NCBI GenBank assembly: GCA_029251085.1
Contig: JAQXDZ010000102.1
Span: forward strand, 1 to 64,000
Length of the DNA: 64,000 nt
Source of the DNA: Mariniblastus sp.
GTDB taxonomy: Bacteria > Planctomycetota > Planctomycetia > Pirellulales > Pirellulaceae
Direction of reading: 5' to 3'
The notes beneath the pieces were generated by a model, which did no database searches, was not told where the DNA came from, and worked only from the letters and a program-made list of their open reading frames with translations. Made by a program: the position numbers and the translations under genes. Each line of letters begins with the position of its first letter. The first letter of the stretch is position 1. This document shows, one piece after another, positions 1 through 64,000 of this stretch.

Positions 1-35
1 CTATCGCGGCCGACGGCCTCTGACTCAATTGGCAA

Positions 36-254
36 CTAAACCTGTTCGCGAAGCGTGAACCAGCTCATCACAGCCAAGAGCAGCGAGCAAACGACAAAAA
101 CTATGTCGATATACATATTCGCAAACTTGAACGGCGCAACCTGTTGCATTCCGGAAAATCCCAGAACTAAGTCGGCAAGGAATAAAGCGAAAACGATGAT
201 AGCGATCGTTAGCGCGGCGATACAAAGCCCCTTCTGCACAGAAGTTATCCTCAA
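36..254 (-). CDS. small two-helix membrane protein, unknown
   Basis: This 72-residue reading frame has two strongly hydrophobic stretches, at about residues 9-31 and 47-64, separated by a short polar segment. It would be a small inner-membrane protein with two transmembrane helices. The first codon is TTG and no clear ribosome binding site precedes it, so the start is uncertain. I do not recognise a family. The hydrophobic pattern argues for a real gene, since shadow frames rarely give two clean helices, but the support is only moderate. No neighbour on its left is visible. Confidence 0.45.
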   Translation of the reverse strand: MRITSVQKGLCIAALTIAIIVFALFLADLVLGFSGMQQVAPFKFANMYIDIVFVVCSLLLAVMSWFTLREQV

Positions 255-772
255 AATTGCGTTCGCGAGTCGGACTTGCCAAAGACAGCTATCCGATCAT
301 CGCCAAAAATAAACAGCCCAGTTCAAATGGAACCAGAATGCCCGTTACTAAATATTAGACTCTACGTCAGTATAATTGGCCTTTGGGTGGTGTCACGATG
401 GCATATCAAAGAGAATGCGATGAACCTGTTTTCTAGTATCGACGATTCCGGTTATCACGCGTAGTCCTTCCACAGAAGGTGGGCTTGTAGCACTTTTTCC
501 AGTGTTTCGGCATGAGCATCGGATTGGTTTTCTATCGCAAACCCGTTTCAACGCCATCGTGAGCTTGATTATATGGATTGAACCACCAACAAACCAACCT
601 CTTTCCCAAAAAATCTTTCCTTGTATCGCCGGAAAAATGGCCTTTTTGATTTTCAATCAGCCGATATCCCGCCCGCACTCCGTTTGAAACGCTTCGATTA
701 GGTACACTACAGAGCATCCAATGAAGCCAAAGTTGGCTTCATTACGCAACCATTCAACAGGACAATTTCCTT
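255..772. other. intergenic region upstream of coaD
   Basis: About 520 bases without a convincing gene. Short open frames on both strands (for example 393-656 minus) have no recognisable domain, signal peptide or ribosome binding site and overlap each other. The only structure I see is the hairpin just before coaD, listed separately. Confidence 0.4.
720..743 (+). promoter_or_regulatory. hairpin in the coaD leader
   Basis: A perfect 11-base inverted repeat (arms 720-730 and 733-743, AATGAAGCCAA and its complement) with a two-base spacer lies 29 bases before the coaD start. It has no T-run after it, so it is not a typical terminator. It may be a leader hairpin or a protein site; the role is unknown. 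Confidence 0.4.
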
Positions 773-1258
773 ATGAAGACCGCCGTTTATACCGGCTCGT
801 TCGATCCGATCACTCTCGGACACCTTAACGTCATCGAACGAAGCAGTCGCCTCGTTGACCACTTGGTTATCGGAATTGGTGTCAATATTGAGAAAACGGG
901 TCTGTTTCAGTCAGACGAGAGACTGGACTTGGTGCACCGGGTGACAGCCCACCTGGACAACGTTCAAGTCGAAACGTTCGAAGGTCTGGCGGTCAACTTC
1001 GTTAAAAAATGCGATGCTAAAGTGATGATCCGAGGCGTGCGACCACTGACCGATATCGCCGCTGAATTTACGATGATGATGGCCAACCGCGCACTCAACG
1101 ATGAACTCGAAACCGTCTTTCTAATGGCAGACGGTGAATATGCCCACGTCTCCAGTTCGCTGATCAAACAGGTCACCCCGCTGGCAACCGACGAACAGCT
1201 TGCGAGATTCGTACCGTCCGAAATCATCCCGGATCTAAGGAAAAAATTAACGCCATGA
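773..1258 (+). CDS. coaD: phosphopantetheine adenylyltransferase
   Basis: CoaD transfers AMP from ATP to 4'-phosphopantetheine to make dephospho-CoA, the penultimate step of cytoplasmic coenzyme A synthesis. The 161-residue protein has the usual length. It opens with the nucleotidyltransferase signature YTGSFDPITLGHLNVI (residues 6-21) containing the T/HxGH-type motif, and carries the conserved IRGVR segment near residue 87 and an SSS-L-K segment near residue 125 (VSSSLIKQ), which matches the usual ISSS(L/T)VRE motif. The ATG start fits the family start exactly. It stands alone, preceded by a hairpin and followed by a good terminator, so it is probably monocistronic. Confidence 0.97.
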   Translation: MKTAVYTGSFDPITLGHLNVIERSSRLVDHLVIGIGVNIEKTGLFQSDERLDLVHRVTAHLDNVQVETFEGLAVNFVKKCDAKVMIRGVRPLTDIAAEFTMMMANRALNDELETVFLMADGEYAHVSSSLIKQVTPLATDEQLARFVPSEIIPDLRKKLTP

Positions 1259-1270
1259 TGGACACAGCTC

Positions 1271-1322
1271 AACCGCGATCGATTCTCTCAAAATACCGGG
1301 CGATCGCGGTTGCGATTTTTTT
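1271..1322 (+). terminator. rho-independent terminator after coaD
   Basis: Perfect 11-base arms AACCGCGATCG (1271-1281) and CGATCGCGGTT (1301-1311) enclose a 19-base loop and are followed by GCGA and a run of seven T. It lies 12 bases after the coaD stop. Confidence 0.75.
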
Positions 1323-1352
1323 GGCTGAAAATCCCCAGTAAATCAAACTGGA

Positions 1353-2162
1353 TCAACGGGCACACTCAGCCCATGTCTTGGGGGTTTCATAAACTCGAAC
1401 CCGCTCCAGAGTCGCCTCTCCGAAGTGGCCATCAAGCCACTCAAAAACTGCTGCGGCAATGTTTTCAACGGTCGGATTAATCTCTGCAAAATAATCAACA
1501 TCGTGATTCAAATGCTTGTGATCAAGTCGTTCGATCACTCGCTCTTTCACCGTCGCTTCGAAGATGGCTAAAGAAACAATAGCCCCGGTCTGATTTTCAA
1601 CCTGATTCGACAGGGTGACATCGAGGACGTAGTTGTGCCCGTGCCCCGCCGGATTATTACACTTTCCGAATAACTGCCGATTTTTTTCATCCGAAAGCTG
1701 ACTGCAGTGCAACCGATGGGCCGCTGAAAATTCGAACTGCTGGGTTAGCTGTACCGTTACATTTTCGTCTGCAGTTAAATTCATATCTTGCTCTAAATGG
1801 ATTGAAAACTCTAAGTACGGATTAGTCGCGAGTGAAATAGACACCAAATTAGACGCATGTTTCCAACGCTTCAAAAACTCTCGACAAATCCCCCGTATCA
1901 TTAACTCACCGGTAGGAAAACGCTGAGGATGACAAATCAGAAGATCTGTCGCGATCGACCTTAAAAGCCCATCGATCTGTGAGACGTCGCAGAGATAGCC
2001 CGATTCCGCATCCGGTTCTCCCTCAATCGTGCAACGCATCACAAGCGAAGGGACCACTGCGTTCGTTGAAGGCCAACCCGCCCAAGAATTCTTAGACTCC
2101 ACCGCGCCGAGATTGTCGGGTGAGACAAGTGAAAATCGAATTTCTCGGGAGAGACGCATCAT
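1353..2162 (-). CDS. two-domain 6-pyruvoyl-tetrahydropterin / 6-carboxytetrahydropterin synthase family protein
   Basis: The C-terminal half (about residues 138-269) is a canonical PTPS/QueD domain that acts on dihydroneopterin triphosphate: zinc ligands His149, His152 and the GHGHNY pair His174/His176, an active-site Cys168 in FGKCNN, and the LDHKHLNHD and NPTVENIA segments. The N-terminal half (about 1-130) appears to be a second, degenerate copy without the zinc histidines. Most family members have 120-150 residues, so this 269-residue form is a duplication or fusion. It follows an SDR gene on the same strand by 33 bases and is probably co-transcribed with it. The product could be a queuosine precursor enzyme or a tetrahydrobiopterin-type enzyme; the sequence alone does not decide. 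Confidence 0.88.
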   Translation of the reverse strand: MMRLSREIRFSLVSPDNLGAVESKNSWAGWPSTNAVVPSLVMRCTIEGEPDAESGYLCDVSQIDGLLRSIATDLLICHPQRFPTGELMIRGICREFLKRWKHASNLVSISLATNPYLEFSIHLEQDMNLTADENVTVQLTQQFEFSAAHRLHCSQLSDEKNRQLFGKCNNPAGHGHNYVLDVTLSNQVENQTGAIVSLAIFEATVKERVIERLDHKHLNHDVDYFAEINPTVENIAAAVFEWLDGHFGEATLERVRVYETPKTWAECAR

Positions 2163-2195
2163 ACAACTTGCATTATTTTCGTGAGTAAGAAAAAA

Positions 2196-2921
2196 CTAAG
2201 GTTGATCGGTGACAGTAAACGCCTCGCCGCTCGGATAGTCCTCTGGTGCAGAAACGCACCCCCAAACCGCTTCCGCAATTCTGCGTGGTTGAACACATTG
2301 TTCGGAAGGAAAATCAGGAAATAACCGTCGGAGCATTGGTGTCTCCACCGCTCCAGGGCGAATGGAGCAAACTCGAAGCCCTAATTCGGCACCTTCGCTG
2401 GCAAGAGCCTGCGTCATCAAATCCATCCACGCCTTGCAGGCCCCATAAAAACCCAACCCGTCGAACGGGTCAACCGCTGAAAGAGATGAAATATTAACGA
2501 TCACTCCCGCTCGCTGCATCCTCATTTTCTTCCAAATCGCCTGCGTAAGATAAAACAAGCTTCTAACGTTTGTATTGATGGTGGTCTCAAATGTCTCCGG
2601 CGAAATCTCATGAAATGGCGAAAGCGGTGAGGCAGCGGCATTATTGACCAATACATCGATTCGCCCAAATCGACTCGCGGTCTCCTCTGCCACCTCGAGA
2701 GCTCGCTCCGTATTTTCTAAATCAGCCACCATCGCAAAACACTCGCGGCCGTTCAAAACTGCGTCAATCGCCTCTTTTGCTTCCAGCAGATTCGATTCTC
2801 GCCTCCCGCAAATTGCAATGTCGTAGCCTTTTTCAGCGAAAAGCAACGCCGTCGCCAAGCCAATTCCGCTGCTCCCGCCTGTCACCAAACAGACTGAATT
2901 TTGAGTTGTTTCGAGATTCAT
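2196..2921 (-). CDS. short-chain dehydrogenase/reductase
   Basis: Cytoplasmic NAD(P)-dependent oxidoreductase of the classical SDR family, 241 residues from the chosen start. It has the cofactor motif TGGSSGIG (residues 14-21), the NNAA motif near residue 93, a serine in NISSLSA and the catalytic YxxxK (YGACK). The frame extends upstream to 3005, but the extra residues do not resemble the family and the ATG at 2921 places the first beta strand (VCLVTGG) where SDRs have it. The gene downstream is a PTPS-like enzyme, so a sepiapterin-reductase-like or other pteridine role is possible. Substrate cannot be read from sequence. Confidence 0.9.
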   Translation of the reverse strand: MNLETTQNSVCLVTGGSSGIGLATALLFAEKGYDIAICGRRESNLLEAKEAIDAVLNGRECFAMVADLENTERALEVAEETASRFGRIDVLVNNAAASPLSPFHEISPETFETTINTNVRSLFYLTQAIWKKMRMQRAGVIVNISSLSAVDPFDGLGFYGACKAWMDLMTQALASEGAELGLRVCSIRPGAVETPMLRRLFPDFPSEQCVQPRRIAEAVWGCVSAPEDYPSGEAFTVTDQP

Positions 2922-3153
2922 AGGCCAGCTGTCCAATAATTGGAACTTCAAATTCGGATCGACGGGTGATTGTGTTACCTTACAGACGATTGAACAAGTT
3001 GCCAATTCCCGCGAACCAAGATAAATTCCGGGTTTTGCTTCGCTCGATTATTAGAATAGCCCAAAATGTTTGGGGTCAAGTTTTTTCAAATCGATTCTCC
3101 TATCGGAAATCGATCCCTGCATCGTAGTCCACTTTATTTAACGGTTTATCGTT

Positions 3154-4323
3154 ATGCCTAGCTACCGCCGCCTCGGTGAAATTCCACCCAAACGCCATAT
3201 GCAATTTGAGAATCAGGGCGAAAGCTATTTGAACGAGGGACTGTTCTATGAACATGTGGTCACGACTCAGGGGTTCGATCGCGTCTACAGCATTCTCTAT
3301 CACCGCCGACCTCCGACGCGAGTCGTGTCAACGGAGACCGTCGGCAAACTCGAAATTGAGGCTTGCCCGGATCAAGAACTGCGGCATCACCACATTAAAT
3401 CCGGGGATCTCGTAAGAGGCGGTGACCCAATCACCGACCGCATCCCCATGATGTTCAACGAAGATCTCACTGCTTACCGCGTCCGCCCGGACCGACAACA
3501 GGCTGAGATTTACCGAAATGCTGCTGCCGATGAAATCATCTTTATCCACCATGGCCAGGGATATATCGAGACTACCTATGGGCGGCTTCCCTACCGTCGT
3601 GGGGACTATTGTGTCATTCCGAGAACATGCAACTATCGCATCGTAAGCGAATCCATTTCGCAAGAAGACCATTTGATTATCGAAAGCAACGGACCAGTTC
3701 GGATCCCACAGCAGTACCTTAATCAAGACGGTCAGATGCTCCTCGGTTCACCCTACAGCGAGCGAGACTTTCACAGTCCACTTGAACTTGATTCAAAGGA
3801 CGAAGAAGTCGAGACCTCCATCCTTATCAAAAACGGCAGTCAACTAACACGAGTCGTTATGGCTAACAACCCATTCGACGTCGTCGGCTGGGACGGCTTT
3901 CTTTATCCCTATACTTTCAATGCCTGGGATTTTGAACCACTCACCGGCACACTCCACCTGCCACCTCCTTACCAACAAACATTTGAGATGAGAGGGTTTG
4001 TGATCTGCACATTCGCGCCAAGGCACCTCGACCACCATCCCAAAGCAGTCAAAGTGCCTTACGTCCACAGTAACGTCGAAGCTGATGAAGTCTTGTACTA
4101 CGTGGAAGGCGAATTCGGTTCTCGTAAGGGAGTCGATGTAGGCAGCCTGACGCTTCATCCGGGTGGGATTCCACACGGGCCCCATCCGGGAACCATTATG
4201 AAAAGCATGGGGATGGATTTCACAAACGAGATGGCAGTCATGTACGACACTGACCGCCCCCTTTTCCTCACTCAACAAGCGATGGAAATGGACGACCCAA
4301 GCTATCCCATGAGTTGGCTTTAA
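3154..4323 (+). CDS. homogentisate 1,2-dioxygenase-like cupin protein
   Basis: Homogentisate dioxygenase opens the ring of homogentisate with O2 and non-haem iron in tyrosine and phenylalanine breakdown. This 389-residue protein follows the family along its length: an N-terminal cupin part with an RRGDYCVIPR-type strand near residue 148, and a C-terminal part where YVHSNVEADEVLYY and GIPHGPHPG (about residues 302-349) supply the His-Glu-His iron ligands. It is somewhat shorter than the usual 430 or so residues. A flavin reductase-like gene follows 57 bases downstream on the same strand. No fumarylacetoacetase or 4-hydroxyphenylpyruvate dioxygenase is visible in the window, so the exact substrate is not certain. 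Confidence 0.85.
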   Translation: MPSYRRLGEIPPKRHMQFENQGESYLNEGLFYEHVVTTQGFDRVYSILYHRRPPTRVVSTETVGKLEIEACPDQELRHHHIKSGDLVRGGDPITDRIPMMFNEDLTAYRVRPDRQQAEIYRNAAADEIIFIHHGQGYIETTYGRLPYRRGDYCVIPRTCNYRIVSESISQEDHLIIESNGPVRIPQQYLNQDGQMLLGSPYSERDFHSPLELDSKDEEVETSILIKNGSQLTRVVMANNPFDVVGWDGFLYPYTFNAWDFEPLTGTLHLPPPYQQTFEMRGFVICTFAPRHLDHHPKAVKVPYVHSNVEADEVLYYVEGEFGSRKGVDVGSLTLHPGGIPHGPHPGTIMKSMGMDFTNEMAVMYDTDRPLFLTQQAMEMDDPSYPMSWL

Positions 4324-4380
4324 ACCAAGCACTTTCCCGCTGGACGTATAAACACCAACCCGTTTCGTGAATCTGAAATC

Positions 4381-5001
4381 ATGTTAATTGACCCTGCAGC
4401 CGAGTCAGCATCATTTGTTTACTCAACAATGATTCGCGCGATTACGCCTCGGCCAATTGCTTGGGTATCAACTGTCTCGCCAACGGGAGTGACAAACCTC
4501 GCGCCGTTTAGTTATTTCAATGGAATTTGCAGCTCACCGGCAGCGCTGATGTTCTCTCCCGTCAACCGCCCGGACGGTTCTCCCAAAGACACGCTGGTTA
4601 ACATCCGCGACAACGGGGAGTTCGTCGTGAATGTCGTCCCGTTTTCAATCGCCCAGCCAATGTTCGAAACCGCTGGCGATTTCCAATACGAAACGAGTGA
4701 GTTCAGCGAAGTTGGCCTTACTCCCGCCCCAAGCAAAAAAGTACAGCCACCGGGTGTCCAGGAATCTCCGATTCAGTTTGAATGCGAAGTCATCCAGATT
4801 GTTCCTGTCGGAGAAGGACCACTCGCAGCCAATGTTATCATTGGCAAGATTGTCCTGATGAATATCGCGGACAACATTCTGGACGACGATCAAAAAATAG
4901 ATCCCGCTAAATTAGATACGATTGGACGCATGGGAGGGCGAAGCTATTCCAGAACGACCGACCGGTTCGAATTAAAACCGACCGGCTCGACAAAGAAATA
5001 G
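4381..5001 (+). CDS. flavin reductase-like (FMN-binding split barrel) protein
   Basis: A 206-residue member of the flavin reductase / DIM6-NTAB family, which binds FMN and commonly supplies reduced flavin or acts as an oxidoreductase. The family pattern is clear: RAITPRPIAWVST near residues 19-31, NLAPFSYFNGI near 40-50, and a DT-x-N-x(3)-N-x-E-F-V-V-N segment near 70-83. It lies 57 bases after the homogentisate dioxygenase-like gene and is probably in one operon with it, suggesting a role in aromatic compound oxidation. The next gene is convergent. Confidence 0.88.
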   Translation: MLIDPAAESASFVYSTMIRAITPRPIAWVSTVSPTGVTNLAPFSYFNGICSSPAALMFSPVNRPDGSPKDTLVNIRDNGEFVVNVVPFSIAQPMFETAGDFQYETSEFSEVGLTPAPSKKVQPPGVQESPIQFECEVIQIVPVGEGPLAANVIIGKIVLMNIADNILDDDQKIDPAKLDTIGRMGGRSYSRTTDRFELKPTGSTKK

Positions 5002-5059
5002 CATTCGTTCGCGCAAACTTTGAAACGCATTTACAGTAGCTCGCTTCGACCGGGAGAAA

Positions 5060-7627
5060 CTATTTGTCGCCGGCTGCCCGTTTCCCAACCGATTTCATAT
5101 AAGCCAATAAATCGAGGATTTCGTCTCGCGTCAGAGTATCGAGCAATCCCGTTGGCATCATCGAAACTTTAGAAGGTTTCATCACTTCAATCTGATCGAC
5201 TTGGACATTGGTAAATCTTCCTGGATCGATCATGTTTTCCTGAACCATGTATCGATTTCCGTTAAGGTTAGCGACCCTTCCGGTAACCATTGTTCCGTCG
5301 TCGAGCTGGAAAATTGTGGCCTCATATTGATCGGAAATTTCTTTACTCGGATCAACAATGGTCTCAATCAAATCGCGAGTGCTAAAGCGATGTCCTGCCG
5401 GTGTCAGGTCTGGACCAACAATCCCGCCCTGCCCCTCCATGCGATGGCATTTGTAACACGTGGCAAGCGCGAACATTTTTTTTCCGTTTTCAAGATCTCG
5501 ACTTGCAAACACGGTTTTCTCGTCATCAACGAAATCATCCATTCCCCATTTTTTGACGACCGGCCTTGCCTTGAGATCGGCATACGGATCGCTGACCTCT
5601 GGCTTCAATGCCAGAACTTCTGCCAAATCTTTTTTCTCTTGATTCGACAATTTTCCAACCGCGTGTTTTTTTATGTTGTTGATATATCCACCAAACGAAT
5701 TACCGCCTTTCGTTTTTGCCGATTCTACAAACCAGCGAAAATACTTTTCCCTAAGTGCGTTATTCCATCCGGTTTGTGCGTCACTCAAAATCATCGCGTA
5801 GGCGATTTGCGGTTCTTGAGCGCTGGGCGTCAACAATTTATCGACAATTTTGGCAGTCGCTCCCTCCGCTTTAACGGCGACCAACAGCTTGGCCAATTCG
5901 CGATCCAACTGTTCGTCGTTGGCTGGAAAATACTGGGATAGTCTCCGGATGGACGCTTGAGTTGATTCGGTCACCGGTCCCAATCGGCAAAGCGTTAAAC
6001 CATAAACTCGAATCAAATGAAGCCTCTGCTCTTTCGAAAGTTGATTCCAATCTAAAGCCGCAAGCTGCTCAACGACCTTCGCCTGACTTTGCTCATCACC
6101 ACATCGCGCTACTGCTGTCATTAACTCCAGCACCCGCTGGGGCCGGGTCGCAGAAAAAGGATCCCGCCAGTTATTAAAATCCTGCAATTCCAGCGCCGTT
6201 CGAGCAGCATAGCGAATCATTCGATCTGGATCTGCCAGCTTTTCCCAAACCATCGACCAGTCTACCGCTGCACCTGGTGCATGAAATGACTCTAGCTTTC
6301 GCCTTACCGCTACTGCACTTTCAAGCTCGGGATAAACGGCAGGTGCGACTGACTTATCGCCGACATAGGTAACGCGGTAGAGCGCCGATTGAGAGCGACG
6401 ACCACCTACTAGAAAGTACATCGCACCGTCAACGGGATTGATGACAAGATCCGTCACAGGCAACGCCGGTGCAGAACAGAATTTTTCTTTGGTCGCCTGA
6501 TAAGTCGAGCCATTGGAAGACATTCGAACGGCATAAATCATGCCGTAACTCCAGTCAGAGATGAACAACGCGTTCTGATAATCAGCTGGGAATTTCGCCC
6601 CGGTTCCGAACACGATCCCCGTTGGACTTCCCGGCCCAATGTTTAATACCGGAGGAACGCTGTCAGGATAATATTCTGGCCACTTACCCGACCCATGCCG
6701 CCATCCAAATTCACCTCCACTAACAACATGACAAACCCGTGTTGGTCTGTACCAAGGCAGCCCAACATCCCATTCCATATCGGCATCATACGTAAACAAC
6801 TCACCATTAGGATCAAAAGCGATGTCGTATTCGTTTCGAAACCCCATCGCCACCAACTCAAACGACTTCCCCTCGGGGTCGGTTTTGCAAACCCACCCCC
6901 CTGGCGCGAGTCGACCGGCTGCGTGCCCTCGAGCGTCCGGCAGCCGGTTTAGTACCTGGTCTTCTTTCCATAACATGGGGACGCGTGTCGTTTCAGGGTT
7001 GGGAATCTTTGTGGCGTTCCCAGCACAAATATAAAGTGACTTTTTATCAGGACTGAGGATCACCGCATGAGGACCATGCTCCGATTTCCCGACAAACTCC
7101 CGTAGCAATTCGACGCTGTCATATTGGTCATCCTGATTCGTATCCCGTACGCGATACAACCCTGCGGGTTTGGGGGCTATCTTCTTGGTTGGCTTACTCC
7201 CTTTTTTTACTTTGGGAGGACTAATCCCGTAGGAGACCACGTACAAACTATCAAACGCACACAACAAACCCTGCGCGAATCCGATACTCAAATCAATTTC
7301 CTCGACCTTAGACGCATCCCCATCGCCGGGAGTGATTCGGTAGAGTTTTCCGTACTGATCGGAGGCAATTAATCGCCCTTGCGGATCCGGAGTCATCGAT
7401 ACCCAAGAACCTTGCTCACTGGGCACGCGATACAACAACTCACCCTGAAAACCGGTTGGTAATTTCAAATCCTCTGCACTGGTCGTCTGAGCCTGTGCAT
7501 TCCCGGAGCTAAGGGAGACCAATAAAAAAACCAGTAACATGGCAAAGAAAACGCTGTTTTGGCTTCGCGCAAACACAAACTTGGCCGGTGCAAATCGAAT
7601 AATCATAGATATTAACCTGAGTGGCAT
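5060..7627 (-). CDS. PVC-type glucose/sorbosone dehydrogenase-like beta-propeller with C-terminal cytochrome c
   Basis: A large exported protein (about 855 residues) of the kind widespread in planctomycetes and verrucomicrobia. A signal peptide (hydrophobic run ending near SSGNAQAQ) is followed by a beta-propeller part resembling soluble-type dehydrogenases, a middle helical HEAT-like part, and a C-terminal cytochrome c domain with one haem motif CYKCH near residue 723 and a later methionine-rich segment (KVSMMPTG) that can give the axial ligand. It probably oxidises a carbohydrate or alcohol and passes electrons to the envelope chain. The open frame runs to 7783 and would overlap the divergent methyltransferase; ATG at 7627 has GGGAG upstream, while ATG at 7606 is an alternative. 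Confidence 0.85.
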   Translation of the reverse strand: MPLRLISMIIRFAPAKFVFARSQNSVFFAMLLVFLLVSLSSGNAQAQTTSAEDLKLPTGFQGELLYRVPSEQGSWVSMTPDPQGRLIASDQYGKLYRITPGDGDASKVEEIDLSIGFAQGLLCAFDSLYVVSYGISPPKVKKGSKPTKKIAPKPAGLYRVRDTNQDDQYDSVELLREFVGKSEHGPHAVILSPDKKSLYICAGNATKIPNPETTRVPMLWKEDQVLNRLPDARGHAAGRLAPGGWVCKTDPEGKSFELVAMGFRNEYDIAFDPNGELFTYDADMEWDVGLPWYRPTRVCHVVSGGEFGWRHGSGKWPEYYPDSVPPVLNIGPGSPTGIVFGTGAKFPADYQNALFISDWSYGMIYAVRMSSNGSTYQATKEKFCSAPALPVTDLVINPVDGAMYFLVGGRRSQSALYRVTYVGDKSVAPAVYPELESAVAVRRKLESFHAPGAAVDWSMVWEKLADPDRMIRYAARTALELQDFNNWRDPFSATRPQRVLELMTAVARCGDEQSQAKVVEQLAALDWNQLSKEQRLHLIRVYGLTLCRLGPVTESTQASIRRLSQYFPANDEQLDRELAKLLVAVKAEGATAKIVDKLLTPSAQEPQIAYAMILSDAQTGWNNALREKYFRWFVESAKTKGGNSFGGYINNIKKHAVGKLSNQEKKDLAEVLALKPEVSDPYADLKARPVVKKWGMDDFVDDEKTVFASRDLENGKKMFALATCYKCHRMEGQGGIVGPDLTPAGHRFSTRDLIETIVDPSKEISDQYEATIFQLDDGTMVTGRVANLNGNRYMVQENMIDPGRFTNVQVDQIEVMKPSKVSMMPTGLLDTLTRDEILDLLAYMKSVGKRAAGDK

Positions 7628-7679
7628 TGATAAAGTTCTCCCGAACGTGTGGAATACAGTTTGAAACAGAAAGGAAACA

Positions 7680-8678
7680 ATGTCCAGTTCACAACAGAAA
7701 ACACTCGAAGATTTTATCGCCCTTAAGCATCGAAATGCACTTTCCCATGCAATTCGAGCTGCAGTTGACCTCGGCGTTATCAACGCACTCCGTAATGGTC
7801 AGCGAACCGCTGCTCAACTCGCAGATGAACTGGGCGCTCACCCAGAAGCACTCGCCCGATTATTGGATGTTGTGGTGGAAACTGAGCTCGTAGAAAAATA
7901 TGGTGATGATTACGCGCTCTCTTCGATTGCCAGATTAATCCCTGATCGTTTTTACGATTTTGGTGACGAATACTGGAAGCACCTCGTACTCCATACCAAG
8001 ACCGGCGCTCCGCTTCCTGTGTGTGACGAGATCCCGGTAGAAGACATCGATTACGTCGCCAACAAAACCAGTGAAGAATGGACTCTCACGCCAACCGCGA
8101 TGGTTGCGGCCCAGGCACTCGACATCGGCAACACAAGAAAAGACTTGCGGATTCTGGAAATTGGATGTGGCTCTGCCATCTTCTCCGCGACCCTGACCCA
8201 CTCTGATCCAGGAGCAAAGATCACGCTTCTCGATCGCCCGATTGGAATCCAAAGAGCCCGTAAAACGATCGACAGTATCGGGTCTGAACACGAAATCACT
8301 TACGTGGAAGCAGAAAACATTCTCGACCTTGACTCCATTCAAGAAATCCAACACGATTCCTTTGATTTAGTGTTGATCGCCGGACAAATTCATCGAATGA
8401 CCATGGCTTCCTGCCAAAGACTTTTCAGTCAAGTTCACAAGCTTGTGAAACCTGATCGTGAATTCGCCATCGTCGATGTCTTTCCGGGCCAAGAAAGTGG
8501 CGATAAAAATCTAGCCATTTTCAATCTTGAATTAGGTTTACGTACTTCACAGGGACGTCTGCACGACCCACTGATCCTTGAGAATGAACTTCGTTCCAGT
8601 GGATTTGCCCAAGTCCAGTTCGCTCATTTACCAGCAACACCTTATTACTGGGGCCTGATTCTAGCCCAGCGAGCATAA
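7680..8678 (+). CDS. O-methyltransferase-like SAM-dependent methyltransferase with winged-helix N-terminus
   Basis: The 332-residue protein has the two-part layout of plant-type and polyketide O-methyltransferases. Residues 10-90 form a winged-helix dimerisation domain (AAQLADELGAHPEALARLLDVVV), and residues from about 155 form a Rossmann domain with SAM motif ILEIGCGSAIF (158-168) and an acidic residue after the second strand (TLLDRP). It would methylate a small molecule in the cytoplasm; the acceptor is unknown. It is transcribed away from the PVC cytochrome gene and ends 21 bases before a convergent gene. No biosynthetic cluster surrounds it. Confidence 0.85.
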   Translation: MSSSQQKTLEDFIALKHRNALSHAIRAAVDLGVINALRNGQRTAAQLADELGAHPEALARLLDVVVETELVEKYGDDYALSSIARLIPDRFYDFGDEYWKHLVLHTKTGAPLPVCDEIPVEDIDYVANKTSEEWTLTPTAMVAAQALDIGNTRKDLRILEIGCGSAIFSATLTHSDPGAKITLLDRPIGIQRARKTIDSIGSEHEITYVEAENILDLDSIQEIQHDSFDLVLIAGQIHRMTMASCQRLFSQVHKLVKPDREFAIVDVFPGQESGDKNLAIFNLELGLRTSQGRLHDPLILENELRSSGFAQVQFAHLPATPYYWGLILAQRA

Positions 8679-8699
8679 ACCAGAGAGGGAACGCTCGCT
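8668..8699. terminator. possible shared terminator hairpin
   Basis: Arms AGCGAGC (8668-8674) and GCTCGCT (8693-8699) span the end of the methyltransferase gene and the gap to the convergent gene at 8700. There is no strong T-run, so termination is only a guess. Confidence 0.28.
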
Positions 8700-9530
8700 T
8701 TACTTAAGAGAAAACCGAGGCTGCTCTGCCTCGTTTTCAAAATCGACAAGTTCGTCGAGTAACAACTGAGTATCGATTTGAGCTTTTTCCATCCAGATCA
8801 TTCTGGTTGACTTCGGCATGCTATTTGAGTCGAATCGATCTGCTGTGAAAAAGTCCAAAATCCCGGCAGCCAACTCTCGATTAAGATCTGGGTTGGCGGC
8901 ATAGGGTGTTTGATCTCGAACAACATCGACCGAGAATGAGGCGGCTATCACGCGTTGACGCATCACAATTTCAGATTCTAAAGCGTCGTCCTGCTCGCGA
9001 TTGAAATCGAGTACACGGCTACGGTCAAAACCAAAAACTGAAGCTTTTTCCCCATTGGGAAGTTGTCCTAAAAACATATCTGTCCAGCGTTCCACTCGAC
9101 GCCGCAACCGATTCAACCGATCAAATACTGCTTCGTTTTGCGGGCGGGCATGAAGTAAGATTCGAATCGCCCGGTTCTTAGCTTCGATGTGAGCTACATG
9201 AACAGAATGAGCCACTCCGTGCATTTCATCTTGTTGATGGTACCAGTCATGGGTAATGACCGTCGCCGACCATACCCGCGTCAGCAACTCCGAAAGTAAA
9301 ATTTCCTGAACGACAATTTCAAATGCCGGCCAGGGATCATGTCCCGGATCGCAATTGGCAAAATCTTGCTCAAACATCTTCAATGCCGCAACCCATCGCT
9401 GGAGCCGTACTTTCGAAGCTGTCCAATAATTTGTAGCAGCAAGCGAAGGCTGATGATTTTCGCCGTAAATAAAATTACCAGCATGAAGTGCGATCCAACT
9501 TCCAAGTTCTGCGAGTTGACTGGCGTGCAT
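8700..9530 (-). CDS. conserved-type protein of unknown function
   Basis: A soluble 276-residue protein rich in Trp, His, Arg and acidic residues, predicted to be mostly helical. It has no signal peptide, transmembrane helix or motif that I recognise. Notable segments are THDWYHQQDEMHGVAHSVH near residue 90, which holds five histidines, and RRRVERWTDMFLGQLP near residue 145. The frame begins with a TTG at 9545, but the ATG at 9530 is preceded by GAAGAA at a suitable distance and is preferred. The histidine-rich helix could bind metal, but this is speculation. It is convergent with the methyltransferase. Confidence 0.7.
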   Translation of the reverse strand: MHASQLAELGSWIALHAGNFIYGENHQPSLAATNYWTASKVRLQRWVAALKMFEQDFANCDPGHDPWPAFEIVVQEILLSELLTRVWSATVITHDWYHQQDEMHGVAHSVHVAHIEAKNRAIRILLHARPQNEAVFDRLNRLRRRVERWTDMFLGQLPNGEKASVFGFDRSRVLDFNREQDDALESEIVMRQRVIAASFSVDVVRDQTPYAANPDLNRELAAGILDFFTADRFDSNSMPKSTRMIWMEKAQIDTQLLLDELVDFENEAEQPRFSLK

Positions 9531-9870
9531 TGTTTTTTTCTTCAAAAATTTACAGGAATAATGAATGAGGCTTCCATCACTCCAATTGCAAACTTGATGC
9601 CGAAGCCCGCCCCTCCCTTAAATCAACAAAAACACTTGGTTTTTTCAACATTCCCCCAATTTGCCGTTGAGGCATTTTTGCAACGTGTCGATAGGATGCA
9701 ACCTGTTGTTTCATTTGTGCATCCCCACTATTCAGTTTTTGAGACAACAGAAAACTGATACAACAAACCACGTTCACGTCACCTGCCAACGTAAATTTAG
9801 CGTGTTTGCACCGGGTCACTTTAACCCTCAATCTAATCCCTGATAGTTCCCCCTGAAAAAAGTCACTGCT
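9531..9870. other. intergenic region between divergent genes
   Basis: About 340 bases that must hold the promoters of the gene at 8700-9530 and of the deoxyhypusine synthase-like gene. Overlapping open frames on both strands run into the flanking genes and have no domain. I see no clear hairpin or repeat. Confidence 0.35.
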
Positions 9871-10842
9871 ATGTCGAACTCCCCCATTTCTGATTTCCTG
9901 GAACAGAATTTTCTGCATTTCAATGCGAGAGAGACAGTCGCTGCGGCACGCGGCTACAAACAGCATCTCGCTGGCGGCGGTAAAATGCTGGTCAGCTTGG
10001 CTGGGGCGATGAGTACTGCTGAACTCGGCATTTCTCTAGCCGAAATGATCCGCGCGGACAAAGTCCACGCCATCTCCTGCACCGGCGCTAACCTCGAAGA
10101 AGATGTCTTCAATTTAGTCGCCCACGATGAATATCGTGTCGTTCCGAACTATCGAGACCTTTCACCGAGTGACGAAACCGCACTTCTCAAAGAAGGGTTT
10201 AACCGAGTCACCGATACCTGTATTCCTGAAACCGTGATGCGGCATCTTGAAGGGAATTTCATGTCTCTCTGCGCCGAAAATGCCAACAAAGGAACAAGCC
10301 TGTTTCCCTTTGAGGTTTTTTACAAGCTATTTGAAACCGGTGTGCTCGAACCTCACTTCCAGATTGACCCATCCCACTCTTGGCTTTTGGCAGCTTTTGA
10401 AAAAAAGATACCGGTTTACTCACCGGGCTTCGAAGATTCAACGCTTGGAAATATTTTCGCTGCAAGGTGCATTGAAAAGAAAATTAAATCCCACCATGCT
10501 CTGCGGTCAGGGACGGAGCAAATGGAACACCTTGTCAACTGGTATCTAGAAACGGATGCCAACGCTCCCATTGGATTTTTTCAAATTGCTGGCGGGATTG
10601 CCGGAGACTTTGCAATCTGTGCGGTTCCAACGATCATTCAAGATTTAAAAAAAGACATCCGACTTTGGCAGTACTTCGCTCAAATCTCGGACTCAACCAC
10701 TTCCTACGGTTCTTACTCCGGCGCCGTACCGAATGAAAAAATCACCTGGTGCAAATTGGCTGCTGATACACCTCGGTTTATGATCAATTCCGATGCATCG
10801 ATTGTCGCGCCGTTAATCTTCGCTTACATCCTTGAGAAATAG
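9871..10842 (+). CDS. deoxyhypusine synthase-like protein
   Basis: The deoxyhypusine synthase family transfers the aminobutyl group of spermidine, through an enzyme lysine and NAD, either to eIF5A in eukaryotes and archaea or, in bacterial relatives, to putrescine to give homospermidine. This 323-residue protein shows the family pattern: VSLAGAMSTAELG near residue 42, CTGANLEEDVFN near 70, and near the C-terminus EKITWCK, where Lys295 aligns with the catalytic lysine of the family EAVSWGK motif. Bacteria have no eIF5A, so a polyamine role is more likely. Two genes for putrescine synthesis lie 15 kb downstream. It converges on the kinase-tubulin gene, 26 bases away. Confidence 0.85.
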   Translation: MSNSPISDFLEQNFLHFNARETVAAARGYKQHLAGGGKMLVSLAGAMSTAELGISLAEMIRADKVHAISCTGANLEEDVFNLVAHDEYRVVPNYRDLSPSDETALLKEGFNRVTDTCIPETVMRHLEGNFMSLCAENANKGTSLFPFEVFYKLFETGVLEPHFQIDPSHSWLLAAFEKKIPVYSPGFEDSTLGNIFAARCIEKKIKSHHALRSGTEQMEHLVNWYLETDANAPIGFFQIAGGIAGDFAICAVPTIIQDLKKDIRLWQYFAQISDSTTSYGSYSGAVPNEKITWCKLAADTPRFMINSDASIVAPLIFAYILEK

Positions 10843-10868
10843 CGATCGTCTGGCGAGTGCAGCGGCGA

Positions 10869-13800
10869 CTAAAGCAATTCGTCAAGCGTCGACCAATCGA
10901 TATCATTTCTGGTATTAATCCGCTTTACTAATTCCGGCGCGTCAGGCTGACTCTCCAGCAAACGAAACGCAACATTGGCAAGCGGAACATCCTCACCTTC
11001 AAAACAGAGAACGAAGTTCCCTTGAGTCCCATTGACCGCGCAGTTCTTTAATTTGAATTTATTTTCCAATATCCTTGGCAGCATCGACTCACCGGATAAC
11101 ACCGGCATCCCAACCATCAACCGACAAGTACCGCCGCAATCATCAACCTCGGGTCTCGCTTCACGTATCCGATCTTTCACCCACTTCACTAATTGCTCGG
11201 GACCAATATTTTCTTTTTGAACTACATCATCCAAAGAAACTTTTTTATAAGCATTGGTGAGCACGCGCTGAGCTGAGGACCTAATTTGCTGAGGCAATTG
11301 ATTTCTCATCAGCGAGGCATCATTGAACACACTGACATAGTCGCCCCAATCTCGAATGAGTGATTGGTAGACCTGTAGTTCCGTTTTTAATATTTGTTGA
11401 TCGAGATCGCGATTGATACTCTCACTGAAGATCTGATTCATATTGAAATCGTCAGTTCTCTCTACCTCTTCAACTTCTTCGATGGATTCAAAATCAACCT
11501 GAATTTTCTCAAGTTTAATTCTAAACTTGTTAATCATTTCGCGAGTTGATTCTAATTCACGAGCCACGGTTCGGTAGTAAGAGGTGGTAAAACGCCGATA
11601 AAACTCAGTACACCTCGCATCACAGTAAGCGCTGACCGCCCGATCAAACCTCAGCTCAAACTCTTGACTCGATCGTGCTCGTTCGTCAGAAAACGGACGC
11701 AACTCATTCAGTTTGTTTCCTAAATCGGCACGATGCTTACGGATGGACTGTTTGAGTTTAACCTGAATGCCGTCGAGCCTCGCAAGCAGACAGTCAATTG
11801 CTTGTTGAGCTTTAAAAATATTCAGTTCCTGACTACTGACCATTTTATATATCTCAGCCTGCAGTAACTCTGCATCCTTCCCGGCCATTTGCTGAGTGAG
11901 TTCTTGCATCTCATGACAAACTTCCAGCCCCATGCCCTCGGCATTGATCGCGTCAGCAACGCCAAAAACACCATCTAGAAACTCTTGTATCGTTACTCGC
12001 GAATCAACCGACGTCGCTAAAACTATTTCTTTTGCGTCAGATACGATTGTCTCAATTTTTCCTTCGAATACTTCTTTTGCAACAACAGAAATTCGCTCGA
12101 CTAATTGAGATTCTCCCAAACCCGCCAGCTTCATCTGACGGTCAACAAATTCATTGGCGTTGAACTGCCTGCCGCGGTCACCGCCCAACCATCGAGAGAC
12201 CAATCCGCTTGCCACACGACCAACGGCGTCCTGTCCGGTTTTTGAACTCCCAGGACCTGTGGAACTCATACCAAAAGTTCTCAGGGAAAAGTGATCAAAT
12301 TCAGATTCGACATCTCGGCACTTATCCAAAAACTCTGCGCATCGCGAGGTGCTCGATAAATAAAGGTACTCCGCGACTTGATCAAGATTGTGATTAAATT
12401 CACTCTCCCGCAAATCATGCCCTAAATCATTGAAGTAGGTAAAATCAAAGGGTGGCTCATTTTCAAAATCAGGCAACCCGATCGTAGGATCTCCAGTAAA
12501 TCCACCCTCGACAAAATGTCGCATCTCCGTCAAAAATGAAATTGAATTCGCAGTCGAGAGCGTCGGATCTCGCTTCTGCTTGCAAGTCGAATGCAACAAA
12601 ATCCCCGAAAGCGTACTGGAAGCAATGTTGTTTTCATTCATCAGTAGTCTGAGCGTGTAGGCCAGATCTAAAGCCATCCCACTCCCAACCCCTCCACTGA
12701 TTGAGGTCACCAGAAAAACCCGAGGCGATAATTCCCCAGGATCCATATTTAATTTATCTGCTGACTTTGCCAGATTTTCAACCGCCATGATTTTCCGCAG
12801 GCTCTCCTGAATGCGATTGCAAATCATGTCGAAGTGGTCTGCAAAAGCCAGCCTTCCAAGGGGACGCAATCCCTCTGTTTGCAGTGACCTTGGCACATTG
12901 TAAATCCAGCGTCGGCCCAACCAGGAAAGTAACGAATGTGTCCGGTCGCGATAAACTTCCGGCTTTCGCAAGGGAACGTCAATCACCTCGCTCACGCCTA
13001 ACGCACCACTAACACCAATGGCACATAATTCATTTAACGCCTGACGGTCGGTGTCGATTGCAAGGATCTCGGTCGATGGTAAATCCGCAAGATCTCCATG
13101 CCGACACCCAATTTGCTTTTTTAATTTGTGAGCAATTCGATTAGCGGTTGCCCCAATCGTGACCACTAGAGTTGGTCGCAATGTCGCCTGTTGAGGGTTG
13201 CAATCCGGTGGCCCCAGTGATTTCAGTGCAGTTCCCTTGTACGGCAACCCCATTCCGGAAAGCGTCGGTGTGACCTGCTGACTATTATTAGAACCCGGCA
13301 AGGTCATGGTGTTCGAATCAACATCGAGATGAATATCTGATCGACGAATCGACTTTTTGACCGTTCTCTTCTTATTGACTAACTCGTTAATAAAATCGCG
13401 GCAATTGGAGTAGCGAAGCGTTGGGTCTTTGGAAAGTGCTTTGGCAACAATCAGCTGATCACCTTTAGGTAATTGCCTCAGGTTAGGTTTTCCATGGAGA
13501 TGCTGCGCTGCAAGTTGGGCGGGCGTGTTGCCTGGAAAGGGACGGGTGCCGGTAAGCATTTCCTGATAGACAATTGCCAAGGAGTACTGATCACTATGCA
13601 TACCCGGACAGCCGTCGAATAACTCCGGTGCGGCATACGCCGGCGTCATCCCGGACATCAGTGAATGAGAACCAGCTTCTAGGTCTTTTATCAATCCAAA
13701 ATCGGCGACCTTTACGTGATCTCCAACTAAAAGTAAGTTTTCCGGTTTAATGTCGAGATGCTGGAGCGAGTGCTCTTCACGCATGTAATCAAGAGCTTCT

Positions 13801-14222
13801 GCAACTCCGCGGAGGTAACGCAGCACCGACGCTCTGGGAATTCCCAACTGCCCTTTCGCCGTGTATTCGTCGAATGCCTCAGCAAGGCTCTTGTCAGCTA
13901 ATTCCGAGACCACCACTAATTGGCCTTCGAAAACCTCGATTCTCTCAAGTGAAAGCAGAAACGGATGCCTCAATGCCTTGACTCGATCGAGTGCCTTCAG
14001 TTCCGACTGTGCACGTTTTTCATCATGAAACCCATAGATGATTTTCAACGCCTTTGAGAGCCCACCCGGCGCAACGGCTGACCAAACCTCACCAAACCCG
14101 CCGGTACCAATCCGATCCTGAAGCGTGTAGCCGAGAATGTCGCGTTGAGATTCTAGTCGTTCAGATTTCAAAGGATTCCCTTTACCGAAATTTCGCCGTT
14201 CTAAGCAGAGTTCGATTACCAA
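10869..14222 (-). CDS. Ser/Thr protein kinase fused to FtsZ/tubulin-like GTPase domain
   Basis: Residues 32-286 are a Hanks-type kinase: glycine loop GTGGFGEV (39-46), Lys60, HLDIKPEN (155-162; Leu replaces the Arg of HRD), DFG (174-176) and APE (198-200). A linker of about 60 residues leads to a tubulin/FtsZ-like domain: LVVTIGATANRIAHKL (352-367), ILAIDTDRQAL (386-396, like FtsZ NTDxQAL) and FLVTSISGGVGSGMALDL (503-520), whose SGGVGSG resembles the GGGTGTG nucleotide loop. The remaining 500 residues are long helices, probably coiled coil, with a compact C-terminal domain. No transmembrane helix is seen. The first codon is TTG; another TTG at 14171 has AAAGGG upstream and is equally likely. 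An AAA+ ATPase gene precedes it on the same strand (269-base gap). Confidence 0.87.
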   Translation of the reverse strand: MVIELCLERRNFGKGNPLKSERLESQRDILGYTLQDRIGTGGFGEVWSAVAPGGLSKALKIIYGFHDEKRAQSELKALDRVKALRHPFLLSLERIEVFEGQLVVVSELADKSLAEAFDEYTAKGQLGIPRASVLRYLRGVAEALDYMREEHSLQHLDIKPENLLLVGDHVKVADFGLIKDLEAGSHSLMSGMTPAYAAPELFDGCPGMHSDQYSLAIVYQEMLTGTRPFPGNTPAQLAAQHLHGKPNLRQLPKGDQLIVAKALSKDPTLRYSNCRDFINELVNKKRTVKKSIRRSDIHLDVDSNTMTLPGSNNSQQVTPTLSGMGLPYKGTALKSLGPPDCNPQQATLRPTLVVTIGATANRIAHKLKKQIGCRHGDLADLPSTEILAIDTDRQALNELCAIGVSGALGVSEVIDVPLRKPEVYRDRTHSLLSWLGRRWIYNVPRSLQTEGLRPLGRLAFADHFDMICNRIQESLRKIMAVENLAKSADKLNMDPGELSPRVFLVTSISGGVGSGMALDLAYTLRLLMNENNIASSTLSGILLHSTCKQKRDPTLSTANSISFLTEMRHFVEGGFTGDPTIGLPDFENEPPFDFTYFNDLGHDLRESEFNHNLDQVAEYLYLSSTSRCAEFLDKCRDVESEFDHFSLRTFGMSSTGPGSSKTGQDAVGRVASGLVSRWLGGDRGRQFNANEFVDRQMKLAGLGESQLVERISVVAKEVFEGKIETIVSDAKEIVLATSVDSRVTIQEFLDGVFGVADAINAEGMGLEVCHEMQELTQQMAGKDAELLQAEIYKMVSSQELNIFKAQQAIDCLLARLDGIQVKLKQSIRKHRADLGNKLNELRPFSDERARSSQEFELRFDRAVSAYCDARCTEFYRRFTTSYYRTVARELESTREMINKFRIKLEKIQVDFESIEEVEEVERTDDFNMNQIFSESINRDLDQQILKTELQVYQSLIRDWGDYVSVFNDASLMRNQLPQQIRSSAQRVLTNAYKKVSLDDVVQKENIGPEQLVKWVKDRIREARPEVDDCGGTCRLMVGMPVLSGESMLPRILENKFKLKNCAVNGTQGNFVLCFEGEDVPLANVAFRLLESQPDAPELVKRINTRNDIDWSTLDELL

Positions 14223-14491
14223 GCGGCGGTTTTAAGCGTGCGAAGTATCTCGGAAAGGTAGCTTCTTGTTAGAAACTGAGTTGAAAACCGGCCAATATTC
14301 CCCCGAAAAACCACTGACCCCTCCAAAGAACTGGAACATCTGCTACGACTGTCGGACTTTTGGGCAAGCGCAAAGCGTCAGCCGAACGGGATCTCGCCAG
14401 CCTTCTGGGGAACGAATTATTTGAAAAACGCGGCCCGACAAGGCACTGCGGCATGAAACAGCGATTCGATTGAAACGCCCTGAGCGATCAC

Positions 14492-15820
14492 TTAATCCTT
14501 GCTTAGAACGTCCGTAAAATAGCTTTTGACGACTCGGTCAAAATATTCTGGACGAATTTCGACAGGCAACTCATTGTAAGCGCAGAAATTTCTAATCTGC
14601 GTCAAAAGATCTCTCGGATGGCACCGCCTCAACCGCCGTGAGGCCAAGGTGAAATGCGTCTGAATCAGATAATCAACTGCCTCAACGTTATACTCAAACC
14701 CTAATTTCTCGCAATAAATTTCAAACAAGACATGAAATTCTTTGGTGGAAGGATCGCTAATCTCAATCTTGTACGGAATCCGGCGAAGAAACGCTTCGTC
14801 TACCAAATCACTCGGCTCGAGGTTCGTCGAAAAAATAATCAACTGCTCAAAGGGCACCATTATTTTCTTGCCCGTTGCCAATTTGAGAAAGTCAACTCGA
14901 CTCTCCAGCGGGACGATCCAGCGGTTTAACAATTCTTGAGGCTCAATTCGCTGGCGTCCAAAATCATCGATCAAAAGACAACCGCAATTACTTTTCATCT
15001 GCAGCGAAGCTTCACTGACGTTGCTGTTAGCATTGTATCGAATCTCCAGCGAATCCATTGTTAATTCACCGCCAACGACGACTGTCGGCCTACGTATTTT
15101 AACCCAGCGTTTGTCGTAGGCGGCATCATGAATCAGTGAATTAGAGTCGTCTTGCGCAGGTTTATGATAAGCAGCATCGAAAAATTTGATGATGTGACCA
15201 TCTTCATAAATCGCATGCGGAACCCAGATTTCATTGCCAAAACATCGGGTTATTCGATGAGCCAGCGTCGATTTTCCATTCCCTGGCTCTCCATACAGAA
15301 ATAAACCGGCGCCCGAATTTATCGCGGGACCGAGGTTCTCAAACAGCGCCTCGTTAATCGAAATATCACCGAATGCGCTTCGAAGCTGTTTCCGCTTTGG
15401 TGACTCGGCCCGTATCGTTTGGGCTTCGGCGCTGAGTACATAGTCCATCAGAGGAACCGGAGCCGGGCCACCATAAGAACAATGCTGACTTGCAATCGCC
15501 GCCCGCTCGCGACCGCTTTCAGTCAAGGTATAACTGTAATCGTTTAGCGGTGCCGAGCCGTTATGGACAATTATTTGTCTCGATCGCAGTTGCCCAAACA
15601 GCTTTTGTAATACGCTAAACGGCAAACACAGATCATTAGAAAGCTGACGCCCGCTACTCATTCCTACAACAGCGAGCCGCTTGATCAACAAATTCTCAAT
15701 TAGCGAATTTGGCAAACTTGTTTCTGGTAGCGAATTAGGTTCGGAAGGACGAAATGACTCGTCGGCCAAAATGGTCGCGAGCAATCCGGAGCCCAAGCTT
15801 GGAGGGGTTTGAGTAAACAT
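14492..15820 (-). CDS. AAA+ ATPase with N-terminal winged-helix region
   Basis: A cytoplasmic 442-residue ATPase. Residues about 40-115 look like a winged-helix domain (LIKRLAVVGMSSGRQL, then YTLTESGRERA as in a wing). The AAA+ core has Walker A GEPGNGKS (177-184), Walker B LLIDDFG (282-288), sensor-1 IIFSTNL (328-334) and a DEAFLRRIPYK segment (341-351) that can supply the arginine finger. The family resembles MoxR/DnaC-like remodelling ATPases found beside signalling genes. It is transcribed towards the kinase-tubulin gene and away from the FHA-EAL gene, so it is probably part of one locus with them. A structural role in assembling or remodelling the tubulin-like protein is inference. Confidence 0.85.
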   Translation of the reverse strand: MFTQTPPSLGSGLLATILADESFRPSEPNSLPETSLPNSLIENLLIKRLAVVGMSSGRQLSNDLCLPFSVLQKLFGQLRSRQIIVHNGSAPLNDYSYTLTESGRERAAIASQHCSYGGPAPVPLMDYVLSAEAQTIRAESPKRKQLRSAFGDISINEALFENLGPAINSGAGLFLYGEPGNGKSTLAHRITRCFGNEIWVPHAIYEDGHIIKFFDAAYHKPAQDDSNSLIHDAAYDKRWVKIRRPTVVVGGELTMDSLEIRYNANSNVSEASLQMKSNCGCLLIDDFGRQRIEPQELLNRWIVPLESRVDFLKLATGKKIMVPFEQLIIFSTNLEPSDLVDEAFLRRIPYKIEISDPSTKEFHVLFEIYCEKLGFEYNVEAVDYLIQTHFTLASRRLRRCHPRDLLTQIRNFCAYNELPVEIRPEYFDRVVKSYFTDVLSKD

Positions 15821-16285
15821 GGCGATATCTCAAATTGCGAAAAAAGCATGTACCAGCTGATCTTTCGTGTATGAGAGCTTAATCGTCACCTAAGTGCCAA
15901 TTCTCGCAACGAATTCCAAAGGAACGATCTGGATGGATTTAAGCGATTCCGCCTCGACCGAAAAGGATGCAAAACTAGGATCAACTGACACCATCGCTAC
16001 AAACCATATATCCACCGCAAGATTTGCCGACTCCTCCGACCTATCCCGCGTTAACTGGGGAAAGCTTAGCAATTCATTTCTCGACCTTGAGGATTTTGTC
16101 TGTTTTGTTCCAACCGACCGTTTATTTAAAAGCTACAAATCCTTACAGAGAAGAAGGATGCCTCAAAAACCTCGGCCGGTACCACCAGTTAACGTGTCCG
16201 TGTTTGTTTCGTCGGTTGGAACAAATCACCTCACTTGGTTCCGGAAGACCGAATTATCCATTTACGATTTACACCAAGTCCACTC
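15821..16285. other. divergent regulatory region with long inverted repeat
   Basis: 465 bases between the divergent AAA+ and FHA-EAL genes. It must contain both promoters. The main structure is a 15-base perfect inverted repeat at 16104-16118 and 16211-16225, listed separately. A GTG-initiated frame at 15894-16289 has no recognisable domain and was not called. Confidence 0.45.
16104..16225. repeat. 15-base perfect inverted repeat, 92-base spacing
   Basis: The left arm (16104-16118) reads TTTGTTCCAACCGAC and the right arm (16211-16225) is its exact complement. It lies 61 bases before the FHA-EAL start. It could be two sites for one regulator that loops DNA, or an RNA stem in the leader. Confidence 0.6.
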
Positions 16286-17497
16286 ATGATCGACCTGAAT
16301 GCAATCAGCTCAAATTACCCTCAACAACAGGGAGAGTCGTCGAGCAACTGTCGTTGGTTTCTGACCGGGCAAATTGACCCTGAACAGCCTAACCGCCAAT
16401 TCCCAATCCATTCGACGCCATTTTCAGTTGGCCGAAGATCTGACTCATCGCTGCACTTGCCCGACGGATGCATTTCGAAAAATCATGCTGAGATCATCGT
16501 ATCGGACGATGGACGATTAATGTTGCGTGAATCTGGAAGCACCAATGGAACGTTCGTCAACGGTGAACAAATCTCTGGTGAAAGAGAAATTCAGGAAAAC
16601 GATCTTATTCACTTTGCCGCGCTAGTATTCCGCGTAGGCGTCCAACAGGAAAGTGCAACTTCTTATCACACCGTTCATGAGGACGTTTGTGATCAGGCAC
16701 TTGCGATGATTCAATTCGAAAAATTGATCAGCGATGGTGGACTTTATCCACACTTCCAACCGATCGTCCAACTCGAAGATCAGGCATTTGTCGGTTACGA
16801 AGTTCTTGGGCGTAGTCGGCTATTTGGCCTCCAAACGCCGTACGAGATGTTCCATGCCGCATCACAATTAAATATGGAATCTCAATTGAGTGAGGCCTTT
16901 CGGTTGCGTGGAGTTGAAATCGGAACTGCGTTCGGTCCAGACTCAAACCTCTTCGTCAATACACACCCGAAAGAACTTAACAATTCGGCACTCTACGATT
17001 CCCTTAAAGAAGTTCGCGAAGCGGCACCCGAGCAAAAAATCACGCTCGAAATTCATGAAGGGGCTGCGACCAATATGAACATGATGGGCGAACTTTGCTC
17101 AGTACTTAAAGACTTGAATATCATGCTGGCTTTTGACGATTTTGGCGTTGGAAAAGCTCGCCTCGTGGAACTTGGTGAAGTCCGCCCGGACTTTCTCAAA
17201 TTTGATATGAAGCTGACGAACAACATCGAACACGCCTCGATCAAACGCCAGGAATTAGTCGCTTTGTTTGCCACTCTCGTCAATAACCTCGGGATCCAAA
17301 CTCTTGCCGAGGGAGTCGAGACGCGGGAATGCCACGAAATTCTGGTCCAGATGGGATTCCAACTCGGTCAGGGTTACTACTACGGACGTCCCTCTCCGAT
17401 CTCGAAGTACGAACTCGAAATCGAGAAAAAAAGCGAGGATTCGCTGCGTGATTACCAGGATACCGAGTCAAGCTCGATCTTCACTCACGACGACTAA
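16286..17497 (+). CDS. FHA-EAL protein (phosphothreonine reader fused to c-di-GMP phosphodiesterase)
   Basis: Residues 45-120 are a forkhead-associated domain that binds phosphothreonine: VGRR (48-51), SKNHAEI (64-70) and GSTNGTFVNG (84-93). Residues 145-385 are an EAL domain that hydrolyses cyclic di-GMP. Key residues are present: Glu172 in YEVLGR (EVL instead of EAL), Asn225, Glu255, DDFG (284-287), Lys305 in FLKFD, Glu342 in AEGVE and Gln362 in GQGYYYG. It therefore looks catalytic, although the first motif is altered. The frame opens at 16235, but ATG at 16286 directly precedes conserved-looking sequence. It sits divergently beside the AAA+ and kinase-tubulin genes, making the kinase a candidate source of its phosphothreonine ligand. 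Confidence 0.9.
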   Translation: MIDLNAISSNYPQQQGESSSNCRWFLTGQIDPEQPNRQFPIHSTPFSVGRRSDSSLHLPDGCISKNHAEIIVSDDGRLMLRESGSTNGTFVNGEQISGEREIQENDLIHFAALVFRVGVQQESATSYHTVHEDVCDQALAMIQFEKLISDGGLYPHFQPIVQLEDQAFVGYEVLGRSRLFGLQTPYEMFHAASQLNMESQLSEAFRLRGVEIGTAFGPDSNLFVNTHPKELNNSALYDSLKEVREAAPEQKITLEIHEGAATNMNMMGELCSVLKDLNIMLAFDDFGVGKARLVELGEVRPDFLKFDMKLTNNIEHASIKRQELVALFATLVNNLGIQTLAEGVETRECHEILVQMGFQLGQGYYYGRPSPISKYELEIEKKSEDSLRDYQDTESSSIFTHDD

Positions 17498-17650
17498 TCC
17501 GGTGCGATTCGACCCGACTGGGTCTCTTGAAAAGAAATTGGAAAGCCCGCTTCCAGTGCTTATTCCAGTTTTTCGAGTTTCCAAACTGGCGGATCTAGGG
17601 AAATTTCCAAGCAAACTGCCCAATGCCCCGATTTTATTAAATTTGTACCT

Positions 17651-17679
17651 TACTCAACTCGACAATAGTTGATATACTC
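17651..17679 (+). promoter_or_regulatory. probable sigma-70-type promoter of rpmG
   Basis: TTACTC (17651-17656) and TATACT (17674-17679) are separated by 17 bases, the optimal spacing, and lie 45 bases upstream of the rpmG start. Confidence 0.4.
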
Positions 17680-17724
17680 CGCGACTCTAATTTGTTCGGA
17701 AATTCAGGGACCTTGAGGTTACCC

Positions 17725-17892
17725 ATGGCAGGCAAAAGCAAGAAAAAACTGGAAATCGTCCATCTCGTTTGCGAAGAAACAGGTGATTACAACTACACCA
17801 TTCGCAAAAAAGGTGGTGGTGAGAAGCTTAAACTGAAAAAGTTTTCTCCACGCCTTCGTAAGCACACCGTGCACGTCGAAAAGAAAAAATAG
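17725..17892 (+). CDS. rpmG: 50S ribosomal protein L33
   Basis: A basic 55-residue protein with the L33 pattern: [17 protein letters not shown] followed by a Lys-rich middle, then [19 protein letters not shown]. Only the first cysteine of the paired CxxC motifs of zinc-binding L33 remains, so this is a zinc-independent form. The frame begins at 17692, but the ATG at 17725 (MAGKSKKK) matches the family start. A promoter-like sequence and a strong terminator flank it, so it is probably transcribed alone. Confidence 0.95.
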
Positions 17893-17929
17893 CCCAACCA
17901 GTCCACGACTGGCTGTTTGAATACGTAAT

Positions 17930-17959
17930 GACCACGCTCTTCTCGCGTGGTCGTTTTTT
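17930..17959 (+). terminator. rho-independent terminator after rpmG
   Basis: Eight-base arms GACCACGC (17930-17937) and GCGTGGTC (17945-17952) with a seven-base loop are followed by G and six T. Confidence 0.85.
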
Positions 17960-18111
17960 GCGCGCTGATTGTTATCTGCGGTTCCGCTGCAGCCTAAGAA
18001 CGCTGCCTTACCGAAGCGATTGCTTCGCTTTGATTTTCCACCGCTTGCTTGCCGCTAGAATTGGTTTTCTTTACGATATGCTCGACTGAACAAGTGAGAA
18101 AAGGAGAGCAC

Positions 18112-19872
18112 ATGGCAATGCAATGGTCGATTCGCCCACACGACGCGGAAGTAATCCAAGCGATTGAACGATCCACCAACGTGTCTCCGGTCGTCGCTCA
18201 AATCTTGGCGCTTCGGGGGCTGACAAATAACGATCAAATCAATTCATTTTTAGATTTAAAAATGACGGGTTTACGACCGCCGCAAGAGCTTCCGGGGGTC
18301 AACCAAGCGGTCGACGTAATCGATAACGCGATCAAAAATCAAAAGAAGATTTTCATCTACGGCGATTACGATGCTGATGGAATGACTTCGACAGCGATCT
18401 TATTTCGTTGCCTTCAATTGCTCGACGCCGATGTGTCTTACTTTGTGCCCAATCGACTCAATGATGGTTACGGGCTGAGTATCGACAACCTCAAAAAATT
18501 AAAAGGTCGCGGAGCGAAATTAATCATTTCGGTCGATTGTGGAATCGCCAGTGTCGACGAAGTCCAATTTGCCCGTGACGAAGGAATGGAAGTTGTCGTC
18601 ACCGACCACCATCACCTGGGGCCTTCACTCCCACCCGCCAACGCGATTGTGCATCCTGGCATTCCCGGAACTAATTACCCATTTACCGGACTCTGTGGTG
18701 CTGGTGTGGCATTCAAGCTCGCTTGGGCGCTTTGTCAACATCACTGCGGCTCAGCCAAACTACCCGAAAAATATCGCAATTTTTTGTTTGGTGCGATCTC
18801 ACTGGCCGCCATTGGTACAGTCTGCGACGTGGTTCCTCTGCTCGATGAAAATCGAATCATCGTGCACCATGGACTTAACTGCATGAGACAGTACTCCAGT
18901 CAAGGCTTGAAACACTTAATGCGTCTAGCAAAATGTGAAGACAAACCCAAGCTTAATTCGGAAGACATAGGATTTTCAATCGGTCCAAGGCTGAATGCTG
19001 CGGGCCGGCTTGGACAGGCCCAATTAGGCGTTGAACTGCTAACTTGCGATTTAGAAGAACGCGCCGAACAGCTTGCCACCTACATCGAAGAGCTCAACAA
19101 AAATCGCAAGAAATTAGAAAAGCGTATCACGGATGGTGCCAAAAAGCTGATCAAGGAAAACCATGACCCCGAACAAGAACCAGCTTTGGTTTTAACCGAA
19201 CCGGACTGGCACCTCGGGGTCATCGGAATCGCAGCAGGAAGAATCGCATCCACCTACCACCGGCCGACGATCGTGATCTCCACCGATCCGCTTAACAATC
19301 GCCCGGGAGTTGGTTCCTGTCGAACTTCGTGTGGAGTTGACCTCTACAAAGCACTTCAGGGGTGCCAACAACATTTGATTAAGTTCGGCGGTCACAAAGC
19401 AGCCGCCGGAATCAGTATCGATCCGCAGAATATTGATGCATTCCGTGAGGATTTTTGCGAACAGGTCATCAGCCAAATTGGTATAAATGAACTCATCCCT
19501 GATTTAGAAATCGATGCCGAGGCGTTTATTGGACATCTCACGATCGGCATGATGAACGAACTTGAAAAACTCGCTCCCTTCGGACAAGACAATCCGCTGC
19601 CTGTGCTATGTGCTACCCAAGTGCAACTAGTTGACCCCGCAAAAACAATGGGAGCCGATGGAAGTCACCTTTCCGTTCAATTGAAACAACACGATTCGAC
19701 GATTCGCGGAGTTGCTTTTGGCAAAGGCGAATGGGCGGCGGAGCTGAGCGATATCGACGCATTTTTTGATTTTGCCTTTCGCCCTGTGATTAACGAATTC
19801 CGAGGTCGCCGCAATGTCGAAGTCCAACTGATTGACTTCCGTCCAAGCCAGTCGCCGGTTGCAACCGCATGA
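18112..19872 (+). CDS. recJ: single-stranded-DNA-specific exonuclease RecJ
   Basis: RecJ degrades single-stranded DNA 5' to 3' in recombination and mismatch repair. The 586-residue protein has DHH-family motif I GDYDADGMTSTAI near residue 81, motif III VTDHHHLG near 163, RLNAAGRLG near 304, and the DHHA1 substrate motif FGGHKAAAG near 425, followed by an OB-like C-terminal domain. The frame extends to 18049, but ATG at 18112 has AAGGAG (18101-18106) at ideal distance. Its last codons overlap the ung start by four bases (ATGA), so the two repair genes are translationally coupled. Confidence 0.95.
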   Translation: MAMQWSIRPHDAEVIQAIERSTNVSPVVAQILALRGLTNNDQINSFLDLKMTGLRPPQELPGVNQAVDVIDNAIKNQKKIFIYGDYDADGMTSTAILFRCLQLLDADVSYFVPNRLNDGYGLSIDNLKKLKGRGAKLIISVDCGIASVDEVQFARDEGMEVVVTDHHHLGPSLPPANAIVHPGIPGTNYPFTGLCGAGVAFKLAWALCQHHCGSAKLPEKYRNFLFGAISLAAIGTVCDVVPLLDENRIIVHHGLNCMRQYSSQGLKHLMRLAKCEDKPKLNSEDIGFSIGPRLNAAGRLGQAQLGVELLTCDLEERAEQLATYIEELNKNRKKLEKRITDGAKKLIKENHDPEQEPALVLTEPDWHLGVIGIAAGRIASTYHRPTIVISTDPLNNRPGVGSCRTSCGVDLYKALQGCQQHLIKFGGHKAAAGISIDPQNIDAFREDFCEQVISQIGINELIPDLEIDAEAFIGHLTIGMMNELEKLAPFGQDNPLPVLCATQVQLVDPAKTMGADGSHLSVQLKQHDSTIRGVAFGKGEWAAELSDIDAFFDFAFRPVINEFRGRRNVEVQLIDFRPSQSPVATA

Positions 19873-20558
19873 ACCGCTCACTTTTTCCTCCCGGTTGGCC
19901 CACAGAAAGCGACTGGACTGAAGTGCTTGATTCGGCACTTGCGAGTCCAGACTTTTTGGAGTTGTTTCAATTCATCGAAACTGAGCGATTGTCGCAAACG
20001 ATTTATCCATCGGAACAAAATGTTTTTAATGCGTTTCGCCTAACTCCCTACGCCCAAACAAAAGTCGTTATTCTCGGACAAGATCCTTATCATGGCCCCA
20101 ATCAGGCACATGGGCTTAGCTTTTCTGTCGAAGAGGGAAATAAGCTCCCCCCTTCTCTCAAGAATATCTTCAAAGAACTATCAGCAGATTTGGACATTCC
20201 GACGCCAATTACTGGAAATCTATCCCCTTGGGCTCAACAAGGTGTTTTTTTATTAAACACGGTGCTGACCGTTCAAAAGAGCCAAGCAAACTCGCACCGC
20301 AAAAGAGGTTGGGAACGTTTCACCGATCAGGTAATTCAGAAATTGGACGAACATCCGAGTCCGATTGTTTTTGTTCTCTGGGGGAAACCCGCCGAAAAAA
20401 AAGCGAAGCTTATCAAACAATCTCAGCACATTGTGCTCACAGCGCCTCACCCTTCCCCACTCTCCGCTTATCGGGGATTTTTTGGCAGTCAGCCGTTTTC
20501 GAAGATCAATCGCGAGTTGACTGAACGCAGCATTGAGGCCATCGACTGGCGACTCTAA
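19869..20558 (+). CDS. ung: uracil-DNA glycosylase
   Basis: Family 1 uracil-DNA glycosylase removes uracil from DNA to start base excision repair. The 229-residue protein has the catalytic motif GQDPYHGPNQAHG near residue 65 with the water-activating Asp, the Phe/Asn pocket segment (LLNTVLTVQ) and the HPSPLSAYRGFFG minor-groove loop near residue 194. The length is normal. It overlaps recJ by four bases, so it is the second gene of a two-gene DNA repair operon. Confidence 0.96.
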   Translation: MNRSLFPPGWPTESDWTEVLDSALASPDFLELFQFIETERLSQTIYPSEQNVFNAFRLTPYAQTKVVILGQDPYHGPNQAHGLSFSVEEGNKLPPSLKNIFKELSADLDIPTPITGNLSPWAQQGVFLLNTVLTVQKSQANSHRKRGWERFTDQVIQKLDEHPSPIVFVLWGKPAEKKAKLIKQSQHIVLTAPHPSPLSAYRGFFGSQPFSKINRELTERSIEAIDWRL

Positions 20559-20688
20559 CTCGGAGTCACACTTAATCGACATCGACTCATCACTTCTCTG
20601 CGGGCAAATACCCGAGCAACTGGCACGGTTCTCTGGCAGATTGCTATCAAACAAACCGTAAGCCTGCGACGCGAATCAGTCTCTTTTA

Positions 20689-20928
20689 CTAATGGCGTGG
20701 AATGACAGCTCCATTTTCATCGCGCTCAATCGGATGCTCATCAAGCCAAGCCTGCGTACATTCGAGGTCGCACATAAAATTATCCTCCCAACTTCCAGAG
20801 ATGCGGGCGATTAGAGCTTCGTAACGGACCGACTCACCGCATTGCACACAATTGATCGAAATAGGCCAGCAGAACAGGCCAGCGACAAGCGTGACGATAA
20901 AAAGAATCATTAGCTTTTTGTTTTTCAA
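20689..20928 (-). CDS. small membrane-anchored protein with zinc-ribbon-like cysteines
   Basis: A 79-residue protein with an N-terminal hydrophobic segment (residues 6-26) followed by CVQCGES near residue 27 and CDLECTQAWL near residue 53, four cysteines arranged as in a small zinc ribbon. The tail is acidic and basic (DEHPIERDENG). The fold suggests an anchored metal-binding protein of unknown function. It is convergent with ung. Confidence 0.6.
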   Translation of the reverse strand: MKNKKLMILFIVTLVAGLFCWPISINCVQCGESVRYEALIARISGSWEDNFMCDLECTQAWLDEHPIERDENGAVIPRH

Positions 20929-21530
20929 TTCATCCCCTCCAAATTATTCTTGGCAAACCCGCCTTTGGACGGAAATTACTGAACGGTATGTTAACCCTAT
21001 CGAAGATCGAAAACTGTAAAATTTTAATAATCGATGGAAATCGTTCAATTTGCTTCAACTTTCAACCCGGGCTCCGGTAAAAACCCGCCTTCCCTCATGG
21101 CCCAAAACAAAAGGCCTCACTAACCATCCAAATTTAAATTGGTTAGCGTCTGCTGTCGCACCCGTGCTCCGAGAGTTTTTAACGTTGGTTCATTTCTAAT
21201 AAATCGCTACGATCCAAAGCGACCATTAGTATGCAGATCGAATTTAGACTTCGACTAAAAAGCCGAGGCTGATCCGCATCAAATAAAGACTGGGCAAGGT
21301 CGAATTACAAATCGTTCAATCAAAGAAAACGCTTTTACAATTCGCCAAATGTCAACTTTATTTCATCATTTTTGTTTAAGATTTCAACTCTGTTTTTTTC
21401 AATTCCATCTCGAAAAAACCGAATCAAAAGAAGATTTTATTTGGCTGCGACTTTACAATAGTGGGTGCCGGCACTCGGAGTTAATTCACTTCGTCTCGCC
21501 TGTTTACTTGCGACCCTTTGAAAGTTTACT
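20929..21530. other. intergenic region, no gene recognised
   Basis: About 600 bases. It must hold the promoter of the gene at 20689-20928 and the leader of the gene at 21531. A short hairpin with arms CTAACCA and TGGTTAG lies at 21120-21146 (13-base loop). A frame at 21349-21564 has no family features and overlaps the next gene. No tRNA-like fold was seen. Confidence 0.4.
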
Positions 21531-22082
21531 GTGCTATCCGTTCGTCCAAAAATTACCGACTTAAATTTCCACTTGTTTGCCAGGAACATTCACCCCGAAC
21601 TGTTCCAAGTTTGTGCCTCGCGACTCATTGAGCGGGAAAATTACTCACTCAATCTCAAAATCACCACGGATGGCCATGCAATTAGCTTTCATCACGACTC
21701 CATCATTCTGACAGAAGTGAGTGCCGGGGCACATCATTTGTTACCCAGCAGTAACATCCTCATCTCACATCCCATTGAAGGTACCACGATCGACCAAGCC
21801 GTTTACGACGAACAAGTTGGTTTTTCCTCTAAGGTTCAACTTGAGTGCGTACCCGCTAAGATGTTTGTCTCGATCCAACAACAGCTCGATCAGAGAGTTG
21901 AGTGCGAAGGCTTGGTACAGAGATTCGAATCGAATGGTAGAATCGCATTTGGCGCGATTAGCTATATCAATGTTCAGGCATTCCGGAAGCACGTAAAGGT
22001 TCGAACCTTTCACACATTTCCAGAAACCTGCTCGATCATCAAATCAGATACGCAGTTTAAATTAACGCAAAGCGATGATTAA
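21531..22082 (+). CDS. DUF2617-like protein
   Basis: A soluble 183-residue protein. The opening VRPKITDLNFHLFARNIHPELF and the following RxxERENYxLxLxIT pattern resemble the DUF2617 family known from actinobacteria and planctomycetes; this assignment is from memory of the family and not from a search. There is no signal peptide or membrane helix. The start codon is GTG. It converges with the ferrochelatase gene, 15 bases away. Function unknown. Confidence 0.7.
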   Translation: MLSVRPKITDLNFHLFARNIHPELFQVCASRLIERENYSLNLKITTDGHAISFHHDSIILTEVSAGAHHLLPSSNILISHPIEGTTIDQAVYDEQVGFSSKVQLECVPAKMFVSIQQQLDQRVECEGLVQRFESNGRIAFGAISYINVQAFRKHVKVRTFHTFPETCSIIKSDTQFKLTQSDD

Positions 22083-22097
22083 AGTTCGATCTACGAG

Positions 22098-23141
22098 TTA
22101 GCTGCGACTCGGTCGCGTGGGACGTTTTGGCGGATCGTAGGTACAGCAATCCTTGGGACAGACATCCCAGTTTGCCGGCATATTGCCAATCGCACGCTTC
22201 TCTGAGCCAGTCATTCTCTCCAAGATCAGTTCCCGAATCATTTTGATGAAACTTGGGTGAACACCAACGGACTTCGCGCGAGCCATCTCAATCCCCAACT
22301 CATCGCACACCTCTTTGGCTTCGGTATCAAGATCAAAGAGGACTTCCATGTGGTCAGAGACAAAACCCACCGGCATGATCACCACTTCGCTAACGTCGTC
22401 AGTCTCCTTGATTGTTCGCAAATGGTCGCAAACGTCGGGGTCTAACCAGGGCTGCATTGGCGGTCCCGAACGACTTTGGTAGACAAGGTCCCACGGGTGA
22501 TCTCCGATCGCCTCCATGATCAAACGGCAAGCCTCGGTTAATTGTGTCGAATACTTACATCCCTCTGCCATCGACATCGGTATACTATGCGCCGTAAAAA
22601 CAAATCGAATTGAGTCTCGGCGCGATTCGGTTATCTGATTTATCGCCTCGCGGACCCGCTCCACCGATGCTTCGATGTAGAGCGGATGATTGAATGACAT
22701 CCGAAGTTTGTTTACCGAAGGAGCGCCTTCGCCAATCGCAGCCTGTGCTTCGGCAATATTCTCCCGGTACTGGCGGCAACCGGAATAACAACTAAAAATA
22801 GAAGTAAAGAATGCGAGCGAATTTTGCACTCCGTCAGCTTTCATTTTTTCGAGTGCCTCCGGAATCATGGGATGCCAATTTCGATTCCCCCAGTAGACGG
22901 GCAGGTCGATGCCGTGATCTTTCAATTCCTGCTCGATTGCGGCAATCAACTCTCGATTTTGGGCATTGATCGGACTGACTCCGTCAAAGTGACGATAATG
23001 TTCAGCCACCTCTAGCATCCTCTCCCTCGGAACATTCTTCCCACGCAAAACATTCTCGAGGAATGGCATTACCTCGTCCTGCCCCTCAGGTCCGCCAAAA
23101 GAAACAAGAAACAATGCGTCGTAGGTAGGTTCTGCTGTCAT
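22098..23141 (-). CDS. hemH: ferrochelatase
   Basis: Ferrochelatase inserts ferrous iron into protoporphyrin IX (or coproporphyrin III in some lineages) as the last iron-insertion step of haem synthesis. The 347-residue protein carries LFLVSFGGPEGQDEVMPFL near the start, the catalytic-histidine motif FTAHSIP near residue 178, and QSRSGPPMQPWLDPD near residue 218. The C-terminal tail has three close cysteines (CPKDCC), which could bind metal or an iron-sulfur cluster as in some bacterial ferrochelatases. It follows the thioesterase gene by 37 bases and is probably co-transcribed with it. Confidence 0.93.
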   Translation of the reverse strand: MTAEPTYDALFLVSFGGPEGQDEVMPFLENVLRGKNVPRERMLEVAEHYRHFDGVSPINAQNRELIAAIEQELKDHGIDLPVYWGNRNWHPMIPEALEKMKADGVQNSLAFFTSIFSCYSGCRQYRENIAEAQAAIGEGAPSVNKLRMSFNHPLYIEASVERVREAINQITESRRDSIRFVFTAHSIPMSMAEGCKYSTQLTEACRLIMEAIGDHPWDLVYQSRSGPPMQPWLDPDVCDHLRTIKETDDVSEVVIMPVGFVSDHMEVLFDLDTEAKEVCDELGIEMARAKSVGVHPSFIKMIRELILERMTGSEKRAIGNMPANWDVCPKDCCTYDPPKRPTRPSRS

Positions 23142-23178
23142 TTGAATATCAATAAATGGTTGGAGAAATTAAAATGGA

Positions 23179-23640
23179 TTAAACCGGTGCTTCGGCAATA
23201 AGATCGGGTGAGCCAGTCAGGGCTGCGGTCACAAAGTCAGGAATTAAAATCGCAAACGGCGGTGCTTCATCTGGAAAGCGACAAAACGCCGCTCGAAATA
23301 CTCCTTCGACGATTACTTCACCAGCCTGATTACAAATATCAAAACAGTACGTCACCTGCTTACCATCCAACTCGGTCAACTTTAATTTAACGAGGACTTG
23401 CTCTCCGAAGCTGACTGGGTCAAAAATACTGATGCCAACATGAAGTCGGGGGAACCCCATCGTGCCCCGCTCATCGTACAATACAACCCGAAGTCCACGA
23501 CTTCTGAGGAATGCGTACTCCGTTTCCTCCATCATCCGCACGTAGGAAGAGAAATGCGCAAATCCCGTCGAATCAGTGTCAACCAATCGAACTTCGCGAA
23601 TCAACTCAAACTCGGCGATTAATGGGGATGGATCAGACAC
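23179..23640 (-). CDS. acyl-CoA thioesterase, 4HBT/YbgC hot-dog family
   Basis: A 153-residue hot-dog fold protein. The pattern VRLVDTDSTGFAHFSSYVRMMEETEYAFL near residues 17-45 matches the 4-hydroxybenzoyl-CoA thioesterase/YbgC family, with the catalytic aspartate in DTD. It hydrolyses an acyl-CoA thioester; the substrate is unknown. The start codon is GTG. It is upstream of hemH on the same strand. Confidence 0.87.
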   Translation of the reverse strand: MSDPSPLIAEFELIREVRLVDTDSTGFAHFSSYVRMMEETEYAFLRSRGLRVVLYDERGTMGFPRLHVGISIFDPVSFGEQVLVKLKLTELDGKQVTYCFDICNQAGEVIVEGVFRAAFCRFPDEAPPFAILIPDFVTAALTGSPDLIAEAPV

Positions 23641-23708
23641 AACATCTCTGAGTGGAACTCGAAATTAAAAACAACACCAGCATATCATTTTGAATAAACG
23701 TAGGCACT

Positions 23709-24500
23709 ATGGAACCGTCAGAAGAGCATTGGCACAACCGCGCTGCATGGGATCGATTGGCAAAAAAGCAAGATCGACTCGCAAAACCAGCCCGCGATAT
23801 CGATTTCCAGAATCCACTGCAGTCAGTCGACGGGCCGGGATGGCTGGGCGGTGACATTCGAGGACAACGCGTGCTATGCCTGGCTGCCGGCGGAGGCCGG
23901 CAGGGGCCAATTTATGCTGCCGCCGGGGCAATCGTGACCGTCGTGGACATCAGCCCTGCCATGCTTGAACTCGATCGTCGCGTCGCCGGTCAACGACAGT
24001 TAAACCTCCAGACCATCGAAGCTTCCATGGATAACCTGTCAGCCATCAAGAACGACTCGTTTGAAATTGTCATCCATCCGGTGAGCACCTGCTATGTCCA
24101 AAAAGTTGCCCCCGTTTATCAAGAAATTGCCCGGGTCCTCTGCCCCGATGGCATTTACATCAGCCAACATAAGCAACCGACAAGCCTGCAAGCATCGCTG
24201 AACGCCGAACAAGGTAATTACCGTATCGAACACCCTTACTATGATCCAAGTCCCCTGCCCCCGAGCCCTCACCCTAATCTAATCCGTGAAGACGGAACTT
24301 TAGAATACGTCCATCGCTGGGAAGAACTGTTAGGAGAAATGTGTCGAGCAGGCTTGGTCATCGAAGATATCACTGAGCCGATGCATGCGAAACCTGATTC
24401 AGAATCCAATAGTTTTGCCCATCGCTGTCAATTTCTTGCACCCTACATCCGCGTTAAAGCGAGGCGGACTGGAAAACCAAAAACGAATCTATTTGTTTAA
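23709..24500 (+). CDS. class I SAM-dependent methyltransferase
   Basis: The 263-residue protein has a Rossmann methyltransferase core: motif I VLCLAAGGGRQGP near residue 58, an acidic residue at the end of the second strand in VVDIS, and IVIHPVSTCYV at motif IV. The N-terminus has NRAAWDRLAKKQDRLAKPARD. Several planctomycete proteins of this type act on unknown substrates. It is divergent from the thioesterase gene and is closed by a perfect hairpin shared with the opposite gene. Confidence 0.8.
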   Translation: MEPSEEHWHNRAAWDRLAKKQDRLAKPARDIDFQNPLQSVDGPGWLGGDIRGQRVLCLAAGGGRQGPIYAAAGAIVTVVDISPAMLELDRRVAGQRQLNLQTIEASMDNLSAIKNDSFEIVIHPVSTCYVQKVAPVYQEIARVLCPDGIYISQHKQPTSLQASLNAEQGNYRIEHPYYDPSPLPPSPHPNLIREDGTLEYVHRWEELLGEMCRAGLVIEDITEPMHAKPDSESNSFAHRCQFLAPYIRVKARRTGKPKTNLFV

Positions 24501-24610
24501 CCTTTGCGGCTATTATTTGCTGACACCCGTATTTCCTGGCACCCAAAAAGTGTCTGACAGACGGTCAAGCAACTGGTTTAGGATCGAGGCCAGCAAGTCA
24601 ATGCATGAAA

Positions 24611-24644
24611 AAACGCTCCAGCGAAATGTTTCGCTGGAGCGTTT
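24611..24644. terminator. bidirectional terminator hairpin
   Basis: Perfect 16-base arms (24611-24626 and 24629-24644) with a two-base centre. The arms begin with AAA and end with TTT, so the stem can end transcription from either side. It lies between a plus and a minus gene that converge. Confidence 0.75.
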
Positions 24645-24677
24645 GACTTACCATCAAATTCGATTGTCCGTCATTGA

Positions 24678-25436
24678 CTAAAAATCGCTGCTGCGGTCGC
24701 CACCGCGATTTCCACCTCGGTCACTCCCGCGGTCGCCACCACGGTTTCCGCCGCGATCGCCACCTGCCCCACCACGATCGCCACCCGGTCCACCACGTGT
24801 TGATCGCTCAAACTTAAAGGCGTCGCCCATCATCTCTTTGTATTGAGCGCGTTGATCGGCCGTCAGTTCGCCCAAGAGCTCATCCTGCATTTCTGCTCGC
24901 AGTTTCGCAATTTTTTCGTTCATTTCTTTTTGGAGTTCTTCAGCTTTTTCACTAAGCCTCTCTTTTTGATCTGCTGTAATCCCCAGTTTGTCCGCCAGAC
25001 TCCCTCCCATCAAAGACCTTGCCCCTCCCTGTGCGGAGGCTTGGTTTGCAATCTGCTCCAAACGCTCAATTTGGTGCGGTAGAAGAATATCGTCTAGTTC
25101 TTTTTTCATCTCTGCAGTTCGGCGATCGCGCATCTCTCGCATCTTCTCCATCCGCTCCTCACCCGAAAGACCATCGAGCTCAGCCATAATTGACTCACGG
25201 TCTCCACCGCGTCCCTGCGAAAGGCCTTCAATGAGTTCTATTTGATCGCCGGATAATTCTAAGTCCTTCTGGACCGCTTCGTTTCGCAGCAATCTCGATG
25301 AACTTTCTTCGCCCCCACCCCGTCCGCCGCGACCGCCGCGACCGCCACCAGGTTGAGCCATCACGTCTGTTGCACAAAGTAAAAAAGCAAGCGCCATGAC
25401 AGTACATGGCAAACATAATTTGAATGAAAATTTCAT
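24678..25436 (-). CDS. exported Gly/Arg-rich protein with Spy-like helical part
   Basis: A 252-residue exported protein. A signal peptide (residues 1-23, ending CATDVMAQ) is followed by a GGRGGRGGRGGG segment, then a charged helical region (residues 60-200) resembling Spy/CpxP-type periplasmic chaperones, with LGITADQKERLSEKAEEL and a LTADQRAQYKEM motif. The tail is a low-complexity DRGG/GGNRGGDRG repeat. The frame extends to 25532, but the chosen ATG gives a proper signal peptide. The repeated tail may bind nucleic acid or polysaccharide; this is not shown. Confidence 0.75.
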   Translation of the reverse strand: MKFSFKLCLPCTVMALAFLLCATDVMAQPGGGRGGRGGRGGGEESSSRLLRNEAVQKDLELSGDQIELIEGLSQGRGGDRESIMAELDGLSGEERMEKMREMRDRRTAEMKKELDDILLPHQIERLEQIANQASAQGGARSLMGGSLADKLGITADQKERLSEKAEELQKEMNEKIAKLRAEMQDELLGELTADQRAQYKEMMGDAFKFERSTRGGPGGDRGGAGGDRGGNRGGDRGSDRGGNRGGDRSSDF

Positions 25437-25599
25437 AAATTTCTCCGACAAAGTTTTCAATTTGGCGTGAAAACACCAACCGTTATTCGCAAAAAATTGA
25501 TCCGGCAGGAAAAGGATATAAATACATTCCAACGCTGGAAAGCTGCCTGAACCTCGAGATAGGCTACACGCAAGACTACCCAGTTCGCGACACTATTTT

Positions 25600-26631
25600 T
25601 TAAATGTTTTTTCGATTCTCAGGTTGTTGTTGCGAAAGACAATGAAACGAGCCCAAACCCACCGCAATATTTTTTGACGGCAGTCCCAAAATTTGCCTTT
25701 CCGGAAACAAAGGGCGCAAAATTTGCAAAGCTCCTTCATCTTCATCTACCCCAAATTGGGGGACGACTACCAGTTCGTTAGTAATCAAAAAATTGCAATA
25801 ACTCGCCGGTATCGCTCGCCCACAGAATGTGAAAGGACTCGGCAAGGGCAACGATATCAACCGATAATGCTCCAACCCATGAAATTCTAGTTGTTGTTCT
25901 AAGTCTTTACGATTTTGCTTGAGACCGTTGCGTTGAGGCCCAACGGTTCCGCCATCAGCCGCCACAACAATGGTGGTTGGATTTACAAATCGAGCAATTT
26001 GATCGATATGCCCATCGGTATCATCTCCCTCGATTGCATTTCCAGTAAGCCAGAGACAAACCTTTACTCCGAGATACTGCTTCAAAATTGACTCGACTTC
26101 CTCGACATCCATCCCGGGGTTGCGGTTGGGATTTAGAGCACACGAGCGGGTGCAGAGCAGCACGCCTCGATCATTTACCTCGATCGCGCCACCTTCGATA
26201 CAAAGTGAAGGCGAGGCGTAGGCACCCCCGAGATATCCAGCCACTCGTTTTGCCACCTGCTGATCAAGATCGTAAGGAGGATATTTCCCGCCCCAGGCGT
26301 TGTATTCCCAATCCACCGCAACCAGTTCTCTTTGCGAGTCGATTACGAAAGTGGGCGCATAATCGCGTGCCCACGCGTCATTGGTCGGGATGTCGACGCA
26401 AGTGACATTTTTCCAGCTACCCAACGTCTTTACAGCCACCTCATTTTGCGTGAAATCGACCATCACCATGACCCGCTCGGTCATCGCAATTGCGCGAACC
26501 AAATCAGAAAATTCACGCTGGGCTGCTTCGAGGTTTTCAGGCCAGGTCTCCTGATTGTGGGGCCAACTCAACCAGATTGCGGACTGTCGCTCCCACTCAG
26601 CAGGCATAGTCAATGGAAGAGGATGCGTCAT
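25600..26631 (-). CDS. aguA: agmatine deiminase
   Basis: Agmatine deiminase hydrolyses agmatine to N-carbamoylputrescine and ammonia. The 343-residue protein follows the peptidylarginine-deiminase-like family: WLSWPHNQETW near residue 20, NDAWARDYAPTFV near 84, CIEGGAIEVNDRG near 143, and a catalytic cysteine in GSFHCLSQQQP (Cys331). The acidic substrate-binding GDDTDGHIDQ segment is present near residue 204. It follows the N-carbamoylputrescine amidase gene by 42 bases, making a two-gene putrescine operon. The ATG start agrees with the family start. Confidence 0.93.
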   Translation of the reverse strand: MTHPLPLTMPAEWERQSAIWLSWPHNQETWPENLEAAQREFSDLVRAIAMTERVMVMVDFTQNEVAVKTLGSWKNVTCVDIPTNDAWARDYAPTFVIDSQRELVAVDWEYNAWGGKYPPYDLDQQVAKRVAGYLGGAYASPSLCIEGGAIEVNDRGVLLCTRSCALNPNRNPGMDVEEVESILKQYLGVKVCLWLTGNAIEGDDTDGHIDQIARFVNPTTIVVAADGGTVGPQRNGLKQNRKDLEQQLEFHGLEHYRLISLPLPSPFTFCGRAIPASYCNFLITNELVVVPQFGVDEDEGALQILRPLFPERQILGLPSKNIAVGLGSFHCLSQQQPENRKNI

Positions 26632-26673
26632 TTAAACCACCGCAACGATTGGAAAGTTGAATTCAGAATTAGT

Positions 26674-27540
26674 TTAGTTGAGCCAGCGTTTAGAAAGATC
26701 TCCGTAGGCGTCAATTCGACGATCCCGGAAAAATGGCCAATGCGTCCGGGCAGTTTCAACTAAAGAGAGATCGCAAGTGACGACCATCGTCTCTGGTTTT
26801 TCAACCGCTGCGGTTTGGAGTACCGAACCGTACGGGTCTGCCACAAAAGAAGATCCCCAAAATTCAATGTTTTCTTCGATGCCAACTCGGTTGGACGCGA
26901 CAACAAACACGCCGTTGGCAATTGCATGAGATCGCATCATTGTTTGCCATGCGTCCAGCTGACTTTGACCGAACTCTGCTTTTTCGTCCGCCTGCCATCC
27001 GATCGCCGTGGGGTAAACGAGAATTTCAGCACCCTGCAGCGCGGTCAAGCGAGCTGCTTCTGGAAACCACTGATCCCAGCAAATGCATACGCCGATCTTT
27101 CCAACCGACGTCTCGAAACACTGAAAACCAAGGTCTCCAGGTGTGAAATAAAATTTCTCATAGAAATAAGGATCGTCAGGGATATGCATCTTTCGATAAG
27201 TTCCCAGAAGCGAACCATCGGACTCAATAATCACCGCTGAGTTATGAAATAAACCGGCAGCCCGTCTCTCGAATAGCGGAGCGATAATTACAATCCGCAA
27301 CTCCCGGGCAAGCTTCGACAACCGATCAGTAATCGCCCCGGGGATCGACTGCGCTAAATTAAAATGCTCATGATTCTCCGACTGGCAAAAATAAGTCGAC
27401 GCAAATAACTCCTGAAGGCAAATCAGCTTTGCCCCAGCCCTCGCAGCGTCCACAATCTGGCCAACCGTTACGTCGACATTCGCTTCCCCGTCGGGACTAC
27501 ATGTGGTCTGAATTACGGCGATATCGAGAGTGGAATTCAT
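26674..27540 (-). CDS. aguB: N-carbamoylputrescine amidase
   Basis: A 288-residue carbon-nitrogen hydrolase that converts N-carbamoylputrescine to putrescine, CO2 and ammonia. The Glu-Lys-Cys triad is visible in LQELFASTYFCQSE (Glu near residue 43), YRKMHIPDD (Lys) and GVCICWDQWFPEAAR (Cys). The segment PDDPYFYEKFYFTPGD is typical of AguB. The frame extends to 27717, into the divergent bioD gene, but the ATG at 27540 starts the family sequence (LDIAVIQTTCSPDG). It is upstream of aguA in the same operon. Confidence 0.93.
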   Translation of the reverse strand: MNSTLDIAVIQTTCSPDGEANVDVTVGQIVDAARAGAKLICLQELFASTYFCQSENHEHFNLAQSIPGAITDRLSKLARELRIVIIAPLFERRAAGLFHNSAVIIESDGSLLGTYRKMHIPDDPYFYEKFYFTPGDLGFQCFETSVGKIGVCICWDQWFPEAARLTALQGAEILVYPTAIGWQADEKAEFGQSQLDAWQTMMRSHAIANGVFVVASNRVGIEENIEFWGSSFVADPYGSVLQTAAVEKPETMVVTCDLSLVETARTHWPFFRDRRIDAYGDLSKRWLN

Positions 27541-27698
27541 GTTTTTATCTCGGGGAATAGAAACCATAAATATAGAACGTCCAAATTTTCTTTGCTCCGA
27601 TCTCTTCCCCAACCTGATTTTAATGTTGATCTTAAAGGGAGAAGACGCGATATTCCGACTTCCTATCTGGACGTTATTCCCCTCAATGGTAGTCTTAA

Positions 27699-28418
<720 letters not shown>

Positions 28419-28584
28419 ACCTAATCGAATTTGATTGATTTCAAAAATAGATCGATGATCTGATTGCCAGCACGACACCAGTAATGGCAACACTCCCAAC
28501 CACTGCAATCCGATAGCCCCAACTATCTTTGACACCTAATTGCTGAAAGCGCCCTGCTCTTGAGGGTGAGAAAGTAAATCGCCA

Positions 28585-28863
28585 ATGTCTTCGCCTACCG
28601 ATGTGGAATTTTCGAAAATCATTCGTTGCCCCGTCACAAAATCGCCACTCGAAACTGCTGATCCCGCTTTGATTACATCGCTTAACCAACAGATTCTCGA
28701 AAAAAAACTCGTCAATCGAATCGGACAAACCGTCGCGACACCGCTCGAAGGCGGATACATTAATGAGAGTCAAACGTTGCTTCTTCCCATCCGGGGAGGT
28801 ATCGTTATTTTAATCGAGGACCAAGCCATCGATTTGACCCAAGCCAACGAAGAACAAGCCTGA
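28585..28863 (+). CDS. Trm112-like small protein
   Basis: A 92-residue soluble protein with the Trm112-type layout: IIRCPVTKSPLET near residue 12, a helix-rich middle, and a C-terminal LLPIRGGIVILI strand pair. Family members are often partners of methyltransferases or related enzymes. Only one of the usual CPxC cysteines is present, so this copy probably does not bind zinc. The HIT gene follows 32 bases downstream and may be co-transcribed. Confidence 0.75.
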   Translation: MSSPTDVEFSKIIRCPVTKSPLETADPALITSLNQQILEKKLVNRIGQTVATPLEGGYINESQTLLLPIRGGIVILIEDQAIDLTQANEEQA

Positions 28864-28895
28864 ACTCTTAAATTTCCAACTGCGGAACTAGTAAA

Positions 28896-29249
28896 ATGAC
28901 GAGCGAAGAAAAAACGATTTTCAAAAAGATAATCGACGGCGAGATCTCCGCAGACGTTATCTACCAAGACGACTTGTGTCTCGCGTTTCACGATGCGTCT
29001 CCGCAAGCACCTGTCCACGTCCTCCTAATTCCCAAGCAGGAAATTGTGAATGTCGATTCACTCGACGCTGCCCACCAGGAAATCGCGGGACACCTTTTGC
29101 TAACGGTACCCAAAGTGGCACGATTGTTGGGGATCGAAGGTTCGGGCTATCGTGTTGTTGCAAACTGCGGAAAAGACGGGGGACAATCTGTCGACCATCT
29201 CCACTTGCACATTCTCGCCCGCCGACCACTCTCATGGCCGCCCGGTTAG
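28896..29249 (+). CDS. HIT family hydrolase (HinT-like)
   Basis: A 117-residue histidine-triad protein. FKKIIDGEISADVIYQDD at the start and VDHLHLHILARR near the end are family hallmarks; the HxHxH triad lies in HLHLH. HinT-like enzymes hydrolyse adenosine phosphoramidates and bind purine nucleotides in the cytoplasm. It follows the Trm112-like gene. Confidence 0.9.
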   Translation: MTSEEKTIFKKIIDGEISADVIYQDDLCLAFHDASPQAPVHVLLIPKQEIVNVDSLDAAHQEIAGHLLLTVPKVARLLGIEGSGYRVVANCGKDGGQSVDHLHLHILARRPLSWPPG

Positions 29250-29367
29250 ACCGCTTCGAACTACCCTAGGTTTGACAAGCAAAAAGTCTGCCAACCACGA
29301 AGTTCATCACACCTGCAAATCGACACGACTCAATGCGGAAAAACCACTTCCCGAAAACGCCAAGTGA

Positions 29368-29982
29368 CTAACGTCGTCTCTGGCTCGAAGGGACAGCATT
29401 TCGGTACGAGACGGTCCTCGAGGACGGTACATTGTTTCTGGCAGATCGCTGTACTTCTTGAGAATACGCCGCCACATCGACCGACTTGCTCGTACGGCAA
29501 TTAGGACAGTCGCATCCACTTGTCATCATGGCAACCGTAGGCTCAGCCGTCTCTGGCATGGCCTCGTCCTCCATGTATTCGTGTGTCATCCCTTGTTCGC
29601 AATCACATCCGACATCAGAACCGCAATCATCGCAGTAACGCACGCCATAGAGCCCGCGAAGTAAAGACCCCGGTTGCCAGCAGCCGCTCCAACAGAAACC
29701 ACGACTTTCGACACAGCCCTGATCGCAGCAAGGGTCTTGTGCATCAGGCGGAGTACTTCTCCATTCACCGTAGTACGTTTCAGCACAACCGCTGCCACAT
29801 GCCCAACGGCCGCGAAGTTGTCGGACACCGTCGAGGGGGCGATAAACAGGTTCAACGCAATCGACGCCACCACACCCGTTGTGACCCATCGAAATATCCA
29901 CACCACAGCCAATCGGCCCGCAGCAACCAATTGACATCGCTGAAATAGTCAAACCTGTTAAGATCAAGCAAAATCGCATCAT
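29368..29982 (-). CDS. cysteine-rich exported lipoprotein-like protein
   Basis: A 204-residue protein with a short signal peptide ending in MSIGC, a plausible lipobox. The mature part is very rich in Cys and Gly in the first 150 residues (CGSGCAETY, CCDQGC, CDDCGSDVGCDC, GCDCPNCR), then a basic SQRRR tail. The cysteines could form disulfides in the envelope or bind metal. Cysteine-rich exported proteins of this kind are common in planctomycetes. The frame starts at 30009, but the ATG at 29982 gives the better signal peptide. Confidence 0.7.
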   Translation of the reverse strand: MMRFCLILTGLTISAMSIGCCGPIGCGVDISMGHNGCGGVDCVEPVYRPLDGVRQLRGRWACGSGCAETYYGEWRSTPPDAQDPCCDQGCVESRGFCWSGCWQPGSLLRGLYGVRYCDDCGSDVGCDCEQGMTHEYMEDEAMPETAEPTVAMMTSGCDCPNCRTSKSVDVAAYSQEVQRSARNNVPSSRTVSYRNAVPSSQRRR

Positions 29983-30141
29983 TCGTTCATCCCCCAATGA
30001 AATTAACATGCAAAGTGCATGCTTCGGATTTATCGACCGTTATTTGTTCGCCAATCAAATAAAACCATACAATTGGTAAACTTTCACAATTTTCCTCTCT
30101 AGCTTTCAATTCACCCAATCTATTTTTTCAAAGCAACTCGA

Positions 30142-30591
30142 ATGCAGGTTCTTATAAAAGTAATTTTTGCCAGCGTGCTTGCATGCACTTTGACTGGATG
30201 CAGTGATGCTAATCGTTCAAAAATCATTGGGACTTGGGGGATCCAACAAGCCGATACTGTGATGGAGCGAATCAATGAAGATGACCCGACTGCGACACTC
30301 GACCCAGACGATTTCTCAGTCAATCCAGGCCCTCCAAAAATGTTGATCCGTTTCAGTTGGAATGGGCAATTAGAAACTTCAACAAAAATGGGCGAGATTG
30401 ATCAGGGTAAAATCGGAACGTGGGAATTTATTTCCTACGATGAATCGTCCGATAAAATGAAGGTGTCATGTGACATCCAAAGCCAGAAATCCGAACACGA
30501 AATTAGTTTCATCAACCCAACGACGATTAAATTAGTGCCACCCAACATGGCTGGCACCCGCACAAAAATCACATTTACAAAACAGCCATAA
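30142..30591 (+). CDS. lipoprotein, lipocalin-like beta protein
   Basis: A 149-residue protein with a signal peptide and lipobox TLTGC at residues 16-20, so it should be anchored to a membrane by lipid. The rest is beta-rich: KIIGTWGIQQADTVME near residue 27 and further GTWEFISYD, IKLVPPN strands, as in lipocalin-like domains. It is followed 36 bases later by a second lipoprotein gene on the same strand. Function unknown. Confidence 0.75.
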   Translation: MQVLIKVIFASVLACTLTGCSDANRSKIIGTWGIQQADTVMERINEDDPTATLDPDDFSVNPGPPKMLIRFSWNGQLETSTKMGEIDQGKIGTWEFISYDESSDKMKVSCDIQSQKSEHEISFINPTTIKLVPPNMAGTRTKITFTKQP

Positions 30592-30627
30592 AGCGATTGC
30601 TTATTTCGTGGTGAAAGGGAGTTTACC

Positions 30628-31302
30628 ATGTTGAAAGATAGATCTTCACGAACACACTTTTTATTTAGCATCCTCGTCACCGGCTTCGTGGTGGGGGCGT
30701 TAGGCTGCTCTGAGCCACCCTCGGAAACATCAGCTAAAAGTCAAACCACAATTAGTCAAACCACAACTCTCGATAGCCAAGTCGCTTCCGAGACCACCTC
30801 TGCATCGACCACTGTCGAAACCAAGCCTACTTCGAATGACCTACCAGGAATTTGGCTTGGCAATGCTGTTATTGATAAGGCAAAACTGACACAGAAAATT
30901 TCGTCACTGACTCCAGAGCAGCAGGAAATGATCCTTGCCAAAGCCTCCAGTTTTCTCTCGACAATCATGGCAGTTGAGTACAAAACAGACGGCACACTCG
31001 AAAACGATCTAGAAATGGTTTCGATGGATGGACAGGTCATGCGGGATGGCTCTCAGGGAAACTGGCGAGTTCTCGAATCACGCGATAGTGGATTGGTCAT
31101 TGAAACATCTGAAACACTGCCCGACGGTACCATTGCCAAGACCGAATCTTTTCTGAAGTTTTTTGCCGACGGGAATCGCTTTGTTACCGCTGTTACCCTT
31201 GGCCCAGACCTTCGAGATTGCGATGCGATGATCGTGTTTGAAAAGCAGCAATTAACGGGGTTAAATGTTGCGGATCAGAATTTGGAAACTGAAAGGCGAT
31301 AA
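30628..31302 (+). CDS. lipoprotein with Ser/Thr-rich linker
   Basis: A 224-residue protein with a signal peptide and lipobox GALGC (Cys27). Residues 30-70 are a Ser/Thr-rich linker, then a domain with LPGIWLGNAVIDKAKL near residue 71, a charged helix, and beta strands to the end (GNWRVLESRDSG, FVTAVTLGP). The GxW motif resembles the neighbouring lipoprotein, which suggests distant homology. It is the second gene of a two-gene lipoprotein unit. Confidence 0.72.
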   Translation: MLKDRSSRTHFLFSILVTGFVVGALGCSEPPSETSAKSQTTISQTTTLDSQVASETTSASTTVETKPTSNDLPGIWLGNAVIDKAKLTQKISSLTPEQQEMILAKASSFLSTIMAVEYKTDGTLENDLEMVSMDGQVMRDGSQGNWRVLESRDSGLVIETSETLPDGTIAKTESFLKFFADGNRFVTAVTLGPDLRDCDAMIVFEKQQLTGLNVADQNLETERR

Positions 31303-31362
31303 CCCACCAGCGATTACTGGCAAGGGGCACTCGGGTTCAAGCCTCGCGGCAACTGGCCTACA

Positions 31363-31866
31363 ATGCGATTTTCACAAGCTCAAGAAACCCGCATGTCCCA
31401 ACCATCCTTGCCACCCGCTATGTTACTGCGAAGTTTCCTCACGGTTGCTTCCGGTTACGTGATGACAGTGCTGTCGCTATTTTCAACATTTTCATTACTA
31501 GGTTATTTACTGTTTCCTAGCTTCGTAAATTTCCTGAGCTTAACGGTGGAAGAACAAGAAACGATTATGGCAACCGATCCCTGGTCCGCCATTCCCATTC
31601 CAATGTTTTGCCTTGCTGTTGCTGTTAATTGTCTGTTATGTGCCACGATCGGATGGCTAGTTGTACGGACCGCGCCATTTGCTTTTTTTCCACATGCGGT
31701 TTTTGTTGCTGTTCTGATGTTTGTTATGCATTTGCAGACAATCATCCAGGACACTCCCGCAAAAAAAACAATGACACTTGTATATTTGCTTTGCTTTCCG
31801 GTAAGCCTATTGATGGGTGCTAAATTTTCAGCCAATCGATTGATTGAAACAACTCCGGAACTTTAA
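31363..31866 (+). CDS. four-helix membrane protein, unknown
   Basis: A 167-residue protein with four hydrophobic segments at about residues 22-48, 72-96, 103-122 and 134-153. It would be a polytopic inner-membrane protein. No family was recognised. An alternative start is the ATG at 31393 (MSQPSLPP), which removes ten residues. The TrkH-like gene follows 69 bases later on the same strand. Confidence 0.7.
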   Translation: MRFSQAQETRMSQPSLPPAMLLRSFLTVASGYVMTVLSLFSTFSLLGYLLFPSFVNFLSLTVEEQETIMATDPWSAIPIPMFCLAVAVNCLLCATIGWLVVRTAPFAFFPHAVFVAVLMFVMHLQTIIQDTPAKKTMTLVYLLCFPVSLLMGAKFSANRLIETTPEL

Positions 31867-31935
31867 ATTTTTGCTGTCCAATTGGGATGGCCGTTTCAAA
31901 ATTCAGAGTAATCCTCCGACCATCCGACTGATCTC

Positions 31936-33846
31936 ATGAATTTCCGCATCCTTTCCAAATTGCTTGGCGTGCTCACAATTCTGATTGGCACCTTTATGTT
32001 GTTCAGTTTGATTTGGGCTGATCCAAATATTGGTTCCCACACTGATGCAGCAGTCAAAGCAACTCAGCTTGAGAGCAAGGGCATCTGGGCTCTCGTGTAC
32101 AGTGCGTTAATTTGCTGGGTTCTAGGCGGGGCGATGGTTCAATACGGGCGTTCCGCTGGAAACGCAAAAATTTACCGTAAGGAAGCGATGGCGATCGTCG
32201 GACTCAGCTGGGTTTTGGCCAGCGTGCTCGGTGCCATGCCTTACATATTTAGCGGCACGATTCGCGGCCCGTCGATTCGCGTCTTTCATGAACCCGATAC
32301 AGTGGTCGTTGCCTCATCTCGCTGGAGAGTCTGGGAGACCTGGCGAGAAACCGACCAATGGAAAGACAACGGAGATCAAGATCCTGCTAGTCTCAATAAC
32401 GCTGAAAATTTAATCGTCCTCAAAACACTTGCCAATGCAACCGCTCGGGGACTGTCGACTCGAGAACTCATTGAAGCTACGGGGCTCTCCGATGCCCCCG
32501 CAATATTCTCTCGGCTGAAGCAAAAATCACTATGGAATGAATGGCTAATCGGACCCGGTGAAGAATCGGCTGCCCCCGCAGATCGAGCAACCCACTATCG
32601 TTTGAAGTGGGTCAAGATGGGACTCATCGACTCCCTGTTCGAATCCCAGTCCGGTTTTAGCACTACCGGAGCGACGGTTATTTGCGACCTCGAAGATCCG
32701 CATCTCGTCCCCCACTGCATTCTGTTTTGGAGAGCCAGCACTCATTTCCTCGGCGGTTTAGGAATCATCGTCTTGTTTGTAGTTCTGCTGGGGCAAGGAT
32801 CTGCGGGAAAAGCACTGATGAGAACCGAAATGCCAGGGCCCACTTATGAAAGCTCGCGGGCAAGAATGCAACACACTGCTTGGCGTTTTGCGGGCATGTA
32901 CGTCCTGCTCAACATCATCCTCGCGCTCATTCTATTTTTCCTTGGAATGTCACCTTTTGATTCCATTTGCCATGCCTTCGCAACGATGGCGACCGGAGGC
33001 TTTAGCACTTACAACGACAGTCTGGGGCATTTCTTTCATCAAGGGCTCAATGGACGAGCAATTGAGTATGTGGTCATCCTATTCATGACTTTGGCCGGCG
33101 CAAATTTCTTATTACTGTTTCCCATTCTCCGTTTAAAAACGAAACAGCTATTTTTTGATCTTGAATTCCGCACCTATCTTGCCATCATCGCTTTTGCGAC
33201 CGTCTTAGTTGTCGTATTTGGAATGCGAGCTGGTAACGCTGATTTCCAGCCATTCGAAACCGCTTTTCGAAATAGCCTGTTTCAAGTCGTTTCGATTATC
33301 ACCACGACTGGCTACGGAACCGCAGATTTTGATCAATGGAATCAGCTCGGTCGAGGGCTACTGCTGTTGTTAATGTTCGTTGGTGGATGCGCGGGTAGCA
33401 CTGGTGGAGGCATGAAAGTAATTCGCCACATCTTATTTTTCAAAATTTTGAGAATTGAAGTCGAAGGTTCTTTTCAGCCCAAAGAAGTACGCCTGTTAAA
33501 ACTTGGCGGCAAGGCGACCGAAGACCAAACCCTACGTCACTCGATCCTGGTCTATTTCGGGCTAATCATCGCTCTATTCGCCTTTGGCTTTCTGTTCGTA
33601 GTCGCGTTTGAATCAGATTTAACCTGGGGGACGAACCCACAGAACAAACTGATTGATTCCGCAAGTGCCGTCGCTTCGACGCTCAACAATATTGGGCCTG
33701 GCCTTGGCGTAATTGGATCGACTGAGAACTACGCTAATTTCAGCGTGCCTTCGAAATCGCTATTCATCTGGCTAATGATGCTTGGTCGATTGGAAGTGTT
33801 TCCAATCCTCGTCCTGTTCGCTCCAAGATTTTGGCACGATCAATAA
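31936..33846 (+). CDS. trkH: TrkH-like potassium transporter with large inserted domain
   Basis: TrkH forms a K+ translocation pore of four membrane-pore-membrane repeats. The 636-residue protein has these repeats: the first selectivity segment SQSGFSTTGATV (237-248), MATGGFSTYND (near 350), ITTTGYGTAD (near 455) and LNNIGPGLGVIG near the end. Normal TrkH has about 480 residues. About 120 extra residues (108-228) lie between the first helix pair and the first pore helix. This insert contains NAENLIVLKTLANATARGLSTRELIEATGLSDAPAIF and RATHYRLKWVKMG, which look like a winged helix. No TrkA-type cytoplasmic regulator is in the window. Confidence 0.9.
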   Translation: MNFRILSKLLGVLTILIGTFMLFSLIWADPNIGSHTDAAVKATQLESKGIWALVYSALICWVLGGAMVQYGRSAGNAKIYRKEAMAIVGLSWVLASVLGAMPYIFSGTIRGPSIRVFHEPDTVVVASSRWRVWETWRETDQWKDNGDQDPASLNNAENLIVLKTLANATARGLSTRELIEATGLSDAPAIFSRLKQKSLWNEWLIGPGEESAAPADRATHYRLKWVKMGLIDSLFESQSGFSTTGATVICDLEDPHLVPHCILFWRASTHFLGGLGIIVLFVVLLGQGSAGKALMRTEMPGPTYESSRARMQHTAWRFAGMYVLLNIILALILFFLGMSPFDSICHAFATMATGGFSTYNDSLGHFFHQGLNGRAIEYVVILFMTLAGANFLLLFPILRLKTKQLFFDLEFRTYLAIIAFATVLVVVFGMRAGNADFQPFETAFRNSLFQVVSIITTTGYGTADFDQWNQLGRGLLLLLMFVGGCAGSTGGGMKVIRHILFFKILRIEVEGSFQPKEVRLLKLGGKATEDQTLRHSILVYFGLIIALFAFGFLFVVAFESDLTWGTNPQNKLIDSASAVASTLNNIGPGLGVIGSTENYANFSVPSKSLFIWLMMLGRLEVFPILVLFAPRFWHDQ

Positions 33847-33922
33847 ACTGGATCGATGAGGCCGATCCGATTTACTTCCCGCCCAACATGGTACTTTCCT
33901 GAGACAGTTAGATATTCGCGAA

Positions 33923-35401
33923 TCACGCAAGAATGTCATGCAACACATTGCCATGGACATCCGTGAGACGAACATCTCTCCCCGCGTATCGATACGTCAA
34001 TCGCTCGTGGTCAATTCCAAGCTGATGAAGCACAGTCGCCCATAAATCATAGACATTGCAGGGATTTTCAACTGCGTGATAACCGAATTCATCGGTCGCA
34101 CCATAAGCCGTTCCACCCTTTACACCACCTCCTGCCATCCAAACACTAAATCCAAAAGGATTGTGATCCCGTCCATTGGATCCTTGCGAAAAAGGCGTAC
34201 GGCCAAATTCCCCCGCCCAAATAATTAAGGTGTCATCTAACAATCCTCGTTGCTTAAGATCTGCAATCAGTGCTGCGATTGGCTGATCCACTTGATTCGC
34301 CATTGCACCGTGCCCTTTTTCCAACGCGCCATGCTGATCCCACGGGTTGGCTGCCCCGCCGGCACCAATTCCTTTGGTGATACAACTCAATTCGATAAAC
34401 CTTACCCCCGATTCAACCAACCGCCGCGCTAAAAGACATTGGCGACCGTAGGCTGCTTTATCAGACTCCGCGGAGTTTAATCCATACATTTCCCGGGTTG
34501 CCTCGGTTTCCTTGGATAGATCACAAATTTCTGGAACTGCCGTCTGCATCTCAAAGGCAGTTTCATAATTCCGGATTGCCGCCTCGACACCGGCATGATT
34601 TGCACTTGCTTGATATGACTCATCCAACCGCTGAATCAGATCGAGATGCTTCCGTTGATCCCGCAAACTTAGACTTGGTCGAATATTTCCGACGGCAGGA
34701 CTGCGATCAGCTTGAATAATCGAACCTTGATTTTGTGCCGGCAAAAATCCATTACTAAACAATCCTACCCCGCCATGGGGCACCACCGCACCGCCACTTT
34801 GCAACACTACGAACCCGGGCAAATTTTCGTTTTCAGTACCCAATCCGTAGTTGCACCACGCTCCTGCACTTGGATGCCCAATAAACGGAAAACCCGTGTG
34901 CATCGCATAGTTACCTTGCGCGTGCTCGTTAACCGCTGTTGTCATTGATCGAACGACTGCCAGTTCGTCCGCGAGTTCTCCAATTTTTGGGAACATCGAA
35001 CTAATTGGCAAACCAGATTCCCCCCATTGTTTGAATTTGAACGGAGACGCCATCACGTTGCCATTTTGATTGAACTGCGTGCGTTCCACCTTCATCGGCA
35101 TCGGCTTGCCATTCTCCTGTTGCAATCGAGGTTTCGGATCGAAAGAATCCACATGGGATACTCCACCAGACATGTAGCAGAAAATCACATGCTTCGCCTT
35201 AGCCGCATGATGTGAAACCGGTACCTTATCGTCAGCCATTCCTGACGATTTCGCTGATTCCAATGGCATGGCGTATCCGCCTTCCGACATCATTGCCTGC
35301 AACGCGAGCAGACCAAATCCAGTCGATGTCTGTCGCAACATTTGTCGCCGCGTCAGCACACCCCTCGTATTGGCTTTATTAAACGTGACTTTATCGAACA
35401 T
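33923..35401 (-). CDS. DUF1501 protein, Tat-exported
   Basis: A 492-residue member of DUF1501, an alkaline-phosphatase-superfamily-like group very abundant in planctomycetes. The N-terminus [20 protein letters not shown] has the twin-arginine motif for Tat export. Other family signatures are [18 protein letters not shown] near residue 75, [23 protein letters not shown] near 165 and [25 protein letters not shown] near 390. It overlaps the DUF1549/DUF1553 gene by 11 bases, so the two are translated from one mRNA and probably work together. Its C-terminus resembles the gene fragment at the right end of the window. Confidence 0.93.
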
Positions 35402-38400
35402 ATATAAACTCTTTTAAGTTAAAAATAGCATGGGCGACGCGAGCCAGCGGTTCCAGAGACGGTGTTGTTTCTTTGAGTCCTTGAAGCTCGGTGCTCGTTT
35501 GTTCAATCGATTTCTTTAACAGAGAAACCTGACCTTTATCCTCTTCAGATAACTGGGCAATCGCATCGGCTTGCGAAACGACTGGTTGCCTCGCAAACGA
35601 AGCCGCGATTTCATCCTCGCTCAGTGCTCGCTTATGCAAACGGACATCGAACACTTTCCCTCGTAACATGCGGCCTTGGGACGTTTGATTGCCATGGCGA
35701 ATTCCAATCGCAATTCGGGAGCGATTCGCATCAAAAACTGCCGCACCCGATTTTTTGATGGGATGGCCGTACGGGACACCATTTCGGTAACCAACAATCG
35801 TACCGTCTGCCGCGAAAGTAATTGCAAGATGAACTGGTTCTACGCTACCGGACTCTTCCCGTGGCCCATCGAAAGGCAAAGTTCGGCGATGATTATTAGA
35901 TCCTGCAAGCCACTGGCGATCGCTCAATTCAGCTAAAACAATCGAATCAAACTGATTACCGCCAAGATCTTGCAAGGTAACAACGCCGCCCCCCTTTTGC
36001 CCCAAACCGTCCAACTGAACCCAAGCCTCCAGCGTTTTTTCTTTGATTCGTTCTGCGATCGGCTCGCTCAATGCAAAACTTTGACCGTTCAATACTAGGG
36101 CTCCGTCCTCAATTTTTGCTCCTGATTTCAGATTTAACTGGGAGCCGCTCAAAAGGTCTTTCACGCCTTTGGAAAAATCCCACCGATAGAGAACGCTAGA
36201 AGAATCCAAAGCAACTTTTTTCGCACCCGCCGCTTCGAGAAGTTGCTTGCGAACAGGCTCAATAATTGAATTTAAACTTGCGGTGAACTGCTCTCGGCGT
36301 TTCAACAACTCATCGACTCGTCGCTGATTGTTTTCCGCAAGATTTCGTGTTGATTCGAGATAATCCATCAACATTTTTAATTCCTGCGGCTTCGCTGGCC
36401 GCCCCAGCCCTTTTTGGAACATCCGCTCAATTTTCTCCTGATTCGATGCTTGGGGAAATTCTGTTTTCGTCGAATTGGCCCAATCCTTAGCAAGTCCCAA
36501 CACAAACGGGGAATTCATCATTGTTAAAGATTGTGCCGGCACGTTGGTGGCATTTCGTTTGCCCGTCGTCGCAAAAGGGACGGGCGAATCAAACACTGCT
36601 AAAAATTTATCCAGATTGTTTCGCTGGGACCGAACATAGACTGCCCTTCGTTTAGAACTGGAATTGGGTGAAAAACTAGGGCCGTACATTTTTGAATCTA
36701 ACTGCCCGGTCGTCGCCATCATGGCATCCCGTATCGACTCCGCATCCAATCGCTTCGCGTTGTAGTGAGTGATCCAACGGTTCTCTGGATCGACGCGAGC
36801 TGATTCAGGCGATACCTCAGATGACTGTTGCCAGGTTTTTGACAGAACAAGAAAACGGACCATTTTCTTGATCGACCATTCCTGCTCAATCATTCGATTC
36901 GCGAGAAAATCAAGCAATTCAGGGTGGGTTGGCTTAGCACCGAGTCGACCAAAATTATCCGGCGTCACCACCAAACCGTTGCCGAACAGATAGAGCCAAA
37001 TCCGATTCACAATCACGCGCGACGTAAGCGGATTGTCAATGCGAAACAGATCGTCCGCCAACTGCATCCGACCACTCAATTCTGTTTGATAAGGAGTTGA
37101 ATCAATGGCTTCAAGGAACCGACGCGGGACAGGTTCTTTAAGCCGTCGATGATCACCGCGTTCCATCAAAGCTTGATCAAACGAGTCAGCCTCTTGAACG
37201 CCAGGCACGCGAACGGGCGGGTTCAACTCTTTTTCGATTTCTCGATATTGAGAAACCAACCCTCTGACCGATGGCAACTCGCGTGAAGTATTAGGAAGCA
37301 TGCCGTCTCTTAATAAAGCGTCGAGCAGTAAAGCCTGCGAATCACTCATTTCGTCTGCTGCCCAAGCCTGAATCGCCAATTCGTATTCATCACATAAACG
37401 GTCGCCCAAGTCGGCCAGAGATTTTGGCGAAATTGCCTGGTCCGATCCAAGAATCGATTCCCATTGTTCCATCGAATAATCTACCGGAGAGCCAGATGCT
37501 GTCTTTCGGACGACAATGTCTCGCACACCTAACCACGACCGATCCGAATTACGCACCTGCAGTGGTGCATCCTTAGCAGTTGCCAGTTCAAGATGCACTT
37601 GATCGCCCTGCCAATAATCGAGATTGAAACGCTGCCAATGCCAGTTTTTATTTTTGAGCTCGTTAATTGGGTAAACGGTGCCACTGCGTGGATAGTTCTG
37701 CACAACGTACCTTGCGGTTGCCTGACCACCTCCAACGCAGCGAACCCAGGCTGTCATTTTTTCATCCACCGTAAATCGTGGAGACCCCAGCACTCCAGGT
37801 AAACGATCCGACAACAGACCGGAGAAAACACCGCCCGGATAAATCGAAGAAACAACACTAGGCCCTGCTGAAGCAATTTTCATTTGACCGGGGCCACGCG
37901 ATTGAAAAAAATCAAACCCTTCGCCGAACCATTTGTCCAAATCATCTGCATTGGCTAGGTCCCAGTAATGCGAAGCATCGCGGCGTTCCTTGTCTCGATC
38001 CGTTTTTTGTTTTAGCCACTGTCGTTTCAACTTCCCCCAATTCGCTTGCCAGCCTTTTTGCTCCCCCTCATGGCGTTGCATTTGGTTCCAAAGAAACAAT
38101 ACGTGAGTTGGAGCCGATGCTTCCTCGGCGGTATTTTTTAAAGCCTTGTCTTGCGCGCGAAACTGTTGCCTCAACTGGTTCACTCGTTCCTGCCAGGCGA
38201 CCACAAGACCCGACTTGATCTTCTCCTTCGTTTCAGCGAGTTTTGATTTGGTGTTTAACCGCAAGGAATCAATCGCCACATCTCGCATGGCTGGCCGAGT
38301 CGACCCAATCACACCAAACAGAGCGTAATAATCAGCCTGGCTAATGGCATCAAATTTATGATCGTGGCAACGGGCGCAAGAAATCGTGAGCCCTAAAAAT

Positions 38401-39470
38401 GCTTTCCCAAAAACATTAATTTGATCATCTGTGAACCGAACCTTTTCATCCAGTGCATCCGTCGGAGCAAAACCATGAAAACACAAACGCCAGTGCGCCG
38501 GCCCAATCGCTGATTCATTGATTCCAAGTTCATCATTGAGACGAGGCTTTGGCAACAAGTCGCCGGCAATATGCTCCCTGATGAGATCGCGATAAGGCAC
38601 GTCTTGGTTAAACGCTCGAATCAAATAATCTCGATATTGATAAGCATTAGGAATCGAGGGGTCTCCCTCAGACCCATGCGAATCAGCATATCGAACAAGA
38701 TCCATCCAGTGCCGAGCGAATCGCTCGCCATATTGATCCGAATCGAGACACTGGTCGACCAAGGCTTCGATAGTCAGTTCACCGGACGTCACGGACGACA
38801 GTTGTTCAGGCGAAGGCGGCAAACCAGTGAGAGCAAACGTAATTCTTCGTGTTAAAACAGCATCCTCTGCTCTAGGCGAAACAGCCAGTTGATTGGCTTT
38901 TGCCCGGGCATAAACGAAACGATCCACAGGGTGATCGGACCAGTCATTCGAATTCGGCACTTCCGGATTTAAGATTGGCTGAAAACTCCACCACTTTTTG
39001 CGTGCCTCCAGTGTCGCATCCCAAGATGTCGCTTTTTCAAGCTCGTCCAGAGAGGGCGGTTCATTCCGTGGGTCGAACGCGCCTTCGTTAATCCATTTCT
39101 CGAAATCAGCAATCACACTCGGTTCCAGCTTGACGCCCCCTTCCGGCATCTCAAGCCCTTCGACTTCATGCTTAATTACTTTCAGCAAGAGGCTTTCACC
39201 AGAATCCCCCGGCACAACACTCGTGCCATGTTCGGTTTCAGTTCGAATGCCCTGCCGCCAATCCACCGCTAGTTCAGCTTCCGCCTGATTGGAGCTATTG
39301 TGACACTCATAGCAGTGTTCGACCAACACGGGGCGAATGCGAGATTCAAAAAAATCCGATGCAGATTGCTGCTTCGCCAACCCCGGAACACTCAAAACAC
39401 CAGTCAGACAAAAAAAGCTAATCAGACTGACGGTTGTCCGCGGCGACAAAAAACAAATAGGCAAAACCAT
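35391..39470 (-). CDS. PSCyt1-DUF1549-DUF1553-LamG planctomycete surface/periplasmic protein
   Basis: A 1359-residue protein starting with a signal peptide. Then comes the planctomycete cytochrome c domain PSCyt1 with the haem motif CYECH (Cys53-His57). DUF1549 follows ([16 protein letters not shown] near residue 180, [18 protein letters not shown] near 205), and DUF1553 in the second half ([39 protein letters not shown]). Near the C-terminus a LamG/concanavalin-like domain (about 1140-1290) carries a [12 protein letters not shown] start. These proteins are thought to take part in electron transfer and polysaccharide or sulfated glycan use. It is the first gene of a two-gene operon with the DUF1501 gene. 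Confidence 0.92.
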
Positions 39471-39575
39471 TTTAGTTCTTTACTGAATAATGAGTCCTGA
39501 AATAGAAAATTATTTCCAATAATATCCTACCTAAATGGTTTTCAACTTGCGATCAGATTAGTTTTTTTTCGTACA

Positions 39576-40136
39576 ATGGGGCACTTGCAATTACCACGAG
39601 CAGTTGAAGGTCTCAGAATACAACGCGTGAACAACCCTAACGAAAACGCCGATCCAGCAATGGAAAACGAAGCTACCGCGCCGGTGCTCGCAACCCTTGC
39701 AAATCCTAGGATCCACCAGAACATTGATCAGATCGGACACCTGGTCTTTTTATCTTTCGCCTCCGTCATCATTTTACTTTCAGTTCTGATGAGCACGGAC
39801 GGCAAGCAGGCTGTTTTTCTTCCAGGTTTTACGAGTGCGCTTCCAGACAGTTGCTCAAGTCGGCGATTGCTTGGAGTCGATTGCCCAGGCTGCGGACTCA
39901 CGCGAGCTTTTATTTGCATCAGCCATGGACAATTGGGCGAGGCTTGGCGATTTAATCACGCTAGTTTTGTTATTTACTTATTCGTCGCAATTCAAATCCC
40001 CTGGCATACCGTTCAGGTTTGGAGAATTCGAAATGGAAAGTGGCCCCTGCACTGGCCCTTCATTTACTGGATACCCATGGCTGTTGCGGTCATCCTTTTA
40101 ATTAATTGGATCTGGATGCTGACTCGCTTTCTATAA
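39576..40136 (+). CDS. DUF2752 membrane protein
   Basis: A 186-residue protein with the DUF2752 signature CPGCGLTRAF near residue 107, preceded by a hydrophobic helix (LVFLSFASVIILLSVLM) and followed by WRFNHASFVIYLFVAIQ and a final hydrophobic segment. It is a small inner-membrane protein of unknown role. It is divergent from the DUF1549 gene, and an alpha/beta hydrolase gene follows 16 bases downstream, probably in one transcript. Confidence 0.87.
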   Translation: MGHLQLPRAVEGLRIQRVNNPNENADPAMENEATAPVLATLANPRIHQNIDQIGHLVFLSFASVIILLSVLMSTDGKQAVFLPGFTSALPDSCSSRRLLGVDCPGCGLTRAFICISHGQLGEAWRFNHASFVIYLFVAIQIPWHTVQVWRIRNGKWPLHWPFIYWIPMAVAVILLINWIWMLTRFL

Positions 40137-40152
40137 TTACAACGTCGAGAAG

Positions 40153-40968
40153 ATGCATAACAAAACACTCGCCATTCGCGATGCCAAGATAAATGTAGTC
40201 GACTCGGGCCAAGGCTCTCCCGTATTGCTGGTCCACGGCTTTCCACTGAATCAAAGCATGTGGGAATTCCAGATTTTGGAATTCGCGAAAACTCACCGCG
40301 TCATCTGTCCAGATCTCGCCGGTTTTGGACTAAGCCAGTGTGACGAACCACGCATTGACCTTCGAAGCCACGCGCAAGACTTAACCGACACCCTGGATGC
40401 ATTGAATATCCAAGAGCCCGTAGTTTTCTGCGGTCTCTCGATGGGCGGTTACATCGGCTGGGAATTCTGGAAGCAGTATCCGGAGAAAATCAGCGGAATG
40501 ATTGCCTGTAACACACGTGCCGCCAACGACAGCCCCGAAGTCGCTCGGGGCAGAAGAATCGCTGCCAAGTCAATTTTTAAAACCGGCACACAAGTCCTGG
40601 CCCAACAAATGGCACCTCGACTGCTTTACGGTGACCCGCAGGAACGAAAGAAACAAATTCAATCCAATGTCGAAAAAATAATCGAATCGACATTACCAGA
40701 CTCAATCGCCGCTGGGCAACTTGCGATGTCCAATCGCCCCGACGCAACACCTTGGTTGCCCACCATTGACTGCCCCGCCCTGTTTATCGGTGGCGAGTAC
40801 GACGAAATTACGACGACGCGGGAGATGACCAGCAACGCTGCCTTGCTTCCCCATGCCCAATTCATCGAAATCAAAAAAGCAGGACATCTCACCCCACTCG
40901 AGCAACCTGAATCATTCAACCACCACGTTCTGGAATTCTTGAACGCGAATCGCTTTTGTCAGGATTAA
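40153..40968 (+). CDS. alpha/beta hydrolase
   Basis: A 271-residue cytoplasmic hydrolase. LLVHGFPLN near residue 26 gives the oxyanion hole, GLSMGG (94-99) carries the nucleophile Ser96, and the C-terminal GHLTPLEQPESFNH carries the catalytic His. It resembles the broad esterase/3-oxoadipate enol-lactonase-type group; the substrate is unknown. It follows DUF2752 by 16 bases. Confidence 0.88.
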   Translation: MHNKTLAIRDAKINVVDSGQGSPVLLVHGFPLNQSMWEFQILEFAKTHRVICPDLAGFGLSQCDEPRIDLRSHAQDLTDTLDALNIQEPVVFCGLSMGGYIGWEFWKQYPEKISGMIACNTRAANDSPEVARGRRIAAKSIFKTGTQVLAQQMAPRLLYGDPQERKKQIQSNVEKIIESTLPDSIAAGQLAMSNRPDATPWLPTIDCPALFIGGEYDEITTTREMTSNAALLPHAQFIEIKKAGHLTPLEQPESFNHHVLEFLNANRFCQD

Positions 40969-40987
40969 ATTTCGCGGCAGTCAAACT

Positions 40988-41200
40988 TCACTCGTACCAA
41001 GCGAACGTACCCTGCTCAATGGCGACACTTCCCTCGATCGCCATCGCCGAGCGAGGTCGCGCTGCCTCTTCACGACTACGCAACATTTCTGCCTGAATTT
41101 CATACTGGCGAATCAACCGAGGTAGCAAATCAGAAATGCTCTGCAAACCCGTTCGGTTCTTCGCAGCAGACAGTTGAGGTGTGTTTAGTGGCTTGATCAT
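40988..41200 (-). CDS. small soluble protein, unknown
   Basis: A 70-residue protein, mainly helical: residues 20-50 (LQSISDLLPRLIRQYEIQAEMLRSREEAA) form a long amphipathic helix. No motif is recognised. It converges on the hydrolase gene. The helix and the intact frame support a gene, but only moderately. Confidence 0.55.
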   Translation of the reverse strand: MIKPLNTPQLSAAKNRTGLQSISDLLPRLIRQYEIQAEMLRSREEAARPRSAMAIEGSVAIEQGTFAWYE

Positions 41201-41239
41201 ATTCAGCTCCCGCGTGAGGTTGTTTCAAATCGCATCTAC

Positions 41240-41262
41240 TTCAAACCAACATTGTTTGAATT
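41240..41262. repeat. short inverted repeat near tandem repeat
   Basis: TTCAAAC and GTTTGAA arms lie either side of a short spacer in this stretch, immediately before the tandem repeat. It might be an operator. Confidence 0.35.
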
Positions 41263-41284
41263 CACAAAACGCTCACAAAACGCT
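41263..41284. repeat. exact tandem repeat of an 11-base unit
   Basis: CACAAAACGCT occurs twice in a row (41263-41273 and 41274-41284). An 11-base period is close to one helical turn, so two protein units could bind on one face of the DNA. It is upstream of the minus gene at 40988-41200. Confidence 0.5.
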
Positions 41285-41592
41285 TTGTCTGAATACAACT
41301 ATTGGGTTACCGAGTGACACCTCTGGTCGTGCTTGAAATAAATCCTTGAAAAAAATATTTAACTGCGAAAAAACGACTCCCCCACAGAGATTTCGTCGCC
41401 TTGCCACTTGCCCTTTCGCCCAACTGACCAAACGTGTCAATCACCAACACCAATGCTACCGACACCCTGTTTTGTGAATTATTTACTGCTTGGCGATCAA
41501 ATCGAGCAATCCACTAGGAGGCTTAACATTGACTCAATTTCACAGCATCTTTAAAATAAGAAATTCAGGCGAATCGGCATTAATGGAATCGA

Positions 41593-42588
41593 ATGACCCA
41601 TCCCCAAAAAAGTTCCGCTGCCGATCTACCTCCGGGGGCCAAGCCACTCGGAATTGGCCTTCGTTCTTCAGAACAAGCGAAGAAGTCGCTACCGGCGTGG
41701 TTGCTGTCGCTCCTGTTACACTTGAGCTTGATAGCAGGCTTAATTTTTTTCCTGACGCAGATTCCAAACGGCTCGGGCGAGGTAGACAACCGAACCGGCG
41801 GAATCGTGCTTGTCGACATCCAATCCGAAACGTCTGAGTATCTTAGCGAAGGCGACATTGCTCAAAACAGCAACCCCGCGTCAGCGCCCGACTCCTCAAC
41901 TCCATCCGTCGACCTCGAAAAACGCCCTGAATTGCCCGGAATGGAAGTCACAACCGGAGAGGTCGTCGGAACTGAGGATCTGCTTGCTAATAAGCTACCG
42001 AGTGCCGATTCGTTAATCGTTGGGTCCGTCGCCAACGGAAAGATTGGCGGAAAAATGACTACGGAAGTCTTCGGTATTCCGGGAACAGGGTCGCGATTCG
42101 TTTACCTCATCGACCGTTCCAAAAGCATGGAAGGATACAATTTTCGGCCGATGCTTGCTGCGAGACAGGAACTCTGGAAGAGCGTCACCTCCCTTAACGA
42201 GTCGAACCAGTTTCAAATAATTTTCTACAACAACGAAGTTGACATCTTTCGTCGCAAACTGAGCCTTCACGCAGCCAGTGAAGCCAATAAGGATGCGGCG
42301 AAACAATACATTGAAAGTATTCGGCCCGATGGCGGGACCGACCACCTCGCTGCCTTAAAAACCGCTTTCAAGCTTAGCCCCGATGTCATTTTCTTTCTCA
42401 CAGACGCCGAGGGAGGGTTTACCGCAGATGAAATATTTGAACTCAGCCGTCGGAATTATTCTCGGGCAATTATTAACACCGTTGAATTTGGAGAGCGGCG
42501 GTCTAACGATCGATCCCTCGAAGCCATCGCCAGAAACAGCGGTGGAAAATATATTTTCAAAAACATCAACACACTACGAGTGGAATAA
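41593..42588 (+). CDS. VWA-domain protein with N-terminal membrane anchor
   Basis: A 331-residue protein. Residues 33-55 are one transmembrane helix, and the rest should be periplasmic if the helix works as a signal anchor. Residues 168-325 are a von Willebrand factor A domain with a complete MIDAS metal site: DRSKS (Asp174, Ser176, Ser178), the Thr of GGTDH near 256 and the Asp of FLTDAEG near 274. VWA domains bind a partner through a metal ion. It is the first gene of the six-gene TPR/ExbBD operon. The frame extends upstream, but ATG at 41593 is the only start that gives this layout. Confidence 0.9.
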   Translation: MTHPQKSSAADLPPGAKPLGIGLRSSEQAKKSLPAWLLSLLLHLSLIAGLIFFLTQIPNGSGEVDNRTGGIVLVDIQSETSEYLSEGDIAQNSNPASAPDSSTPSVDLEKRPELPGMEVTTGEVVGTEDLLANKLPSADSLIVGSVANGKIGGKMTTEVFGIPGTGSRFVYLIDRSKSMEGYNFRPMLAARQELWKSVTSLNESNQFQIIFYNNEVDIFRRKLSLHAASEANKDAAKQYIESIRPDGGTDHLAALKTAFKLSPDVIFFLTDAEGGFTADEIFELSRRNYSRAIINTVEFGERRSNDRSLEAIARNSGGKYIFKNINTLRVE

Positions 42589-42640
42589 AGGCTTCTTAGC
42601 ATAGACGCTTCGAACCGAAGTCATTAAAAAAGGCAGGGTT

Positions 42641-43645
42641 GTGAATCCAACAACCGCACCCATCACCGGATTACAAATGCGACTGATTATTGCAATTTTA
42701 TTCCTTGGCTTAAATTTGCCTGCATCGGCAATCGGACAAACCGATACTGTCGTGACGCAACGCAAATCAGATGCGCCCCCCGTCACTCGAAAGGGAACGA
42801 TTACGCAATGGATTGGCGATTCGTTAACCATCAACTCCAAGGGAGTTGAGCGGAAAATTGACAATGACACGATTATTAAATTTGAAACAGTCTGGGGCGA
42901 CAACTACAACGAGGGAGTACAGGAATTAGAAGCGGGAAATCCCAGTTTTGCTATCGTTCAATTTGAAGAAGCATTATCCAACGAAACTCGGCCCTGGGCA
43001 AAACTCATCATTCGTACGCAACTCATTGAGGCCTATCAATCCATTGAAAAATATGCGGATGCTATTCGTCATTTTGAAGCAATCCTTCGCGAAGATCCAC
43101 AGACTCGATTTCTACCTCTTGCTCCGATCTGTTGGACCGGTACCGGAACCGTCATGGCAAACACAACAAGCCGACTCGGGAATTCTCGCGACTCATTCCT
43201 TCAATTAATCGGCGCAAGCTGGATGCTATCCAGTCCCCAACGAAACACTGGCATTCAAATCTTGCAAACACTTTCCGGAGATATCGACCCTCGCATCAAA
43301 AACATTGCGATTGTCCAACTCTGGCGAACCCGGCTGAATGTCACCGACAAGCAAATAAAACCTTGGGAAAAAACCATTCTGGGTTTGCCTCGCGAATTCC
43401 GCGCAGGCCCCTACCTTGTTCTCGCAGAAGCACAATCGCGAGTCGCCCAACCCCAGGCTGCGATTGCCAACTTAATGAGAATCCCCATTTTGTTCCCCGA
43501 GCAGAAATCTCTGGTCGCAGCGGCATTGTATCGAGTGGGTAATTTACTCGACAATCAAGGCAAGTCGGAACTCGCCCAATCAATCTTCAACGAGTTGATC
43601 ACTCTGTATCCACAAACGGTGTGGGCGAAACAAATAAACCAATAA
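42641..43645 (+). CDS. exported TPR protein
   Basis: A 334-residue protein with a signal peptide (residues 13-33, ending SAIGQ), a small beta domain (TRKGTITQWIGDSLTINSKGVERKI) and TPR-like helical repeats from about residue 90 (GNPSFAIVQFEEAL, EKYADAIRHFEAIL, and AQSRVAQPQAAIANLMRIP near 260). TPR proteins act as scaffolds. The start is GTG at 42641 with AGGCAGGG just upstream; ATG at 42677 is an alternative that removes 12 residues. It is the second gene of the VWA operon. Confidence 0.82.
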   Translation: MNPTTAPITGLQMRLIIAILFLGLNLPASAIGQTDTVVTQRKSDAPPVTRKGTITQWIGDSLTINSKGVERKIDNDTIIKFETVWGDNYNEGVQELEAGNPSFAIVQFEEALSNETRPWAKLIIRTQLIEAYQSIEKYADAIRHFEAILREDPQTRFLPLAPICWTGTGTVMANTTSRLGNSRDSFLQLIGASWMLSSPQRNTGIQILQTLSGDIDPRIKNIAIVQLWRTRLNVTDKQIKPWEKTILGLPREFRAGPYLVLAEAQSRVAQPQAAIANLMRIPILFPEQKSLVAAALYRVGNLLDNQGKSELAQSIFNELITLYPQTVWAKQINQ

Positions 43646-43723
43646 TTTCATTTTGCCATTCAATTTTAAATTCACTTTTACGACAGCCGGAGTGAGACAC
43701 TCTCCACAGAACAGGAAAGAAGC

Positions 43724-44479
43724 ATGTCACTGAGTCCGAGGCAATGGTTTTCCGTTGGCCTAAGTCAATTCTTGATTTTTATGCCAACCCAGATGCTACT
43801 CGCACAAAATGCCAGCGAGGTAGATGCTTCGGCGGAAGCACCCTCTGGATTTCTTGCGATCCTTTTCTCCGGAGGAATTGTCGGGGCGATCATGATCCTG
43901 CTGTTACTCGCACTATCGATGACAGCCGCCTATTTGATTTTTGATCACCTCATGACGATCCGCCGAAAAGACCTTATCCCAGAAGGGCTAAGCGAACAGG
44001 TTCGCCAATGCCTTCTCTCCGGAGATGTGTCAGGTGCACAGGCGGCCTGCAATGGACGCCCCAGCTTCCTCTCGTTTGTTTTGATGCACGGCATCTCTGA
44101 ACTCGATTTTGGTTGGAACGCCGTTGAAAAATCAATTGAGGATGCACTGGCAGAACAATCAGCAAGGCTCTTTCGAAAAATCGAATATCTCTCCGTGATT
44201 GGAAACATTGCACCGATGGTCGGGCTCCTCGGAACCGTGATTGGAATGATAATAGCATTCCAGAATGTTGCGACTACGCAAGGAACAGCCAGCGCGCCGC
44301 AATTGGCAGAAGGTATTTACCAAGCACTCGTCACCACCGTTGGTGGGTTGATTGTGGCGATTCCTTCGATTGGTGCATTTGCTATTTTCCGAAACCGGAT
44401 TGATCAATTTGTCGCCGAAGCAGCCTACATTGCTCAACATGTTTTCACGCCACTTCGAAGGCGAGCCAGCAAAAAATAG
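43724..44479 (+). CDS. MotA/TolQ/ExbB proton channel family protein
   Basis: A 251-residue inner-membrane protein with three transmembrane parts: after a signal-like N-terminus (residues 1-28), one near residues 46-72, and two near the C-terminus (IGNIAPMVGLLGTVIGMIIAF, and LVTTVGGLIVAIPSIGAFAIF). The last two segments follow the TolQ/ExbB pattern of the proton path. It would form the ion-driven channel with the ExbD proteins encoded just downstream. The start ATG has AGGAAAGAA in front. Confidence 0.9.
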   Translation: MSLSPRQWFSVGLSQFLIFMPTQMLLAQNASEVDASAEAPSGFLAILFSGGIVGAIMILLLLALSMTAAYLIFDHLMTIRRKDLIPEGLSEQVRQCLLSGDVSGAQAACNGRPSFLSFVLMHGISELDFGWNAVEKSIEDALAEQSARLFRKIEYLSVIGNIAPMVGLLGTVIGMIIAFQNVATTQGTASAPQLAEGIYQALVTTVGGLIVAIPSIGAFAIFRNRIDQFVAEAAYIAQHVFTPLRRRASKK

Positions 44480-44531
44480 CCTTCCGCATCCGACGGCTTA
44501 AATCCGCTCGCAATCATCCTCTCGCTTATTT

Positions 44532-44957
44532 ATGCAAATCCCACAACACAAGTCGAATCGCAAGTATGGCTTCAACATCACACCGATGATTGATGTTGTG
44601 TTCTTGTTGATTATCTTCTTTCTCGTCAGCAGTCACTTGGCGAGACAAGAATCGCAAATGGAACTTACCCTCCCGCAGGCAAGTTCAGGCCAAGATGACA
44701 TTGACCTCGAAACGCCGCGACTGACCGTCAATGTGAAATCCGATGGAACGCTATGGTTAGCCGGAAGGCCCATTTCTCAGCAACAACTCAAAGCTCGATT
44801 TACGGAGGCTCGAGACAAAGAAGGCGAGAACATTGAAGTTCGGATTCGCGGAAGTCGCGAAGCGCCCTACTCTACTGTCGAGCCCATCATGCTTGCGTGC
44901 ACTGCGGCAAAAATCTGGAAAGTTACCTATGCGGTTTATCGGGAGGAGAGCCAATGA
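44532..44957 (+). CDS. ExbD/TolR family protein (first)
   Basis: A 141-residue protein with one N-terminal transmembrane helix carrying the proton-site aspartate in ITPMIDVVFLLIIFF (residues 17-31), followed by a periplasmic domain (LPQASSG, then VRIRGSREAPYSTVEP). It partners the ExbB-like protein. The last codon overlaps the second exbD-like start by four bases (ATGA). Confidence 0.9.
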   Translation: MQIPQHKSNRKYGFNITPMIDVVFLLIIFFLVSSHLARQESQMELTLPQASSGQDDIDLETPRLTVNVKSDGTLWLAGRPISQQQLKARFTEARDKEGENIEVRIRGSREAPYSTVEPIMLACTAAKIWKVTYAVYREESQ

Positions 44958-45418
44958 AACGCTCCAGCCCGTTCATTCGCCGAGGAAGCGACATCGATAT
45001 TGATGAAGCGATGACGCCCATGATCGACGTAGTATTTTTACTGCTGGTGTTCTTTGTCTGGACCGCCAGCTTTCAGCTAATTGAACAGATTCTTCCCAGT
45101 AACATGTCAGAACTCTCTGGATCCGATCCAATCAATCAGGTGGAACCGCCGGAACCAAAAGATTTCGATGACATCGTTGTGCGTATCGCCTGGGATGGCC
45201 AAGCCCCGATCTGGAAAATCAACGACCAACTTTTTGGTTCCGTGGAAGAAGTGAAAACGCAGTTGACAACGATCGCCGATATACAAGCCGAAGCAATTGT
45301 GGTTCTTCACCCTGATCCGGTTGTCCCTTTGGGAATTGTGATTGGTGCCTATGATACGGCCAAACTCTCTGGATTCTCCGAGGTTTCCTTTGCAGTTAAC
45401 CCTCAGGGGGGGCAATGA
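44954..45418 (+). CDS. ExbD/TolR family protein (second)
   Basis: A 154-residue protein with the ExbD helix MTPMIDVVFLLLVFF near residues 20-34, containing the key aspartate, and a periplasmic domain. Two different ExbD-like proteins in a row are common where the pair forms heteromers. The frame opens at 44897, but ATG at 44954 overlaps the upstream stop by four bases and is preferred; GGAGGAG lies just before it. The long TPR gene overlaps its stop by four bases. Confidence 0.9.
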   Translation: MKRSSPFIRRGSDIDIDEAMTPMIDVVFLLLVFFVWTASFQLIEQILPSNMSELSGSDPINQVEPPEPKDFDDIVVRIAWDGQAPIWKINDQLFGSVEEVKTQLTTIADIQAEAIVVLHPDPVVPLGIVIGAYDTAKLSGFSEVSFAVNPQGGQ

Positions 45419-48003
45419 ATACAGTGATCGACAAATCACAAATTAGGCGATGGCTCCTGGGGCTGACACTGATACTGTTCAGCCCCGCTTCTGGCTTTAG
45501 CCAAGCCGATGACCCTGCCGTTCAACGTCAGGACACATCCGCCCTGGTCGAGGGCCTTCGCCAACGTCGACTATTTGCAACCGCAGAGTTCTATTGTCGA
45601 GAACAACTCAAGAAGCCAGACCTCGATCCGACCAGCGAAGTTGGGTTGATCATTGAATTAATGAAAACCCAAACAATGCAGGCGCTTCTTTCGCCTCCGA
45701 CTGAACGAGCCGAAGCGTGGAAAAAAGTTGAATCGACATCGGCAAATTTTTTAAGTACCGAAATTGATCATCCTAGAAAGATCCTCGTTCAAGTCCAGCA
45801 AGCGTTGAGCCATTTAGCCCATGGTCAGATGTTAAGTCGAGAAATCGAATCCCAAATGGCCGACGAGTCCGCACGCACTCAGGCACTGAACGAAATCAAA
45901 ATAGCCCGAACCAGTCTCAATGATTTACAGCGAGATATTTCAAACAAAATACCGGAGCAACAAGGTCGAACCCTCGACTCAAATGAATTAGCGGTCGATC
46001 AGTTGCTAAATCTTAAAAACAACATTCAGTACCAACTAGCTCAATGCAATTTAATTCGAGCCCAGCTTTATCTGCCCGATGACCGCCTCAATCGCATCGA
46101 CGCACTCGACGGAGTATCTGAAAAATTAATTGAAGTCCAACGTTTGACCTCCGAGGGGCAAACGCTTTGGTGGAATACAAAGCTGGGGCAAATTGAGTGC
46201 TACCGCCTTCTTAATACGCCCGACCGCGCTCGCACACTTGCCCAGTCGCTGGAAAAATACAAAGCTCCCTTATCAATCAAACAGAGACTTGCCGAGCAAA
46301 CAATTCTTAATGCCATCGCCATAGGTGACAGAACCTATTCGAAATCCAGCTTCGAAAAGTTTGAAAAATTTCGACCGCTTACCCCGGATCTAGAGCTCGC
46401 TTTACTTGAACTCGCAATCGACCTGTCCGCCAGCACGACGGAAAAACAAAAAAAACAAAACTGGATCTCACTCGCGTTTAATCGATCTCAATCAATTAAA
46501 CGTGAACACGGGCCTTACTGGGGCCGACGTGCAGAACTGATCCTCATTAATACAGTGGGAGTTCCAGCAGCAGCCACAGGAATCAATGCAACTGGAAATG
46601 ATTCCACTGGAACCTCTCAATCCCCCCCCAATGTCACCAATCAACCCAACAGCATTGAACTGGAATTATTAATTCGATTGGCAACAGAGGCAGAACGTAA
46701 AAAAGAATGGGACGACGCATTAAACGCGCTCCAACGGGCGTCAGATTTAGCAAAATCTCAGGCCAATTCCAAAACGGTTTTAAACTTGCAAATTCGTCTC
46801 GCCAAAATCCTTGAAAATCAGGGAAAACACAGACTGGCAGCAGACCGACTAACCACCAACGCCATGGAATATGCCGCTGAACCTGTCGCCTCGGCAGCGC
46901 ATCTAATCGGTTGCTGGAATTACGCCAAATCCATTTCAGCCAAAGATCCCGAATCGCGTCCACCATTTCAAACGCTACTCATTCAACACCTCCAACAATG
47001 GCCGACGGCCGCCAGTTCCAACCAAGCTAGAATCTGGTTGGCACAAGAACGTATTAATCTTGGCGATTGGGAACGTGGACTCGAGCTTTATCTAGCAGTT
47101 ACCAATTCGTACCCTCAGTTAAATCTGGCCATCGATCAGGGCATTACTTGCGCCCGCCAGACTTTAAAGCTTTCCAATGCCGCAACGCCTCAGAAGTGTA
47201 AAAAATTAATATCCCAACTCTCTTCACGGGCAGAGGCACTGCCTCCTGATACGACACTGCGAACCAAACTCGAATTGGCACAATGCGAAATTGACTGGCA
47301 ATTTGGCTCACAGCAGCTGCTGAAGAACAACCGAGAAAAAATCGCAAAAATTGCAACAGGCGACAGCACGGGCGACTCCGCCTTGGCCAACGCATTGTTG
47401 GTTGCCCTCTATGCGGAATCCGACCCTCAGACGGCCACCCAACGCCTCGCTGCCATCGGAGATAATTTGGAAACGCTGCAGCAATGTGAACAGCTTTTAA
47501 ATTCCACTCCTGCAGAAGCAACGGCGAACCAAAATCTTCACGCCGTTAAACTCGCAATCATCAACACAGTACTTGAGTTGCCAGAAATTCAGCAAACTGA
47601 CAATGCAAAACTAAAAGCCAACTGGAGACTTAAACAAGCAGCGGTGTTGATCGCACTGAGACAATACTCAAAAGCATCGCAAACGCTAACTGAGTTGGAG
47701 CAAAAGTATCCTAGAAATGCAGAAATTCAAATGCAACTAGCGCGAGCACTGACCGGAGAGCTGGAAGAATCCAGCCCCGAGATCCCGCTTAAAAAATGGC
47801 GGCAGATCGCAACTCGCTTGAAAAAGAACACCCCGAATTGGTATGAAGCCAAGTACCAAGTGGCACGCTTGCTATTGAAATCAGGCGATCGCGAAGGCGC
47901 AGCCAAACTGTTGAAATACATGAAGGCGATCCCGCCGGGCTGGAACCAATCGAAACGAAAACCGCAATTTGAGTCGCTACTGCTCGAAAGCACGCAAAAA
48001 TAA
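45415..48003 (+). CDS. long exported TPR-rich protein
   Basis: An 862-residue protein with an N-terminal signal peptide (LLGLTLILFSPASGFSQA) and many degenerate TPR-like helices: EKQKKQNWISLAFNRSQ near 342, KEWDDALNALQRASDL near 432, and LRQYSKASQTLTELEQKYPRNAE near 750. Residues 390-410 have a Thr/Gly/Ser-rich linker. It likely acts as a large periplasmic scaffold. It overlaps the second exbD-like gene by four bases, so it is translationally coupled to it. Confidence 0.85.
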   Translation: MNTVIDKSQIRRWLLGLTLILFSPASGFSQADDPAVQRQDTSALVEGLRQRRLFATAEFYCREQLKKPDLDPTSEVGLIIELMKTQTMQALLSPPTERAEAWKKVESTSANFLSTEIDHPRKILVQVQQALSHLAHGQMLSREIESQMADESARTQALNEIKIARTSLNDLQRDISNKIPEQQGRTLDSNELAVDQLLNLKNNIQYQLAQCNLIRAQLYLPDDRLNRIDALDGVSEKLIEVQRLTSEGQTLWWNTKLGQIECYRLLNTPDRARTLAQSLEKYKAPLSIKQRLAEQTILNAIAIGDRTYSKSSFEKFEKFRPLTPDLELALLELAIDLSASTTEKQKKQNWISLAFNRSQSIKREHGPYWGRRAELILINTVGVPAAATGINATGNDSTGTSQSPPNVTNQPNSIELELLIRLATEAERKKEWDDALNALQRASDLAKSQANSKTVLNLQIRLAKILENQGKHRLAADRLTTNAMEYAAEPVASAAHLIGCWNYAKSISAKDPESRPPFQTLLIQHLQQWPTAASSNQARIWLAQERINLGDWERGLELYLAVTNSYPQLNLAIDQGITCARQTLKLSNAATPQKCKKLISQLSSRAEALPPDTTLRTKLELAQCEIDWQFGSQQLLKNNREKIAKIATGDSTGDSALANALLVALYAESDPQTATQRLAAIGDNLETLQQCEQLLNSTPAEATANQNLHAVKLAIINTVLELPEIQQTDNAKLKANWRLKQAAVLIALRQYSKASQTLTELEQKYPRNAEIQMQLARALTGELEESSPEIPLKKWRQIATRLKKNTPNWYEAKYQVARLLLKSGDREGAAKLLKYMKAIPPGWNQSKRKPQFESLLLESTQK

Positions 48004-48378
48004 ATTGACGTCCGTAGTTTCACTTAACTGGCAATTAACTCGTCGGCGCGTCGAACCGCACCCTCCCAGCAAAGCATATTGATTCAGCCGTTTAGTCGAT
48101 TGCCTGACTTCCTTAAATGCAGCGACTTTCCTTTACGGGGCAACAAACCGTCACGGCGAATGGGATCGTGATAATGCTTCCGATGGCTAACAAGATTGGA
48201 AATAGAAACATGATTTGGACTCCCTTGATTAAAACCTAACAAGGGTACCTATTTGCATATTTCAGGCCATTCGTAATTATCGGTCAAAACATTAAAAAAG
48301 CCCGAGGAAACGGGGCTAACCGTCGCTTCGGGCTTTGGAACGATCGTCGTCAAAACGATGTCATCCGTCTCTTTTCGA
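48004..48378. other. intergenic region with terminator
   Basis: About 375 bases between the long TPR gene and a convergent exported-protein gene. Apart from the minus-strand terminator near its end, I see nothing in it. Confidence 0.4.
48294..48336 (-). terminator. terminator of the minus gene at 48379
   Basis: Arms AAAGCCCGA (48298-48306) and TCGGGCTTT (48328-48336) form a nine-base stem. On the minus strand it is followed by extra T residues (CTTTTTTA), as expected for a terminator of the gene ending at 48379. Confidence 0.6.
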
Positions 48379-48942
48379 CTACCAAGGAGCACGTACTGGG
48401 TAGATTCCAAATTGCTCTGTGCTATTGGGCCAGTAGGGCGTCTTTTTGTAGGACGCAGCACCCGCACCACTAGTTGGCACGCTCTGACGGCCAAACTGAT
48501 GAACGATTGGAGTGCTCTTAGTCTGACCAACTCCCCAGCCGTAACTGGTCTGATAACTCGCAGTCGGAGGCACGATCAAGGCCGTTGGCTGACGCCACTG
48601 CCATCCCATGTACTCACCATGCCACGGAGACTGTGCGGCTTCGATCTGATTTTGATGATGCAGACGACCAGCGTTCAGCCCACGATTACTGTAGGTGTAA
48701 AACGGAGCAGGCGAATACGAATTGTGGGACGCCATCTTAAGTGATCGTGCCATGTTGACTCGACCTTGGTAGCCGTTCATTGTCATCCCATCTGCATCAG
48801 CAGTGGTATAGACGGGCACTCGATTTCCTGACGCACCTTTTGACATGCGTGAATGAAACCGCGACTGAGCATTTGCGTCTGCTGACATCGAAACTAGCAT
48901 CGCAACCATTACGACGCCGATAATAAAACTAATTTTTTTCAT
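48379..48942 (-). CDS. exported protein, Tyr/Pro/Ser-rich
   Basis: A 187-residue exported protein with a signal peptide (residues 1-27, SMSADANAQ). The mature part is rich in Ser, Tyr, Pro, Gly and Trp (APFYTYSNRGLN, YMGWQWRQP, YQTSYGWGVGQ), without helices or a known domain. It may be a structural or surface protein. The frame begins at 48990, but the ATG at 48942 gives the signal peptide. Another exported gene precedes it on the same strand, 75 bases away, so they may share a transcript. Confidence 0.7.
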   Translation of the reverse strand: MKKISFIIGVVMVAMLVSMSADANAQSRFHSRMSKGASGNRVPVYTTADADGMTMNGYQGRVNMARSLKMASHNSYSPAPFYTYSNRGLNAGRLHHQNQIEAAQSPWHGEYMGWQWRQPTALIVPPTASYQTSYGWGVGQTKSTPIVHQFGRQSVPTSGAGAASYKKTPYWPNSTEQFGIYPVRAPW

Positions 48943-49017
48943 TGGATTGACCCCAGGTAACCGTATTGATTGAGGATAACCGTCTATCAAACGGTTTTGC
49001 GTGAACTGAAAATCGGC

Positions 49018-49593
49018 CTATCGATTTAGCGTTAGATCGCTCAAATTTGCTGAGCAACCGCTGTCGCAGGAACTTTTTTGACCACACTCGTTGCTTCGAC
49101 ATCCCATTTTGCCGTGATTGAAAAACTTTTTCGATCGACCGCACTGCCCACCGCAATCGTTATCGCCGCAGTTGCCACAGTTGAGACCGTACTTGTGAGC
49201 CTGTAGGCGGTACGTCAGATTTGACAAGCAATGACTCTGCCGGATCGGAGCAATGTGATTCTGACCGCTTTGCCATCGAATCGAAGTCTTTGTCAATGAA
49301 TCCGGGTGACCGCATTGATTGGTGTTGTAATAGTTGAAATAGTTACGAGAGTGGGCATACATCATCTCGTGTGGCATCAACGCCTGGTAGGTGTAATAGC
49401 TATGTCCGCCCAGTGCAGGAGAGTAATGAGGCGCTGGATAAATTCCTGCGTTGATGGCACTGGCACCACTCGCCGACGCGTACTGCGAAAACATGTCGTT
49501 CGGCAAATGTGTTTCTGTGTTTTGCGCCACTGCGGTTGCTGCGGTAAGGCACATAACCGCTGCAACAGCGGTTGAGATCATGTTACGAATCAT
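49018..49593 (-). CDS. exported protein with Tyr/Asn-rich part and Cys-rich tail
   Basis: A 191-residue exported protein. A signal peptide (residues 1-24, ATAVAQ) is followed by an aromatic, Tyr/Asn/His-rich part (GGHSYYTYQALMPHEM, NYFNYYNTNQ) and a C-terminal part with ten or so cysteines (CGNCGDNDCGGQCG, CSANL). Cysteine-rich tails of this sort may bind metal or form disulfide cross-links. It is upstream of the other exported gene. The frame extends to 49710, but the ATG at 49593 gives a proper signal peptide. Confidence 0.7.
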   Translation of the reverse strand: MIRNMISTAVAAVMCLTAATAVAQNTETHLPNDMFSQYASASGASAINAGIYPAPHYSPALGGHSYYTYQALMPHEMMYAHSRNYFNYYNTNQCGHPDSLTKTSIRWQSGQNHIAPIRQSHCLSNLTYRLQAHKYGLNCGNCGDNDCGGQCGRSKKFFNHGKMGCRSNECGQKSSCDSGCSANLSDLTLNR

Positions 49594-49984
49594 CGGGTCG
49601 ACTCCTGAGTTGGCCCTGCAAACGCAAATCGCGGGCAATTTAGCTGGCAAAAATGTGGCAAAACCACTCCCGTTTGCTCTTCGGCGTGCTGGCTTGTTCA
49701 GTGATAGCAAAAATGCCCCCGTGTTCGTGCATTCCTGAATCGCCCATAATACAACCCTAAAAACCGTCTGTAACCGATTTGACCTGATTGGTATACTCTT
49801 CCTAAACCACCCGTTTTTTCATTGAACCTCACTTTTCATTCAGCTCGAAAAAACGATACAAACCAAAAAAATCCGACTTAAACCCATCAAGATGCGGGGG
49901 CAAGCGGGTTTCCAATTTCTCTACTTACCGGCCGATCAAGCCGCCAGTGGAAAGAATTAATAAGTCAACAAAGGATGGATTGAC
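49594..49984. other. divergent intergenic region upstream of parC-like gene
   Basis: About 390 bases between divergent genes. A TATACT sequence at 49792-49797 could be a -10 element for the topoisomerase operon but no good -35 was found. No gene seen. Confidence 0.4.
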
Positions 49985-52498
49985 GTGGCAAAACGCCGGC
50001 CTGCGAAAAAGAAGACGAGCAAAGTCTCAAAAGAGACCGCGACTAAAAAAGTAAAATCAAAAAAAGCAAACCGCGGTGGCGATAACTCACTTTTTGATGA
50101 CAAGGAGTTGGCGGGTTATGAACCTGTTCCCTTGCGACTGGCAGCACAAACACGCTATCTAAATTATTCGCTATCCGTAATCACCTCCCGGGCGCTTCCG
50201 GACGTCCGTGATGGACTCAAGCCCGTTCAGCGGCGAATTCTATACACGACTCGCCAGCTCGGGCTCGATCATAATTCTAAACATCGTAAGAGTGCGAAGG
50301 TCGTTGGTGACGCAATGGCCAATTACCATCCGCATGGCGATAGCTCGATCTACGACGCTCTCGTGCGGATGTCGCAACCTTTTTCATTGCGGATGCCATT
50401 GATTGACGGCTCGGGGAATTTTGGTTCTATCGATGGCGACAATGCCGCGGCCATGCGATACACCGAATGCCGTCGCACACAAATCGCCGGCGAAGTACTC
50501 TCTGATTTGGCAACGCGAACCGTCGCGTTTCGACCTAACTATGATGGCAGTCGCGAAGAACCGGTAGTTCTTCCCAGCAAAATCCCCAATCTATTGCTCA
50601 ATGGGGCAACGGGCATCGCGGTTGGAATGGCCACTAACATTCCACCTCACAACCTCAAAGAACTCTGTCGCGCCCTTTTGAAGTTATTGAAAGACCCGGA
50701 AACCAAGCCATACCAATTGGTTGCGAATGATGCGGTTCACGGGCCCGACTTTCCAACGGGCGGTCAAGTCATTAACACCAAGGAGGAGCTCAGGGAAATT
50801 TATCGAACGGGTCAGGGCGCAATCAAAATCCGGGGAACCAGCAAACTCATTGGTGGAAACAAAAAAACAGGTCGCATCTTACAAATTAATTCGATCCCCT
50901 ATGCCGTCAACAAAGCGGTTCTCGTTGAGAGGATTTCCGAGTTAGTATACACCGGTAAACTTCCGCTTGTCGTTGAGATTCGCGACGTCTCTACCGATGA
51001 CATTCGAGTTGACCTACATCTGAAAAAAGATGCCGATGAAAAAAAGGTTCTGGCATTTTTATACAAAAACACACAGTTTCAAACCAACTTTAACGTCAAC
51101 CTCACCTGTTTAGTGCCCACTGAAAACCCGGACGTTGGGCGGCCAGAGCGGCTCGGCCTCAAAGAAGCACTTTGGTATTTCCTACAATTCCGCCTTGAGG
51201 TTGTTACTAAACGTCTGGAAAACGAACTGGAAACGTTGAGTAAACGAATCCATATCCTGCGTGGTTTTGTAACCATTTTTGATGCACTTGATGAGATTAT
51301 TCGAATCATTCGAAAGAGTGATGGCAAAGCGGATGCTGCTGCCAAGATCATGAAGCGATTTCCAGTCAAGGAAAACCGGGGAAAACAGCAGGGGCTTGAT
51401 GCCGAACAAACAGACGCCATTCTCGAATTAAAGCTCTATCGTTTGGCGCGCCTGGAAATTAATTTGGTGACTGATGAGCTTAAGAAAAAAGAAAAACGAG
51501 CGCGGGAAATTCGCCGACTCCTCAAGGAAGATACAGCCGATACCAACGCCTCGGGTTGTTGGAAAATTGTCAGAACCGAAATAGAAGATATCGTTAAAGA
51601 TTTCTGCAGTCAGCCGGAAGCCAAGCGAAGAACAATCATTCAGGCCGCCGGTCGTGAGGTTGAGATCAATGCAGAAGATTTCATCGTTGCCGAAGACTGC
51701 CATGTTTTGATTACGAAAGATGGTTGGGTAAAACGACAGCGTAACATTGCAGCTCCCGCCAAAAGCCGATTACGGCAAGGTGACGCGGTACTCGCCTGCG
51801 TTGCTGGTTCCACACGCAACACCGTCGGCTTCTTTTCTTCGACCGGTGTCTGTTACACCGCAAGGATGATTGACATCCCGGCTTCGACCGGATTTGGCGA
51901 ACCAATTCAAAAGTTGTTTAAATTAAAAGACGGGGAAAAAATTGTCAGTGCAATGTCCTTCGATTCCCGTGTAATTGGTAATATCTTTGGTGACCCCAAA
52001 CAGCCCGACTACTGTCCCGAGGTGCATGGACTTGCGGCCTCGAATAATGGCTATGCATTGAGATTTGGACTCGAAACCTATGTCGAACCCTCGACTCGAA
52101 GTGGACGCAAATACGCAAGAACCTCAGCAGGTGCAGAGTTAATTGGGGTGTATCCGATCGAGGGCACGGAGACCATTCTCGCTATTTCTGCAGATTGCCG
52201 GGCCATGGTTTGTCCAGCCGAAGATATCAATTACCTTTCCGGCGTGGGCAAAGGGGTCATGCTCATTAAGCTGGCCAAAACTGACCGTCTGGTCGGCTTC
52301 AAGCCGTCTAAAGGCGACCGAGATTTACTCCTCGTTGAAACCAATCGCGGGGCGCAGAAGACAATTTCCACGACTAAATACCGAGTCACCTCGAGAGGCG
52401 GCAAAGGAAATGAAATTCAGAAAAATGGCAAAATTTCGAAAGTCGTTTGGTCTCCCGTGGAATCGCCCGGTGAGCTAAAGCCTCTGAAAAAGAAATAG
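49985..52498 (+). CDS. parC: type IIA DNA topoisomerase subunit A (ParC-like)
   Basis: Subunit A of a type IIA topoisomerase cuts and rejoins double-stranded DNA through a tyrosine. The 837-residue protein starts with GTG and a Lys-rich extension (residues 1-33), then the winged-helix/tower core [20 protein letters not shown], and the catalytic Tyr159 in [10 protein letters not shown]. The C-terminal part is a beta-pinwheel. A GyrA-box-like SRGGKG lies at residues 803-808, at the very end of the pinwheel. A separate gyrase is expected elsewhere, so ParC is likely, but gyrA cannot be excluded. parE follows after 60 bases. Confidence 0.88.
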
Positions 52499-52558
52499 AT
52501 TCCACTACTCAAATTCGCCCTTCACGAAACCAAATTTCCTACCGGCCACAAAATCAGC

Positions 52559-54481
52559 ATGAGCACCGCAACCAATAAAAAACGCTACGACGGCGACAAC
52601 ATTGTTGTTCTCGAAGGGCTTGAACCCGTCCGAAAGCGTCCGGGAATGTACATCGGTGGAGTAGGTACCGCTGGTCTTCATCACCTGATCTGGGAAATCC
52701 TCGACAACTCAGTCGACGAGGCAATGAATGGGCACGCAACGGAAATCACACTCCAACTCCACAAAGATAATGAGACTGTGACCGTCTCTGATAATGGGCG
52801 TGGCATTCCAGTCGACAAACACTCAAAAACAAAAAAGAGCGCCCTGGAAACTGTTCTTACTGTCTTACACGCAGGCGGAAAGTTTGATGGCAACAACTAC
52901 AAGACCGCAGGTGGACTGCATGGTGTTGGTGCATCGGTCGTCAATGCACTTTCAAAAAAATTAGTTGCCATCGTTAAACGCGGTGGTACTCAGTACAGAA
53001 TGGAGTTCTCCAAAGGACATCCACAATCAAAACTCCAGAAACTCAAAGGGACTGTCCGCGGAACGGGAACCGCAATTACCTTTTCTCCCGACCCCACAAT
53101 CTTCCCGCGAACGGACTTTAACGCCGCAACGATCCGGCATCGACTCGAAATTGCCAGTTTCCTTCATCGGGGAATTAAGGTTCATTTTGTCGACGACGCT
53201 AACAAGTCAAAAGAAACATTTCACCACGAACAGGGCATCGTAGATTACCTCGGCAAAGTCCTCAAAGAACGAAACGCCCGACCAATCCACGAATCAGCGT
53301 TTACAATCCGCGTGGATGATCCAGCGCGAATCGAATTGGCACTGCAGTGGACTGAATCGACAGACGAGCATTTACGGTCTTATGTCAACGGAATTCCAAC
53401 CGGCAATGGGGGAACCCATGAAAACGGATTCCGCTCTGGGCTCAACAAAGCAGTTCGTAACTACTTTGACATGCACAGCCTAGTGCCCCGTGGCGTAAAA
53501 ATTGCTCCCGACGATATTCGCGAGGGCCTTGTTGGAATTATTTCACTGTTTATTGCAGAACCGCAGTTCCAAGGGCAAACCAAAGATCGGCTCAACAATC
53601 CGGAAGTACAAAGCACGATAGACGGTGTCATCCGCCCGGCACTTGAGCAGTGGATGAACAACAACCGAAGCGTTGCCGATGGCATCATTGCAAGAATTAT
53701 TGCTGCCGCTCGCGCCCGTGCTGCCTCGAGAGCCGCCTCTGCTGCGGTCTCGCGAAAAACAGGTGGTAAGCGTTCGATGCTTCCCGGGAAATTAAGCGAC
53801 TGCCTGAATTCAGGAAGGGGCGACTCAGAGCTCTTTATCGTCGAAGGTGACTCCGCGGGTGGCTCAGCAAAACAGGGGCGAAATCGCAATAATCAAGCGA
53901 TCTTGCCGCTCCGGGGAAAAGTCCTCAACACCGAGAGTGCCACTTTGAAAAAAATGATGGAGAACAAAGAAATCCAGGATTTGGTGACCGCCATTGGTTG
54001 CGGCATCGGGCCCAAACTAGACCTCTCCGGATTAAGATACGAGCGAATTATTTTACTCGCGGATGCCGATTCTGATGGTCACCATATTACGACCCTTCTG
54101 CTCACCTTTTTCTACCGCCACATGCCGCAATTAATTTCCGACGGCAGGCTCTTTATTGCACTTCCACCGCTGTATCGCATCGATATCGGTAAACAAACCT
54201 ACTGGGCGGCAGACGAAGAGGACAGAACGAAGATCCTGGCAGATCATGCCGACGGACGCTCAAAACCGGATATCACCCGGTTTAAAGGACTTGGCGAGAT
54301 GATGCCAAAAGTTCTGTGGAACACCACGCTTAATCCTGCAACACGGCGATTATTAAAAGTTGAAATCGATGACCAACTGGAAACTGACCGTGTCATTAGC
54401 GATCTAATGGGCCGCGATGCCTCAGCCCGTTTTCGGTTTATCATGGACCGTGCCGAAACAGCCAGCGAAATTGACGTCTAA
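52559..54481 (+). CDS. parE: type IIA DNA topoisomerase subunit B (ParE-like)
   Basis: The ATPase subunit of the same enzyme. The 640-residue protein has the GHKL ATP site (ILDNSVDEAMNG near residue 47, NGRGIPVD near 78, GGLHGVGASVVNAL near 120), the transducer region, and the TOPRIM domain with EGDSAGGSAKQGRNRNNQAI near 430 and DADSDGHHI near 502. An Ala/Arg-rich helix (AAARARAASRAASAAVSR) near residue 385 precedes TOPRIM, as is common in this family. It is 60 bases after the A subunit and in the same operon. Confidence 0.9.
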   Translation: MSTATNKKRYDGDNIVVLEGLEPVRKRPGMYIGGVGTAGLHHLIWEILDNSVDEAMNGHATEITLQLHKDNETVTVSDNGRGIPVDKHSKTKKSALETVLTVLHAGGKFDGNNYKTAGGLHGVGASVVNALSKKLVAIVKRGGTQYRMEFSKGHPQSKLQKLKGTVRGTGTAITFSPDPTIFPRTDFNAATIRHRLEIASFLHRGIKVHFVDDANKSKETFHHEQGIVDYLGKVLKERNARPIHESAFTIRVDDPARIELALQWTESTDEHLRSYVNGIPTGNGGTHENGFRSGLNKAVRNYFDMHSLVPRGVKIAPDDIREGLVGIISLFIAEPQFQGQTKDRLNNPEVQSTIDGVIRPALEQWMNNNRSVADGIIARIIAAARARAASRAASAAVSRKTGGKRSMLPGKLSDCLNSGRGDSELFIVEGDSAGGSAKQGRNRNNQAILPLRGKVLNTESATLKKMMENKEIQDLVTAIGCGIGPKLDLSGLRYERIILLADADSDGHHITTLLLTFFYRHMPQLISDGRLFIALPPLYRIDIGKQTYWAADEEDRTKILADHADGRSKPDITRFKGLGEMMPKVLWNTTLNPATRRLLKVEIDDQLETDRVISDLMGRDASARFRFIMDRAETASEIDV

Positions 54482-54802
54482 ATCGAAAAATTTCCGTTCG
54501 TAATCCAATCGCACTTTTGCTCCACGCAATATCTGCCTGCGCGAACCGTAAGATTTATTACGCCTTTGCGACACCAATTTCGTCTCTGGTGTCTCATATT
54601 ATGAACCGATCTGTCGGCTTAAGCCAGATTTTCGAATTTTGAAAATGTGCCGAAGACCGGCAGAAGTAATGATATTTAACCGATAAAAACAATTTTTAAA
54701 AATTTGGTTTTTTTCCAATCTATCGCCGAAGTTTTTGCGGATATACGAATCGTAACAGACGCAACCAGCGTTATTAATTTAACTCAAGATAGGAATTTGG
54801 AA
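54482..54802. other. intergenic, AT-rich leader of fasciclin gene
   Basis: About 320 bases between the parE-like gene and the fasciclin gene. The last part (54661-54725) is very AT-rich with long A and T runs and could be an upstream promoter element. No hairpin with a T-run was seen. Confidence 0.35.
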
Positions 54803-55789
54803 ATGTTGAAGAAGTCGTTGACGATCGCCGGAAAATTACTCGTTGCTCCAGCCCTACTAATGATCGCAAGCCCGTCGATCAGCAGTGCACAAAATCAGTG
54901 CCCCATCCAGCAAGCTAAAATGGCAGCCGCACGCAAGACCATGAACGTGTCAATTGCAGCACCTGCCGAGAAAGACATTGTCGACACCGCAGTTGGTGCC
55001 GGTTCATTTAACACACTAGTAGCCGCAGTAAAGGCTGCCGGCTTGGTTGAGACCTTGAAAGGCGAAGGCCCTTTCACAGTTCTTGCCCCAACAGATGCCG
55101 CATTTAAGAAGCTGCCAAAAGGAACAGTAGAAACACTGCTGAAACCAGAAAACCTTAAGGCACTTCAGGGAATTCTGACCTACCACGTCATTCCTGGCTC
55201 AGTAATGGCAGCAGATGTTGTGAAGCTTTCGTCTGCTAAGACAGTCCAAGGCTCACCCGTTTCGATCAAAGTCACCGACGGTGGTGTCATGATCAACGGA
55301 GCCAAAGTTGTCACAACCGACATCAAATGCAGCAACGGCGTCATCCACGTCATCGACTCAGTTATCTTGCCACCAAAGAAGGCTGATATTGTCGACACAG
55401 CTGTTGGTGCAGGTGCATTCAACACGCTCGTTGCCGCAGTCAAGGCTGCTGGTTTAGTCGAGACTCTCAAAAGCGAAGGTCCTTTCACAGTGTTCGCACC
55501 ATCAGATGCAGCATTCAAGAAAATTCCTGCTGCGACAATCGGAGAGCTTTTGAAGCCAGAGAACAAAGCAAAGCTTGCGTCAATCTTGACCTACCACGTT
55601 GTACCAGGCAAAGTAATGGCTGCTGACGTAGTCAAGTTGTCATCCGCTAAAACTGCGAATGGCCAAAAAGTGGCGATCAAAGTTGTCGATGGTAAAGTCA
55701 TGGTCGACGGAGCAACCGTTGTTAAGACCGACATCGAGTGCGAGAACGGTGTCATCCACGTCATCGATTCAGTTATCATGCCTAAGTAG
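54803..55789 (+). CDS. exported protein with two fasciclin (FAS1) domains
   Basis: A 328-residue exported protein. A signal peptide (residues 1-29, ISSAQ) is followed by two near-identical FAS1 repeats, at about residues 55-190 and 195-328, each with [29 protein letters not shown], a GPFTVxAPxDAAFKK motif and a ...[11 protein letters not shown] end. FAS1 domains mediate cell-surface adhesion. Most differences between the two repeats are at silent positions. The frame extends to 54704, but the ATG at 54803 has AGGA upstream and gives a good signal peptide. A strong terminator follows. Confidence 0.9.
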
Positions 55790-56187
55790 GTTTTGCTGCT
55801 GAAGATCAAAGTTATATCTCTGGCTCGGATTTATCCGAGCCAGATTTTTTTTTGGAGTGACGGTTGCCGTCCTCTCTTCCGACAACGCTCGCTTATAGCC
55901 TCTTGGCAATTCGCGACATGCCAACCGTTCTAGAAACGAACCAACCTCGCGGGATCAAAATTTCTCTACCTCTTTGATTCGAGCCACCGGTCAGTGTTGA
56001 CCACCTGTCTAGCTACCATCGGATTACCGCCCCCAAAAATCGACTTTGCTGAAAATTCCTCGAAAAACCAAGATCCCCCCATTATGAAGCGATACCATTT
56101 AGCACAACACTAAGATTAGGTTTTGAACACTGAGCCGCAACTCGTTAGACTAAGGGTTGAAATTCCATCTATTCGGAGAGTTCACCC
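55790..56187. other. intergenic region with terminator
   Basis: About 400 bases between the fasciclin gene and the next plus-strand gene. Its first part holds the fasciclin terminator, listed separately. I see no gene in the rest. Confidence 0.4.
55820..55853 (+). terminator. rho-independent terminator after fasciclin gene
   Basis: Perfect 11-base arms CTGGCTCGGAT (55820-55830) and ATCCGAGCCAG (55833-55843), with a TT centre, are followed by A and a long T-run. Confidence 0.88.
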
Positions 56188-57369
56188 ATGAAGTTCGGCT
56201 GCGATAATCTTAAATCTCGAGGGCGAGCCTCTTTCAAACTAAATTTTCTTATCTTAGCAATCGCCTTTGCGATCACTCCCCAGGCCAACGCTTGGCAGAG
56301 TGATGAAGTGCAGGACGAAATTCCTCCTGTCGCGAAACTGAAAATTGAAGCAGCTCAGGTAAAACCAGACATAGCAGCTCAGGAAGAGGATGAGCCCGAA
56401 ATAAGTACGACACCTCGACCGAACGAACAGAAAAAGATTGGAAAACAGTTTGCCCAACTTCACCTAATGGATGGCTCAATCATTGGTGGTGATTTTTTAA
56501 CTGTCGATATCGATGTAAAAACCAGCTACGGAATGCTCAAGATTCCGATTTCAAGAATCATCAAATTTCAGCCCGGTCTCAGCACCCGCCCCGATTATGT
56601 GGAGTCCATTTCATCACTTTTTGAAAAAATGGGTGATGCGGATGAAAAGACACGTACTGCAGCGCAGAAAGAAATACTATCACTTGGCGTGAAGAACCGA
56701 ATGTTGCTTGAGCAATTTGCATCTCAAGCTAACGAAGACCAGAAAAAATTGCTTGCTGAAATCTGGAAGACCTTCGAAGAAGAAGCAGAACTTAATGAAG
56801 ATGAGATGCTTCCCATTGACCAACCCTCTGCGCTCAAGGACACCATTGTCACTCCCGATTTTTCCATTGTTGGAGAAATTCAGCAGAAACAGTTTTCTTT
56901 AAAAAGTAAGTTTGGCGACCTTAAAGTCGAATTGAGCGACATCAAATTCGCAGATCGAAGTATCGAGACAATCGGACCGGATGTAAAAAAGACCGTCGCG
57001 GTTCCCGCAGAGGCTTTCTTTCAGCGGACTCCTAAATCGACAAAAATCAGAGTCAACAAAGGGGATCAAATTACCATCCGAGGAAGTGGCACCGTTCAAT
57101 GGACCAATTGGAATAACACAAGTTCACCAGAAGGCCTGACCAACCGCAGCCAATGGAACGGCATCAATTCTGGCAAGCTGACAGCGAGGGTCGGTAAAGA
57201 CAACTCTCGCTGTGTGGCAATTGGCACCAACGGTAGTTTCGTTGCCAAGTCGAGTGGCATCTTATATTTAGGAATTGCCATGCGAGACAGTTATGCAGGC
57301 AATGCAAATGGGTATCGGTGGACGGGAGAATACCAAGCTAAAATTGTGGTCAGCCCTGCGAAGAAGTAA
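56188..57369 (+). CDS. exported protein with two small beta motifs and a LecA/PA-IL-like end domain
   Basis: A 393-residue exported protein with a signal peptide (residues 17-35). It has two copies of a small beta motif: LMDGSIIGGDFLTVDIDVKT near residue 92, ending LKIPISRIIKFQ, and DTIVTPDFSIVGEIQQ near 215, ending LKVELSDIKFAD. Between them lies a helical segment (DEKTRTAAQKEILSLG). The C-terminal 110 residues (GDQITIRGSGTV, NRSQWNGINSGKLTARVG, SSGILYLGIAMRDS, YQAKIVVS) resemble PA-IL/LecA-like sugar-binding domains. It may bind a glycan at the cell surface. Function unproven. Confidence 0.72.
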   Translation: MKFGCDNLKSRGRASFKLNFLILAIAFAITPQANAWQSDEVQDEIPPVAKLKIEAAQVKPDIAAQEEDEPEISTTPRPNEQKKIGKQFAQLHLMDGSIIGGDFLTVDIDVKTSYGMLKIPISRIIKFQPGLSTRPDYVESISSLFEKMGDADEKTRTAAQKEILSLGVKNRMLLEQFASQANEDQKKLLAEIWKTFEEEAELNEDEMLPIDQPSALKDTIVTPDFSIVGEIQQKQFSLKSKFGDLKVELSDIKFADRSIETIGPDVKKTVAVPAEAFFQRTPKSTKIRVNKGDQITIRGSGTVQWTNWNNTSSPEGLTNRSQWNGINSGKLTARVGKDNSRCVAIGTNGSFVAKSSGILYLGIAMRDSYAGNANGYRWTGEYQAKIVVSPAKK

Positions 57370-57560
57370 GTACCGAACGACATCGGCGGGTCCTTCCTCG
57401 GCGCGGCATGTTCTTTCCAACAAACGAACTCCTTGTGATTATCAAGACATATTTCATCTGCCAAGGACTCCACGCCTAACAGCAAGTCTTTTCAATTTGG
57501 AATCAACTGAATTACAATAATTTGCTGTCGCGAAACCGCTAACTGCATTGGAATCAAATC

Positions 57561-58304
57561 GTGAAAACCGCAACCGTCCTGTTCTTCACTCTACTGACCT
57601 GCTGGACGGTTCAGGAATCGCGACTGCAGGCGCAAACTAAACCAACGGTCACGAAATCCTCACCAGAAGCAATTCGAATCGAAGGGATCGTTACTGAAAG
57701 GAGAAAGTACTCGATCCGCGTCAAACAGGATGATCAAGAATTCGACGTCAAGTTGACTGATGACGTTGCGATTGCATTAAAAATGAATCGCCCTTGGTAC
57801 GACTGGGACAACCAACAGGTGGTGGTCGATGCAATTGACGAAAACGTCGCCCAGACAGATTTAAAACGAGTGGGAGTCCCACTGCCAGCCAAGCAGTTAT
57901 TTTTGATATCTCGTCTTGGGAATGCCCAAACAATGCGATCCACGATGGCCGAAGAAGTCAAGCGACTCAATTTCTACTTGGTGACGCCCGAGGATACAGG
58001 ACAGCACAAACCCACCGAAGACGAACCCTTTCTCTCCGGCAAGTTATCCGTTGAAAACAAACAACCGCACTTGATCGTAAATGATGAAAAGATCCAAGTC
58101 ATGCTAGGGTTTCGATTTGCCACAATGAATGGGTTTTCAGTGAATCAACTCAAACCCAATCAAACGCAGGTTTTTCTGACAGGGACACGTGGAAAAAACG
58201 AATTCGAAATTCTCACGTCTCGAATTTTATTCCAGCCAATCCAGAAGAAAACAAGCGAGCAGGCCAGCATCACTAAGCAGGCAATAAAAATTGCGAACGA
58301 CTAA
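57561..58304 (+). CDS. exported protein, unknown
   Basis: A 247-residue protein with a signal peptide (GTG start, residues 1-20, hydrophobic ALTFVL-type run ending in QAQT). It is beta-rich, with IRIEGIVTERRKYSIRVKQDDQEFDVKLTDDV near residue 40 and a similar strand-rich segment, KIQVMLGFRFATMN near 180. No domain was recognised. It lies between two other exported-protein genes on the same strand. Confidence 0.65.
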   Translation: MKTATVLFFTLLTCWTVQESRLQAQTKPTVTKSSPEAIRIEGIVTERRKYSIRVKQDDQEFDVKLTDDVAIALKMNRPWYDWDNQQVVVDAIDENVAQTDLKRVGVPLPAKQLFLISRLGNAQTMRSTMAEEVKRLNFYLVTPEDTGQHKPTEDEPFLSGKLSVENKQPHLIVNDEKIQVMLGFRFATMNGFSVNQLKPNQTQVFLTGTRGKNEFEILTSRILFQPIQKKTSEQASITKQAIKIAND

Positions 58305-58405
58305 TAGTTATCCAGTTCTTAATTTTCACCCACTTCTTTAGATGGAACTCGTACTCAATTTCCATTTGACTCAACCACAACGATTTATCTCAAACTGTTG
58401 CCTTT

Positions 58406-59896
58406 ATGAAATTCTCGATCCTGCACAGCCTTGTTCTTTTTACTTTGTTAGTGAATCCAGTTTTTGGGAACGAAGACGCCCATAAAAATTCGCCCAACGT
58501 TTTATTCATCGCCATCGATGACATGAATGACTGGGTTGGCTTTCTCGATGGCCACCCGCAAGCAAAAACGCCCAACATGGATCGACTGGCTAAACGCGGG
58601 GTCAATTTCACTAACGCGCATTGCATCGCCCCTGCTTGCTCTCCATGCCGCCTAGGCTTGCTCCTAGGGATTGAGCCATTCCATTCTGGCCTTTACCCAT
58701 TCTACGATCAGAACAAAATCCCCGCTTCGGTTTTGTCAAAATACACGAGCCTACCCAAACTGTTTCGACAAAATGGCTACCAAACCTTTGGGGCAGGGAA
58801 AATTTTTCACGGGGTGAAAGAAAATACTGATGACTGGGATCACTACCGAACCCATGTACCTCAAGGCCTCAGCCGAGCAGTTGAAAAAGGCTACCAGCAA
58901 AACAAGTCATCTAAAATGTCGTTTTGTCCAACCACCAATCCACTCTCTGATCACCCGGATTACCAGGTTGCTGATTATGGAATCAAAGTGATTGAACAAC
59001 AGCACGACCAACCGTTTTTCCTGGCGGTTGGGATTGTGAAACCGCACCTACCTTTCATTTGCCCACAACCTTTTTTCGATATGCAGGCTGAGACTATTGA
59101 GCCACCCCCGATTCTCGCAAATGACTTACAGGATGTGCCCTGGGTTGGAAGGTCGATGGCCAAACTGGGGGATGATTTTAAATTCCGAAAAGATAAATCA
59201 TGGGAGAAAGTCCATCGTGCGTATCTCGCTTGTAATTCCTGGGCGGACTACAACGTGGGGCGAGTCATTGATGCACTGCAAGCTAGTCAGTACGCTCAAA
59301 ACACGATCATCGTGCTTTGGTCTGACCATGGTTTCCATCAAGGAGAAAAACGCAGTTTCCGAAAATTTTCTCTATGGGAAGAATCGACCCGCGTGCCATT
59401 TATCATCCTTGACCCACGCCCCGGACAAATGAAGAAGGGTGTTTGTGATGAAGCAGTATCGCTCATCAATGTTTACCGCACACTCGGTGAGCTAACCGGA
59501 ATTGAGGTTCCTAAATATGTCGACGGAACCAGTTTGGTAAATCAAATTCGCGATCCAGCCACCAAAGTTAACAACCCTGCCATCACAACTTGGGGACGAG
59601 GGAATTATTCTCTCAGAGATGACCAATGGCGTTACACTCGCTATTTTGACGGTACCGAAGAACTCTACGACCACAGGAATGATCCCAACGAATGGAATAA
59701 TCTCGCAGAATCTCCCGAAGCTGTATCCATCAAGAAGAAATTGACAGAGTTCTTACCTAAAAATGAAGCACCCTTGGTTCAAACCGGCATCTCACTCTGG
59801 AATAGCGTTGATGCAGATCGACCAGAAAAACGCGAGCAATTCAAAAATACGACCTGGCCCCAAATGAAAAAGAAACTGAAACCAAAAATTGAATAA
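58406..59896 (+). CDS. sulfatase (iduronate-2-sulfatase-like)
   Basis: A 496-residue exported sulfatase. A signal peptide (residues 1-21) is followed by NVLFIAIDDMNDWVG with the metal-binding aspartates Asp38 and Asp39, and the formylglycine motif CSPCR (78-82), in which Cys78 is modified by an FGly-generating enzyme. KTPNMDRLAKRGVNFTNAHC and GAGKIFHG segments are typical. It removes sulfate from a polysaccharide. Planctomycetes carry large numbers of such enzymes. It converges with the beta-propeller gene. Confidence 0.93.
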   Translation: MKFSILHSLVLFTLLVNPVFGNEDAHKNSPNVLFIAIDDMNDWVGFLDGHPQAKTPNMDRLAKRGVNFTNAHCIAPACSPCRLGLLLGIEPFHSGLYPFYDQNKIPASVLSKYTSLPKLFRQNGYQTFGAGKIFHGVKENTDDWDHYRTHVPQGLSRAVEKGYQQNKSSKMSFCPTTNPLSDHPDYQVADYGIKVIEQQHDQPFFLAVGIVKPHLPFICPQPFFDMQAETIEPPPILANDLQDVPWVGRSMAKLGDDFKFRKDKSWEKVHRAYLACNSWADYNVGRVIDALQASQYAQNTIIVLWSDHGFHQGEKRSFRKFSLWEESTRVPFIILDPRPGQMKKGVCDEAVSLINVYRTLGELTGIEVPKYVDGTSLVNQIRDPATKVNNPAITTWGRGNYSLRDDQWRYTRYFDGTEELYDHRNDPNEWNNLAESPEAVSIKKKLTEFLPKNEAPLVQTGISLWNSVDADRPEKREQFKNTTWPQMKKKLKPKIE

Positions 59897-59922
59897 CGCT
59901 CCAGTCGTGAATCCAATAAAAA

Positions 59923-60858
59923 CTATCTATCCGACTTACCATCGGATGCAACGACCGCTAAATTTTTTCCGTCGGGACTAACCGCCACACGTGTTGGTGA
60001 TTGCATTTTATACTCCGCAAAATCCGCGATGGAATTCCACTTACTGCCGGGCTTCCATTGCTCTAACTTGGTCCCTTGAGCCATCAAGATGCTGCCATCG
60101 GGTGTCCAGGCGTAATGATGGTTCGCACCTTCAATCATGACTAGCGGGCGAATCGCGAAAGTCTTCGGATTCAATTCCTTGATCCATACCTCTCCGTTTC
60201 CTTGCCGATGCACAAAACTAAAATTAATAGTTCCCGGAATGATTTGTGGTGATACCGGAATGGCATCCCCCGTCACGTATCGCGCAGTATCGTTTTGAAG
60301 ATCGACTAACTGCAAACTAAACCCATACCGTGACCAAAATAAAATTTGTTCTGTCGATCGATTCCAAGCGTAGTAGCCAACAGGCTCCCGCTCACCAAGG
60401 TTCTTCAATACCCAATTTAAGTTTTTACCCTGGCGATTACTTGACCAAATGCTCTGATTCGCGGTTTCACCATCGGTTACAAACGAAAGCGTTTGGTTAT
60501 CTTCGGTGACTTGCGGGGAATATTCTTGATCAGGACTATTAGTAAGTTGTCGAATCTCTCCCGACGCCAATTCGAATTCAAAAACATCCGTCCGATCGGG
60601 TTGATAATTTGCCGTAAACAAAAATGTTTTTCCGCTGGGAGTAAACCAAGGTTGATTATCGTAACCGGAGCGTTTGGTAACATTCCGACCATTTGCAATC
60701 GAACTTAAATCCCCCGCTGCCACGAGATCGAATAAATAAATATCACATTCTGGCAATTCCAACACTTGTTCTGGCGGATCGTTCTGGACAGCGAAAGCGG
60801 ATACCGCATTTAACACAATTGCAATTAAGAACAGTGAAGGTTGTATTACGTTTTTCAT
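59923..60858 (-). CDS. exported TolB/PD40-like beta-propeller protein
   Basis: A 311-residue protein with a signal peptide (residues 1-23, SAFAVQ) and beta-propeller repeats of the TolB/WD40-like type: FTPSGKTFLFTANYQPDRTDVFEFELASGEIRQLT near residue 60, further PQVTEDNQTLSFVTDG, and RVAVSPDGKNLAVVASDG at the end. The ATG at 60858 overlaps the helicase stop by four bases (ATGA), so translation is coupled with the helicase. The frame extends to 60909, but this ATG gives the signal peptide. Confidence 0.78.
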   Translation of the reverse strand: MKNVIQPSLFLIAIVLNAVSAFAVQNDPPEQVLELPECDIYLFDLVAAGDLSSIANGRNVTKRSGYDNQPWFTPSGKTFLFTANYQPDRTDVFEFELASGEIRQLTNSPDQEYSPQVTEDNQTLSFVTDGETANQSIWSSNRQGKNLNWVLKNLGEREPVGYYAWNRSTEQILFWSRYGFSLQLVDLQNDTARYVTGDAIPVSPQIIPGTINFSFVHRQGNGEVWIKELNPKTFAIRPLVMIEGANHHYAWTPDGSILMAQGTKLEQWKPGSKWNSIADFAEYKMQSPTRVAVSPDGKNLAVVASDGKSDR

Positions 60859-63314
60859 GAATTTGATTCTTTCGATTTCTCCGAGTCTTCCCTTGTGTCG
60901 GCAAGCCATTGGTCAGTGCTGCTGGGATCGGCAAGGCGGCAAATTTCTTCTAGCTGGTCAGCGACCGCAAATAGATCTTCCCGCCAAACGTCTTGCTCAA
61001 CATCCGCAGGACATAATTCTGCCATTTCGTCGATCAGCAAAATAAATCGGAGCAAATGTCGAAATATCACGCCTTCTTGCTTTTGCAACTTATGACTGGT
61101 GATGTATTTATTAAAATCCGTGCCGTATTGCAATAATTCTCCAACCACCCACACCGGCGTGATTCTGACATCGTGGACACCGGGAAAATCATGCTGAAAT
61201 AAACGCTGTAGCTTATGGGGCAAACTCAAAACAGGAACGTAATCGTCCTCGTCATACCATCCCCGTTTTTTATCTTCATCTTCATCCTGCTCTCGACTTC
61301 CTAGTTCTTCCGCGGTCGCCAAACCTAGTTTTAGAAGTTGAGAATCGAGCCGTGTGGTTGCCAGTGGCCCTGGAGGCAATACGTCAGGACGCGGGATCCG
61401 AATCGCTTTCCCCAATGACCGTGAAAGCTGGAGGATACTTTCGAAAGCCATAATGCGCTCATTCGTATCCGCAATCCCAAGATGATTCATCAAAAACAGA
61501 GCGTAAAGAGGATGCACACCTCGCAACTTTAAGAGGTCAGCCATCTTCTCAGTCGGGGTCGCAGTATCCGGCTGGTATTCCACTTCTCGAGAACCCGTAT
61601 CAGCAGCCTCTCGATTTTTCTTCGAAGCTTGCTCCACCGGCTGGGGATCAGGGGCTGAGCGGCGCTGGCCTAAATCGAGCGTCATTGCAGACGCAGGCTC
61701 CTGCTCCACCTCGGTTTCACCCGCAACCTCTGACTCAACCGACTTTCCTTCGTCTAGTTCAGCCAATGGCGGTTTGGGGTCGAGCGTCAAATAACCGCCC
61801 CGCCACAGAGTAACCAACTGTTGATTCAGCCGTTTTTGCGCTGAAATCTGTTCTTTGGGCGCGAGCAATCGGCCCGCTACTAATTTACGAATTCGAGCAA
61901 CATCCGGTGACGCATCGAGCATGTAGACCAACAGTCTCCAAGGGAGCGGTCCACGGCTCGCCAAATCAGCCGAAGGGGCAGTGATCAATTGCTGAAATTG
62001 TTGCTCCGACCAATATTGTTGCCCCTCGCGTCGTTTTGGCTGTTTCTTTTTGAGTGCCTTCTTCGCTTTCCGTAAGCCAACATCTTTGGTGTCCTCCGGA
62101 ATTTGATCGTACTTTTCTTTCCACTTTAGAATTTTCACATCGTCTTCGTGAGGCAATGCAAAAACATACCCGCGGTCGTCAAATTGCGGTCGCCCTGCCC
62201 TGCCAAACATCTGATGCACCGAACTTGGCTCGATCAACTTCATTTTGCCACGGGGACCTTTGATCAAGGTTGGCAACACAACACTCCGCGCGGGCAAATT
62301 GATACCCGCCGCAAGCGTTTCAGTACACACGCACACACTGAGTAATTTTTCCTGGAATAACTCTTCAACAATTTTTCGGTATCTTGGAAGAACTCCCGCA
62401 TGATGTACGCCAATGCCGCGCACCAAAATTTGCTTTAGCTTAGGACCAACACCCTGAGACCAGTCGAATTGGCTCAAGCGATCACTTAATAATTTTCGTT
62501 GTTCTTGATCAACGCACTTCTTTCCTTTAAGCGTTTCGGCAAGAGTCCAGCATTGCTCGCGATTAAAACAAAACAGCAACAACGGTGTGTAACGCGCATC
62601 TTCTTGACCTTGAAACATCGCCTCAATTTGATCCGGGAGAATCTTATCCTCTATCCAATGGTAGGATAGTGGAACCTTTCGATCACTACTCTCAACCAGT
62701 TTCAAATTGCGGCGATGCACCCGGTTCAACCACATCGCAAATTCGCGAGAGTTTCCGACTGTCGCCGAAAGTAACAGCGTCTTGATATGCGATGGCAGCA
62801 ATCCCAAGCCAAATTCCCACACGATCCCTCGTTCTGGATCGTTGAAACTATGGAACTCGTCCATTACGACGGCCCAAACATTTTCAAAATCAAAGGCCTC
62901 CGGGTGCAGCAAACGGTTTAGCAGTATCTCCGCGACAACAACCTGAATTTTCGCGTTTGGATTCACCTTACGGCTGCCGGTCACCAACCCAACATCGTCA
63001 GCAGAAAACCCCCATTCCACAACGGTTTTTTGAATGTCGCGGAATTTCTGATCCGTCAATGCAATCAAAGGCGTGGTATAGTAGGCCGTTTTTCCAAGCT
63101 TGAGTGCTTCGAAAAGGGCGGCTTCAGCTATTAATGTTTTCCCCGTCCCCGTGGGCGCACAGACCAGCACCCCCTGATCCGATGTAAACCACGAAAGTAA
63201 CGCCTCTTCCTGTACCGGGTAGGGTTCGAATACCAATTGATCGAAATACAATTCTGCAATTTCGTCGCGACGGTCTTGTAATTCATCCGTTGAAATAGCG
63301 GGCTCCACTGACAT
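60855..63314 (-). CDS. Ski2/Mtr4-like DExH RNA helicase
   Basis: An 819-residue superfamily 2 helicase. Walker A is APTGTGKT (53-60), motif II is DEFH (152-155) and SAT (183-185) follows. Motif VI is QMFGRAGRPQFDDRG near residue 368. The C-terminal region has a disordered, acidic part (about 530-600) and then LLRFILLIDEM, as in the DSHCT domain of Ski2/Mtr4 proteins. In eukaryotes such helicases unwind RNA for the exosome. It lacks the long arch of Mtr4. The beta-propeller gene is coupled to its stop. Confidence 0.87.
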   Translation of the reverse strand: MSVEPAISTDELQDRRDEIAELYFDQLVFEPYPVQEEALLSWFTSDQGVLVCAPTGTGKTLIAEAALFEALKLGKTAYYTTPLIALTDQKFRDIQKTVVEWGFSADDVGLVTGSRKVNPNAKIQVVVAEILLNRLLHPEAFDFENVWAVVMDEFHSFNDPERGIVWEFGLGLLPSHIKTLLLSATVGNSREFAMWLNRVHRRNLKLVESSDRKVPLSYHWIEDKILPDQIEAMFQGQEDARYTPLLLFCFNREQCWTLAETLKGKKCVDQEQRKLLSDRLSQFDWSQGVGPKLKQILVRGIGVHHAGVLPRYRKIVEELFQEKLLSVCVCTETLAAGINLPARSVVLPTLIKGPRGKMKLIEPSSVHQMFGRAGRPQFDDRGYVFALPHEDDVKILKWKEKYDQIPEDTKDVGLRKAKKALKKKQPKRREGQQYWSEQQFQQLITAPSADLASRGPLPWRLLVYMLDASPDVARIRKLVAGRLLAPKEQISAQKRLNQQLVTLWRGGYLTLDPKPPLAELDEGKSVESEVAGETEVEQEPASAMTLDLGQRRSAPDPQPVEQASKKNREAADTGSREVEYQPDTATPTEKMADLLKLRGVHPLYALFLMNHLGIADTNERIMAFESILQLSRSLGKAIRIPRPDVLPPGPLATTRLDSQLLKLGLATAEELGSREQDEDEDKKRGWYDEDDYVPVLSLPHKLQRLFQHDFPGVHDVRITPVWVVGELLQYGTDFNKYITSHKLQKQEGVIFRHLLRFILLIDEMAELCPADVEQDVWREDLFAVADQLEEICRLADPSSTDQWLADTREDSEKSKESNS

Positions 63315-63553
63315 CAGGCTGTTATCAAATTGATTGCGTCAACAATTACAACTGATTGTTACGACCTTGCCAGCAGTTGCAACTGCTGTCGGATTCGACT
63401 CCAAATTTTCAGGAGTATTATTGAATCACTGCATAAATGACAACAATCGTCTCCTCGCCAGTTCCTTTGGCACTTCTTTTGCTCAATCAACCATTGCGTC
63501 TGACCAATCCCGGTCAGGAATTGATATTTACCAACGAACAGAAAGGAATGTTG

Positions 63554-63778
63554 ATGTCACGTCGAACCAAACCAAAACGAATCATAAATTTCTTGGGTGC
63601 TTTTCTATTAGAGACCATCGCCGTAGCGATGTTTTTATTTCTCTTTTTACAGGCTCGCGCTGAAAGACAAAAATCATCCCATCTCGAAAGAGGCCGATTC
63701 CCCTTCATTCAAGAAATTACACAGCAATTGAATGTTTCTGGAATTGAGCGATGGAGTTGTTTGTCAAAAACCCAATAG
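63554..63778 (+). CDS. small single-helix membrane protein
   Basis: A 74-residue protein with a basic N-terminus (MSRRTKPKRI), one hydrophobic helix (NFLGAFLLETIAVAMFLFLFLQ) and a charged C-terminal tail. The ATG at 63554 has AAAGGA (63542-63547) at six bases and fits the positive-inside rule; the frame opens at 63437. No family is recognised. Confidence 0.5.
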   Translation: MSRRTKPKRIINFLGAFLLETIAVAMFLFLFLQARAERQKSSHLERGRFPFIQEITQQLNVSGIERWSCLSKTQ

Positions 63779-63924
63779 AACCAATCAATCTGAATCAGAT
63801 TTTCTCAAAATGAAAATGTTACTCAAGAAGATTAATGCTCAATTAAGATTCGATTTGGAAAAAGAGTTTTCAAGAATCTCTAACCATTTTACTGATCGTT
63901 TTGTTTCATTCGAAAACAAACAAC

Positions 63925-64000
63925 CTATGCAATGATGTCTTTAATCACATTGCCATAAACATCCGTCAATCGAAAATCCCGTCCGGCGTAACGATACGTC
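63925..64000 (-). CDS. C-terminal end of a second DUF1501 gene, cut by the window edge
   Basis: Translating the minus strand from the right edge gives a 24-residue C-terminus ([20 protein letters not shown] followed by DIIA) and a TAG stop at 63925-63927. The end of the DUF1501 protein at 33923 reads [20 protein letters not shown] then DILA. The match covers the whole visible piece, so the neighbour beyond the edge is a DUF1501 paralogue, and an associated DUF1549/DUF1553 gene would be expected further right. Confidence 0.85.
   Translation of the reverse strand, partial: TYRYAGRDFRLTDVYGNVIKDIIA

What the first reader, a model, noticed from the sequence alone, without database searches (positions are those of the whole stretch)
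10869..17497. Kinase-tubulin fusion, AAA+ ATPase and FHA-EAL protein in one locus
Seen: a Hanks-type kinase with a GTGGFGEV loop and DFG is fused to a domain whose NTDxQAL-like and SGGVGSG motifs match FtsZ/tubulin. An AAA+ ATPase precedes it on the same strand. Divergent from these is a protein with an FHA domain and an EAL domain. Known: FHA domains bind phosphothreonine, EAL domains hydrolyse c-di-GMP, and planctomycetes lack FtsZ. Inference: the kinase may phosphorylate targets read by the FHA-EAL protein, tying tubulin-like assembly to c-di-GMP. I know of no described system with this combination, but I could not search.
Basis: partly seen in the sequence, partly recalled or inferred. Interest (0 to 1): 0.75.

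Follow-up and report, generated by a model that had tools for sequence, protein, structure and literature searches.

The report
Kinase-tubulin locus with cyclic-di-GMP partner
A planctomycete genome with no detectable FtsZ, like many of its relatives, keeps a protein kinase fused to a tubulin-like domain together with an ATPase and a protein that looks built to read phosphorylation and to degrade the messenger cyclic-di-GMP, which would wire a tubulin-like kinase to second-messenger signalling.

Summary
Window 10869-17497 encodes a Hanks kinase fused to a Tubulin_2 (FtsZl1) domain ("KinTub"), an AAA+ ATPase with a winged-helix-like N-terminus, and a divergent FHA-EAL protein. The fusion is in print (Makarova & Koonin 2010; two later papers); I found no report of its partners. 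The genes travel together: a full-length FHA-EAL lies near KinTub in 90 of 126 loci; the locus-type AAA is in 38 of 60 genomes, all 38 with Tubulin_2, against 3 of the other 22. Five loci from two families form one-strand operons GGDEF - FHA-EAL - AAA - KinTub. FHA ligand residues are identical in 92 of 93 FHA-EALs; EAL catalytic residues are kept in 63 and largely lost in 30. Of those 30, 27 have a linked GGDEF-type protein with a dead motif (1-3 independent events, so no statistical claim). Best reading: KinTub assembles, phosphorylates threonines, the FHA docks there, and the EAL removes c-di-GMP locally. KinTub lacks FtsZ's T7 motif and Tubulin_2 is absent from 19 of 60 genomes, so it is not a replacement FtsZ. 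No biochemistry was tested.

The parts
10869..14222 (-). KinTub: Hanks-type kinase fused to Tubulin_2 (FtsZl1) domain, coiled coil and C-terminal domain, 1117 aa (TTG start as listed)
13365..14129 (-). kinase domain, residues 32-286; K60, D157 (HLD), D174 (DFG) kept
12300..13169 (-). Tubulin_2 domain, residues 352-641; glycine-rich SGGVGSG loop at 12678-12698
10872..12242 (-). helical/coiled-coil region and C-terminal beta-containing domain, residues 661-1117
   Evidence: AlphaFold2 model, mean pLDDT 84.7
14492..15820 (-). AAA+ ATPase, 442 aa; winged-helix-like N-terminal part (residues about 38-113), P-loop GEPGNGKS (177-184); K183, D285, D286, N333, R346, R347 invariant in 32 aligned sequences
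15821..16234 (.). region between the divergent AAA-KinTub and FHA-EAL genes (presumed promoters; not analysed)
   Evidence: coordinates
16235..17497 (+). FHA-EAL protein, 420 aa from TTG; an ATG 17 codons in (16286) may be the true start
16424..16615 (+). FHA domain, residues 64-127; G66 R67 S81 H84 S102 T103 N104 N109 present
16718..17392 (+). EAL domain, residues 162-386; the 12 catalytic or motif residues used as reference are those of a canonical EAL enzyme (roles recalled)

Best explanation
The three genes encode one signalling module. SHOWN: they are co-conserved and co-absent, the kinase residues and the glycine loop of the tubulin-like domain are intact, the FHA ligand site is nearly invariant, and the EAL of the window has the expected catalytic residues. 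INFERRED: KinTub binds GTP and oligomerises through its tubulin-like domain and coiled coil; bringing kinase domains together drives phosphorylation of threonines on KinTub itself or on the AAA protein; the FHA domain docks on that phosphothreonine; this places or switches on c-di-GMP hydrolysis by the EAL domain near the assembly. In five related loci the same operon also carries an intact GGDEF cyclase gene, so synthesis and breakdown sit together. The AAA+ ATPase most likely remodels or disassembles the assembly. In other loci the EAL and the linked GGDEF both look catalytically dead, so there the FHA-kinase link is kept and the nucleotide domains act as scaffolds or receptors. The output is probably a c-di-GMP-governed choice such as the swarmer-to-sessile switch (inference from planctomycete biology, recalled).
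For: Linkage: AAA in 62 of 91 and an FHA-EAL-type cluster in up to 79 of 91 non-redundant KinTub loci; the next neighbour family reaches 20 of 91, 17 of them in the window's genus. In 126 loci a full-length FHA-EAL in 90; all 60 loci with an intact EAL also have an AAA match in the fetched stretch. Gene order and orientation vary. Co-absence: 38 of 38 genomes with the locus-type AAA have Tubulin_2 against 3 of 22 without it (Fisher 7.5e-13); G005, G011 and G026 lack all three. Four-gene one-strand operons: L064, L164/L206, L165, L166, L192. FHA residues identical in 92 of 93 FHA-EALs, EAL residues with 0-1 of 12 changed in 63 of 93. Kinase K60 in 127 of 128, D157 in 126 of 128, D174 in 127 of 128; G510 and G515 in 128 of 128. 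Seven GGDEF proteins with intact motifs in the window's genome, so c-di-GMP is probably made.
Against: No direct evidence of phosphorylation, FHA binding, GTP binding, polymerisation or c-di-GMP hydrolysis. 30 of 93 FHA-EALs have a dead EAL, so c-di-GMP breakdown is not the conserved core. 36 of 126 KinTub loci show no full-length FHA-EAL (some cut by contig ends or partial; 15 form a clade of paralogs from families f23, f24 and f26 with neither partner). Five dead-EAL genomes also carry a more window-like FHA-EAL elsewhere, so the locus copy may be a specialised paralog. FtsZ's T7 motif NxDxxD is absent (5 of 128 against 7 of 7 FtsZ), so GTP turnover like FtsZ's is doubtful. The FHA-EAL set was gathered with models that include the FHA, which favours finding FHA residues intact.
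Confidence: 0.45

Rival explanations
1. The FHA-EAL is mainly a phosphothreonine-dependent adaptor or scaffold of KinTub; its nucleotide domain is an ancestral relic or a c-di-GMP sensor, and c-di-GMP turnover is incidental.
For: FHA residues identical in 92 of 93 while EAL residues are lost in 30 of 93; in 27 of these 30 loci the nearest linked GGDEF-type protein is dead too, yet both genes persist.
Against: In 63 of 93, including the window, all or all but one of 12 EAL residues are kept over large divergence, which suggests selection for catalysis or at least for nucleotide binding.
Confidence: 0.25
2. KinTub is the FtsZ substitute of planctomycetes and the locus is a division machine regulated by c-di-GMP.
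For: No FtsZ found in the genome; Tubulin_2 domain present.
Against: 19 of 60 genomes have no Tubulin_2 match, among them G005 (97% complete), G029, G037 and G038 (99%); no T7 motif; Makarova & Koonin judge a direct division role unlikely because FtsZl1 genomes typically also have FtsZ (section 6).
Confidence: 0.07
3. It is an anti-phage or conflict system (tubulin-containing GTPase systems of that kind are described in eLife 2020).
For: Tubulin homologs occur in GTPase-centred conflict systems (PMC7159879, passages seen); the AAA matches PADLOC IetA weakly, E 5.4e-8, and NCBIfam IteA at 27.7 bits against a cut-off of 510.
Against: One Tubulin_2 match per genome in 39 of the 41 positive genomes, conserved linkage across the order and beyond, and a RecJ-type gene beside it in the window; the PADLOC kinase hits lie on the kinase domain; no vWA or HSP70 match in the seven window proteins scanned.
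Confidence: 0.1
4. The genes are neighbours without a shared mechanism, kept by shared regulation.
For: In the window FHA-EAL is divergent from the other two, so only an upstream region is shared.
Against: Linkage persists with changed order and orientation, including co-directional operons, and the genes are absent together.
Confidence: 0.1

Closest known systems
FtsZl1 family (Makarova & Koonin 2010; Pfam Tubulin_2 PF13809), including four planctomycete proteins with an N-terminal kinase
   Same: Same domain family and same fusion; FtsZ-like domain, coiled coil, mostly helical C-terminal region
   Different: The published operons have vWA proteins, predicted GTPases, kinases and OmpA-like proteins; here the partners are FHA-EAL, AAA and in some loci GGDEF proteins
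FHA-regulated kinase pairs such as PknB-GarA or PknB-FhaA of actinobacteria (recalled)
   Same: Hanks kinase with an FHA protein that reads its phosphothreonine
   Different: Here the kinase is fused to a tubulin-like domain and the FHA to a c-di-GMP phosphodiesterase domain; binding not shown
Paired GGDEF and EAL proteins, including degenerate ones acting as receptors (FimX- or LapD-like, recalled)
   Same: A cyclase-like and a phosphodiesterase-like domain in one locus, intact in some lineages and degenerate in others
   Different: Attached to a phosphothreonine reader and a kinase-tubulin rather than to pili or a periplasmic protease
Classical-clade AAA remodelers (spastin, Vps4/CdvC, p97; clade name recalled)
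   Same: Best solved-structure sequence matches of the AAA profile, E 2.4e-5 for spastin
   Different: Matches cover only the P-loop part and a C-terminal stretch; winged-helix-like N-terminus; a specific relationship is not shown

Membership tests
FtsZl1 / Tubulin_2 (PF13809) | Tubulin_2 profile match above curated cut-off | tested here: met
   88.2 bits against cut-off 27; 40 of 40 aligned sequences match at E up to 0.1
FtsZl1 / Tubulin_2 (PF13809) | FtsZ-like domain, coiled coil, helical C-terminal region | tested here: met
   secondary structure of the AlphaFold2 model, pLDDT 84.7; the C-terminal end also has strands
FtsZl1 / Tubulin_2 (PF13809) | vWA / GTPase / OmpA operon partners (typical, not universal) | tested here: not met
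   none among the 7 window proteins scanned; neighbour clusters of 91 loci were listed but mostly not Pfam-scanned
FtsZ / tubulin proper (PF00091) | PF00091 above cut-off | tested here: not met
   12.9 bits against 33 for the window; 14 of 40 match at E up to 0.1, best 1.3e-4; hhalign with 7 FtsZ aligns the glycine loop at E 0.0017, probability 15%; no tubulin or FtsZ among 22 PDB-sequence matches up to E 10
FtsZ / tubulin proper (PF00091) | T7 catalytic motif NxDxxD | tested here: not met
   5 of 128 KinTub (aligned residues 545-760) against 7 of 7 FtsZ
FtsZ / tubulin proper (PF00091) | GTP-dependent polymerisation | not testable with these tools
   -
Hanks-type kinase | catalytic Lys, HxD Asp, DFG Asp | tested here: met
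   K60 127/128, D157 126/128, D174 127/128; Pkinase 40 of 40
EAL c-di-GMP phosphodiesterase | catalytic and metal-binding residues (positions recalled from RocR-type enzymes) | tested here: met
   present in the window; 63 of 93 with at most 1 of 12 changed, 30 of 93 with 6-12 changed
EAL c-di-GMP phosphodiesterase | hydrolysis of c-di-GMP | not testable with these tools
   -
FHA phosphothreonine reader | GR, SxxH and NG ligand-site residues (roles recalled) | tested here: met
   identical at 8 positions in 92 of 93
AAA+ ATPase | Walker A, Walker B, sensor, arginine finger | tested here: inconclusive
   K183, D285, D286, N333, R346, R347 invariant in 32 (roles recalled), but no Pfam AAA model reaches its cut-off for the window and the structure model of this part is poor

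The most novel reading that the evidence does not exclude
A tubulin-like kinase filament acts as the platform of a self-contained signalling unit in which phosphothreonine read-out is coupled to local synthesis and breakdown of c-di-GMP (GGDEF - FHA-EAL - AAA - KinTub), with the AAA+ ATPase as its remodeler. In other lineages the cyclase-like and the phosphodiesterase-like proteins both lost catalysis while the FHA-kinase link stayed, turning a second-messenger unit into a protein-only switch.
Probability: 0.3. Interest if true: 0.85.

Novelty: new variant of a known kind. Interest (0 to 1): 0.62.

Why it matters
How bacteria without FtsZ organise their cells is an open question, and I found no assigned function for the FtsZl1 proteins described in 2010. 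The conserved partners give a concrete, testable role: phosphothreonine signalling tied to c-di-GMP. The natural series of intact and dead EAL/GGDEF versions would let one separate the enzymatic from the scaffold function by swapping orthologs in a tractable planctomycete.

Tried and rejected
Structure route to the tubulin fold: Foldseek showed 50 of 1995 PDB matches, all kinases, and 50 of 751 viral matches, nearly all named kinases (one carries another name, several have none). A profile of the tubulin part against PDB sequences gave no tubulin or FtsZ, only weak matches to the helical part. The order of strands and helices around residues 351-625, with the glycine loop between a strand and a helix, agrees with FtsZ topology as I recall it.

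The AAA model is poor (mean pLDDT 54.1); only the N-terminal winged-helix-like part and the C-terminal helices are usable. No specific AAA family could be assigned.

FHA target search in the kinase-tubulin linker: all 125 linkers examined (of 128) contain Thr and 104 contain T-x-x-[DILV], too common to mean anything.

Co-degeneration of EAL and GGDEF: counting the nearest linked GGDEF-type gene, 27 loci are dead/dead, 6 intact/intact, none mixed. Against it: L039 has, beside the dead one, a second GGDEF gene with an intact motif; two of the six intact neighbours (L046, a GGDEF-EAL protein, and L121) are probably unrelated; the intact and the dead GGDEF proteins differ in architecture and may not be orthologs; and a tree needs only 3 changes of EAL state and yields 1-3 independent pairs, so no significance can be claimed.

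Contexts of AAA paralogs (seven stretches of five genomes) gave no functional clue; domains of their neighbours were searched only with this locus's own models. The AAA ortholog cut (E 1e-190) was chosen after seeing the gap between 2.2e-195 and 3.1e-186 in the 60 genomes; it is less clean in the wider class set. Of the 60 genomes, 28 are of one genus; outside it the count is 14 of 14 against 3 of 18.
Full report
WHAT IS THERE. The window lies in a genome of the Pirellulaceae type: the six closest named loci (86-93% identity over the tubulin part) are titled Mariniblastus sp., Pirellulaceae, Planctomycetaceae or Planctomycetota MAGs. The genome has 5.49 Mb in 171 contigs and is 92.67% complete. 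Three genes make up the finding: KinTub 10869-14222 (-), AAA 14492-15820 (-) and FHA-EAL 16235-17497 (+), the last divergent across a gap of 414 bases. Pfam gives Pkinase 9.3e-32, Tubulin_2 8.6e-25, EAL 8.8e-40 and FHA 2.1e-16. None of the three has a strong hydrophobic segment (maximum Kyte-Doolittle mean over 19 residues 1.48, 0.97 and 1.28), so all look cytoplasmic.

IS IT REALLY TUBULIN-LIKE. Tubulin_2 matches 40 of 40 aligned sequences, and the FtsZ/tubulin model PF00091 itself matches 14 of 40 at E up to 0.1, best 1.3e-4; for the window it reaches only 12.9 bits against a cut-off of 33. A profile from 128 KinTub sequences (100 rows after filtering) aligned to seven FtsZ proteins puts the glycine loop of KinTub on that of FtsZ, E 0.0017 but probability only 15%; shuffled columns, the AAA profile and the kinase profile gave E 0.79, 0.95 and 0.29. 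A profile search of PDB sequences found no tubulin or FtsZ. So it belongs to the superfamily through the known Tubulin_2 family, far from FtsZ itself. It lacks the FtsZ T7 motif NxDxxD (5 of 128 against 7 of 7 FtsZ). An AlphaFold2 model (pLDDT 84.7) shows kinase, disordered linker 286-327, alpha/beta domain, long helices and a small C-terminal alpha/beta part. Fold searches were swamped by kinases.

THE NEIGHBOURHOOD IS CONSERVED. Of 60 genomes (own included) 41 have Tubulin_2, 39 of them once. I fetched 42 neighbourhoods, 80 named loci (the best 80 of 161) and 40 further class- and phylum-level loci chosen by me from two searches. In 91 non-redundant KinTub loci of the first two sets plus the window, the AAA family is within 7 kb in 62 (61 on the KinTub strand), a cluster of FHA-EAL-type proteins in 79 (this cluster also took in GGDEF proteins by similarity; 76 of its 107 members match the FHA-EAL model), and the next family in 20, 17 of them in the window's genus. 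With the further set, 126 loci: intact-EAL FHA-EAL in 60, dead-EAL in 30, no full-length FHA-EAL in 36; an AAA match lies in the fetched stretch in 60 of 60, 14 of 30 and 8 of 36 of these. The 36 include loci cut by contig ends, partial FHA-EAL genes (L110, L127, L131, L145), one FHA-EAL missed by my gene caller but found by tblastn (L164/L206) and 15 sequences forming one clade from families f23, f24 and f26 without partners. The order of those unnamed families is not given by the tools; I guess Gemmatales.

CO-ABSENCE. The locus-type AAA (E up to 1e-190 against alignment A3) is in 38 of 60 genomes, and all 38 have Tubulin_2; of the 22 without it 3 do (G031, G035, G055; in G055 the match is weak, 6.5e-7) (Fisher 7.5e-13; outside the window's genus 14 of 14 against 3 of 18). 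Genomes are related, so these p-values overstate independence. In eight genomes (G010, G020, G030, G039, G044, G046, G050, G058) the AAA is present on another contig, or about 29 kb away (G020), rather than beside KinTub. In G010 and G020 FHA-EAL and AAA form a divergent pair away from KinTub. G005, G011 and G026 (94-97% complete) lack all three; G018 (88% complete) keeps only an FHA-EAL fragment. An AAA paralog is near universal in the class (173 of 198 genomes at E up to 1e-30), so only the locus-type copy is diagnostic.

TWO STATES OF THE EAL DOMAIN. In 93 FHA-EAL proteins (72, 21; two pairs share their C-terminus) the eight FHA positions G66 R67 S81 H84 S102 T103 N104 N109 are identical in 92; L183 has Ser for T103. 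The EAL positions checked (E189 L191 R193 N242 E272 E275 D301 D302 K322 E359 E362 Q379; roles recalled from RocR-type enzymes; the window sequence is the reference) have 0-1 changes in 63 and 6-12 changes in 30, with nothing between. Intact-EAL genes are divergent from KinTub in 43 of 48 loci of the first set but co-directional in 13 of 14 of the further set; dead-EAL genes are on the KinTub strand in 30 of 30, next to it. Five genomes with the dead copy also have a 41-47% identical FHA-EAL elsewhere (G030, G035, G039, G044, G050).

THE CYCLASE SIDE. In 27 of 30 dead-EAL loci, and in 3 loci without FHA-EAL, a gene matching my REC-GGDEF-CBS model stands on the other strand about 1.0-1.8 kb from KinTub, and its GGDEF motif is not intact (GSDRF, GENRF, GAGRF and the like). 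Pfam on six of them shows REC, GGDEF and CBS. L039 has a further, intact GGDEF gene nearby. In five loci of two families (L064; L164, L165, L166, L192) a GGDEF protein with intact motif and RSYD before it (RxxD inhibitory site, recalled) opens a one-strand operon GGDEF - FHA-EAL - AAA - KinTub with overlaps or gaps of at most about 275 bases, for instance L064 4283-5332, 5332-6582, 6598-7980, 7967-11236. The window has no GGDEF gene at the locus, but its genome has seven, all with intact motifs, and three EAL proteins including this one. On a FastTree of KinTub the EAL states need at least 3 changes, with a weak backbone; the concordance of dead EAL and dead GGDEF rests on 1-3 independent contrasts.

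HOW IT PROBABLY WORKS. The FHA site and the kinase are the most constant features, next to an intact glycine loop in the tubulin-like domain. That points to a phosphothreonine made by KinTub and read by the FHA protein, with KinTub assembly as the trigger. In the window branch the read-out is c-di-GMP hydrolysis. In the operon loci synthesis and hydrolysis are both present. In the dead-EAL loci the read-out must be protein-protein. The AAA protein matches spastin, Vps4 and p97 sequences best, only over short stretches, hence my guess that it takes the assembly apart; its winged-helix-like N-terminus could instead bind DNA or a protein. All steps after the sequence evidence are inference.

COMPARISON WITH PRINT. 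Makarova & Koonin 2010 (PMC2875224: passages and section 6) described FtsZl1, four planctomycete kinase fusions, and vWA/GTPase/kinase/OmpA partners. PMC9871819 (passages) notes the planctomycete N-terminal kinase. PMC11032199 (passages) finds the tubulin-like domain the commonest partner among domains found solely in cytoplasmic kinases. PMC7159879 (12 of 15 passages) describes tubulin-containing GTPase conflict systems. PMC4672568 (passages) lists FtsZl1 in Gemmata massiliana. PMC6952346 (passages) showed nothing on this locus. I found no paper on an FHA-EAL or AAA association in searches (open-licence PMC only, listings seen; the possibly relevant Jogler 2012 paper is not held).

VERDICT. 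The fusion is known; the partner set appears undescribed in what I could search. Function remains inferred.

Noticed in passing
   Followed up: partly
L042:6374-8734 (+): The Tubulin_2 locus G035:C123, whose 1046-aa gene did not match the KinTub queries, has a neighbour with a DxSxS motif readable by eye (LDTSASM), suggesting the published vWA/FtsZl1 arrangement; not Pfam-scanned.
   Followed up: no
L039 and L119: Beside the dead GGDEF gene lies a second, related GGDEF gene of 552 aa with an intact GGEEF motif.
   Followed up: no
class-wide, alignment A3: The AAA family of this locus is near universal in the class (173 of 198 genomes) with 1-4 matches per genome; function of the paralogs unknown.
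   Followed up: partly
window 9871-10842 (+): A deoxyhypusine-synthase family gene (E 5.2e-37) ends 26 bases from the 3' end of KinTub, tail to tail; this neighbour family is near KinTub in 16 of 91 loci.
   Followed up: no
L179, L194, L195, L196, L197: In these loci the linked GGDEF-like protein aligns with a gap where the metal-binding motif region should be, an extreme pseudo-cyclase.
   Followed up: no
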